A stretch of DNA of 64,000 bases, taken from contig OY997594.1 in NCBI GenBank assembly GCA_963921825.1, forward strand, positions 7,383,001 through 7,447,000. The letters run 5' to 3'. Positions 1 to 64,000 of the stretch are shown here, piece by piece (position 1 is the stretch's first letter; each line of letters starts with the position of its first letter). The stretch is from Erodium maritimum (lineage: Eukaryota > Streptophyta > Magnoliopsida > Geraniales > Geraniaceae). Below the pieces are notes generated by a model. That model saw only the letters and a list, made by a program, of their open reading frames with translations, had not been told where the DNA came from and did not search any database. The position numbers and the translations under genes were made by a program.

Positions 1-334
1 AGAAAAAATAGTTTTACTTCGTATGGTTTTGGGGGGAACAAATTTAAACGTCCAAGTAACAATATCAAGTAATAGTAATAGGGAAGAAATATACCACATC
101 CACAGTACACAAAACATAAACTAAGTGAAGCAAACACCTCCTTGCTTGAATAACAAAGGAAGTAAATCTAAAACAGAACAAAAAATAGTTATAGCAGCAA
201 CATCTATGTTCCAACATTCTCCAAAAGCAGTAGCAAGCACGAGCAATCGCCTAAGTCTGAAACAAAAACAAGAATTAATAACATTTCCAAAAGGCTTGAA
301 AAGTTATTGGTAGCATTGACTGAATACAATGTTG
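1..334 (-). other. 3' UTR / downstream region of ARF gene
   Basis: AT-rich sequence beyond the ARF stop codon. It probably holds the 3' UTR and polyadenylation region of the minus-strand ARF gene. No separate gene is convincing here. Confidence 0.5.
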
Positions 335-4470
<4,136 letters not shown>

Positions 4471-4644
4471 ACCTCTCACTTTATATATATATATATAACC
4501 TTTTCTTTTAAAATTTACTTTTTATGTAGGGAAATTTAATTAACAATGGTTAAATTTTTTAATACACACTGATTAATATTAATGCGTTATTTTTTTAAGA
4601 ACCAGAGACCTTTTCATAAGTCAGAAATGAGAATACAATCCAAG

Positions 4645-4664
4645 TTTTTTTGATCCGCAAAGAA
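4645..4664 (-). mobile_element. Detached 3' tail of the split LINE
   Basis: On the minus strand this reads TTCTTTGCGGATCAAAAAAA, a typical plant LINE end with poly-A. Joining it across the MULE to 14430 restores the continuous LINE end. The 10 bases next to the MULE (CCGCAAAGAA, 4655-4664) are the target duplication. Confidence 0.75.
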
Positions 4665-4740
4665 GAGATGAAATCCGCTAGAAACTGTGCTTAACGTGCG
4701 AACCGATCCGTGCCGTCCAGCAACGATGATCAACCGCCCA
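4665..4740 (+). repeat. MULE left terminal inverted repeat
   Basis: Starts GAGATGAAATCCGCTAGAAA and is matched imperfectly by the right end, with indels between shared blocks. Confidence 0.8.
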
Positions 4741-5347
4741 GATCAACTGTCTCCCACCTTCCTAAATTTCGTGTTTCTTATACTACCAAGGGTAAGATAG
4801 TAAATTCCCTTCCGAGCTTCTTCTTCCTCTTAGACGCACAAAACTTGAGCTGATTTCACAGTCTTCTCTCAACAAAACACCGACAAATCAACAGCTCTCC
4901 ATTCCTTTGATCGATTATCGTAGAGTCAAATTCGAGCATTACAATCTGAAGATTCAGCCGAAATTCATAAATCGTGCTCTGTTTTTGCTTCTACACTGTA
5001 AATCGCAAATTCAAGCCTTTTTTATCGCCTGATCAAGCTCAAAAACAGGTGAGAATTATCTAATAACTTGCTTCTATCATCAGTCAATCACATTCAGGAT
5101 CGAAAAAACAGAAGTTATATGTCGATTTCAAAAAAATCTGAAAACGTGCTCTGTTCTAGGGTTTATCAAGTATGTTGTTAAGATTTATCGACTATTTGAT
5201 GTGAATTAACCTCGTTTCTCAACTAATCAAGCGTAAACAAGTACATTTTGAGATATACTCCAACAATCGTTGTTTATATCTCAAATTCGATAAGCAGAAT
5301 TCAAATTCTGATAACTCTTGTTCTTTGATCATTTGTTATCGGTTGCG

Positions 5348-5905
5348 TTGATAAAAGTACACTTTGTTGTTGATAAATCTAACGTCAAGCATTGATAAAT
5401 TGTCTGTGACTAGACGTTCCTGAGTTGATGCTCGTTCAAGGAACAAGTCGTGTTACTGGAATGTATTGATAAATCTTTATACTGACATTGATAAATCGTT
5501 CTAGTAGTCTTGATAAATCTTCCAACTAGTCTTGATAAATCTTCCAACTAGTCTTGATAAATATTTCTTGATGTGTTGATAAATCTTTCTTCCAGTGTTA
5601 ATAAATCTTTCTGCTAGTGTTGATAAATGTATGTTTTAGAGTTGACAAACTAACTGTCTGTGACCTTATCATTCCTGAGTAGATGATCGTTGTAGTCACA
5701 CGTCGTGTAGTAGTTAGCATTGATAAAATTGCATTTTATTGTTGGTAAAAGTTACGTTTATAATTGATAAATGACTCTGACCAGGTCCCTTCCTCAGTTG
5801 ATAAGTCCAACAATTGTGTTGATAAAACCGGCTTACAGTGTTGATAAATCTTTCATGTTATATTGATAAATCTCTCTGACCAGGTCTCTTCCTGAGTTGG
5901 TACCA
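5348..5905 (+). repeat. Phased TTGATAAA array, transposase leader
   Basis: Motif starts fall at 5348, 5370, 5392; then 5466, 5488, 5510, 5532, 5554, 5576, 5598, 5620, 5642; then 5720, 5742, 5764; then 5798, 5819, 5841, 5863. Nearly all steps are exactly 22 bp. The core is (G/T)TTGATAAATC; the spacer bases vary freely. The array ends just upstream of the transposase start codon at 5905. Confidence 0.95.
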
Positions 5906-6750
5906 TGGATCTTGACGATGCTTGCTTTGGATTCGAGTATGAAGATGTGGATCCTGTTCCATAACTTGTGGTCACAAAATTGGTGTGGATTCCTGAATGT
6001 AGTGTTGATTTAAAGCCTCGAAAGGATATGAAGTTTGGTTCCTTTGAGGAAGGTATAATTTTCTACCAAACTTATGCATTAAATAGTGGGTTTGGGACAC
6101 GTCGAGGGCCAGAGAAGAAGAAACCAAGGAGTAACACAATCAATTTTAAATACATGTATTGTGCAAGAGAAGGAGAAGCATTTGTCGATGATACCGAAGG
6201 AGAGACCAACGACAAGTTAAGAAAAAGATATAGAATGTCTACACGGACAGGATGTATGGCGAGGATTTCTTTGAAACACACTGAAGATGGTTATACGGTG
6301 TATGAGTTTAGAGAAGACCACAATCACCCACTGCAATGTAAGCGTGATTTGCACTATCTGAGATCAAACAGGGATTTAACACCAAGGCATAAGCAATTTA
6401 TCATAGATTGCTCAAAGGTTAATTTGGGAGCTACAAAAGCATTTAACCTTTACAGCCAAATAGTTGGAGGTCCTACCAACGTAGGAGCGTGTCCAACTGA
6501 TTTCAGAAACTTCCAGCGGGATCTGAAAGTTTACATTGGAGAGCATGACGCTCAAACTACCATTGACCAATTCCACACTAAAGAAGACTATTGTAGTGAC
6601 TTCTTCTTTGAGTACAAAGTTGATGCTGGTGATCGGCTAAGCCACCTTTTCTGGGCTGATTCGATGTCGAGGAAGAATTATGAGCTATTTGGTGATACGG
6701 TGTCGTTCGATTCAACCTATAGATCAAACAGGTAAAGCATGTCGTATAAC

Positions 6751-6825
6751 TTGACAATCTGCATCAGTTTGATTGATAAACTCTGCATGTAAGGTTGATA
6801 AATTGTGTAATCACTGTTGATAATT
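6751..6825 (+). repeat. Phased TTGATAAA motifs, transposase intron 1
   Basis: Motif starts at 6751 (TTGACAATC), 6773, 6795 and 6817, all 22 bp apart, beginning 19 bp after the splice donor. Confidence 0.9.
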
Positions 6826-7540
6826 TATTTATCCTTGCTGCTTATGTTTTTGTTTGTTTAGGTACATGATGGTCTTTGCACCATTCACTGGAGTAGACAA
6901 CCACAACAAGTCGATCATCTTTGGTGCTGCTTTGTTAGCCAAAGAGGATGCCGAATCTTTTGTTTGGTTATTTTCCAAACATTCCTCAAAGCTATGAAGA
7001 TGAAAGAGCCAAACTGTTTCATAACAGATCAAGACCTAGCGATGAGAAAGGTTTTTGAGGAAGTGTTCACACAAAGTAGGCATCGACTATGTATGTGGCA
7101 CATAATGCAGAAGCTTCCTTCTAAGGTAAGTCCTGTTTTGAATTTATACATTTGTTAGTGATTTATGCTTGATAAAAGTTAACGTTATGAGATAAATAAT
7201 TTGTTCGGTTGATTGTGAGACAAATTTATACATTATTATTGCAGGTTCCTCACAATGTATACCATGAGACAAATTTCAAGAACAAATTTAAAGCATTGGT
7301 GTGGACTGTGGAGTAACTACACTGAAACAGAGGAGTTTGAGCTGACTTGGAAGGCTTTGATGGATGAATTCCAACTACACGATCACACTTGGTTGTCTTC
7401 TATGTTTGATATACGGGATAGATGGATCCCTGCATATTTTAGGGGGCTAAAAATGGGACTATTCCTTAGAACAACATCAAGATCAGAGATTGAGAACAGT
7501 GCATTTGGTCAATTCACTAACAAGTACCTTTATTTTGTGA

Positions 7541-7716
7541 TTGATAAATGTTTCAATGAGGACTGATAAATTCTGCACTCTTTACTGATAAATTCTGCAC
7601 TCTTGACTGATAAAAATATGTGTGGAGACAGTAGTGTTTTCTGATGATATAATTTATTCTGTTGTGATAAATGTTTCAAGAAGAACTGATAAATTGTGCA
7701 GTCTTGACTGATAAAA
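7541..7716 (+). repeat. Phased TTGATAAA motifs, transposase intron 3
   Basis: Motifs at 7541, 7563, 7585 and 7607, then 7664, 7686 and 7708, with 22-bp steps inside each run. They fill the intron between 7523 and 7732. A looser set in intron 2 (near 7169-7215) steps by about 20 bp. Confidence 0.9.
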
Positions 7717-8602
7717 AATGTTGTTGTTCAGGTCCCTTACCTTGGTTGAATTCATATGGCGCTTCGATACAGTCGTTGAAGGTCAGAAACAGAAACAATT
7801 ACAGCTGGACTTCCAATCAAGCACCTTAGCTCCCAATTTCATGGTATTATCTGAAATTGAAAAGGACGCTTGGAGGATTTACAGCCGCTCAATCTTTGAC
7901 ATCATAAAGAAAAGTGTTGTGGGAACAACCTCCAGGTGTGGGATCAAAACCTGTGTTGAAAGGGATGGAAATAAGATATATAACATCGCAAACAAACATG
8001 GGGACAAGACGTTTGTTGTTGTGCAAAGCTTACCTGGGAACCATTGCACATGCACTTGCATGAGATTTGAAGGATTTGACATCCCTTGTATGCATATTTT
8101 CTTGGCTTTGCAAGCATCTATGGTTGATCAAATACCGGAGAGCTTGATCACGCAAAGATGGACAAAGGATGTACGCAAGAATGCTGAAAACTCTGCAGAT
8201 TCTGAAGAATTACAACCATCTGCCTACGGTGAGTGTAAGAAATTTATTGCAGATATATGCTCGATGCTTCAATCTTGTGCCCTCCATCCAGCAGTGAATG
8301 CTGGAAAGTTGAAGGAATTTGCAGAACAAGTAGAGGAATTCAAGAACAAGTTGAATGATGAGGAAGCTGATGATTTTGCATCAAGCACAACACAAGAACT
8401 TCAGACTTTGACAGGTCTTTCTACACCTTCACAGGTTATTGTCAAGCTACCACATATATCAAGGACAAAAGGTTGTGGAAAGAGAATTCAATCAGGGATG
8501 GAAAGGTCTATTGAAGAAGCTAAGAAAAGGAAGAGGACTTGCAAAGGATGTGGTCAACCAGGTCATGACATCAGAAACTGCTCCAAAAAAAAGATGGTTG
8601 CA

Positions 8603-9006
8603 GTGATAAAACATTGAACTAGTGTTGATAAATGTAGCACTTAACGTTGATAAATACTTTCCACCTATTACTGACTCTATGAATTACAAGGTCATTCAGT
8701 ACTGATAAAACATTGAATTAGGCTTGATAAAGTCTTCAAGTAAAGTTGATAAATCTGTTTTTCAATATTTCTAAGTCAGATTTTTAAGGTGCTTCAACAT
8801 TCAATATGTACACAAATTTAGGGGTGATAAAAATTGCAACAAATGTTGATAAAAACTTAGTACATCGCTGATAAAGGACCTACCAAAATACTTACATGTT
8901 GCTAGTAAAAATAACCATCCACAACAGTGATAAACCATGGACACAGAATTGATAAAACTCTTCTATATATGTGATAAACCTGGTACATATAACAGATTGA
9001 TAAACC
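8603..9006 (+). repeat. Phased TTGATAAA array between the two MULE genes
   Basis: Runs at 8603, 8625, 8647; 8702, 8724, 8746; 8824, 8846, 8868; and 8927, 8949, 8971, each with exact 22-bp steps, then 8997. The array covers the transposase end and the convergent 3' intergenic region. Confidence 0.92.
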
Positions 9007-10349
9007 CTGTCATTTCACATGCTTAAAAACATCTATGCACATTTAGTATCATCTGTTTACCAAAAAATGCTAGAGTCATAAGAAGTTTGCAACTGATTAC
9101 ATCATTTTTACCAAAAAAAAAGTAACTAAACAAAAGACCTAATGCTTTATACGGGTGCCTTGTCCAACAGTCCTATATAGTTCTTTCTAAAGAAGCAGGA
9201 GATAGCTCATCCCCTCCACTTGGTTGATTCCTCTGACAGTAGCTCCTCAGCTTTACCTCGTTCATGATCTTTGCAGTGTTGCTTGGATACGTGCACAATT
9301 GCATGGCATATCGATGCCTCATCTTCAATAATTGATCAGCCTATATAAACAACAACAAAAAACCTCCCAAATTAGTTAAACTACACACATAAAAACTCAT
9401 GACTTAAAAAGAACTGCACAAGATAAAAATGTTAGCTTACATTGTTCTTTGACATAGGAAAACCCCAAGTACTTCCGGATTGACCCATGTACCTCTCCAT
9501 GTGAAACATGTAGTAGATGCCACAGTCAACCACATTATCACTGCTGCTCCAATCTAGCTTCAAACCCTTTCCACGTCCATTTCTGATTCTCACAGAGAGT
9601 GTAGCATCAAACCTTTCAAGGAACATCGAAAACCTATTCCTCTGTCAATGATTAACAGAAAATACATACATTAGAAACACAAAAATGTACATAAAATTAA
9701 TAACTAAAATCGCAAATAAAAACTTACCAAATTGGTGATTCTGTTCTCGTACTTGCCTCTAAAGTTAGTCCCCTGCAAGTTATCGAGGACAGCCACTATG
9801 TGTTTCTTCATGTCGAAACATACCAAGTAATAGTGAGACTTTGCATGGACTGGGAAAAACACCTGCCATAGAAGAACAAAGAAGACAAACATAGTTACAC
9901 AAAACACAAACCTAAATACTATAAAAATGATACAGAAGCCTGAAAATGTGTAGGAGATCCTTACCAAATCCACAGTAGTGAGATCAACATCCGTGTACAA
10001 CTGCAACTCGCTTTCAAGATCATCACGCCAATTTTCTTTGTTTAGATCAATCAAGGATGTCTAATGATAAAAGCATGTAAAATGATAAACACATTCCCAC
10101 CTTAATATTATTAAAAAAAAGACAATTCACATGAATAAAAAATACTCACGCTTGCAACTGTTGTGAAGAAAAACCTTGAAGGTTCATCCGGTGTTCTCTT
10201 CTCCTCCATCAAATTCATGTAAGCTACCTATGCATTAATAACACCCACCATTACTTCTGTCCCAACTTTCATCGACTGTAAATCATTTTTCATCACACCT
10301 ATACTGCCATCCATGATTTCAAAAACCATTTTCCTTCAACAAAACACAA

Positions 10350-10660
10350 CACATCAGTGGTGATAAACTTATATAACATTGTTGATAAACCTAGCAGATA
10401 GAGTTGATAAAAATGCAAACCATGGTTAACAGATGCAAAACAATGTTTGCTAATGCTATACACATCAGTGGTGATAAACCTATATAACATTGTTGATAAA
10501 CCTAGCAGATAGAGTTGATAAAAATGTAAACCATGGTTAACAGATGCAAAACAATGTTTGCTAATGCTATACACATCAGTAGTGATAAACCTATATAACA
10601 TTGTTGATAAACCTAGCAGATAGAGTTGATAAAAATGTAAAGACAGGGTTAGGACAAATA
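10350..10660 (+). repeat. Tandem 111-112 bp repeat, about 2.6 copies
   Basis: Units start at 10350, 10462 and 10573 and are almost identical (ACATCAGTGGTGATAAAC...). Each unit carries three recognisable TTGATAAA motifs (for example 10359, 10382 and 10404; 10471, 10493 and 10515) plus two degenerate ones, so the unit is roughly five 22-bp steps. It lies in an intron of the protease gene. Confidence 0.92.
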
Positions 10661-11878
10661 CCACTGGTCTTCTCTATCGTCGTTCATCAGCCATTCCATC
10701 CATAGTTGCTCCTCTTTTGTCAATGGAGCATTCAAATCTGTTTTCCTAGTTGATGGCCCTGCCTCTATAATTTTCTTCGTGGTTGGCTTTTTACTACTGC
10801 TTCTCGATTTCTTCTTTTCTTCTTTCTCTTTGCCCTTCTCTGTCCTCACAACATCTTCACATGCTTCCCTCCCTACATCAACATCTCCACATGCTTGCCT
10901 CCCTATGTCAGCAACATCTTCAAGACCGAGACTGAATGTAGGCATCCCATGACCTTGTCGCTCGCCTACATTGGTCTCCTTGGCATCCGCCACAGACGTG
11001 ATATTATCATCACCTTTTCCTTGTTCGACAACATTGTTGTCTTCAGCTTCTTCAACAACATTATCACATTTCCCTTGATCACCAGCATCATCGTCTTTTC
11101 CTCCCACAACATCACCTTCTGCCTCAACAACACAATCTCTTCCTAACTCCACTACCGGTTCAACCCCATCCTCGTGCTCCTTAGCAACCATATTATCCCT
11201 TCCAAGCCTAACACAACCAGCTTCTGCCTTCTCTCTCTCTACTACACAATCTTGGCCATCGTTCTCCTTACCACTACCCTGGCTATTCACTTTAGTTGCA
11301 GCATTAAATGCTGCATCAGTAGCCTTTATCACAACGGGATGCCTCCACCAACGATCTTGTGATGACTCTTCGATGTTGTGCTCTGATGGGCCCCCCACCA
11401 TCTCATTCATAGCATCGTGAAGCCTCCTGACAGTAATATTGTCAGAAAACTTCGAAATGGTTGTTCTGATGCTGTCCTTAAAAAGGACATAGCTATTAGC
11501 GAGATGCACTGCTTGTTCTGCCAGCTTTACGATGAATTCCTACACATTACAAAAATACAAAAAATGTTACAGAAAAACACAAAAACTTATGACTTTAACA
11601 CAAAAAAACTTTGAATATACCTCTTGTCCCAGATCATCAATGACATCTTCAACTTCCTCAGGTACGTATGGGTCTTCCTCTATGTAACCTTCCCCGAATG
11701 ACCCGTATTGCTTTTCAAGATACTCCCGATCTTTCAAGTCATCAGATGTCCACCCAATGAGAGAAGGATGGGCCCTCTCCACAACTCTCTTCTCGAGCAC
11801 AACCCGATCAACATAGTATAACTGCATAACACCAAACAAAACAAATTAGAAACTGCTGACAGTGAATATAAATTTGTT

Positions 11879-11930
11879 TATCAACACTACATGCATAAAT
11901 TATCAACATTATTCAATACTTTTATCAATG
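11879..11930 (-). repeat. Phased motif run in reversed orientation
   Basis: TTTATCAAC, the reverse complement of the motif, occurs with its TCA at 11881, 11903 and 11925, again 22 bp apart, in the intron between exons 2 and 3 of the protease gene. It is the only clear reversed cluster in the element. Confidence 0.85.
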
Positions 11931-13190
11931 CAACAAGGATGATAAACAATTGAACTAACCATGAGAAATGTCAAAGGCCCAGCATAGAACTTCTCTCCTG
12001 TGGCTGACTTATCCCATTTATTTTTGCTTTCAATCAGACCGTCAATGACAAAGTCACACCAGTCATATTCTGGGATGGCGTTTACTTTGTCCATTGCGTA
12101 CAACACAGAATTATTCACATAGCTCCCGCTCGTCCCTTCAACCATCACAGTTGAGAATAACACCGCAAAATTCCACTTGAACATTTCTTCATCTCCTCTT
12201 TGTTTCTTCATCACTTCAATCAGAGAAGAGATACTCACTCCAAAAACTGATTGAACATTAAACTGCTGAAGCCAACGTGCAACAAGTCGACAAAAATCAG
12301 ACCTCTCTGGGATGATCGCTCGTCCGCCACAGGGGATCCCTAATGTTTCCTTAACATTTTCGCTGCTGATGTGTAAAAGTCGGTCTTGCGATAGCTTGAT
12401 ACAAAGACTCCCGGTATGGATATTACTCACAAGCCAAAACCCAAGGGCTTGTGGTAAGTCCTTCACCTCCAGCAGCAAGATACTCCCAAACCCCATGTCC
12501 TGTACTGCCTTCTTCTGTAAATCACTCATTCCCTCCATGAAATTGACCAAGGACTTAGGTGATGTCCTGACCTTCAACCTCCGAAGACCATCACCTCTTA
12601 CACGAACCTGATCCTTCTTGGTCCTCTTTGGAATTGGATTTGCAAGAGCATTAGCCTCCGACTGTGGTCTCTTCTTCACAGGACCTACGAATGCTTCCAT
12701 AGATGAGCTTTGTCCTGCATCCTTTGTCGGATTAGGAGCAGGAGCAGCAGGAGCTGCAGACGCAGCAGAAACAGATGAGCTATTTTCTGCTACATCATTT
12801 GCTGGGTTCAGAGAATGAGCTATGACTGATCCCTCTGCTGGATTACGAGGAGCGGGCATCAACAACTTTTGTCCTGCATCCTTTGTTGGATTAGGAACAG
12901 CAGTCGCGGATGAGCTCTCTCCTCCTACAACATTGGCAGGATTCGGAGGGACTTTGATCTTGATAACAGGACGTTTCTTAGCTTTGCCTGCACAACACAT
13001 TCAAAAACACAAAAAATCACCAATCATACTAAAAGCATATAATAAAAACAAAGTTTAAATTATTCTAAACCTTTTACCTGGGATCAAGTCCTTCAGGAGA
13101 AGTGAATCCTCATTTGATCTAGTCTTCACCATTTCTCTGAAACACAGACACTTATACATAAGAGTGTGAGCAAATCAAAGCTGAGTGTGT

Positions 13191-13486
13191 TTGATAAACC
13201 TAGATCACAGTGTTGATAAAAGCACAGGACAGTTGTGATAAACACACATAATAAGACTGATAAACACAGATCACAGTGTTGATAAAAGTACAATACAGTT
13301 GTGATAAACACAGATACTAAGACTGATAAACCTACATCATAGAGCTGATAAAAAAACAATGCAATGTTGATAAAAATGAATAAAAATGTTGATAACTCAC
13401 GGAGTTGATACATACTCAATACTAAAAATATAAGTGATAAATCTATCCCACAGAGTTGATAAATGTGAATGTCAGTGTCGCTAAAA
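13191..13486 (+). repeat. Phased TTGATAAA array upstream of protease gene
   Basis: Ten consecutive motifs at 13191, 13213, 13235, 13257, 13279, 13301, 13323, 13345, 13367 and 13389, each exactly 22 bp apart; further copies at 13405, 13434, 13456 and a degenerate one at 13478. It occupies the 5' leader and promoter side of the minus-strand protease gene, mirroring the array in front of the transposase. Confidence 0.95.
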
Positions 13487-13499
13487 CACAGATACACCA

Positions 13500-14344
13500 C
13501 CTCTCACACGTTCAACCCTCCCCAATTCAAACTCCAAATGCATACCAAGCTTCACTCCAGTCATGAACAGATTCTTTTACTCAAACAGAAAACACATTGT
13601 CATGCTTACCAATCGTGTACAACCAGAAAACACATTATCTGAGATCAAACTTCAAAATCAGTACATGCTCACAAACATATCATCAAAAATTCAAAATCAA
13701 CACGCATGCAAATGAAAATGAGACAATCAAACGCAGAATACAAGAGATTTACAAGTTTTAGACAAACAAAATGCACTATCAAACACAAAACCTAGATCAA
13801 ACATCAACACACATGCAGTTAAGTTGAAAAATAACTAAAAACAGAGCACAAAGCTTTCCAAACCCTGAATATATGTTCCTCCCTCCGGAAATCGCATACA
13901 AAAACGCTTTGAAGTAACAAAATCAACTATCGAACTCAAAAACTAGGTCAAAATCGACTGGATTTCAAAAATAAATCCCTAAATCAGTGAAGCTTATCAC
14001 AACAGAAAATGATCAACACAATGAGAATCGGACACCAAACCTCAATATGATGTGTAGAACTCAACCGGAACTTTGGATTTTGCTTGAGATTGACGAAAAA
14101 CACGAAGAAAACCGTACAAAAATGACGACCGAGCGAGAAGAAGTAGCTGAGAGCGAGAGTGAGTGCGTGCGTGAGAGTTGTGTCTGATAGATCGGAACAG
14201 TCGCGTAGTTGAGAAGAACAAAATGAAATTACGATTTAACCCTCACAAAACTAAGGAATATTACAAAAATGCCACCGAATTGTGCTGTTTTTTTTTCTAA
14301 CAGAAGTCAACAAGTCAACATCCTACTAATAATCTCAGCCATCC
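13500..14344. other. MULE subterminal region, promoter side of protease gene
   Basis: About 850 bp with no supported gene. It is rich in repeated CAAACxCAAAA and TCAAAATCAxCxC phrases and presumably holds the promoter of the minus-strand protease gene. Confidence 0.45.
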
Positions 14345-14419
14345 ATTTGTGAAATGAATGGCTTGGATTGGTTCACACAGTTTTTAGGTTAAGCTATGGT
14401 TTCTATTTGATTTTTTCTC
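14345..14419 (-). repeat. MULE right terminal inverted repeat
   Basis: Read on the minus strand it begins GAGAAAAAATCAAATAGAAA and aligns in blocks with the left terminus. Confidence 0.8.
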
Positions 14420-14934
14420 CCGCAAAGAATACGATATTATTATTAAGTAAAAGTAGAAGCAGAATACAAAAGCCCACCAAGGCGAACAAGAAACATAGAT
14501 GATACAACTAAGAGAAAAAGAACAAAGGAGCCAGTTTCCAACGAACCATGTCAGATTCCGAGACTTCGAGAGATTTCAGGCTTAAGAGAGAGAAGCTGAA
14601 GAGTTGGATCCTCAAGAGTACCAAATCAACCGGCTCAAGGCAATTCGAGAAAACCGCAGAGTTGCGAGAAAGCCAGATAAACCAGAAACCAATAAACAGA
14701 ACCTTCAACCAGAAAAGCTTTGCTAAACCTTTAGGCACAAAACCGCCCCATTGATGAATCAAAGCTAACGGAGAGGACGAGAGGCAACCTTGGAGATTCC
14801 ACCAATTGAGAACCGGATAGAGTTTTCGTAACAAGATAGTAAACGGTCTGATTCATTGGTTGTTTTACAAACTCGAGTTGTACATACTCAGCAGTAGTCA
14901 AAATAAATAACCATGATGTCACTATCTTCCTCAA
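14420..14934 (-). mobile_element. 5'-truncated LINE, C-terminal fragment
   Basis: The minus strand encodes a fragment (14834-14508) resembling the zf-RVT / C-terminal end of plant L1-type ORF2: WNLQGCLSSSPLALIHQWGG followed by LAKLFWLKVLFIGFWFIWLSRN. The 3' side runs into TTAATAATAATATCGTATTC, whose continuation with poly-A is found across the MULE at 4645-4664. The reverse transcriptase core is absent. The 5' limit and its target duplication were not found. Confidence 0.65.
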
Positions 14935-15722
14935 CGGGATGTGAAGATGGTGGTGTTGCGGAGGAAGTTATCGCTCTAGAGAATGACTAGGGACAAACCT
15001 TTATTACGAATCTATTAAGATTGGTCTAAAACCCAATTGCCTCCGCATAGTGTGGTTGTTTGGCTCTTAAATGACCTCACACATCATACCCTAAGTTTGA
15101 CCTGTTGTGTAAGTGAGTATGAAGCCTCGTCCTATTCTATTTGTGTCCGCAAAAATATTGTTATGTCGACATTGAGGGTGTGCCAACCCTTGCCTGGGAA
15201 TGTCCATTTGATCGGAGCCTAATATCCTTAAGTATGGTTGATGAGCATAAATTTTTCCTACATAATTTGACTATTTTTTATCATATTTTTATCTTAAGTA
15301 TCCTTTAGTTTATAGCATATTTTAATAATTATCCTAAAACCCATTCACCGTCGATGTTTTTTTTGCTTTATAGTATACTAATATTTACCTCATTTTGTAG
15401 GTCTCTGAAAAATAAAAATAATGGCGAAAAAACAATCACAATTGGAGTTTAAATGGAACGAGAATGGACAAAATAGTGTTAAATTTCAAAATGGGAAGAG
15501 CACAACCAAAGCGTGACACGTAGCCACTGACTTGGTCAGCTGACCACCGATTCATTGAGCGTCGGTGTATGGCGCATCATGCACCCGCGTGCTGTATACC
15601 ACCATCTCTTGACAAGATGCGTTGACTTTTCTCCCGCTGTTGGATCAATAAGATGCACCACACCACATGTGAAAACGACCGCGGTGAATCACGTCCACCA
15701 AGCCGCGTCCCTTTCACTTAAA
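14935..15722. other. Intergenic, nothing recognised
   Basis: No gene or clear repeat boundary seen. The part from about 15390 on is GC-richer and may belong to the same unknown repeat as the tandem block that follows. Confidence 0.4.
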
Positions 15723-16076
15723 TTTTTACAGAGAACACGATAGTGAACAAAGGACTTTGGGACGCCAGAACTCCTACCTCCGACCACTGTTTGACGAGAT
15801 CTGACCATCTAGTTGAATCTCTTACTCCCTTCTAGCTAAATAACTCATTGAATAAGAGTTTGGGGGCTTAAAAAACAAGATTCAGGGCTCCAAAGCCACA
15901 TTTTTATAGAGAACACGATAGTGAACAAATGACTTTGGGACGCCAGAATTCCTACCTCCGGTCATCGTTTGACGAGAACCGACCACCTATTTGAATATCT
16001 TACTCCCTTCTAGTTAGATCACCCATTGAACAAGAGTTTCGAGGCTTAAAAAGATAAGATTCAGGGCTCCAAAGTC
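15723..16076. repeat. Two-copy tandem repeat, about 178-bp step
   Basis: Copies begin at 15723 and 15901, both with GAGAACACGATAGTGAACAA, and both end in GATTCAGGGCTCCAAAG. Divergence of roughly 10-15 per cent by eye. The Copia fossil inserted at the end of the second copy. Confidence 0.85.
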
Positions 16077-16081
16077 AGATG

Positions 16082-19000
16082 TGTTATAAAACGATAGGCA
16101 ATAAAACGAAATAGAGATCAAAACCAAAAACGGAGAACACAACGATATAACGTGGAAAACCCCTCCAAACAACGAGAGGAAAAAACCACGGGCGCCAACC
16201 AGCAAAAGTTCACTATAGGGAGAATGTTTACACAACGCCGGGGATTTACACTGATTCAACTTATCCCTCATGGAAGCTTACAGGTGGTATTTATAGTAGT
16301 GATGTAGAGATAGTTCATACAAAATAGAGAAATAATAATCTATACACAATTAAGACCCAGTTTGGGAAACAGGGCATAAATTCCCTAAATTGATTACTTG
16401 CTAATCAAGCCAAGACAATTCCCTAAATTAGTTGCTTGGTAACCAAGCCACAAAATAGCTTGAATTTGGATCAAATTTCAACAAACTCCACCTTGAGACA
16501 AATTCCTCATTGTAGCATAAAGCGGTAGACATCTCCCTGAACAAACAAAGAAAAAACTTTCGGCGCCAAACAGCCACTAGGGCTAAATAGTTATACCAAC
16601 TAAGCTTGAGCAAAACTCAAACTTAGCAACAGGAACTGACTTCATCATATCACCAGGACTATCATAATCATGTTTTACCTGTTCAACACAACTCAAAGCA
16701 TAATGAACAACGTTACATTGTTCAATTGAACGAGGGCGAGGACCTTTGTTTCTCCTCGGTCTATCAACAACAATAGAGTTATTTGTTTGCTGCAAAACAG
16801 GTGGTGTAAGCTGAACACCAATGTCATCATTTTCATTATTTTCAACAACCTCATTTACTTTGTCGTTCAGGTGCTCCACCTGCACGCTTATCCTCCGTTG
16901 CTTATCATCAGAAAATTTAGTAACATCAAGAACATCAGAGGCATCTATAGAGGAACTATCATTGAACATGACAACCTCATTAAAAACAACATTCCGGCTC
17001 AACAAAATTCTCTTAGTTTCAGGATTCCATAACTTATATGCCTTTACTCCTGAGCCATAACCAAGAAACACACACTTGACAACTCTAGGCTCTAACTTTC
17101 CATTATCAACGTGTGCATAAGCAATGCAACCAAAAATTCTCAATAGTGAATAATCAGCAGGTGAACCAGACCATACCTCAATGGGAGTTTTCTTATCAAG
17201 TGGAATGCTTGGAGATCTGTTTATTAAGTAGCAGGCAGTGGAGGCTGCTTCAGCCCAAAAACGTCTGCTCATACGAGCATTAGAAAGCATGCACCGAGCC
17301 TTAGAGATGATGGTTCGGTTCATGCGCTCAGCCACACCATTCTGTTGAGGCGTGGACAGGATGGTATGGTGTCTTACAATGCCTTCGTTGCTACAATAGT
17401 TGTCAAAATCATTTAAACAAAACTCCATGCCATTGTCAGTACAAAGCACTTTTACCTTTTTCTCGGTTTGCTTCTCCACCATAACTCTCCACTTCTTAAA
17501 AGCATCAAACACATCAGATTTATGTTTTAGAAAATAAGGCCACACTTTTCTAGAGTAATCATCAATAATAGTAAGCATGTAATTTGCACCACCAAGAGAA
17601 GTTTTACGGGAAGGACCCCAAACATCAGCATGCACATAATCTAATATCCCTTTAGTGGTATGAACGGAAGCATTGAATTTAACTCTCTTGTGCTTACCAA
17701 AAATGCAGTGCTCATAAAACTCCAACTTACTCATGTTGCAGCCATCAAGTAAATCTCTCTTGATCAACTCTGTCATGCCTTGTTCACTCATATGTCCAAG
17801 GCGCTTGTGCCACAAATTAGTTTTACTAGGTTCATCAGAAATAACAGCAGCAGTAGCAGAACCATTTAAAGTGCTACCTCTAAGAGCATATAATCTTGTA
17901 GAGTTCATATCACCTATCATGTGAACGAAAGAGCCTTTTGATACCTTTAGAATTTTCTGTGAGCCGGAGTACTTGTACCCTTCATCGTCAAGAGTGCTGA
18001 GAGAGATGAGGTTTCTCGCCATGGTTGGTATGTGTCTCACATCTGTCAGTGTGCGTACCATGCCGTCATGCATCTTGAACTTAACGGAGCCTATGCCCAC
18101 AATCTCACGTGGGTTGTCATCTCCCATACGCACCACATCTCCATTCTGCAAAGACTTATAAGAACTGAACCAGTCTTTGTTACAGCAGATATGAAATGAA
18201 CAGGCAGTATCAAGAATCCATTCATCATAAGCAGAAACACAGCCAACAAACACAACTAGGCAATAACTATCAGAATTATCGTTGGAAACAACGGAGGCCT
18301 TACCATCACCATCAGAATTGTTTTTCGGTTTGTACGAACCGTTTCTTTTCTCCTTATTCTGAAGCTTATAACAATCTTCAATGGTGTGATTTGTTTTCTT
18401 ACAATACTTGCAGAACTTGTCGCCTCCTTTGGACTTAGAACGACCTCTCCCGTTATTGCTCTTATTTTTATTTCCATAGTTGTTGTTCCTCTGCTCGGTC
18501 CTCCCACGTACCTGCAGAGCTTCTCCCTTGGAGGATGACGATCCTTCTCCTTGTACCATAAGTTTCATCTTTTCCCTCTGTTGAAGGGCCTCATATACTT
18601 CCGCAAGAGTTAGTTCATCGCGGCTCAATAATATGGTATCTCGGAAATTTGCAAAAGAAGTAGGCAATGAACATAAGAGTAGTAGACCTAGATCTTCATC
18701 ATCATACTTTACCTCCATGGACTGCAAATCAGAAACGATCTCCTTAAAGACCGCTAGGTGATCGAGTAGAGAACCACCATCTTGCAGCTTGTGCGTGAAC
18801 AACTTCATCTTCACGTGAAACTTACTGGTCAGATCCTTGGACATGCAAATCGATTCCAGTTTGAGCCAAAGTGCTGCTGCAGTTTTCTCCAGCAGTACTT
18901 CCTGCAAAATATTATTTGATAGATGAAGATGAATCAGAGATAGAGCTTTACGATCCTTACGCTTCTCCTCATCGGTCCACGTCTTCGGATCCTTCTTGTT

Positions 19001-19567
19001 GAATCCATCTAGCGCATCATCAAGGTCAGGATGAGCTAGAACGGCCCGCATCTTTACTTGCCATGGAGAAAATCGTGTGGTGTAGTCCAGCAACGGTAGA
19101 TCGAATTTCAATGATGCCATATCGTCAGAAAACCTAGATTGAACAACCAGGCTCTGATACCACTTGTTATAAAACGATAGGCAATAAAACGAAATAGAGA
19201 TCAAAACCAAAAACGGAGAACACAACGATATAACGTGGAAAACCCCTCCAAACAACGGAGAGGAAAAAACCACGGGCGCCAACCAGCAAAAGTTCACTAT
19301 AGGGAGAATGTTTACACAACGCCGGGGATTTACACTGATTCAACTTATCCCTCATGGAAGCTTACAGGTGGTATTTATAGGAGTGGTGTAGAGATAGTTC
19401 ATACAAAATAGGGAAATAAAAATCTCTATACAATTAAGACCCAGTTTGGGAAACAGGGCATAAATTCCATAAATTGATTACTTGCTAATCAAGCCAAGAC
19501 AATTCCCTAAATTAGTTGCTTGGTAACCAAGCCACAAAATAGCTTGAATTTGGATCAAATTTCAACA
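16082..19567 (-). mobile_element. Copia LTR retrotransposon fossil (short, broken)
   Basis: LTRs are 16082-16483 and 19165-19567 (about 402 bp, TG...CA), flanked by the 5-bp duplication AGATG at 16077-16081 and 19568-19572. The element reads on the minus strand: the primer-binding site (TGGTATCAGAGCC, tRNA-Met type) adjoins the right LTR and a purine-rich tract adjoins the left. Parts recognised in one long reading frame: UBN2-type gag, CCHC knuckle (CKYCKKTNHTIEDC), aspartic protease (LDTACSFH), GAG-pre-integrase and integrase core. No further pol parts were recognised, and 3.5 kb is short for Copia, so it looks broken and non-autonomous. The LTRs differ by about 2 per cent by eye, which points to a young insertion (order of a million years or less under usual plant rates). 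Confidence 0.95.
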
Positions 19568-19572
19568 AGATG

Positions 19573-20238
19573 AAATTCTATTTCAGGCTCAAGCCTTTTT
19601 TAGAGTTTGAAAGCTATTTTGAGCTTAGTTTGGAGGATTTGAGCTAAGAATCATCATTCATAGCAAAGTTTTAGTTCCATATTATCCTCCTCTTAGTTGA
19701 ATCTCGTTTTTCAAGCTTGATTTTCATGGATTTTAGCTCCATGGTCATGAAGTAGTCTTCATTGACCATGGTTGCCAATTATCTATGGATACAATCGATC
19801 AAACCGAAGAGGAAAATTCTTTGGATTTACCAGAACTGGAGTAGAGGAAGCTACCAAGGCCAAAGTCGAGCTCAACGATTATGTTAAGGAATAATTTAAG
19901 TTTTTCGTAGACTTTGCAAGACCGTTGAAATAGAGGAAACATTTCAAATAGAGACAAGAATGGTCCTAAAGAACATTCCAAACATTCAGCGCGTCCATAA
20001 CTCTTCACCTACAAAAATACAAGGTGATGTGGTCGAAGGTTTAAAGCATATGCCACTTTCAGGAATATTAGTCTGGGCTAAATCAAACTTGAACACAAAA
20101 TCTCTTCAAGCTTACTAACATCTCAAGGGTTGGCATATATTACTCTTAGAGCTTTTGGTAATCGTATATTTTTTTAACGACTCAGAATCCAACGCTTAGA
20201 GATTTGTTAGAAGGTTCGAATTGGAAAGATATTGACCT
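19573..20238. other. Unidentified repeat-like sequence flanking Copia
   Basis: Continuation of the sequence into which the Copia element inserted. Contains AGCTCAAG/TTGAGCTT-type phrases. No gene recognised. Confidence 0.35.
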
Positions 20239-20892
20239 TTGTCACGCCCCAAATTCGGTTTTGACCGGACTCGAGACGTGAACTAGGACAAAAGTAAATA
20301 ATAAATAAAAAGAGATTTAATAATGAAATTTCCAAGTAAAATATTATTCAATTCCAAAGTTCAGAGTCAAACGCTCGTTCTAACAGAATAACGGAAATAT
20401 AGTTTGATAACAAAAGGGCAGTACGTCTCTCATATATAAAGTCACCCGAATCCTCAAGGAGCTCCCGAGCCTTAAGACCACCTCTAGGTCTACTCACCAA
20501 TGAAACTTGTAAAAACAGTAATCACGAAGGGGGTGAGCTTACGCTCAGTAGGAAAAAGTAGTATAGTAAAAAGGACCCCCGCTTTGATAACAAAACCCGA
20601 TTAGTACAGTTATCTAAAAGACACCAAAAGTAGAGACCAACAAGAATTGCAACACTTTGTAAAATAGCAACTCAAAGGAGCTCAACGGAGAGAAAACTTA
20701 CTTACCAATAGAATAATTAAAGAACACACGAGTACTGAAATATAGATAATTTAAACCATTAGACTCCAATCCACACACAAACCAACACATCGTACCGGAA
20801 TGCCCCTCGATCACGATGGGACACATATCATCGGGGCTCCCGGAAATGTCTCCAAAGGAACACATATCATCGGGGTGAAGCAAGATATATTG
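20239..20892. mobile_element. LTR-like fossil piece A (TGTCACGCCCC start)
   Basis: Begins TGTCACGCCCCAAA and contains GGGGGTGAGCTTACGCTCAG, phrases also present in piece B. This start is common in LTRs of Ty3/Gypsy-type elements of dicots, but no coding part is present here. Limits on the right are uncertain. Treated as an old fragment. Confidence 0.5.
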
Positions 20893-21860
20893 TCACGCCC
20901 CAAATCCGGTTATGACCGAACTCGAGACGTGAACTTAAAAAAAAACGAACGAAACAGATTTTAAAATAATAAAGTTGGAAATAACAATCTGAAATTCATA
21001 AATCCGATAAAAGAGTCAACAACTCTTAAATAAACTGTAAAAGCAGTCATTAGTTTCAAAAACACGGTACGTCGCTAGACAACTAGCCTAAGACCCTCGT
21101 TAGCTCCCAAGCGTCGAGCATCCAGCTAGTACACAACCCGCTCAAGACCTGAAATACAACAAAGTAAGGGGGGTGAGCTTTCGCTCAGTAGGAAAAGTAG
21201 TTAAGGGCGTGAACTTCAATTCAATACCACGATACTAGTACAATATCAACTAACTGTCAAACCAGGTCCCATAACTCAACTTACAACGCACTCAAACGAC
21301 CACTTGCGCACAATAAAATATTAACCAAACACAGACGTATCACACACAAAGCAACCAGCACACGTCCCGTACCGCAGTCCCCGAACTGCATCAAATCATA
21401 CCGAAAATTGGTTCTCCCACATAACACATTTCACCAACAGTTCTCAAAGCCATTGATCAAACCTGCACCACTTCAAAACAACGATCGGCCATACACAAAA
21501 CACTGTAAATTTGTAAGAATCAACCAATGAAATCCTATAGTACCTTCACATATAACTCTCAACAACAATCATAAACGCAAATTAAACAGAAAGGGTAGGA
21601 GAAACTCAACTCAGACGAAAGCCACGCAAATCAAAAGCTTCAAACTCGAGGAAAATCCCGTTTGAACAATCAATCATTTATACACGATGAAGACAAAGAG
21701 GGAAATGACGCAGAACATACAATTGATTACAGCCGTAGACCGTCGACCATTACAGAAACGATTAATCTAGTGCAGAAAAATTAAGTAATAAAAATTCATT
21801 TAAAAACATTTTTGAATGGAAATCAACTTTTAGAGGTCACCTAGAGGAGGGTCTGGACCT
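20893..21860. mobile_element. LTR-like fossil piece B, homologous to A
   Basis: Begins TGTCACGCCCCAAATCCGG and contains GGGGGTGAGCTTTCGCTCAG about 280 bp in, in the same order as piece A but well diverged. It may have inserted next to or into piece A. The right limit is not certain; no coding part seen. Confidence 0.5.
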
Positions 21861-22481
21861 AGAGCTCTCCTCCCACTCGTTCAGCTGCTACTGCCTCCCA
21901 CCATATCTCTGATCCTGCAAAAATCAAATTCAAAGATATTTTCAGTTGCAAATTATTTAAAAACCACTCAAGACCCAAATTACCAACAAAAAAGTCACCC
22001 GAGTCGTCGGAAGCGGACCTGTCTGTTCCGCTGGTTAGCGGAAAGCCATTTACTTGTTTTCCATTCTCATTTCTTAAACCCACAACCATCAACAAGAACA
22101 CAACTAATCTAGAAAAAGAACAGTTACCAGAGGCAAAGACTACCCAAAAAGTAGACCTAAGTACACATATATAGTTCCAGATGGAGTGGCCACAGATCAA
22201 GAACCATAACAGTCCAAAAATACTTCCATTTCAGGTTGATTTCCTAGACGCTAAAATTCCATCAATACAATTATGAAGCCTCTCCATCAAACTACCTACA
22301 CACAGGATTTCCCAAATGTCCGATATTGCACTGTTCCTGAAATCCTAGGTAGTATTCCTTTGCCAGATCGACACTGCCAATGGTTCTTTGAGTTCTCTGA
22401 AAGAATCTAAGCAAAGATACTGGTATGATCAAATTTGAATGCATCCTTCCATTTTTATGCCAGACTCAACATTACTCCTTT
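21861..22481. other. Intergenic, nothing recognised
   Basis: No supported gene. Short reading frames here lack family features. Confidence 0.4.
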
Positions 22482-22792
22482 TTAATGGCTTTCCGGTAAC
22501 CTGCATCAACAGAGGCAAATGCACAATTATTCAAACACTATCAACAAATACCCAGCCCCATATGTGTTGGGTGGTAATAATTAATGAATAAATGAGGATA
22601 ATCCTTGAAATTAGTCTCAAGCGCATGATCCAAGGATTTAACTTACCGCCATGGTAATTCGCTTGTGTCTATTCCAGACAGATGGAGCTCATCAACATAC
22701 TGCAATGATTCACGACATTCATCCCGGTCATCAAAGAACTCCCTTTTGTCACCTTCAATCTGATTAGATTCATGACCTTTGCCAACAACCAC
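22482..22792 (-). pseudogene. MURE: C-terminal exons of plant MurE homologue
   Basis: MurE-like proteins of plants are chloroplast homologues of the bacterial peptidoglycan ligase (PDE316 type, linked to plastid transcription complexes). Exon 22792-22647 reads VVVGKGHESNQIEGDKREFF, then DDRDECRESLQYVDELH and DTSELPW, with a GTAAGT donor. The last exon 22500-22482 completes the codon and reads RLPESH then TAA, the exact tail expected of plant MurE. Splice sites and phase are intact. The Mur ligase N-terminal, central and ATP-binding parts (about 700 residues) were not found upstream before the plus-strand F-box gene, so this looks like a terminal fragment or a relocated piece. Confidence 0.8.
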
Positions 22793-22800
22793 CTGGAATA

Positions 22801-24430
22801 CATATTAACATATCAGAGTAAAGAAAAATAGAGAAGCTGAACCTTCATCTAATTTCCTTATTACATTATCAACAATTCTTTTCACCTATAGCTTGCATTT
22901 GAATAACAGTTCATTCACTCTTCTTATTACATTTTCACTCAAATATTAATAAAATACACTATTTCTACAAAAACAACATTGCCCTTTTCCTTCATCATTC
23001 ATCTTCCAACAGACACAACATACATGATCATAAGTTGCTCAATTCTTCTTCAATAACAACAGAAAAGAAAACTCGAATCTACTCATCCATAACCCCATGA
23101 GACTTCAAAGGAGTCTGCACATCATGATTTCAAAAAAAAAACAGATACAAAAAGGAAAAATAATTTACATATCTTTGCAATAAGGCAATTAATTCCAAGC
23201 CCTTGTGATGAGCTGTTTAATTGCAGCATCATAAGGCAATTATTAACATATCTTTGCTTTTATGATATTGTTTCTGATATAAAAATTAACTATCGCAAGA
23301 CAGAGTAGCTAATTGCCGAAAGTAGAACAGTCATTCCCTTTTGGAGGGTCACACATGCACTTAAAACTGCATTAGAACAATTACGGATCCAAGAGGGAGC
23401 TTCACATGATAACAAAAAATCTCTTCCACACTAACACCAGCTAGCATCATAGTATATTGACTATAAGGAGAAGGTTATAAATCACTTGGCGCTAACCTGA
23501 AGATATTCGAATATTGTTGTGAAGGGAAGTTTTAACAGCAGACCACCTGCTATTGCCTGAAAGGAAATCCAAAGTAGCTTAGTGTCATAATAAGCTTGGC
23601 TTAAGCGACCGCAAAATGAACCAAGACGGCTACAAAGTAGTATAAACAAATTGGGTTCTAGAGCATTGAAAATAAATAAGGTGAGTATTGAATATTGATA
23701 GTTCATACAGACTGATGATCACTAATTGTAGTCTTCACTGCTTCAGCGTGTAGTTTTCGCACTGAGATAGAATCCAAAAGCAAAAAAACAGTGTTCAGGT
23801 TCATTAAATATGATAATATGAATAAGTGTACCAAACAAAGTTGTTGTGTAACTATGAGCATATGATTTTGGATGAATGGAGATTACTACGTATGCCTTTT
23901 AGAGAAAGCAAAGAAAGCGTTCCACAATTGTGCTTCCATGACAAAAAAAAAACATCTGTAAAGAACACAATCACAAACCTTAAATATTTGATTCATTAGT
24001 TGACTCAAAACATTCGAGTATAGGATCATCAGGAAGAGATATGCAATATGGCTGGAAGGTTCCCCTGCACAACAAATCCATAAACCATCAAGAAATAATG
24101 AAAAACAGTTCTGGCACCAGTTATAGCTGGATAAAAAAATGGCACAGTAACGATCACTGGCCTTGGGTACATAAATATAACTGCATATCCAGCCTTCAGA
24201 AAATATCAGTAAAATCCAGAGATAAACTAAAACCACGAACAAAAAAATAATATTGATCATTTCCTTTTAGTCCCAACAATGTGAACAACCTATAATCACC
24301 ATCATGTTAGTTAATCATACTTAGCATCAAAACTACGATAAGAGGAACAAAAGGAAAGCCTTTCATCATACTCTTTGAGGCATTTCATCAAACACATGGT
24401 ATACATAAAACCTCAACAAACGTATCACTG
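22801..24430 (-). other. Possible exon-like pieces of unknown origin
   Basis: Minus-strand segments bounded by plausible AG and GT sites include AIAGGLLLKLPFTTIFEYLQ (near 23560-23500), RKLHAEAVKTTISDHQS (near 23760-23710) and hydrophobic stretches such as [15 protein letters not shown] (near 24040). Reading phases do not chain cleanly and I recognise no family. They could be remnants of a membrane-protein gene captured with the MurE tail, or chance. Confidence 0.25.
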
Positions 24431-24545
24431 AACTCAGCAGAAGATGCAGATGATGAGATGCAGACAATATCAAGCACCACGTCCTCTGATCCAGTCTTTG
24501 GTTCGGTTGGATAATAAAAACCCTCGTTGATCAAAAAAAAAAAGA
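24430..24545 (+). other. Possible retroposon 3' tail
   Basis: Ends ACCCTCGTTGATCAAAAAAA with poly-A at about 24531-24543, which resembles plant LINE tails. The body upstream was not identified. Confidence 0.3.
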
Positions 24546-24711
24546 GTTTTTTTGATGCTTATATGTATACTCTGAAATTACAAAAAGACCACAGTGATAT
24601 TGATTACTCGTAATACTAGTCTTGGTAGAAGAGTTATAAATTAAACCCTAAATTGATTTGTGCTTATAAATAGATAGAGTAGAGGAAGAGGAAGCGATCG
24701 ATATAGAGAAG

Positions 24712-26345
24712 ATGTCAAAAAAGAGAGCAAGAGAGATTGAAGTACCCGTCGATGCGTTGGAAGATATTCTGGTGTTGCTACCTCCACAACCGTTGCTCAG
24801 ATTCACTTGCATCAACAAAGCTTGGTGCTCTCTGATCCGAAGCCCTAGCTTCATCTCCAAGCTTCTCCTCAACGGCTCCTCCGGTTCAGACCACGCCCTC
24901 TTAAACCTCAGATCCGAGACATCTCCGGGCCACAAGTTCTCGTTGCTTGATTCCCCCGGAGACCTCGGAAACGTGAGCAACCTCGAGGACCCGTGTATTG
25001 TCGGTCATTGCCACGGCCTGATTTGTTTCATGAGTGGTGTCACAGCAAACCCTTATACAAAGGACAAGGATATAAAGGATTTCGATTTCAGAGGACCTAA
25101 TGTAGCTCTACATCTATGGAATCCAGCCCTCCGACAACACAAGATCCTTCCCGAATCGAGCATCCTCCTCCCCCGACCTGGAACCCGGCTCGGAGGGTAC
25201 AGACGGGTCGGGTTGGGGTTCGGACACGACCCTAGGTCTCAGGACTACAAGGTTGTCCGATGCGCTTTCTATCCCATATTCCTTGAGGGCATACACTATC
25301 CCGGTGAGTACGAGGTGGAAGCCGAGGTGTATTCACTGAGGACCGATTCGTGGCGACCGGTGGCCAGCACTCAGCTTGTCTTGAAATCCCTGCCGGACAC
25401 GAGCCGCGGAGGGGTTTATTTGGGTGGCTTCTGCTACTGGATGTGTTATAAATCTTTTCGTGGATCGATGATCATCTCATACGACATGTCCAACGAGGTC
25501 TTCAGACAATTTCACGTGCCTGAACAAATGTATAGTTGTCGTCCAGTCCCAGACAAAGTCTGTCTCGACTTTAAGCTTCTCGTGTGGAAGGGTTCGTTAG
25601 CTATTGTTCTGTTTCCGACTCCAACCCGCCCTTTTTTATGTGCCGTGACACGCGTAAGGTAAGTCACTAACCATCTTTTCTTTCGTATTTATGTTTTTAT
25701 ACCTAGCTTTAATATCATAAAGCACCACACAAGTATACACATTTTTCAAATAACACACTAAGCTATGATTTTTTCATGTGACACACATATATACCAACAA
25801 ATTATCAAACTTTGTTGATACATAGGTGTGCCACATGAAAAAATCGTTGATACATAAGTGTGCCACATGAAAAAAATCATAATTTAGTGTGTTATTTGAA
25901 AAACGTGTATACTTGTGTGGTGCTTTATGATATTAACTCTTATTCCTAATGAAACTTCTATTGAGCTAGATCTGATCCGATTGAGATTTCATTAAGGGTC
26001 AAACATGCAAGATAAAAGAATTTATCATTTCATAAATTATCGCAGTTAAAATTCGTTGATATCTGGTCATTGGAGATTGATATTGACGGTCGAGTAACCC
26101 CGAAGGAACATCAAGATTTATATTTGGATATTGACGCTCCATTACGACTAATGGGTGTGGAATGTTTGTGCAACGATGACTTGATTATCAGATGCCACGA
26201 CAAGAGTCTCCATATATCAGAAACAAGATTCAAAGCTTATCGTATATCAACAGGGCAACTCAGAAACATTTCTTTGGTTGGAACCTATTCTCCTAATACA
26301 CGAATGGTAGGCTACACATCAAGTTTAATTTCTCTCCTCACCTGA
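24712..26345 (+). CDS. F-box protein with F-box-associated domain
   Basis: Predicted substrate receptor of an SCF ubiquitin ligase; target unknown. Exon 1 runs from the ATG at 24712 to 25653 and exon 2 from 26046 to the TGA at 26343-26345; this phase-compatible junction gives CAVTR/LKFVDIW and about 413 residues, usual for the family (a donor 4 bp later would break the frame). The N-terminal F-box is VPVDALEDILVLLPPQPLLR with FTCINKAWCSLIRSPSFI (residues about 10-50). The FBA-type domain follows, with LWNPALRQHKILPES, GLGFGHDPRSQDYKVVR, FCYWM and VWKGSLAIV. The intron holds a foldback MITE. Family assignment is strong; the exact ortholog is not resolvable by eye. Confidence 0.9.
25709..25936. 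mobile_element. Foldback MITE in F-box intron
   Basis: Inverted ends TTAATATCATAAAGCACCAC and its complement at the right end match perfectly, and the arms continue inward through CAAGTATACAC and AAATAACACACTAA. Short loop with two copies of TGTGCCACATGAAAAAA. No coding capacity; a different family from the GGGTTAATT MITEs. Confidence 0.85.
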
Positions 26346-26505
26346 TCATTATTCATTATTATTATCACAAACTTTGTATCTATTTTGCACTATGGATTCA
26401 AGTGATTGTCCATTACGGTTTATATAAGTAGTATTTTAGTTCCAAGTTATATATTGTATCAATGATACCATGATAACATGTTAATCACTCGAATGATCCT
26501 GTTCT

Positions 26506-26688
26506 TTTTTTTTTTTTGATCAAAATGGATATATTATAAATTAAAGTGTAGCTATACAAGACAAACATGTCACATCAGTTAAGTGAGGAAAGGATACAAT
26601 GGGAAGGGCATAGTGAGCTAGTGTGTACATATCATGCCCCTATATAGCTGTGAATATACGGTAGAGTGTAAGTACAAAAAAAAATATA
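26506..26688 (-). mobile_element. LINE 3' end fragment
   Basis: A poly-T run followed by GATCAAAATGGATATATTAT is the reverse complement of a plant LINE tail. The fragment is short, carries no protein, and ends at or near the adjacent MITE. Confidence 0.5.
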
Positions 26689-27027
26689 GGGATAATTGTT
26701 CAAAACTAATCTAAAGTTTCGTCTACAAACGAGTTGATGCACAAAGTTTTGTCCATGCTATAAGGCTATCCTGAAGTTTTGTCCACGCTTTTGTGGATGC
26801 ATTGAAGTTTTGCCCACGCTTTTGTGGGTGCATGTTTTGTCCACGCTTCTATTCAATCCGGGAAGCACTGCCCAGAGGCCCCAGACCATCATTCTAAACA
26901 TCCCCTATTACGTCAAAACTAAAAAAGTCGTGGACAAAACTTTAGGGTAGTCACACAGCGTGAACGAAACTTTGTGCATCAACTCGTTTGTGGACGAAAC
27001 TTTAGAGTAGTTTTAAACAATTATCCC
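26689..27027. mobile_element. Foldback MITE (GGGATAATTG ends)
   Basis: Ends GGGATAATTGTTCAAAACTA and its complement; arms contain AAAGTTTYGTCCACG modules and a repeated TTTGTGGATGCA phrase. Flanks are A-rich and give only an 8-of-9 match for a target duplication. Confidence 0.8.
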
Positions 27028-27433
27028 AAAAAATACATTATTAGAAAGCTCGGAAAGCACTGAATAGTGCATACTAGGATGACTATATCCGGACATTGTT
27101 CCAACAAGCAAGATGCCTTCCTTGTGATAAGTCTTCGGGTCCTTTAAGAAAAAAGTCAAATCTTCACCATCAACAATTTGCCTGAAAAAAAGGGTAAACT
27201 ACAAATGCATACCCTGAAGTTTAAAGTTAACTGATGCATACCCTGTAGTTACGAGTTGTAACTCAAAACTCTTTCTGCTAGTTAAAATGAAGAAAATACA
27301 ATGATCAGAAGTTGTTTGAGATTCTTTACTTAAAAGGAGGCACTAATATGAGCTAAAGACAATGAATGGTCTACGGAAACAATTGAGATGGATTGTCAGA
27401 ATATAACACAAGCAATTAACGGTAAGATTTGAA
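27028..27433. other. Intergenic with partial MITE arm
   Basis: Around 27192-27250 the phrase GGGTAAACTACAAATGCATA begins what looks like a MITE arm without a partner. Otherwise nothing recognised. Confidence 0.35.
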
Positions 27434-27819
27434 GGATAAATTACAAATACCTACCCCTAATTTATCACGTTTAACTGATACTTACTCCAAACTTTTTTTA
27501 ACTGATACCTACACCGGTGTTTAGTTATATAACAAATAGCTCAAGCCGTCAGCTAAAATGACGAAAATACCCTCAGTTATTTTTTAAATAATTTTTTTAA
27601 ATAAATCTGAAGTGATTTAATAAGTAAATATACATATAACAAAAGTGATTTTTTAAATAATTATTAAAGTGTAGTTGATGTTATTTTTGTCATTTTAGAT
27701 TATGGCTTGGGCTATTTGTTACATAACTAAACATCGGTGTAGGTATTAGTTAAAAAACAAGTTTATGGTAGGTATCAGTTAAACGTGACAAATTAAGGGT
27801 AGATATTTATAATTTACCC
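27434..27819. mobile_element. Foldback MITE (GGATAAATTAC ends)
   Basis: Left end GGATAAATTACAAATACCTA pairs with the right end TAGATATTTATAATTTACCC; arms share CGTTTAACTGATAC and TAGTTATATAACAAATAG-like segments. Flanking 9-mers AGATTTGAA and AGCTTTTAA match at 7 of 9 positions. Confidence 0.75.
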
Positions 27820-28186
27820 AGCTTTTAATGTTATTTTCCTAGTGATCTTGTAAATGATTACACGTTATTACTTTTGAGTTTGTCGACTGTTAAGATAAAG
27901 TTAATAAATAGAGAAGCAAACATGGCAGTTCATTTTATTCCTAGAAATACCCTTGTACGAGTCTTAGGACTTTGGTCTATATGTTTATTCTGAACACTTT
28001 ATCCGATATTGTATCTTTTAATCTTAAACAATAGAATAATGTGTTTCTCAAGAATAAAAAATCGAAACAGATATTGGAAACGCACCGTTTCCACCTCTCC
28101 CTACCAACGACAAAAACAAAAACAGCAGAGATGGATAAAAATTCTCTCATTTTCCTTCGCTTCCTCTCTTTTACGCCAATCGTCAC

Positions 28187-28410
28187 ATGAAGCTTCATAG
28201 CACTCCCCAAATCCTCCTCGGCAACTTCCCATTTCCCTCTCCTCCCACCAAACATGTCTCCGGAACCAAAACATCGTCGAGAAATCAGACCCCCATCCGA
28301 ATCAAGCTTAAGATAAGTTTTTCCAGAGTTCCCAAACCTGCTTCAAGCTCGGATTCAGTTTCCACGAACCCAAAAGAAGAAGACCCCGAGTCCTCTGTGC
28401 TTTTTGAGGT
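28187..28410 (+). CDS. Orphan first-exon-like reading frame, transit-peptide-like
   Basis: From the ATG at 28187 the peptide starts MKLHSTPQILLGNFPFPSPP and is rich in Ser, Thr, Pro, Lys and Arg with few acids until SVSTNPKEEDPESSVLFE, which resembles a chloroplast transit peptide followed by mature sequence. A GT donor could follow the VLFE codons near 28407. No downstream exon was recognised before 31000, and the next 200 bp are a degenerate GT-rich repeat. It may be the first exon of a lost gene or a captured fragment. Not identified. Confidence 0.3.
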
Positions 28411-28424
28411 TCTTCTCTCTCAAT

Positions 28425-28560
28425 TTCACTTTTGGTGTGCACTTGTTGCACTTTCTGTGCTGTCGTTGCACTTTGGTGTGCCCGTTATGTGGCACAGTTT
28501 GGTGTGCCCATTATATGACACGGTTTGGTGCGCGTTGTTGTACTTTTGACGTGCACGTTG
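28425..28560 (+). repeat. Degenerate TTTGGTGTGCCC repeat
   Basis: Variants of TTTGGTGTGC(A/C)C followed by TTATGTGGCACAG-type phrases occur four to five times at about 30-bp steps. Function unknown. Confidence 0.6.
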
Positions 28561-28834
28561 TTTGCACGTCCTGGGGCGCCTGTGTTTGCGTTCTGGTTTT
28601 GGTAGGGAGTCAGTAGTATTATAGGTTAGATAATCTGGAGTCTGTAATATTTATCGTTCACTTGTGCGCTTTCAAAAAATTGTATGCATGTCACTTTGAC
28701 TGATATATAAAATTGATGCCTCCCATTTTCTCCTATAAAAAAAACAATATAGTTCATTGGGCCATGTTCTTAAAATCCTCTAAACATTAACCTATACAAA
28801 ATAGACTCTAATTAAAAATGATACCATGAAAGAT

Positions 28835-29549
28835 AGGTATTTTTTTTAATAAACGCTAAATTTTTATTCAAGGTGAATCTCCAAGGAGGAGGAGACCAAA
28901 AACCAAAGAATCGCGATTATAAAATCTCTGTAAAGGAGCAAATAGGAAACAACCCCAAACAAAAAGAGTCAAACAGGACAAAATACTAATCTCCATAAAG
29001 TCCCTTTAAAGACTGAAGATTCCCCCACAAAATAAGGAACACAAAACCATTAAGTGATCGGTCTGATACAGAATTATCGGGACCTCCTCCGCCAGAGAAC
29101 AACGCACATGGGAGCGAGGATCGAACGGTCCTGATAACCAAGATAGAACCATCAAGACTTCCTCCGACTACATCCCATTATGCTCTAAGCCCCAAACAAT
29201 GACCTTAGCTATATCAAGCATTCCACACTCTTGAATCCAAAGAAAACACACAAAACACACAAAGATTGATATGAATAATGTGTATTTCCATTGCTTCAAG
29301 TTGCATATATACAAGTGTATCTATATTCAAATCCTAACAAAGTAAGGATAAGAATCTATTCAAAATACATTTAAATACATACACTAACTAACATATATGC
29401 TAACACAAACCACTCTAAGGCAACAGGTAAAATATGAAAACTCACCAAAAAAAACATATAATCCTCCTCTTTATAACTTCTGGTAAAAAACCTTAATAGT
29501 TGAATCCATAATGCAAAACTGATCAAGTAAATATATTGTGATAATAAGC
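28835..29549 (-). other. LINE-tail-like start, then unassigned sequence
   Basis: A poly-T followed by AATAAACGCTAAATTTTTAT at about 28840 resembles a LINE 3' end in minus orientation. The following 650 bp show no supported gene. Confidence 0.35.
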
Positions 29550-30224
29550 TTAAGTGAGGAGAGAAACTAAACTTGGAGTGTAGCCTACAATTTGTAAGGT
29601 AAAACCATAGGATCCAAATTTATCAGAAGAAATGTTTCTCATCTGCCTTATTGGTATATTAAAAGCTTTTATCTTCACTTTTGATGTAAAACGGACCTTG
29701 TGATGGTTGTCGTATGTCAAGATCAAATCAACGTTCAACAAAAACTCCACATCATACAAACCGTACCCCTCTAAATGTCCATCAACCATGTCCACATCAA
29801 AATTTTCCTTGAGTACACCAACCATGTCGGCATCTAAATGTTCCTTTAGTGTTAATGGACCGCCAACACCAGCGTCTAACAACCATATATCGATGAATCC
29901 TGGTGCCTTGGGGGACACGATAGACGGGAACATAAAGAGAGCCAATGAGCCCTTCCACACGAAAATCGTGGACCCCATACGCACGCGGGCTGGATATGGA
30001 TAAGGGTGCACGAGATATTCTCTAAAGACTTCATTGGACAAGTCGTATGAGATGATCATAGGTACACGAAGACCAGAGTATGTATTTCCCATCCAGTAGC
30101 AGAACCTGCCCAAACAAACCCCTATGGATTTGATGAGCGGCCTGCCTTTCAATACGACCGGACTATCCCGACCATTGGATTTAGGATATTGGGGGCATGA
30201 ATGTAAGATGGTGTATCGTTCCAC
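29550..30224 (-). pseudogene. F-box-less FBA-domain copy
   Basis: About 224 residues homologous to the C-terminal half of the F-box protein at 24712: FCYWMGNTYSG, MIISYDLSNEVFREY, FVWKGSLALFMFP, GFIDIWLLDAGVGGPLTLKE, and the same final phrase GYTPSLVSLLT. No F-box precedes it in any frame upstream, and the position where the neighbouring gene has its intron (before F(V/I)DIW) is read straight through here. It lies on the opposite strand. It is probably a truncated family member; the N-terminal MERYTIL start is merely the first ATG. Transcription is uncertain. Confidence 0.7.
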
Positions 30225-31174
30225 GACACCTTAGGTCGGGTTACCCTGACGAATCAAGACAAAATTTCGACAGTATCAAAACGCTCCACAATGAAAGTTA
30301 TGAGTTTCAGAAGAACTAGCATCACATGCTCCTTAAGTTTTGTGTTTGTTGTCGTTGTGTTTCTTTGTTTATTTCGTTTCTACAATGCAAAATAGATTCT
30401 TTTTATAGGTCCAAAAGCGTTGGGACACCTACGGTAGTCCTAGACTATAATCTGGATTCTACAATCCCCAGTCTTAAACAATCTATTTTATGTTGGAACA
30501 ATTAGAGTGACTAAAAACCTATGTCTTTTCGTTTCAATTTTTTTTACTCTAACTCATCTTACAAACAATACAAATCTATCTCTCCACGTATTTATTTTAA
30601 AAAATCAGTTTACCAAACAAAAAAATTGGACCCCATAATAATTTGACCGAATAGGTACTATAGTGTAAACCCTCACGTATTTATTGTCCAATGACCAAGA
30701 CAACCCTAGAAAGAAGAGGGTGGAAGGAAACCATATGCGGTATAAAGAAAGGGGCTAAAACAAGTCCCTAGGCCTTGGGCATGTGTGAGAAAACTTAGCT
30801 ATTCCGCAAGGTCGTTTTGCACAAAATCCGAGCACGTAATTTCCCAATATTACATAAAAACATTTGGGGAAGTCTTTGCAAATGACCGTGACCGTGACCT
30901 ATATCATACACACAACGCCACTTCACCTCTTTCTCGCTTAATAAATCGTCCAATCTCTCTGTCATTTCTTCAAACCGTCCACTTCCTCAGGTCTCTCTCC
31001 TCTGTCCTGATCACGCACCCGACGACACGAGGGTTTCTTCTCCCCTCCCACAAGCCCTAATTCATCCGATCCTCAATGGTCCTTCTCCGACGCCAATCCT
31101 TCTCCGCTTCGCAGGTTGATCCGCCCACGAGCTCCTCCTGATTCCGCAGATAAGAATCTGCTCCATTCGCCGCC
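30225..31174 (+). promoter_or_regulatory. Upstream region and 5' leader of VPS13-like gene
   Basis: No gene recognised. The 3' part (about 30900-31174) is CT-rich and consistent with a 5' untranslated leader ending in CGCCGCCATG. Confidence 0.45.
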
Positions 31175-34100
31175 ATGTTCGAAGCTCACGTAAGGGTTTC
31201 TTCCCGGTTCTCTGCGGTGAATGCGCTCATTTCATCATCATTTGTGTTTTGTATGTTTAATTTGAACATTTTGTTCACGCATTGCAATGCAGTTCTTGTT
31301 TCATTCCTCTGATTGTTTTTTTTACTACTGTTTTATCGTCTGTCGAGAGCTCAGTAATGCTGAATTTTACTTGCACCAGTTCAATTGGTAGGGTGATTCC
31401 TCATCCAGAGTGTTTTTTTTATAGTTTCAGTGGATTTCTCTGAATGTCGAACTGATTCCAAGTTGTGCTCAAGTGCCTATTCAAAGTATGCAATGTTCAA
31501 ATTGTTGTGCACAGGAAGGTTCAAATGAAAATTAGAGTGTAGTGAGGATAGATTATATCAGTGTTTCCAAATAAATATTTTATATTTGTGATGTAATTTA
31601 CTATTTTTTGAGCATTTCTATCAAGAATTATGGGAACATCTTTAGAAACTTAATTCCATCTCTAAACGAAGAATAACAACTTGCATTTTGGGTGGTTCTT
31701 ATGGTGACATGTAACTCCGCCGCATTGCATGTCACAATGGCTATTTTTTGGTGGATCAAAGTGCGGTAGTAGCTGTATAGGAAGGTAGGTGTAGTGGGTC
31801 AGCAGAAGTCGTATAATTTTTTTTGGATGAACTATAGGTTATTCATATATCCATATTTTCTCGAGAAGCTTATTCTGAAGCTAGAAAAGAGTTCATAATT
31901 GTTTCTTTCTATTTTTCCGTGTAATGTTTGATTGCCATACTCTATTGTTTGGGCATACTGTACATTTTCTATGAATTAAAAAGAAGTAAGGTTAATTAGG
32001 AATTGTATTTGTCGGGTCATTATAATCAATGAGGATGAAAGCAAAGGGAATTGGAATTGGAATAATTTCCTTAGATTCTCATTTTGTACAACATCTAATT
32101 TATATACTAGGGGACAGTGCTTTTACTTATAAGGGCTCAACCCTACATGATAAAAGGTCAACCTTATTAGTTGTGAATTTTGTTTTACGCTTCTTCAACT
32201 TATGCTTGCTCATTATCATAAAATAGAAATAAAGCATATAAGAGCCATAAATATCAATGTTTTATACTGTAGGCAATATCCCTCCTATAAATGAGGACCC
32301 ACTAAGCTATAAAGATTGATTGGTGGGTGTTGCAACCTCAATTAACAAGTGATGATTTCATTTCCATGTAGCCTTCCCTTTCTTCTTTTAAGTTCATATT
32401 ATCATCTGGCAAGATGAATTGGAGGCTGCGGTGTAGTGGTCCATTTGTGCCAACCTTTTAGTTTGAGTCCACTGTTGTGAAAGATCCCAGTACGCTTTAA
32501 ATCTGATATGATCAACACAGGTGCTCTGTGGAACAATAATTGGCGCTGAATCCATCATGCATACACCCTTATTTTTGTTGCTTAAACTCATTTGTGAGTT
32601 TTTTAGGTCAACAATCCTTTAAACTATTTAAGGCCACGTAAACATGTTTTCAGTCATGAATATTCCTAATGTCAAGGTTCTCTTGAGCTTTAAGAAATGG
32701 CGGTTGTCTGGACTTTGTGCTTGAGAGCTTCTATGTACAATTGCTTTTCTTGGATATTTTGACATGTGATGGTTTTGTTATTTCATGATATGTAGGCAGA
32801 CTGTTTACTAATCATGCATGCGATATTAACTTTTTTTTATTCTGATTGTAGGTTCTTCATTTGCTTCGGAGATATTTGGGTGAATATGTTCATGGACTTT
32901 CTGGGGAGGCTTTAAGGATCAGTGTATGGAATGGTACACCTTCTGCTCTTTATATTAAGTATCTTTGATCATTTAACTAATTTTGAAAGCTAATATCACT
33001 TTATACTGAAATACTAAGCAGCTGGATAAATATAATAACTTATTTCATCTTTTCGAATATCTTTCATTCAGGTATGTTATTGTGCTTTCCAAATGCGAAT
33101 TATTAGACTAAGGCTGTAACTTTCTTCTCAAATGGTCTATTGTTATAGGTGATGTCATACTTAAAGATTTGAAATTGAAGGCAGAAGCGCTTAATTCTCT
33201 TAAACTTCCAGTTATTGTGAAAGCTGGTTTTGTTGGCTCCGTCTCATTGAAGGTAATTATGTTGTCTGTCATTGTGTAATATAGACAGGAAGAAAACCAT
33301 TGTTATGGTGACATGAGATTCTTAAAACTACATCTTTTATAAGAGATGGAAATACATGTATCATATAATGCAATATAAGTTAGTGAAGAACGGATCCGAA
33401 GTCTGGACATTTTCTCAATACCAATTTCGTTTACAATATAGATGGTAAAAGGTCTACTTGATGTGCCCACTGTATATTTCATTCTGGAGGAGGAGTTAAC
33501 TTAATGTATTTTTTTTGAGGAGCGGTTTTTGTATTTATGAAAGCGCTCTCAAGGTTATTATTATAGCAACCCTGAAGATTTTGAATGTCAATGTGGGGAT
33601 TTGTTTGTTGTCTGTTGTATGCGTCTATCTGTGTTCATTATTTAACCATAATAAGCAAAGATGCGATCATGTCTGTGCTTACTCTTGTCCTTGGTGCTAA
33701 GAATCGCAGTTAACTTCAAATGCTCAAGGATGGCAGTATCGTCAGTTCAGTTTTAATCATAAAGTTTTATTTGATTATTTGTATATTTGTTGAATTATAG
33801 GTGCCATGGAAAGGTTTAGGCAAAGAACCTGTTATTGTTCAGATTGATCGCATATTTCTTCTTGCACATCCTATCCATGACGGGCAGACCATGAAGGTAT
33901 AACAGTGTGGTGTTTTTATCTACTGAGTACACACTAGTTTCCTATTGACTGACTTTTAATTGTTTATTATCTCCACAGAAGGAAGATATTGAAAAACTTT
34001 TTGAAGCAAAACTTCAGCAGATTGAGGTGTGTAAATTATTAATCAATTATGAAATTGTGTCTCTCCGTCTATTAGAATATGTGCCTTAAAACTGGAAACG

Positions 34101-37100
34101 TTTTTTAGTTTTTCAGTGTTCATATTTTAAATCATCGTAGCCACTTAGTTTAATTATAATATGACCTTCACGAACGATTTCCCCTGCTTATTTATTGTTC
34201 ACTGCTCTTATAAATTGTGCATGCCAATAGTTTTTTGTATTTCCTATAGTACAGAGTGTAATATTAACATCAAAAGATGTCAAGATCATGTTTTATTTGT
34301 TCTTTTGGCTATTTTCTTCTTCCATCACCAGCATGTTGAGAGACATGTATTCATTTGTGTAATAAAGGGTTTATTTTTGTTCTAACAAAAATGTATTGAC
34401 CTAAACATTAAAGTTTAACTACACATACAGATATTTTGTTTGTAATAGGGAGAGATTGTATGTTTTGATGAATGGAAGATGTCTAAGATTACAAGAGTTG
34501 GCTGGAGGCCCGATCCTTGGGAAAAAAAACTCTTTTTTCTATGTGCATTTTCTAAGGGGGAATTACTAAAAACTGCCCAAATGAATTGGGTAGGGACAAA
34601 AACTTGTCCAATGTTTTAAAAACGTGCCACGAGCTGCCTTATGAAATGAGTACAGTCCAAAACCTGTACATTATGTAAAAATGGACGGAAATGACATGAT
34701 ATTCCGTTAAAATGGACAGTTGATTCCCTTTTTATTATGTGCTAGGCACATGGTGTTTATAATTTTCAAAAACCCTAAACTACCCTTTTGATTCCACAAC
34801 TGTGCAGGCACATGGGATTTATTCTATGTTGCTTCTTTTACTCCTTGCTGAAGCATCCGCGTTGGTTTGTATTTATATTCTATTTGTGTTACTTCTATTA
34901 CCTGCAGGAGGCTGAATTAGCAACCTTAGAAGCAATATCAAAGTCAAAGCAGGGAACTGTAAGACTCTGTTTGTCTTAATTTCTAGCATTATGTAAATTA
35001 GCTTATGTTTGTTGAACTTTATGTTTTTCTATGTTTTTTTACCATATTTTCTTAGGGATAATGACAGAAACATACCGTGTACTTGAAACTATTTGTAGGT
35101 AGATAATGTTATCTTTATTTTGTAGCAGGGTGATACCCTGTACATTTTTTAGTTTCACAATTAGTTAAAATCTGCTAAAACTGATGGGAAAAGAAAGTAC
35201 AAGGTAGTAACCTGCTACCTTTTTCCTCAAGACCATTATTTTGTTTTAAAATGACAAAATTAACCTTCATCCTCAAGACCCCCAAGATTTTTATGTGGAT
35301 AGTATAGTCTTCTCCACCGTTTTAACTCCCTTATAGACTACGGACTAAAGATACCAGTAACAATATGTAAACAATTTAAAGTACACGGTATATTTATGCC
35401 ATTATCTATTTTTTATCTCCATCATTACTGATTTATTTCTTGTACCTCAATCAGAAATTGGAATAAAAATTGTTTTTTCATTTGCTTGGAACATAATTTT
35501 TATGTGTAAAACTAGAAATGATCATCATAGGTTGATGATTAGTTCCAAATAGAGGGTCCCTTTGTGTAGGGAAAAAACGCACACTCAAGAGACACCATAG
35601 TAAACTTAATAGACTCTTGAGCTCACTAAGTCCATTGGTATTCTAATACCCCCTCATGTGCAAGCCGTATGACAAAACGAGCCTAGCACGTGAACCAAAA
35701 ATTAAATTCCAATACTATCCTTCACATGTCGTAGCTGCGGAAGAACTAATATTTTTCAATACTTCAGTACTCTCCTCACGTGTAGGACTAGACGTCTACA
35801 TATGTGTCATAATATGAATGAACATCTACTTATGAATGAAAAATAAAGAGTTAATAGCTAAAAACTATAAAAAGTTTTGTCCACATGCTAAAAATTACAT
35901 CATGTTTAAAAGTGGAGAAAAACATACAATAAGTATTGTCCATACTCTTCTGTTACAAAAATGAACAGAATATTATGTTCTGTTAAGTATTGGCCCATAT
36001 GTTTTGTCCACAATACTTTTCAATGCTATGTTTTGACCATAATACTTTTCAATGCTATATGTATTGTCCTTATATCCCCACAGGGTTAGCAGAACAAAAT
36101 ACTCTGTTCATTATTTGTAAAGAAGACTGTGAATACTTATTGTGTGTTTTTATCTACTTTTGAACTTAATGTATTTTTTAGCTTGTGGACACTTTTTGTA
36201 GTTTTTAGCAATTGCCCCAAAATAAATATTGGATGAAGGTGACGAATAGAGACTACACCCAATATCAGCAACAAAAAGCTTGAGATCTCGGAGTAGTTGA
36301 TTCATACCCTAATCTTGCTGTTGCATGATTCAGGTTTGAGCAACTACATCATGTGGGCATAAAACATCTTCACGCAACTACGTAGGATAACGACGACGCA
36401 AAATATTAATAGGGGTGACATCAACGACAAACAAAAACATCCAAACATTTAAAACAATGGAGCAAAAAATTTGCCGGAGTGTGTAGGTTTTCATTAATGC
36501 ATTGAGTGCAGAACGACCAGAAGGGAGTTCTTGAGAACTTCGGTCCCAACAGTGATGAAACGACGTACCTGAAGATGGTTTTCGTGAGGAGTAGTTCATA
36601 AGTGTATAAATAACATGCTTTTCGGCTTAACTGAAGTCCACACGTAGCCCAATAACATACAATCAGAACTGAAAAATATAGAGCTTAGAAATAATGTTGC
36701 CTTTTAGTAACAATTCCATGCCCATTTGGTAGATCCTAAAGATAACGAGTGGACAGAAGCTCAAAACATACGAAAGCCTCCTAACCGGCTTTGATACCAT
36801 GTAAAACTAGAAATAAGAAATATTAGTATTGTAATTTGATGATTAGTACAAATAAAGGCTCCCTTTATATAGAGAAAAGAGAACACTCTAGAGACACCGT
36901 AATCAACTCAATACTCTTGGGATCACAAAGGCTATCAGTATTCTAACAATGTGTGTCGTATGCTATATCGCGTATGAGATTCCCAAGTCTTCCTATTATT
37001 AAGGATGACCTTTTCAGGAACTTGGTCTTTTCAATAATTGTTTTTCAATTGTTCCTATGTCTGTTCTGGGGATGTATATCTTGTTTTTAGCTAGTTTAAC

Positions 37101-40100
37101 ATGGCCACTAAGTTTATGGTACTTGGTCGCCATACAAGAGATGATGAACTTGCCTTAGCAAGGGTACTTGGGGATGTATATCTTGCTTCTTCATTGTGTT
37201 CCTCGTGTTAAGACTTTTTTAGAAAACCAACAAAATGATCGGTATTGTAAATATTGGTGTAATTGTCCACTTAGTGATCTAGTTTTTTTTTTATCAGCAA
37301 AGGAAAATATATTAAAATGGACTGTGGACTTCCAATATGGAAGCCACAGAAAAAACTTACAAGTTTAGGCATAACAGCCTGAGAGTACACATAAAATAGA
37401 TATAAGGGAGATAAAAACCAAAATGAAATACAGTATCAGACAGATTCATTCAAACATAGGAAAGTAAGAGCTTGAGATGGGTTCCTTCTCCAAGACTAGA
37501 AATAGAATTTGGCTTCAGTAGATCTTAGTGATCTAGTTAGTTACAATTTGAAACCAATCTCACTTGTATTTTCATCTTCTTTAAACTTTGAGAACAAGTT
37601 CTATATGTTTGAGTGCATTTTCCATTGTTGCTTTGTTGAAATCAAATACAACATTTGGAACTTGAATAAACAAGTGTTGATCCAGTTTGCTGCCTTGGTG
37701 GTCAGACCTTAAGCCATGAAGCATGAACTCACCTTATAGGATGTGAATCTTTTTGGATTCACTTGTTGGACACGGGCACCTGGATTCTATTTTAATATTT
37801 AAGAAAATAAAAAAAACATTTATTCCCTTCTGACTTCATTATTAATTTTTTTTATCTTGTGTTAATGGTTTATAATTGAGAACGAAATTGGTTGCTTTCT
37901 TTTTTTCAAATAGGATTGTTATTAGTTGGTAAGCAAGGCATTTTGGATGACACTTTGGTTTGTTAAATTTAACTTCCATATAGTCAAGAACTAGAACTTC
38001 ACATCATTTTTATTTACGTGTATTTTTAATTAAAATATTCACATGCCCCCACGTACTGCGCTCTATGTTATTTGAAAACGACAACTACGTCTTTATCACG
38101 TGAGTCTATGTCTAAATTGGTGCGTCATAAATTACAGGCAAGATTCACGAGTGAGGTTGTGGGAAACCCTTGTATTGATGGTAGTTATGACTAAAAGGTT
38201 CCAAGATCTAAGGACCTTTTTTCTTCTGAGTTCTCCTGAAGTTTCAATATTGAATTTAAATTGATATATGCTTGCGCCTATAAGTAAGCCTGTGCCTTTT
38301 TGTATGTATTTTCACTATGCGTATACCTTTAAGCTTTCGCATCTTTAACATGATTTCTGAGCTATGTGAAACTGAATCATTAAAATGTTATATTGAAATT
38401 GGCTTATGTTTTTGTTTTTTATTTCTGTCTGGGTAAAAAGAAAACATTTCATACAGCTTATGGCGAGTCACGTGAAACTGAACCAATAAAGTGTTCAATA
38501 GAATTTGGCTTATGTTTTCCTATCCAAGACAAAATAAAACTTATGTTACAGGTAGTGGTGCTTAAATCACAACTGTTTATTCTGATAAAAAAAATTATAC
38601 TGTTTATTTTTGCAGCCGGCTACTGGAAGTTCATGGCTGGGTTCTCTTATTGCCACTATTATTGGCAATCTTAAGATATCAATCAGCAATGTACATATAA
38701 GATACGAAGATTCTGTAAGGTTAGTGGACATAGGCTTTTCGTGGAGTTAGCCTTTCTGGTGCTAGAAAATCTTTTCTTTTGTCGTCCTTAACTTTTGGAC
38801 CTCTCTGCTGTTTAGATGTTATTGTATTATCTTTATATCAGTTGCTCTGCTGTATTTTGAGAACATAAATGTTCTGCAGTAATCCAGGATACCCATTTTC
38901 CTCGGGCATTACCTTAGCTAAGCTTGCTGCTGTTACAATGGACGAGGAGGGGAATGAAACTTTTGATACAAGTGGCGCTCTAGACAAGTTGCGGAAGGTT
39001 TGCTTTGTTTTTATCCCCATTAAGATGAAACTATGACAAGTGATGAGTGGGGGGGGGGGGGGGGGGGGGGGGGGGGGAGGTGCTTTGGATCTTCTATATA
39101 AAATTAGGTGCATCCAAATTACTAGTAAGTGTTATCCCATAGGTTCAAAGAAAAAATGGTCCGCATAATTGAGCTAAAAAGAACGGAAAGCTCCGAGATG
39201 TGATTATTGTATTTGCTATAAACCTTTAAATTATTTGTTTTAATAGGTTAGGAAAGGTCACAACAAACTATATTTGTACCTTTATACCTTAAATATGGAA
39301 TCTTCTAGGTCAAAGTTGAACTTTCTTTTGCAGCAACTGTTAAGAGTAGTCCAAACAAACCTAGGAATTTTCCAGTTTCCCATTCCTATTCTCTTTCGTA
39401 TTGCAACTTTGTTCCCTTTCCTATTTAGTGTAGGCCAATTCCATATATAAAGGATGTCTGTCGTCTCTTATTGTACTTAAATATTGAGTTATCAGTGAAT
39501 TAAACATATTCTCTCCTACTTAACAGAAACCAAATTTACATTATAATATTTGTGTAGCTATTCTTAGTTTTAACGACCCTGAGTTTTGCATGAATTAACA
39601 ACATACATCATAATTAAAAAAGTAGTATTGCATTATTTGAATTTCATGGTCAATCTGAACCTAGAAACGAGATCTGCCTTTTCTCTTTTGTGGCTCACTT
39701 TGTTGGACCAACATATTATGTTTTTTTTTATAACTTAAATGAAGGATATTTCTGAAAGTAAATCTCTTTTCTCATTTGCGGGATGGCATTGGAGTAATTT
39801 CTGGAGTAATTTTATGTATATCATTTTTTTAGTGATCTTCATTCGTTGAAGCATGTATGCAGGTCCTAGTTAGATATTGATGTTCATCATAGGTTAGTAA
39901 CCAAAAAACATGATGCATATTTGACTCCTAGTGCATTTCTCCTCTACTCACTTTACAAGGTTTATGGGCAAGATATCCATAACTACACACTTGTATGAAA
40001 AGCCCTGATTCATGGTAGTTCATTATGGTGTCTTCTCTTATTTACATTTCCAAATAACCAAAAAAGGTAAATGTTCGAATTTAGTCCCAGAAGTATTTAC

Positions 40101-43100
40101 TTTGCTTTAATTTAGTCCCTGAATTATGTTTTGTTCCAATTTAATCTTCAAGTATACAAATTGTGCCGATTTAGTCCTTTTACTATCTATGTGGTATATA
40201 TGTTGCAAGCTAATCTTTGGGAACAATTTGGACAGATGAATGGCTAAATTGGAACAAAACAAAACTCGGGTACCAAATCAAAATATCCCAAATACATCAG
40301 GGACTAAATCAAACCATTCTCCAAATTATGCACATCTTGTCTACTCTATATTTGTTAAAGGTTTATTGGGTGCAGATGAGCTGTCAAAGTATTTTATTGT
40401 AGGATAAAATGGATTTCACATGGATAAAAACATTAGGAGTAACATATGCAAAATTGAAGAAAGCTTGTACTTATGTTTTAAAGGCAAATGTTTCAAACTA
40501 AATGGTCAAGTTTCCAAATTTTGATTGCATACATGTCAGAGGTTTTTTTTAGAAGAATTGTTTTTCTAGAGTTTAAGAATTAATCTTCTTTTGAGTGGAA
40601 GATGATGAATCAATAAAGGGAGTATGTGGATGATAATTTGCTTATGAAGCATTAGGGGAATCAATTCACGGAAACTCAACTAATCTAATATTTTAGGGTT
40701 AATTGTCCAAAAGTGCACTGAAGTTTTGTCCACAAACGAAAACATGCATAAACTTTTGTCCATGCTTTGAGGGTGTACTAAAGTTTTGTCCACCTACTTT
40801 TTTTAGAAAAACGTAACAGGGATGTTCAGAATGAATGGTCTGGGCAGTTCTTCGCGAATTCAATAGATTTGTGGGATACATAATGCATTTTAAAGTTGTG
40901 TGGGCAATTCATAATGCATTCTATAGTTGTGTGGGCAATACTTTAGGGTAGTTTTCGACAACTAACCTGTTACGTTTTTCTAAAAAAGTCGTGGACAAAA
41001 CTTCAATGCACTTTTTGACAATCAATCCAATATTTTAAGGAAGTAATTGTAGTTCTTTGGTGGATCTAGATGGTAATGGGGTTGTTTCTATACGAAACAT
41101 AATAACCTTAACTTTAGGGAGAAAGATAACTTGACTAAGATTGATAATGATAATGATTATGTGATAAGAACGTTTACTTAAATCCCCAAAATATGAGTAC
41201 TGTTAATTCTCTATGTTTCAATACAATGAGAGCATTCCTTTATATAGGGATTAACTCTATACTAAATAGGAAATACTAATACTAAACAACATAGGAAACC
41301 TAACTCAACTAGGTATAGGAAATACTTGTAACTGGAAATAAACTAAACTCTAACAACCATGAAGTTTGGCTGAACTTGATCATTATAAGATAAAGTCGTT
41401 TAGAAAATGGTTTATAATAACATGTATGTATTATTATGATTTATTTGTAAAATTAGAAATTTAGCTTCTAAACTAAGCAACCCTTAGCTGTTTTTTGCTC
41501 ATGTGAAATTGTTAATTGCTAAAGTCTTTGATATACAATTATCTATTGTTAAGTCTACATTGTATGACATTTTATGAATGTATTAGTTTTATTATTGAGC
41601 CTTCTGCCTTGGTTCGCCTCGAGGCTTTCACCTCGTGAGGTGGAAGGAAAATGCTCCGGTTCTCGTTTTCACCTTTAAAATCTTGGATGGGACAAGCTTG
41701 AGCTCACCTTCACTTCTACTACATGTGATTGTTGCACCACATAGAATTTATCAATTGTCTATTGTCATCCTCTTCATTCCCCATACGATATTCTTAGCTT
41801 CGGCCATAAAGTAGGTCAGTGCGACTACTTTGTTCTACTAGATCCATCTTTTGCCATCACGTCTAGTAAAATCTTGGTTGTGATATCACTTTGGTGCAGC
41901 ATAAGTGTGTTTCGATACAAACTACAAACCTTAAGTTTAGGGGGGAAGGTATTCAACTCTAACTCAAATCAATAATAGTTAATGCGATAATAATGTCTAC
42001 TAAGATCCCAAAGATATATAGAGTTAATCCTCCCAAAACTAATTAGAATAGGAAAACTAAAACAATCAATCCTAATACAATAAGAGAACATCCAACCCTA
42101 ATATAATTAAGAGTTCTAATTACATAGGGCTAATTACCTTTAGTACCCCTTAAGTATTGGTAACACACCTTTTGTACCCCTTATGTAATGGTAACGCACT
42201 GGAAATTTTTTAGGTCAAGGTTATGCCATTTTGATGATCTGTAACCAATTCATAAGACATGTAATTGTTCTGTTACCAATACATAAGGGGTATTAAATGA
42301 TCTGTGACCACTTCATAAGGGGTACTAAAGGTGTGTTACTAAAACGTAAGGACTATTATTGAACGTTATAAAACTTTGGGGTACTAAAGGTGTTTTACCA
42401 ATTCATAAGGGTACAAAAGGTAATTAACCCAATTACATATGCATGTTGTTAGAACTATTTCAGTAATATGTATGTGTTGTTCTTGAAACAGTCACTGCAT
42501 GTTGAGAGACTGGCTCTATATCATGACTCTAACAGTGTTCCCTGGAAGATAGATAAAAGATGGGAAGATCTCTCTCCTAATGAATGGATTGAGGTTTGTT
42601 CTATTGCTGTCTGAAAGTTGACTTGCTTTTATATTTTAACTTGGGTAATGTAGTTGTTAACTTAAATAAGATTCCTAATTATTTCCCTTCTTGAATTATA
42701 TATTCCCCCAGATATTTGAAGATGGTATAACGGAGTGTACAGCGGTGTCTAAATGGGCCAAGAATCGCAACTACTTGCTCTTACCTATTAATGGAGACCT
42801 TAAGTATCATCGTCTGGGAAATGAAGAAAGAAATGATCCCGAGGTTCCATTCGAGAAGGCTGCCCTCGTCCTAAGTGATCTCTCTTTAAGAATTACAGAG
42901 GTTCTGGATATTTTCATACTCAATTGTGGGTTTGATTCTAATTAATGATTCCCAGTTCTATATCCACTTCAGAGAAACCAATTCGAATGACTGAGTTGGC
43001 TTAGTCCCCACCCCCTTTAATAGATCACTTGCAAAAGACATTTGATATAAGATATTGGCCGTATTAACCTTCCTGACCTAGCCAGCCTCATTCATTTCCC

Positions 43101-46100
43101 ACAGTCTCCTCAAATAATACTTACTGGAAGATGATCTGACCCTATTCTCCCTGTCTTGTCTGTTAAACAAAGTGCTGAAATTTGTGTCACTTTGTTTATC
43201 TTTCAGGCGCAGTATCATGACTGGATAAAACTCTTGGAAGTAGTTTCTAGGTACAGAATATATGTTGAAGTTTCCCATTTAAGGCCTCTAGTGCCTGTCA
43301 AGGAAGCTCCTTATTTGTGGTGGCGTTATGCCGCTGAAGCTAGCTTGCAGCAGAAGAAAATGTGGTAATACACGCACACATAGTACACTTTTACTATATG
43401 TGTCCATGTGTGTTAGGTTGTATTTTGTGTTTGTTAATCAGAGAAGTTATTATCATTATAGACGTGTGCGAGTATTGTATCTTTTCATCTTGTTTTCACA
43501 ACATTGCTGGGAATTGAGCTGTCTTTCTGATATATTTTTGTTTCTGAAGTTGGAACCGACTTCACTCTCATTTTCTTTTTCTCTTCAGTTACCGATTTTC
43601 ATGGGACCGAATTCAGTATTTATGTCATCTCCGTCGACGCTACATTCAATTGTATGCTGGTGCTCTGCAGCAGTTATCAAATGCTGATAATTCAGAAACT
43701 AGAGAAATTGAAAAAGATCTTGATTCCAAAGTAATTCTCTTGTGGAGGTATGTGGATTCGGTCATTCCTGGCTGATTTTCTTTTTAATTAATGTTGTTAA
43801 TTATCGTAGGGGGTGCATCTATGTAGTTTGTGTAATAAACAGATGCTGAATCCAACTCGAACAACTTAGAGAGAGTAACATATGGGATTGTGTATGAAAG
43901 AGGGTGGTAATAAGCACTAACACACATATGATTAAATTCTCCTTGAAATGTGTTCTTGCTTTTGGTATATCATCCCAAGACTCAAAGTTCTAATCCAAAT
44001 AAATTTCTTCATTCCAGTTTCTTTGGGTATTATTTACTGTATTAAACTTAATTAATGAAAGATTGTGAAGGGTTGAAATGGTATTTCACTAAACTATAAA
44101 AGTACAAAATCGAACATGAGATCTCTCATATTCAAGCTAAGAAACATACCACCATACCTATTACACGGTTCAATAATGGATATATTACAATACCTGTATA
44201 TTGAGTATAAATAGGGCGGATCATGCTCGTCGGGTTAGAAGGTTTCGCCATTCCTATATGGTAGTGGTGCTGAGGGTGGTAGGGTAAGGGCCGGGAAGGG
44301 AGAGACATCATATGCCTTAGGGCGATTGACTAGATGAGTGATACCTTCCATACCAGTTCCTACCCTTAGATGGGTCATGGAGGCCAGCCACAACTAGCTT
44401 GCCCATGACTTAATGTACACCTTCAAGTACAACTCCTCGGATTATCCAACACAAGTTGGGTCAAGTTGCAAGGTCTAGAGTTTGACCTTTGTTACACATA
44501 TTAACTTCGAATATAATTAAGAGCTTGAAGGTTGATAAAAATAACATTCTTTGATGGGAACAACAATTGGACATCTATAAATACACCTTCCCATCCACGG
44601 TGAAGTATATAGCTATCCCAGGACAAAGGGTCGAATGAGGTAGGGAGCCATATATTAGTTGCTTTGATCGATCTTAGGTAGAGCGCAAATCATTTCTTGA
44701 CATTCAACGTATACCTGTGCCAACCTTAAGTTCTGTCACCTATCTCCCGTGCATAACACTTTTTTCCCCATACAATCACCGAAGTTTGCAATGAAACCCC
44801 CTTCCTATAAGGAGGAGACAAACATTTAAATAAAGTAGGGCAAATATGGAAGGGACACAGTAACAAGAATGAATGTTTTTAAAAATTTATAGGACAACCA
44901 ATTCAAGAACACTAATTTCTTAGCTAAGAATATATACTATATATGTTATAAATTATGTGAAAATATAATTTTAAATTGTATTAAAAATTGATGTAACATG
45001 CAAACAAATATATAATATCTTATTCTTACATGGAAACGATCGATTGAGGTATGCACACTTAATCAGTATCCAAGTGCCTCGCTGGCTGTTGCAATATATA
45101 TTTTATTGTTACTGGATTCATTATTATTTTTTATAAATGGAGGACCCGTATGTTGCACTGCCCTGTGTCACAATGTTCCCCCAGGACTTGCCTTACCTTT
45201 TATGCATGTTTCTCCTGATGATAGTTGTTTCTTTATTCTGGTGCTTCTCACTGTAGGTTACTTGCTCACGCCAAGGTTGAATCTGTTAAATCGAAAGAAG
45301 CAGCTGAGCAGAGGAGGCTGAATAAGGGTGGCTGGTTTTCATTTAGCTGGTTTGTGGCAATCATGTTACTCTTATGTTGCCTTTTGATTGCCTGTTAGTC
45401 TGCAGAAGGCACTATTCCCTTTTTCTCATGTTTGGGTGATCTTTCTCTGTTCTTTAATTCTGTACTAACTTTAATAGGTTTCTCTTATGATAGGGGTGGT
45501 TCAGAGTCTGAAGATGCCTCTGTTGAGGACACTCCCGAGGGATTGCAGTTGTCAGAAGAAAGGCTGACTAATGAAGAATGGCAAGCAGTACATAATCTAC
45601 TAAGTTGCCAACCTGATGAAGAATCAACGTCACATTCAGGAAAGGAAGCACAAAATATGATCCAGCTTCTGGTAACTGTATCCATAGGCAAGGCAGCTGC
45701 GAGGATCATTAGTATAAATGACATTGAGATTGTTTGTGGTAGATTTGAGCAACTTCACCTGTCGACCAAGTTTAAGAATCGGAATCGCAGTATTCAGTGT
45801 GATGTACTATTGAAGTATTATGGTTTATCTGTACCTGAAGGTTCACTTGCCAAGGTTTGCCTACTTTTATTATTTAAGTGCACCTGTATTCAGAGTTCAT
45901 ATAATTGGCTGATTAAAGTTAAGTTGTGTTGGGTTCTGGTGGTAACTTGAGATGTTCATTTTCTCATCTCTTTTCAATATAATAATTAAAGCTATATTCT
46001 TGTCCAACCTTTTGATCTATTAAAATTAAATATATTTTCTGTTTGTAGCTAAAATAAATACTGGATCCCATCACTATTAAAGCTATATTCTTGTCCAACC

Positions 46101-49100
46101 TTTTGATCTATTAAAATTAAATATATTTTCTGTTTGTAGCTAAAATAAATACTGGATCCCATCACTATTTACTTTGTTACTCTTGGGTGCATTTTTTTTT
46201 CCTTACCTAATATTCTGCTATTTACTCAAAAAAATATTCTGCTATTTGTTTTGCAGAGTGTTTGCAGTGAACAGAAAGTGAATGCATTGACTGCTAGTTT
46301 TGTATACTTACCTATTGGGGAGAATGTTGACTGGAGGCTGTCAGCTACAATTTCTCCTTGCCATGTCACGGTGACTTCTCAATTTCAGATCTCTATTGCC
46401 ATAATCTCTTATCTTGAAATATTACTCTACTTGCATTGTTGATCATACCTATTAAGCTTCTTATTCTTCTTCTCTCGCAGCTGGTCTGAACCAAACTATT
46501 TCCATGCTAATCAATAACCATATGCTTAATGTGTGTTTTCTCTTGCACAATGGTCTTAAGCAAGCCACCCGTACACCAATCAATAACTACATGTTGAAAT
46601 TTTGTTTCATAAAATCAGCACTATTATTCAATTCTCCAATCAGTTACAGCATAATGAAATTGTGTTCACAAAATCTGCTGTTGAATTTAACTCTTCACAT
46701 TGTTGTGGGGTAAAATCATAATGACCTAGTACCGCTGGTTGCTACTGGAGTGTCATTCAAGTATAGAGTTGAACTAAGAACAACTTTATATTTGGTAACA
46801 GTGGTGCTTTTAATTAAAATGTACATTTGAGTGTTTGATTCCGAGGAATATGATTGCAGTGAAGATTGGTAATGGTGTGTTTGGATACATTTGTGTTTGT
46901 TAGAATTCGGAAGCGTGATACTGGTATCTAATCAGCTCATGACTATAATACTTAACTTATTTATTTGAGGGTTTTGCAAGATAAAGGGTTATATGTTTAC
47001 TCACTGCAGTTTGCTTGAACAATTAGGAGCTACTATGGTGTCACTATTGCAGCCTTTACGAATCTAAAAAGGCTGAATGCTCAAGTAGCTTGCTGAGTTA
47101 ACACATGTGGTTTTATAGTTTTCATTTGGAGTGTTCACTACTTTGTTACTTTCTGGAAGTAAAGAGTAGTACTCCCACGTCCATGGGTGGTAATATAATT
47201 AAGCAGCAAAATCCATATGAGAGTCTAACCCGACTAACAGGCTTGACATTTCAGTATCACTTATATAAAGGCCAGTGTTGCTGTATCTCACATTGATTGT
47301 GCATTGTGGTTGGAGTCTAAGATTGCTTTAGATACCAACCTTGCCATTGCATTCAGTCCCTCCTACCAGAGCATTGCATATAACTGACTGTCTAGATGCC
47401 TTCACCCCATGAATATATTTTTACTGGCATTGAATGATAAAAAATTACCCTTTTCGTCTTTATAACTACATATTGTTTCAATGAGCATGAGCCCCAATTT
47501 GTCTTTACAACTAATATTTTGAATGAGTATACGCTGGAATTGACCAAAAGTATGTAAAGCAAAGTACTGTATCTAGATTGTGGCACATTTAGATGTTTTT
47601 GTCCTTTGCAATCTTTTTCAGTGCAACTGAAATCTGCATTACTGATGGCCCTTGAATGCATATGCCTTTCTGTTTGCTGATTGTTCCCCTAACCTCAAAT
47701 TGATACTGCATTCCAGTTGTATTTATAAATTTGTTCATTGACTGTGTTCTAATGGAGAAGGGAGGGTACGATAAAAATTGAGTATATATATATATAGGGT
47801 TAGTTGCCAAAAAGTGCACTGAAGTTTTGTCCACCGGTTTTTTTTAGAAAAACGTAACAGGGATGTTCAGAATGAATGGTCTGGGCAGTTTTTCACGGAT
47901 TCAATAGATTTGTGGGCAATACATAATGCATTCTATGAGGGTTCTAAATATCCCGAGATCCCGCCGCGATCCCCCCGCGATCGCGGCAAGATCAAGGAAA
48001 AATGGGACCAGCTATACCGATATCTGAAAACGCGATCAATGCGCTCAACTCGCCAAGTCAAGTCGGTCAACACGCTGAAAATGGGATAAAACAGATTTTT
48101 TTTAACTTTTTACTTATTTGCCTGATTAACCCCCTTAAGCCAACCACTTCTCTCTCTCTCAGATTTGTTCCCTCCACTTCAGATCTTTTAGGGTTTGAAG
48201 GTGACCTTGTCTTTTGTAAGATGATGAACAAATATGAACTTCTTTTGTAACTTGTTATTAATATATGTACTATATATATTACTATATACGTATTAAATAC
48301 AAAACGAGATTTGCCTATATCACTCCGTTATCTCCCCGTTAAATTGAAATAGAACCTGGTATTCTATAGTTGTGTAGGCAATTCATAATGCATTCTATAG
48401 TTCTGTGGGCAATACTTTAGGGTAGTTTTCAACAATTAACCTGTTACGACAAAATTTCAGTGCACCCACAAAGCATGAACAAAAGTTTATGAATGTTTTC
48501 GTTCGTGGGCAAAACTTTAGTGCACTTTTTGACAATTAACCCATATATATATTTACAAGGTTAATTGCCAAAACCTACCCTAAAGTATTGTTCACTGCCA
48601 AAAACAACCTTATCTTTTGTCCACGCTTCTAAGGTGCACAAAGTATTTGCCCACCGTCGTTTTGCGGGAAACAACGGATTACATCTTTGGCTTATCATTT
48701 CTGATAACACTCGTCATTTTGCAGTAGGATTGTGGGAAATTCATAATGCATTCAATAGTTTGTGGACAATAACATTTTTCTAACTGACAACGGTTGACAA
48801 TACTTTCTGCATCTTAAAAGCATGGACAAAAGATAAGGTCTTTTTTTGGCCGTGGACAATACTTTAGGGTAGGTTTTGGCAATTAACCCACATATATATA
48901 TTTAAATATGCTGTACTAAATATATACAGCTCATCGTATCAATCAAGCAAATTGGAGTTACTTGCTAAACTATATTCTGTTTATTTTATGCTGTGTTTTT
49001 TTGTATTATAATTTATATTTGATCTAATAGTGCAAATATGAATGTGAAAAATGTTCTATATGTTTCTACTATCCACAATCTCCTTATATATAACATGCAA

Positions 49101-52100
49101 ACCAATATGAAATCTCACTTCTAATAGGTTTTGATGGAAAGTTGTGATCGCGTTATGGAGTTCGTGAAGAGGAGCAATGCAGTTAGTCCAGCTGTTGCTT
49201 TTGAAACTGCAACTGCTTTGCAGGTGATTGGAATGTCACCTAAGGGCTACTAATTCTTTATCTCTCCCCCCCCCCCCCCCCCCCCCTAAGTAAATAGTAA
49301 TGCAAAAAATTAAAATGCTGTTACAACCTTCTATGCCAATTGCAGATGAAGATAGAGAAGGTGACTCGTCGAGCACAGGAGCAATTTCAGATGGTGTTGG
49401 AGGAGCAAAGCAGGTTCAGGCCTGCTATTATTGTCTTGTCATATTTTTTGTGGTGCTACTCTTTTTGTGTGTGTGAATTATAATCCCTGTTTCCCAATTC
49501 TAATTACCTATATGCAAGTTCCATGTTTGTTTAATTATAAAGCAGTGAAATATGGCATTATGAGCAAAGAAGTAGTGTAAAGATTACGAATTGAGAAAAC
49601 CTTCTTGTAAGATAGATGTTTATGAATTATCATTAGCTCAAATGCAAAGATTATGTGATGATATTTCTGTCATGTGAAGTTACAGTCCAAAACTGACAAA
49701 TTTACCATCACACATAGATAATCCATGTGAGAGGCACCTTAGGTTCTGGTGATAGTTATATTTAAGTGTTTTGCGCTCTAGGAAATTGCTGGTGTAAGGT
49801 TTTTACCATGCATCGTGTATGACAAAACCCAGCCCTTTCTGGACGTCTTTGTTGAGTTGATTATCATTAACTTGGTTGACAAAAATTATATGCTTGTTGG
49901 TGTATTATACGTTATATTTTCTTCTAACATCCACTTTGCGAGATCTTAAATATGTCTTTGAGGAATGCTACTTTACTGAACTTCGTCGTCCAGTTATATA
50001 CTATTAGTGAGGTATTTGCACAATAATTTTGTAGTACTGCTGGCCTTAAAACTTGCTGGTGCTTTGATAAGTCACAATAACTCTTATGAAACTTTACAAT
50101 GTAGCAATGTTGTAACTAGTAAATATGAGCTGAAGCCCTCGACGTCTTTGGTAGTAAAGACAGAAAATGTTGTGTGGTTGTTAGAGTTCTGGAAGGAAAA
50201 TTATTATGTATTTGGTCAAGGTGTGCTGGAGGAGTTGAGCTTGGTGATGTGCAGGTGTGTCACTAAGCAATCATTATTTGAGCATGAAACTTGAGGGGGA
50301 AGAATGATTGGGATGGTTGGACTAGCCGACTAGGTGATGATAATTTTTTCTTGCAGAAGATTTAGTTAATCTTGAGAATAGGTAGTGATATATTTTCGTG
50401 AGTTGCAAACTGCTCTGGCAAGATACTCTGTGTAAATTTAAAACCTTTGTAATATCATTTTGTTTTCTTCTCCTTTGCTTCAATTATTGAAGAAAAAACC
50501 AATTCATTTGATTAATTCTGAATTTTCCTTTTCAGATTTGCTCTTGACATTGATTTTGATGCTCCAAAAGTTAGAGTACCTATAAAGAAGAGTGGCTCTT
50601 CCGAACAAGATAGCCATTTTCTCTTGGATTTTGGTCATTTTACTGTGCACACCAATGTATTTTTTGTCACTTTATCTTTTGAATATTTGGGTTCTCATTG
50701 GCATTGTTTAAAATAATTATTTACTACTGCAGGAACATCAGCCGGATGAGCAGAGGCAGAATTTATATTCTCGTTTTTATATATCTGGAAGAGATATTGC
50801 TGCTTTCTTTACAGATCACTGCCCTGGCTGTGAAAAGCATACTTCAGTCTTGCCCAGTTATTGTGATCAGCAAGGTGAACCTATGATGGATAAATGTGGC
50901 AATTTCTACTCACTTATTGATAGGTGTGGAATGGCAGTAATTGTTGATCAGGTATCAATGATAGTTGTTGTACTTATCAATAGGAGTTCTACTCTTGCTG
51001 CAGTTTAATCGAACAGTCCATTCTGATCAATTTTGTGTATTTGTTGAAGATTAAAGTTCCGCACCCAAGTTACCCATCATCACGTATATCTGTCCAAGTG
51101 CCAAACCTTAGTGTACATTTCTCCCCAGCACGATATGGTAAACTCATGGAATTGTTAAATATGCTACAAGGCACAATTGAAACTTGTGCTCAGCCTACTG
51201 ATGAAAATTCCCAAGCTGAAGTTGCTCTTTGGAGTTCCACGGATCTTGCTACAAGCGCTAGAATTCTTGTTTGGACGGTAAGTCTGCAACTTCATGGAAA
51301 AGAATCTGATCACATATTAATTGACATGTAGCTGAATGGTTGATTCTAATGCTTCCTATAATAAACCTTCTTAAGGGGATAGGCAATTCCGTAGCCACTT
51401 GGCAGCCTTGTTTTCTTGTTCTGTCTGGATTGTATCTCTATGTTTTGGAGTCCGAAATGTCCCTGTACTACCAGCGGTATTTGAGGTATGCCGTTTTCTT
51501 TATCCATTCTGTTATGTTCTTTGTGAAACCCCTATTTTTTTTTGTTTATTCATCTAGCTGTTTGTCATTCAAATGTGTGGAAATTTATTTTTCTGATAGT
51601 GATCCTTTTCTGTTGATAAGAAGCATGTGGTTGGTGCTTTTGTACATTGTTACTTTAAAAATTTTGTTGCAATACTGCAGCATGGCCAGTAGACGGGTAC
51701 ATGAGGTTCCTTTTGAAAATGTTGGTGGCTCACAGTTCTGTTTGGCTGTTAGTTTCCGAGGCATGGAAGCTCAGAAAGTAAGTTTTGTTGGTTTCAAGTA
51801 AAATAGTCATTTAGCCTTTATGTTTTGCTATTCAAGGGTAATTGAATGCATGACCCTCACCTGCTTTTCAATTTTTTTTTTATAGTTTTCTTCTATTCTT
51901 GATATACAGCCTCCCTGAAAATTTGGGGTAAGTCTGCATGTGCACATAGATGACCCTATCCAGGCCTCAAACTGGTGGAGCTTCTTGCATTGGGTTGCTC
52001 CTCTTGGCAGGGCATACCTTGTCATACAAGCTCTGGGCCGGTCTATTTTGGTTTGAACAATACATTTTCAGCATTTGTTAGGGTATACTATATACTTGAC

Positions 52101-55100
52101 AAGATCAAATACTTCCATAACTGAGGAGTTTTGCTTCGATGGATGAACTAGATTGTAGGTTTCACATTATCTAGTTTTTCTTTTCGCTTATGTTAAATGT
52201 TACAACTTTGTTACAAATGTTGCTCTTTTTTAAGTTATCAGACCATAAACGGGGCTGTTCAGTGTCAGATTATTGGACATCACTTTATTCCATGATGTAT
52301 TGGAGGACATTGTAGATGATGAGAAATATAATATATTTGGCGTTGACTATTTTTCTTTACCTGCTTGTTTATTGAATTTTGCATGGATACAGTATTCATT
52401 TTTTCAGAGGCACGGGTAATCCTTTTGTACTCATTTTGCATGGAAACATTGTTGTTTACTGTTTATTATTATCATATGGTGGTGATGACAGGCCTTGGAG
52501 TCTTCTAGTACCTGGGTGGTAGAATTTCGGGATATGGATGAGAAGGCCATTTGGTTGAAACAACTTGTGCAAGCAACCTATAAAGCTTCCGTATGATATG
52601 ATTTTTCTTGTCATTATTTATTTATTTGCTGCTATGTTTACCATGATATGTATTTATTGTTGCAATTTATATGTGTACTTATGCAGGCTCCTCCATCTGA
52701 TGAATTGGATGAATCTCATGCCACGGAATACAAATCCGCAGATCTTGTGATTAATGGGTCATTGTTGGAAACAAAGTTATTTATATATGGAAAGGTCAGA
52801 CAGTCCATCTGTTTAATGTTTAACTTATAATAGTTAATTGAACTGGCTTAATTGTTTAATTTGGTACTGGTTTCACATAATGCTCATTGGATACATTATA
52901 CCTGTTAAGTGAAATAACGGTTGATAGTACTTTGCAGACTGGTCTGAGTGATGGCGATCATCTTGAAGAGAATCCTATTGTTGAGGTTTTTATGGGTGGG
53001 GGAAAGGTTGGTATTGCAAGTTTATTTGGTACTGCAATAGTTCCTCCAGTTTTCTTGTTAGGATTTTGAAAATTTTGTTGGAACTAGTTCAGAATGATTA
53101 ATTCCTTTTCATGTTAGTTGAAAGGACATGTATGCATCGTTTTTTTGCTATTGCGCGGTGCATATAACTGGCATAAAATGATGTAGCATCCCAAAATATC
53201 AGATGTCATTTACTTTTGGTTCCCCATAAAATAGAAAATTTCTGAATGCCCTGTTTATTTAGGACAGGATGAAATGGTTCACTAGCAATCTGCTTAAGTA
53301 AATTTACATGATAAAGGATATGTTGAATGGATATCCGGCTTTCCTGATTACCTTCTTTTGAGCAACTCCAGATCAGCTCACCATAACTCATGAAAATCCA
53401 TGTCTATCTCACTATCATCTGACAGGTGCACGTAATTCGATGGGAAGGTGACCTGACAGTCAAGATGAAATTGCATTCTTTGAAAATTAAAGACGAACTT
53501 CAAGGTCTTCAGTCTACGCATCCCCAGTATCTTGCTTTCTCTGTTCTGAAGAATGAGAATGTAGGTTCTTCTACTGGCGCTTTAGATAGCCATGAGCATG
53601 AGAATGGGACACCCCTCCCATTGACAGAGGATGATGATTTCATAGATGCATTACCAGAATTTTTGTCTTCATCAGATCCAGGCTTTTCTCCTCATAACAT
53701 GGATACGTCTCACAGCGGAACGATGAGGGACATATTGGATTCTGTTGGAGTTGACTCTCCTCAAAGCTCAAGAGATCCAGGAAAAGGAAAAGGTATTTCT
53801 GGTGAGATATTCTATGAGGCACATGGGGGTGAGGGTAATGATTTTGTGTGTGTTACCTTCGCCACTAAGACCCCTGGTTCTCCCAATTATGATGGGATAG
53901 ATACACAGGTACCTCATAGGATCACGGAAATCCTAATCTTCAAAATTCATTTTTCTATATTATTATCCATTATTCTACTGATGTATCCAATTTCATATTT
54001 TCAGATGAGTATACGGATGTCTCAACTAGAATTCTTTTTCAACAGACCAACTCTTGTTGCCTTAATGGGTTTTGGATCTGATTTGGGCGGTGGAAATTCC
54101 ACCCCAAGTAGCGCTGAAGTTACTGAAACGTCAGATGATATTTCGTCTATGAGCAAGGAGAAGGCTGAGGACAGTGGGCGTATTAAAGGATTGCTGGGGT
54201 TTGGTAAAGGCCGTGTTGTGTTTTATTTAAACATGAATGTGGACAGCTTTACCATATTTCTTAATAAAGAGGATGGCTCTCAGCTTGCAATGCTTGTACA
54301 AGAAAGTTTTTTGTTGGATTTTAAGGTACTGGGAATGCTTGGTTTACACTGACTTCCTCCCTGTTTGTTTCTCTTCCAGTATCTGCTGTCATATTATAAA
54401 ATGAGAACATGAATCTTATCACAATTGTCTATGTAAAAAGGAATTGCAAAACCGTATATTTCTTTCTAAGTTTGTACAATTTTATTTTTACCGTTCTAAA
54501 AATATTGGAATAAATTTCTGTTTTAGTTGAAACTTCGGTAAGATGTTCCTTCTTATTCCATCCTTCCTCTTGTCTTTCTTCCTTTCTCCTTTTTGTAGGT
54601 CTACCCTGGTTCTATTTCAATTGAAGGTACGCTAGGAAATCTCCGACTATGTGACATGTCACTTGGTTCAGATCACTGTTGGGGATGGCTTTGTGATATA
54701 CGTAACCCTGGGATGGAATCACTCATCAAAGTATGGCATCCTTCGTCCGCAGTTCAATAGCTCTGAACTTTTGTTTCTTCTTATGTTTCATTCATGATTT
54801 ACTTGCATGATTCCTGTTCTCTCTTTTCTTTTCCAGATCAAATTTAACTCTTATAGTGCTGAAGATGATGATTATGAAGGATATGATTATAGCTTGAGTG
54901 GTCGACTTTCCGCTGTTCGCATTGTTTTCCTTTATCGTTTTATTAGTGAGGTATGCATGGGAACTCCTGATTATTGTTTCTCTTGACTGCAATGAAGACC
55001 ATGTTAGCTGCATTTTGCTAATATAACTGAAGTTTTCCTTCATCTAAGTTTAAGATAGTTATGGATGCACGGTTCTGCAGATAACTGCATACTTCATGGA

Positions 55101-58100
55101 GATTGCAACACCAGTTCCTGAAGAAGCAATTCAGCTTGTAGATAAAGTAGGAGACTTTGAGTGGTTAATTCAGAAATGTGAATTTGATGGAGCCACGGCA
55201 TTAAAGCTGGACCTCTCCCTTGACACACCGATAATAATTCTTCCAAAGAACTCAACGAGTAAAGAGTTAGTACATGTCTACATCAATGCTTGTCTTACAC
55301 AGCCTTCTTCATTTAAATTTATATATGTATCCTATGGGTTTTCACAAGTTTATTTATGGGTTAATTGTCCAAAACTACATTAAAGTTTTGTCCACAAACG
55401 GATGCATGCATAAAGTTTTGTTCATGCTTTGTGGGTGCACTGAAGTTTTGTCCACCGACTTTTTTAGAAAAAACGTAACAGGGATGTTCAGAATGAATGG
55501 TCTGGGCAGTTCTTCGCGGACTCAATAGATTTGTGGGAAATACATAATGCATTCTAAAGTAGTGTGGGCAATTCATAATGCATTCTATAGTTGTGTGGGC
55601 AATTCACAATGCATTCTATAGTTGTGTGGGCAATACATTTTTTTCTAAAAAAGTCGGTGGACAAAACTTCAGTGCACCCACAAAGCGTGGACAGAACTTT
55701 ATGCATGCATCCGTTCGTTAACAAAAATTAATGAAGTTTTGGACAATTAACCCTTTATTTATTGTACACTTTCGCACATTTGCAATCCAGTGAAGTGATT
55801 TAATGTAGGAATTTAATCATAGCACGTGCTATTGGATATCAGATAACATTGTTATGCTGTAGTATTAATTGGTTGGTTGGTTGCTGCTTTGTCGATTCCA
55901 AAGTGCTTCCAATTGGGTATACTTAAATTTAGCAAGATATTGAAATGGCATACACACACGATTTATGTAAGTGTAAATAGGTGTCAAATTGAGTTTGTTA
56001 CGACATTTAGATATGGTCCATATAGTTTTTAATTCGTTTAGAGCAGAAAAATAATAGCAAAGAGAATAATATATCAGTTATTTCTTTTTCGCAACAAACA
56101 CTAATGTGTTCTCTTTTCCCTCTTATGTTGTTTAGCTTCTATTGTTTCCTCTGCTAATCTCTATAACCTCCCTTTGGATGTTTTATATTGGTTTAACATT
56201 GGATTTCCATTGCTCTTTGACGATTGGGTATACAATTAAGTGAAGATGGCTTTATCATCTCTCTCTCTCTCTCCATTTTCATTTCCTTTGGGTTTTCCAG
56301 TTTTGGGTCGTAGGTACCTGGTTTTGCTGCTTGTAACTAGACGCTAGTCTTTTGAAGACTATTGGCAAGTTCTTTGATGTTACTAACTTTTACATATTTT
56401 TTTAATCTTTGCAGTTCTATTCAATTTGATATGGGTCAGCTGCGTGTGACAAATGAATTGATTTGGCATGGAAGCCCAGATGAAGATCCTTCAGCAGTCC
56501 ACATTGATATTCTTCACTTAGAGGTGAATGTTTTTTTTTGTTGATTCATTGTGGTTTCTAGCACTAAACCATTACTTTGGCTTTAAATTTCAGCTTATTG
56601 GAATGAAGATGTCTGTTGGAATTGATGGATGCTTGGGGAGACCGGTGATAAGGGAAAGCCGTGGGTTTGATGTTTATGTCCGTCGCAGTTTAAGGGACGT
56701 CTTCAGAAAAGTCCCAACGTTTTCTCTTGAAGTGAAGGTGTTGTTTATCATTTTACTTCCATATATTTAATTCTCTTTCTCCCTTAGCTAATGCCTTTTC
56801 ATCCCTTAATATGGGGGATTGTTGAATTGTTGTCACTGTTATGGTAATTCGTGCATGGTAGATAGGATAATTTGTTGCCATAACTTTTGATCTTAAAAAC
56901 TTAGTTGAATTGGAGTGTTATCTAGTTGTAAGCTGTAATCTTTTATATCAACTATGATGGACAGATGTACTGTTTTTTCCTCCACATGTCCATAATCGAC
57001 ACTCAGACATCATTATCGGTATGGACACTCTTAGGAAATATGTGTAGGATACTTTAATTTTATTTGCCCCCAACTTTTTCTAAAAAAAACAGTCTGGCAC
57101 ATGCTCTCCAATGTTTTTTTTAATGAAAAGTTACCTGTACATGTGTTCGTGACCTACTTGTCCTCTATTCATTAAGCCAAACGAGTGTCCGACACCCTTA
57201 AACAGGGTGTAAATCTTATTTTTCAGTTGTCAGCCTTGATACCGCAATGCATTTTTATTTGTATTTACAATTTTAATGATATACATGTTTACATAAAATA
57301 TATACATAAATGTATGGGTTGATAGCTAAAAACTACATTATGTATTGTCCATGCTTTTAAACTACACTATCCTTTGACCACGGTCGTTTACTTACAGAAT
57401 TTGGAATATTCCGTTAAAATTAGGGACGTGGACAATACATAAGGGTAACTATAATATTTTTAGGTTTAATTTCCAAAAAGTTACCCTTATGTATTGTCCA
57501 CATCCCTAATTTTAACGGAATATTCCAAATTTTGTAAGTAAACGACTGTGGTCAAAGGATAGTGTAGTTTAAAAGCGTGGACAATACATAATGTAGTTGT
57601 AGTATTTTGCAAGTGGACAATACATACGGGTAACTTTTGGCAATTAACCCTTATTTTTATCCAATGCATTCTTAACTGTCTTAGCCCTTAGGTTATATGA
57701 AAATTACATGTATCCATGTCCCTATTTCCCCGGGTCTGTATTCTATATCCATGTCTGCAACATAGATTAATAATATAAATTGTTTGTTTCAAATCGGAAA
57801 TTTGTTGAACTATTTTGAGTAGTTGAGATAATTGGCGAAATAGTTCGTTGCTGGTTTGGTCTTTAGCACAATGACAGAACCCTTTATATTGGGGATTGTT
57901 CTGCACTATATAGAAAATAAATTAAGCTTAAGGGACTAATTATAGGAATGGAAGAAACTAGAAATTAAAAACAATCCTAACAGTAAATAATATGACACCT
58001 CCACACGTGCAAGCTAGATAACACAAGTCTTACATGTGGATGAGGGAATAAGTTTTCAACACTCCACCTCACTTGTAGGACTCACATGTGGGACTGCGCA

Positions 58101-61100
58101 TTTACACATGATTCACTCAACTTCTCGATTGTAATGACAGAAGGAGTAGACCTATCGACACACAAAACAATGATTAGACGATAGTGGCTTTAGACAATGA
58201 TGTCATATGGGTGGCGCATGCAGGTTCAGGCAACAATGTCATGTGGGTGACACGTGCAGAAAAATAGTACTTTAGCTCTCATTCGAGCAATAGTAGAAAA
58301 GAGAAAAGGAGTGGGTTTGAGAACTCACCAAATAGATTCAAGTGAACCATACTCTGATACATTCTTGCTACACTTTGAAAATGTTCCAAGTATGTAAGAG
58401 AAGTCTTGAACTTTTTTGTTTTGGTTTTGTCTGGACCACACTAGGTAGTTTTGCATAGTGTCTATTCTAAGAATGGCTTCATAGCGTACATCGAATTGCA
58501 GAACCCCTGTTTTGACTTTTGGTTGCTTAATGTAATTCCATAATATTTGAGAAAGTTACTGTTGCAGCAACTCTAATATTGACTTGTTTTATATGAGTTT
58601 ACCTCTGCTTTTCATACTGTACTTAGCGCTTCTGCTACAGTTTTTATTAGTTATTTCACATAAGATTTTAATATCGTGCAGATTGGTTTATTGCATGGTG
58701 TAATGACTGATAAAGAATATAGAGTTATTATGGATTGTTCACTCATGAACTTAAGTGAAGAGCCTAATCTTCCTCCAAGTTTTCGGGGTATCCCATCTGA
58801 TTCGAAAGATGCAATGCGGTTATTGGCAGATAAGGTCAATATGAATAGCCAAATACTACTAGCACGTACTGTTTCTATACTGGCAGTTGAAATCAACTAT
58901 GCCTTGTTAGAGTTGTGTAGTGGAACACATGAACTGACCCCACTTGCTCATATTGCTGTGAGTGCTTACCATCTTTAACTTTTAATCGATACTTTGAGTT
59001 TTGCTTACTCTTTATCTTCTTTGGGGGTACCATCTTTTTCTACCCACGGCTTTGCTTACATTGCTTGTTGCCATGTTCTTTCAGCTTGAAGGACTTTGGG
59101 TGTCATATAGGATGACAGCACTATCTGAAGCAGATCTCTATGTAACCATTCCAAAATTTTCAATCCTTGATGTCCGCCCAGACACTAAGCCTGAAATGCG
59201 CCTGATGCTTGGTTCGTCTTCCGACGCTTCCAAACAATCTTCTACAGGAAAGTTTTCTTTGTTCTTAAACAAGGGTAGCTTCATACGGCCAAATGCCGAA
59301 GCTGGGGAAGGGGATATTCCATATTCAACAATGATCTTGATGGACTACAGATGGCGATTGTCATCACAGTCCTTTGTGATTCGGGTTCAGCAGCCTCGAG
59401 TGCTTGTGGTGCCGGATTTCCTTCTTGCTGTGGGTGAATTCTTTGTGCCAGCCTTAAAAACAATAACCGGAAGGGATGAAACTATGGATCCTACTAATGA
59501 TCCCATAAGTGCCAATATTTCCATTGTTCTATCTGAACCTGTTTACAAGCAGAAAGAAGACGTGGTGTATTTATCTCCAAATAAACAGTTAGTTGCTGAT
59601 GCTCCAGGGATTAATGAGTATGTATACGACGGTTGTGGAAAACTGATCTGCTTAACTGAGGAAGCAGAATCAAAGGAATATCATTCAGCGAGGTCACAAC
59701 CAATTATTATTATTGGGCGTGGTAAGAGGTTGCGGTTTGTAAATGTCAAAATTGAGGTACTTGCCAGTTGCCCTTCCTTCCTGGTTATGGATATTGGCTC
59801 CTTCTCAGGTGGAAGAAATATAAGCCTTAAAACAACTTTTCATTAATACTATAACATGAGAAATAGGAAAGGAAACTGTACAAGTAGAATGTGGATCATA
59901 CAAATGATGGTAATTATATGTAAAGAGAAGAAATGGATCTAAAAGAAACAAAGACATAACTTGAACTGGGTATTCACGAACTAGCAAGATAGGCTTCACA
60001 TATTTACTGAACCATAGATTATAAATTCATAAATTACAAGAAGGTATACTTTTTTCTGTGTATTTGCTCATGTTTTAACTTGAAATTTTTGGGGAGGAAC
60101 TCCTTTCTGCTCATTAAAATACAAAAAGAGGGAAGGTTGTTTGTAACCTACTACGTCAAATCATTTCAGGGTTTGGTTTAGTTATCACGTGGTGTTTTAA
60201 TATTTGGTAAGTCTATTTTCTGTCTGGTTATTCTTGAGCATGATCCTTTCATTTTTATACTTTTCAAAGATCAATCATATATTTGTAATCGCGTTCAAGG
60301 TAAGACTGGCCTAATTTATCAGGAGAGCAAGCATTGTACTTTAGGATGAATTTATACTTTTACAGATTACCTTAAATGTTGGCTAGGAATGACTTTCGCC
60401 TCCAAAATTGTTGACCAATAATAGTATTATTTGTAATAATTAAGACAATAATACTAATGATTATAAATTATGATAGTTAGTTTTAGATGGTTTGTGCAAG
60501 CTTTAATCTCACAGCTTTCTTGAATTATCTGTATTTTCAGAATGGTTCTCTTTTGAGGAAGTATACATACTTAAGCAATGATAGCAGCTACTCCGTCTCT
60601 GAAGAAGATGGGGTTCACATTTTGTTACTGGATAATTCTTCATCTGGTGATGACAAGAAAAGTCTAGACTACTTGCAGAGTTCATCTGATGCGTTAAATT
60701 CTGCCTCCTATCCTGAAGGTGACTCGAGTACTGTACAAAGTTTTACTTTCGAAGCGCAGGTGCGTATTTGAACCTATAAATGTTTACTGTAGTGTATTTT
60801 TGTTGATTTAACATTACTTTGTTGCTATATGGTAATGAATTATATTCTCTCTATTCTTTTTGTGCATTTTAATACTTGTGTATGCTGAACATCTCCAATG
60901 GTTGAAGATCAAATTAATTCATGACTAAGGTCTTGTTTGTTAGAAATACTGTTCTATTTGGGTCACAAACTTATTCTTTTACATGTCATGTATTAGTTTC
61001 TCTGTGTTTAATTGTCAGTCCATATCTATAGGACATATTTCCAAAGGAACTTTAAATTCTAATAATTTTATTTTCTTCCTCCCATCTTCTGTAGCATTCT

Positions 61101-64000
61101 AGTCCCACAGGCATTTACATTCCTCCTTTGAGTCCTATTCATTCAAGTATATGATGGTCGGAGTTACCTTTGCTATTCTAGGATGCATGCTTTTATAATT
61201 TCCTGACTGGCAATGCTAAATTTGGTATATAAATTGGACAAATAGTTAATACAGAACATATTTATAGAATATGTTGACTTTTTAAATTTTAGTTTTTTTT
61301 TCTTTTTAGGTGATTTCATTATCACTTGGTGTTTACCAAGGTCATACCAATATGATCGGCCATTTTGGAATCTACTAAATATTAGCTTGAATATGCATTT
61401 TCAACTTCTTTCCTGTTGTCGGGTGCTGAATTAACTATGCCACTGCTCATACAATTCTTATTGGCTCCTGGGGTTTGTTAGGAAGCATATATTTAGGTTG
61501 GATCCATCTTTTCCTTCTCATATAACTATATAGTGTATTGATCTCTGTTCTGGATGTTACAAACGATAAGGTGTCATACTCACACTATCTTGCTTTTACT
61601 TTCTTCTCAGCTTTATCACAATAAATTAGTAAATTCATTTTTATGTGGAACTGTTCATTTTTAAACAATGCTGTTTCTTTTTAGTTGATATTATTTCGAC
61701 AGTCATCTGATTTCACTCGTATTTGGCTTCTTTCTTTGTACAGCTTCTTTCTCCGGAGTTCACCTTCTATGATGGCACCAAGTCCTCTTTGGATGATTCT
61801 TCGTATGGTGAAAAGCTTCTCCGTGCCAGAATGGATTTGAGCTTCATGTAAGTGTGTTTGTATGTCAGAATAGATTTATAGAGTGTTAGTCTTCCTTGGT
61901 TATGGGCTATGGCCCATGCATGCATGCTATTTGGGTTTTGTTTTTGCAAAGCTTTTGCTTCTGTCCCCTTGTCTACTGGGTTGGTTTGCTTTCCCTCTTT
62001 GAATCCAAGGCCTGTGTTGAGTAAAAGGCTTGCTTGTAAAAGAAGTGTGTTCAATTGATAGGTTTTGGTGTGATAACATATCCTCTTATATGGATGTCAC
62101 TTGTACATGTTTGATATTTTCCCTCCTATTTTCTGTAGAAAAGTTTATCTTATTTGTTCCTCCAATATATCCTGGGATGTCTCGTGAAAAACCCGTTGAT
62201 TTAGGTGATGGCTTTGATCCAATTTTCCATAGCGAAGATCACTATCATGTCCTAGTCGATGGGTCCTCGAATTCTAGCTTGGCACTACCTTTTTATTCAG
62301 CGGCCATATTTCGATTTATACTCTTTTTCCTAGGATTTCATAACTGGACGCATCGGTTTATAGTTCAGTGTGTTCAATTGATATGTATGGTCACAATTTT
62401 GTTCGGTAAGCATTTCAACAGCTCGAAAGTTATGCCAACTCATTGATGTATCTAATTTTTTTTAACACTGCAGGTATGCTGCAAAGGAGAAAGATACTTG
62501 GATTCGAGCCTTACTGAAGGATCTGACTATTGAAGCTGGTTCAGGTCTAATCATCCTTGATCCGGTGGATATTTCTGGGGGTTATACTTCTGTTAAAGAC
62601 AAAACGAATATATCTCTGCTGTCAACAGATATATGTATCCACCTTTCTCTTAGTGCTATTTCTCTTGTGCTTAATCTGCAAAGTCAGGTTGCGGAAGCCT
62701 TACAGTTTGGAAATCCAATCCCCCTAGCACCTTGTACAAATTATGACCGAGTTTGGGTCTCCCCTGAAGGTTTTTCCAATAAACTTTGGTTTTATGTTTC
62801 CTCATCTTCCTGAGATTGAAAGTTTCATTTCCTTTATACATAGGGACCACATCATCATCTTAATGACTTCCATTTACTAGTCCAAATATGACATTTTTAT
62901 CTTTTTTGTACTAATAACAATGAGTTTTCTCTTACCCGTGTTTGCCAATGTATTTGTGCAGAAAATGGAACCCTCGACAATCTTACGTTTTGGAGACCTC
63001 AAGCCCCGCCAAATTATGTGATCTTGGGAGATTGTGTGACATCGAGGTAGTAATTGATATATCGTGATGTTTTATTTTATGTTTGTTCTTGGACAATGTT
63101 TCAAAATAGTACCTTTACTATTCATTTTGTGTCAATTTGGTTTCTGTTATTATTTTTGTACCCTTTATAGTCAGTTTATTTCTACTCGGTAGTTTTTTCT
63201 GCTTATTTTGTCTTTGTAAAAGTCGCTGCAAGTGAAAGTGACCCCCAAAGAGTTTTTCCCTTCTATGATGTTTGCTCCTCTAAATCCACGTAGTATGTCA
63301 CTAAATGCTTGTGTGTTCGTAAAGAAGCAGACCTTTAATGCATTTATTGTGTTCATTTCTTCTTTGTTTTACTTTCATATACAATACAGGTTTTCTTAAA
63401 GTGACTTCTGTTTAAAGCAGGTAGCTGTTTAATTTTTCTGAGATTCATATTCTAGCAACATTTCTCTCTCATGAGTAGCTGATACTGACTTCACTTATTA
63501 TAGTAATCATTCTAGTGTCTTATATGCTATTTCCAAAGTTTTATTGATTTGATGTTCTGTATGATTTCTTGTCAGCTCAACTCCTCCTTCACAGGCCGTT
63601 TTGGCAGTGAGTAATACATATGGGCGTGTTCGGAAGCCTCTTGGCTTCAATCTCATTGGCTTGTTATCTGGTATTCAAGGAGTTGAAAGCAAAGAAGGCC
63701 ATCCTGATGTTGAAGGTGATTGTTCTCTTTGGATGCCAGTTGCGCCTCCAGGATACATGGCGCTGGGATGTGTGGCAAATGCAGGAAACCAACCGCCACC
63801 AAATCATATTGTTTATTGCATACGCTCTGACCTTGTAACATCGGCCACATATACAGATTGCATACTTTCTGGCCCGTCAAATCGTGGCTTCCCATCTGGA
63901 TTCAGTATCTGGCGTCTTGACAATTTTCTTGGTTCATTTTATGCTCATGCCTCAGCTGGATGCCCTCCCAATTACAGTGTTTGTGACCTGAGCCATCTTC
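31175..64000 (+). CDS. VPS13: VPS13-like lipid-transfer protein, N-terminal half
   Basis: Giant bridge-type lipid transporter at membrane contact sites; the gene runs past the window end. Exons: 31175-31189, 32852-32933, 33149-33252, 33801-33896, 33979-34026, 34908-34958, 38616-38719, 38880-38997, 42492-42593, 42712-42900, 43207-43364, 43589-43747, 45257-45349, 45494-45854, 46257-46370, 49128-49223, 49346-49413, 50536-50656, 50733-50951, 51050-51277, 51376-51485, 51681-51777, 52492-52590, 52687-52794, 52938-53006, 53426-53908, 54005-54325, 54599-54730, 54837-54950, 55081-55265, 56415-56523, 56594-56737, 58682-58957, 59085-59756, 60541-60759, 61744-61847, 62474-62769, 62962-63046, 63576 onward. 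Every junction keeps phase, giving about 2190 codons. N-terminal chorein domain: MFEAHVLHLLRRYLGEYVHG. A PH-like domain (residues about 840-945) is split over exons 20-23, as in plant VPS13 proteins. No stop or shift seen. Several introns are swollen by MITEs and retroelements. Confidence 0.96.
34555..34745. mobile_element. Partial MITE arm in VPS13 intron 5
   Basis: Starts GGGGGAATTACTAAAAACTG and carries the TAAAAATGGACGGAAATGAC / ATTCCGTTAAAATGG palindrome typical of the centre of these MITEs. A matching right arm was not found. Confidence 0.5.
35055..35407. mobile_element. Foldback MITE in VPS13 intron 6
   Basis: GGGATAATGACAGAAACATA at the left pairs with the right end GTATATTTATGCCATTATCT; arms share the ACCGTGTACTT phrase. 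No coding capacity; the target duplication is unclear. Confidence 0.7.
35505..36948 (-). mobile_element. Small LTR-element fossil (TRIM-like)
   Basis: Two direct repeats, 35505-35648 and 36800-36948 (about 145 bp), begin TGTAAAACTAGAAAT in plus orientation; the right copy ends in CTAACA. Next to the right copy lies GGCTTTGATACCA, the complement of a tRNA-Met type primer-binding site, so the element reads on the minus strand. The internal part (about 1.15 kb) encodes no recognised protein, which fits a TRIM. The LTRs are clearly diverged, so it is old. A foldback MITE (35849-36218) is nested in it. Confidence 0.7.
35849..36218. mobile_element. Foldback MITE nested in the TRIM-like fossil
   Basis: Ends AGTTAATAGCTAAAAACTA and TAGTTTTTAGCAATTGCCCC pair; arms carry GTTTTGTCCACA modules. 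Flanks AAAATAAAG and AAAATAAAT match at 8 of 9 positions, as expected for a Mutator-type duplication. Confidence 0.8.
37285..37523 (-). mobile_element. Short 5'-truncated retroposon with 15-bp duplication
   Basis: Flanked by CTTAGTGATCTAGTT at 37270-37284 and 37524-37538. Starts with a poly-T run then ATCAGCAAAGG, the complement of a LINE-like poly-A tail. 239 bp, no protein. The long perfect duplication and poly-A mark target-primed reverse transcription. Confidence 0.88.
39049..39077 (+). repeat. Poly-G tract, 29 G
   Basis: An unbroken run of 29 guanines on the coding strand in VPS13 intron 8, 52 bp after the exon 8 donor. It could form a G-quadruplex in pre-mRNA; length may be affected by sequencing error. 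Confidence 0.85.
40066..40322. mobile_element. Foldback MITE in VPS13 intron 8
   Basis: Left arm with AATTTAGTCCCAGAAGTATT pairs with the right arm phrase AATACATCAGGGACTAAATC; both arms repeat TTTAGTCCC and GTTTTGTTCCAATTTA segments. A different family from the GGGTTAATT group. Confidence 0.75.
40696..41028. mobile_element. Mutator-type foldback MITE, perfect 9-bp duplication
   Basis: Starts GGGTTAATTGTCCAAAAGTG and ends CACTTTTTGACAATCAATCC. AATATTTTA flanks it on both sides (40687-40695 and 41029-41037). Arms contain GAAGTTTTGTCCAC; the centre repeats GTGGGCAATTCATAATGCAT phrases. Confidence 0.93.
42127..42430. mobile_element. Mutator-type foldback MITE, perfect 9-bp duplication
   Basis: Starts GGGCTAATTACCTTTAGTAC and ends AAGGTAATTAACCC. 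AATTACATA flanks it at 42118-42126 and 42431-42439. Arms use the CTTAAGTATTGGTAAC module also seen in the ARF-intron MITE. Confidence 0.93.
43748..45256. other. VPS13 intron 12, unassigned repeat-like content
   Basis: A 1.5-kb intron. The part from about 44060 to 44830 looks like a foreign insert (TCATATTCAAGCTAAGAAAC, then GC-richer sequence) but no family or ends were recognised. Confidence 0.35.
45984..46168 (+). repeat. Perfect 92-bp tandem duplication in VPS13 intron 14
   Basis: Copies start at 45984 and 46076 with ATTAAAGCTATATTCTTG and run to CCCATCACT; I see no differences between them, so the duplication is very recent. Confidence 0.93.
47797..48542. mobile_element. Mutator-type foldback MITE carrying a nested insert
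   Basis: Starts GGGTTAGTTGCCAAAAAGTG and ends GTGCACTTTTTGACAATTAACCC in its last positions. ATATATATA flanks both ends, though the flanks are low-complexity. Its arms and the CAGGGATGTTCAGAATGAAT centre match the MITEs at 40696 and 55358. A second element is inserted at 47937-48359. Confidence 0.88.
47937..48359. mobile_element. hAT-like small element nested in the MITE
   Basis: Flanked by CATTCTAT (47929-47936) and TATTCTAT (48360-48367), an 8-bp duplication with one mismatch. Ends GAGGGTTCTAAAT and, on the other strand, CCAGGTTCTATTT are short imperfect inverted repeats. Contains an unusually CpG-rich block CCGCCGCGATCCCCCCGCGA. An 8-bp duplication suggests the hAT superfamily. Confidence 0.65.
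48558..48889. mobile_element. Foldback MITE of the GGTTAATTGCC family
   Basis: Starts AGGTTAATTGCCAAAACCTA and ends TAGGTTTTGGCAATTAACCC; arms contain ACTTTAGGGTAGGTTTTGG and GTCCACGC modules. It lies 15 bp from the previous MITE; no clear duplication was seen in the AT-rich flanks. Confidence 0.85.
49266..49286 (+). repeat. Poly-C tract, 21 C
   Basis: Run of 21 cytosines in VPS13 intron 16, 42 bp after the exon 16 donor, preceded by TCTCTCT. On the template strand it is a G tract. Confidence 0.85.
55358..55753. mobile_element. Mutator-type foldback MITE, perfect 9-bp duplication
   Basis: Starts GGGTTAATTGTCCAAAACTA and ends TTTTGGACAATTAACCC, flanked by TTTATTTAT at 55349-55357 and 55754-55762. 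The centre has three copies of a phrase like GTGTGGGCAATTCATAATGC at a 31-bp step. In VPS13 intron 30. Confidence 0.93.
57316..57650. mobile_element. Foldback MITE in VPS13 intron 32
   Basis: A long palindrome: arm 57330-57450 pairs with 57465-57600 around CCGTTAAAATTAGGGACGTG, with GTATTGTCCA modules. The right end TTTTGGCAATTAACCC is typical; the left end GGGTTGATAGCTAAAAACTA is diverged, possibly because two related elements are joined. A second start at about 57465 has an 8-of-9 duplication match with the right flank (TTATTTTTA). Confidence 0.75.

Follow-up and report, generated by a model that had tools for sequence, protein, structure and literature searches.

The 64-kb window contains a MULE-type element of 9,755 bp (4665-14419). 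The element is flanked by a perfect target-site duplication, CCGCAAAGAA, found at 4655-4664 and again at 14420-14429 (both unstranded), with 10 identical bases on both sides or possibly nine plus one chance base. The terminal inverted repeats at the left end (4665-4685, forward strand) and the right end (14399-14419, reverse strand) are short and degenerate: over the outermost 21 bases, the left end agrees with the reverse-complemented right end at 16 positions, and little similarity is seen further in. The element is known here from one copy, in which both genes are broken.

The gene on the forward strand encodes a Jittery- or Hop-like transposase with FAR1, MULE and SWIM domains in a broken reading frame. 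According to our own model, exon 1 (5905-6731) carries the FAR1 DNA-binding domain (PF03101, E=5e-16 on 5965-6732) and an in-frame stop at 5962-5964. A Pfam search with this exon at E up to 0.1 returned FAR1 alone and no mudrA-type transposase match, and a PDB sequence search with the FAR1 exon gave no match. The MULE domain was detected on two pieces of exon 2 (6862-7125), inside which the frame is broken (PF10551, E=5e-6 at 27.4 bits, just below the cut-off of 27.6, and E=7e-12). Exon 3 (7245-7521), assigned from reading frames, is broken near its start, and its 71-aa piece is without a Pfam match, while exon 4 (7732-8617) contains the SWIM zinc finger (PF04434, E=4e-4, 20.2 bits against a cut-off of 19.6) and a sub-threshold CCHC knuckle (zf-CCHC_2, E=0.09).

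The second gene lies antisense on the reverse strand and is broken like the transposase gene. Its 5' exons, placed by splice sites and reading frame (13132-13078, 12987-11960, 11821-11621 and 11539-10652), form an open frame of 724 aa, for which Pfam yielded no credible family and only chance-level matches to a GH84 helix (E=0.26) and to KAP (E=0.23). DUF1985, DUF287 and PMD had no Pfam match in the antisense protein, where distant homology is possible; the HMMER filters discard most matches with E above about 0.1. An AcrIIIA2 match to the N-terminal part in the PDB sequence search (E=0.57) was judged to be due to chance, and structure prediction without an alignment gave only a poor model (mean pLDDT of 40) for a 363-aa antisense frame that slightly overruns into introns at both ends. 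The C-terminal part is an Ulp1 protease domain, encoded by four Ulp1/C48 peptidase exons in our own model (9173-10060, PF02902 E=1.6e-5 on the spliced 199 aa). An approximate exon at 10146-10330, drawn from reading frames and interrupted by an in-frame stop at 10228-10230, is probably the N-terminal part of the Ulp1 region; neither of its two short pieces matches Pfam. The PDB sequence search with the protease part returned weak SENP/Ulp1 matches (best E=0.2) and one ribosomal chain (E=1.2), and no protein relatives were confirmed in viral contigs.

A sequence-only reading of this DNA had reported more than 60 copies of a short motif, many of them at exact 22-bp steps. The element indeed contains 61 copies of TGATAAA, 58 of which read [GTC]TGATAAA, against a mean of 1.63 and a maximum of 7 in 500 dinucleotide shuffles of its non-coding DNA, and 6 forward copies are found elsewhere in the window. 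Within the element, 38 pairs lie exactly 22 bp apart, compared with a mean of 0.95 and a maximum of 5 when the 60 non-coding sites were moved in 2000 position randomisations. The conserved word is longer than the 7-mer and has a 13-base consensus of about YAGNRTTGATAAA. Nearly all copies lie on the forward strand; the five inverted sites, counted at up to one mismatch, form two small arrays that keep the 22-bp step. Nine degenerate in-phase sites were added at up to two mismatches (about 1.4 expected by chance over 86 slots, those at 10108 and 11961 looking weakest); they serve run lengths only and are left out of the counts of 61 and 38.

The transposase leader contains an inverted pair at 5162 and 5184, 22 bp apart (5162-5191, reverse strand, one exact core and one with a mismatch), followed by forward arrays with runs of 3, 9, 3 and 3 sites at 22-bp steps (5348-5870, 15 exact 7-mers). 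Forward sites continue in intron 1 (6751-6824, four in phase, two of them exact), intron 2 (7169-7176, a single site) and intron 3 (7541-7715, one run of 4 and one of 3). The region between the convergent genes holds four forward triplets and one single site at 8603-9004, the first site overlapping the transposase stop region. Within the antisense gene, an 85-bp intron holds two exact sites and a weak one on the forward strand (10064-10115), off phase with spacings of 18 and 26 that sum to 44. A 321-bp segment, an intron in our own model, contains three 111-bp copies with one forward site triplet each (10349-10641; period 111, 2.6 copies and 98% match by TRF). Another intron of this gene carries an inverted triplet at 11877, 11899 and 11921 in 22-bp steps (11877-11928, reverse strand), a region 72% complementary to 8597-8654. 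Upstream of the ATG of the antisense gene lie two forward runs, one of 10 in-phase sites and one of 3, which show a superperiod of 66 bp (13191-13485). The two longest runs described earlier are real, with seven exact 7-mers among the nine sites at 5466-5642 and nine among the ten at 13191-13389. Tandem units of 66 bp were found at 5510-5649 and 13192-13374. Altogether there are 16 runs of at least three in-phase sites, 12 of them with exactly three, and three of these 12 are copies of one 111-bp unit. The phase is local to the runs: among the 14 inter-run gaps below 300 bp, no multiple of 22 occurs. Eight of these gaps differ by at most 1 bp from a multiple of 11, where 3.8 would be expected (P=0.018); this is a post hoc observation that includes two gaps copied from one another, and we base no claim on it.

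The motif had been said to fill all non-coding parts of the element and to avoid exons. It does occupy the leader, introns, intergenic DNA and the region upstream of the protease gene, but it is absent on both strands from 5 of the 14 non-coding segments (introns of 81-101 bp), and neither the first 684 bp nor the last 956 bp of the element has a forward exact copy. Avoidance of exons was confirmed, as only one of the 61 exact sites is exonic (at 8604, overlapping the final codons of transposase exon 4) and the exon density of sites with at most one mismatch (5+5 in 5,216 bp) is on a par with that of the DNA around the element (60+57 in 54,216 bp).

The FAR1 DNA-binding domain of the transposase and the presence of arrays in the leaders of both genes would agree with binding by the transposase itself, for transposition or for control of its own transcription, as TNPA does at its sites in En/Spm. 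TNPA sites are subterminal, however, whereas here the ends are empty of forward exact sites and sites occur also in introns and between the convergent genes, and we regard binding by the transposase as unlikely. A host transcription factor of the GATA or GATAA-binding MYB type, recruited in bulk for expression, appears somewhat less likely still: the core TGATAA resembles plant GATA/I-box sites, but the 13-base consensus reaches past GATA, and a promoter needs neither strict head-to-tail phasing at 22 bp nor sites in late introns and convergent intergenic DNA. A branch-point or splicing role was rejected by reasoning, since the orientation of the motif on the DNA stays the same whichever strand a gene lies on.

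We compared neighbouring sites with regard to the word and the spacing. In-phase slots picked solely by their neighbours contained the exact 7-mer in 24 of 26 cases, and 353 of 357 motif bases (99%) were identical between neighbours against 326 of 714 spacer bases (46%), so that the word is maintained and the 22-bp step probably is as well. Loss of methylated C alone is insufficient to account for this because spacer A and T have diverged too (identity 0.49 and 0.53). The step is kept while spacers drift, as had been proposed: of the 40 steps of 12-32 bp that separate nearest exact sites, 38 measure exactly 22 bp (34 of 36 once the recent 111-bp copies are left out), even though adjacent spacers have diverged by about 1.2 substitutions per site. 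Allowing sites of up to one mismatch and steps of up to 40 bp makes a weaker case, with 45 of 51 steps at 22.

That the spacing itself is under selection, as also suggested before, is likely, yet it depends on the indel rate assumed. Neutral minisatellite growth, in which slippage multiplies 22-bp units, would predict the avoidance of exons even if the motif were not selected, since 22 is not divisible by three. Units of 22, 66 and 111 bp have indeed been duplicated in tandem, which explains part of the regularity, and if indels were rare (indel/substitution ratio of about 0.02-0.03 or less) spacing would stay constant without selection. At a ratio of 0.10, in contrast, the constancy has a probability of about 1e-10, and ratios in Arabidopsis are about 0.1-0.17. 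Moreover, neutral growth does not account for the contrast between 7 of 22 positions, which are about 99% identical from one neighbour to the next, and the spacer positions, with a mean of 46%. We consider neutral growth the least plausible of the alternatives and quite improbable.

The earlier analogy with VANDAL elements and their VANC proteins fits the anatomy of the arrays. As in VANDAL21/Hiun and VANDAL6 of Arabidopsis, its leader, introns and intergenic DNA hold dense, mostly same-orientation, tandemly growing arrays of a short motif, its terminal repeats are degenerate, and an accessory gene is present. Passages of the respective papers report a similar placement and a nearly uniform orientation for VANC21 sites (PMC5735166), and describe the short degenerate ends of VANDALs (PMC10398659). 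VANDAL elements have target-site duplications of 9 bp, against the 10 or possibly 9 bp here. Ulp1-carrying VANC genes are also described, and Ulp1-carrying VANDALs are stated to read motifs of their own, in parts of a 2026 review (PMC13317346). Other features do not fit. The VANDAL motifs (YAGTATTAY; AGTTGTCC/AGTTGTAC) differ from the motif here, the antisense protein has no detectable DUF1985 or DUF287, the domains of VANC proteins, the transposase is of the FAR1 type, and sites are missing near the ends, whereas VANC21 also sits on terminal non-coding regions according to PMC5735166. To the eye, the extended word YAGNRTTG resembles YAGTATTA, but log-odds scores with column shuffles as the null did not support a likeness to VANC21 (p=0.43) or to the two VANC6 motifs (p=0.72 and 0.58). 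The element contains no VANC21 motif and a single VANC6 match, at 9995 on the reverse strand in an exon. The motif and its spacing had also been thought undescribed. Among the papers searched, the only one with TTGATAAA alongside mentions of both transposon and MULE concerns Shigella; phased VANC motifs, however, have reportedly been described by Sasaki et al. in 2022.

FAR1 points to a transposase outside VANDAL, as the corresponding table of PMC6446971 assigns this domain to Jittery-group elements and to half of one Hop subgroup but not to VANDAL. With Jittery-group MULEs the transposase shares an N-terminal FAR1, a MULE and a C-terminal SWIM domain, a combination also found in some Hop elements. 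According to the group table of that paper, the Jittery group has a single ORF and target duplications that are 8 bp long or not stated, compared with 10 bp here, and the available text on the group describes no phased motif arrays. Among the Jittery-like families of grapevine and melon that carry Ulp1, some have it downstream of their transposase, as far as excerpts on them state. An Ulp1 gene antisense to the transposase gene is the layout of KI-MULEs (Kaonashi, Ulp1-carrying non-TIR MULEs), as passages of PMC2528002 describe, but their transposase is of the mudrA type whereas the one here carries FAR1. Outside MULEs, a DNA pattern scan returned 8 stretches in a viral and at least 119 in a prokaryote collection, of which L012 alone was inspected among the matches listed, and no claim extends to the others. 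As an analogy, a Rep_3 initiator gene on a Pediococcus contig lies next to 14.8 head-to-tail repeats of 22 bp, every one of which includes TTGATAAA on one strand; such iteron origins of bacterial plasmids belong to an unrelated replication system and have identical spacers, and no homology is implied.

Taken together, we favor, with somewhat better than even confidence, a VANC-like anti-silencing platform encoded by the element itself, with a new motif and in another MULE lineage, to which binding is putative. The most likely binder of the YAGNRTTGATAAA sites would be the product of the antisense gene, with its long N-terminal region and Ulp1 domain. It is predicted to bind head to tail at 22-bp steps, which correspond to about two helical turns, so that neighbouring molecules would touch on nearly the same DNA face and may bind cooperatively. 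Density and phase could then confer specificity for copies of this element's family, and the bound protein would remove silencing marks from non-coding DNA of the element, in the way that VANC proteins act on VANDAL elements. The arrays would enlarge through tandem duplication of 22-, 66- and roughly 100-bp units, after which selection may retain word and step while spacers drift. Anti-silencing fits better than transposition, because the sites keep about 500 bp or more from both ends. The more specific proposal, that such a platform exists outside the VANDAL lineage, in a FAR1-type (Jittery- or Hop-like) MULE encoding an Ulp1-bearing antisense protein that recognises a new 13-base word at a fixed spacing of two helical turns, is tentative, and we hold it to be possible rather than probable.

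Few transposon proteins are known to reverse host silencing with sequence specificity, and VANC proteins belong to these. If the more specific proposal is true, sequence-specific anti-silencing arose more than once in MULEs, or a module of protein and sites passed between lineages. The array would offer a substrate with a natural order, on which the effects of motif, density and helical phase on specificity can be measured, and it would supply a second motif for targeted epigenome editing. A clean, rigidly phased array in another MULE lineage would show the evolution of protein-site pairs.

On its plus strand, the MULE at 4665-14419 carries 61 copies of TGATAAA, of which 58 follow a G, T or C. 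By comparison, 500 dinucleotide shuffles of its 14 non-coding segments yielded a mean of 1.63 copies (maximum 7) and not one 22-bp pair. Among the 61 sites, 38 pairs are spaced by exactly 22 bp, while 2000 position randomisations, keeping each of the 60 non-coding sites inside its own segment, gave a mean of 0.95 such pairs (maximum 5). The rest of the window contains six forward exact copies, and no 22-bp pair was found there even among 60 forward sites with at most one mismatch. The sequence-only reading had described runs of nine and ten consecutive sites, and these were confirmed, with the exact 7-mer at 7/9 and 9/10 positions. Altogether, 16 runs contain at least three in-phase sites; 12 have exactly three (triplets), and three of these are copies of one 111-bp unit. 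Between runs, the region 5348-13485 has 14 gaps shorter than 300 bp; eight of them differ by no more than 1 bp from a multiple of 11, where 3.8 would be expected (P=0.018, post hoc), a weak hint of a half-step phase between runs.

The element is flanked by a perfect 10-bp duplication (4655-4664 and 14420-14429), and 16 of the 21 outermost bases match between its ends, indicating short and degenerate terminal repeats. In our own gene models, built from reading frames and splice signals, the plus-strand transposase gene encodes a FAR1 domain (E=5e-16), a MULE domain in pieces (E=5e-6, just below the cut-off, and 7e-12), a SWIM finger (E=4e-4) and a sub-threshold CCHC knuckle; its reading frame is broken at two points and carries one stop codon. 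The 5' part of the minus-strand antisense gene is open once spliced (724 aa), gave only chance-level rows against Pfam, and is separated by a single in-frame stop from a Ulp1/C48 domain (E=1.6e-5). About 2 kb past the element, at 16586-19339, the minus strand encodes gag, Pol_BBD and integrase in the reading frame of a Copia-type LTR retrotransposon, and an F-box domain gene (PF00646) lies at 24670-25659.

The leader contains 15 of the forward exact sites and the convergent intergenic region 12. Introns of the transposase gene carry 2, 1 and 7, those of the antisense gene 2, 9 and 1, and the DNA upstream of the antisense gene 11; the remaining site reaches into the end of the transposase's exon 4. 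None lies within 684 bp of the left end of the element or within 956 bp of its right end. Five introns of 81-101 bp carry no sites, and site-bearing introns are mostly longer (119-321 bp, one of 85 bp), as expected if arrays inflate introns. Two arrays are inverted with the 22-bp step retained; the triplet at 8597-8654 has a 72% complementary counterpart in one of them, so that triplets seem to travel as modules. CpG observed/expected is 0 to 0.27 in the arrays at 13185-13490, 8600-9010, 7535-7730 and 10350-10645, compared with 0.77 in the leader array and 1.2 and 0.82 at the element ends; in exons it ranges from 0 to 0.83. The leader also contains CTCTGACCAGGTCYCTTCCTSAGTTG twice (5775-5800 and 5874-5899, the latter shortly before the start codon), which may reflect duplication of the 3' splice site of a leader intron.

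Tandem duplication is evident from 111-bp (98% matched), 66-bp and 22-bp units. Duplication without selection should leave decay equal along the unit; instead, core and spacer differ. The exact 7-mer is present in 24 of 26 in-phase slots picked solely by strict sites on either side, and when slots are compared with their neighbours (51 pairs), identity is 353/357 over the seven core positions and 326/714 over the 14 spacer positions, the variable first T being omitted from both. Spacer A and T have also decayed, so deamination is not the cause. In adjacent pairs (n=34, recent 111-bp copies excluded), spacer identity is 42%, with 24 pairs below 50% and about eight substitutions per spacer. Nevertheless, 38/40 steps are unchanged (34/36 without recent 111-bp copies), which neutral evolution would fit if the indel/substitution ratio were no higher than about 0.02 (P=0.048 and 0.075 at that ratio; 9e-12 and 2e-10 at 0.10). 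Allowing at most one mismatch, 45/51 steps are unchanged (P=0.05 at 0.03; 6e-11 at 0.10). Since the test treats spacers as independent and uses a simple substitution model, selection on the 22-bp step is likely rather than proven.

Flanks are non-redundant at 45 of the 61 sites, and there biased bases precede the core: Y at -5 (37/45, P=1.5e-6), A at -4 (29/45, P=3e-4), G at -3 (22/45, P=8e-8), R at -1 (38/45, P=8e-6) and T at 0 (28/45, P=6e-6), predicting a 13-base recognition sequence and a 9-base linker. With 10.5 bp per helical turn, each step would rotate by about 34 degrees, placing triplets on roughly one face and taking a ten-site run nearly around the helix. A Pediococcus contig (L012:1080-1404) carries 14.8 perfect 22-bp repeats containing TTGATAAA on the reverse strand; adjoining a Rep_3 initiator gene, they are plasmid iterons that share core word and step with the element, a likeness that is presumably convergent.

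VANC21, an anti-silencing protein of Arabidopsis VANDAL MULEs, is described as binding introns, intergenic and terminal non-coding regions, and its motifs as dense, equally oriented and grown by tandem repeats, with localisation set by motif density (PMC5735166). Our arrays agree with much of this arrangement, although the element ends lack sites. The same non-coding regions are described as RdDM targets (PMC10398659). Some VANC genes contain Ulp1, according to a 2026 review (PMC13317346), and antisense Ulp1 sequences are known from KI-MULEs and Jittery-like MULEs (PMC2528002); we therefore favour the antisense-gene product as the predicted binder. Against VANDAL/VANC membership, neither DUF1985 nor DUF287 was detected by Pfam in the antisense protein, and the motif is not significantly similar to the VANC21 or VANC6 motifs. 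The FAR1 transposase also argues against VANDAL, a placement drawn from the domain content of one copy: the group table of PMC6446971 gives FAR1 to Jittery, half of a plant-containing Hop subgroup and a few non-plant groups, but not to VANDAL.

Literature searches combining TTGATAAA, MULE and transposon returned only a Shigella paper among the matches listed, among the papers retrieved with VANC terms "helical periodicity" appeared solely in a GPCR paper, and 22-bp was not found in the papers retrieved on Mutator-like elements. Sasaki et al. (2022, EMBO J) reportedly tied the action of VANC motifs to their sequence, density and helical periodicity, and listed DUF1985, DUF287 and Ulp1 among VANC domains. 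If so, phasing as such is already known; novelty may lie in the motif, the rigidity of its phasing and its FAR1-type setting.
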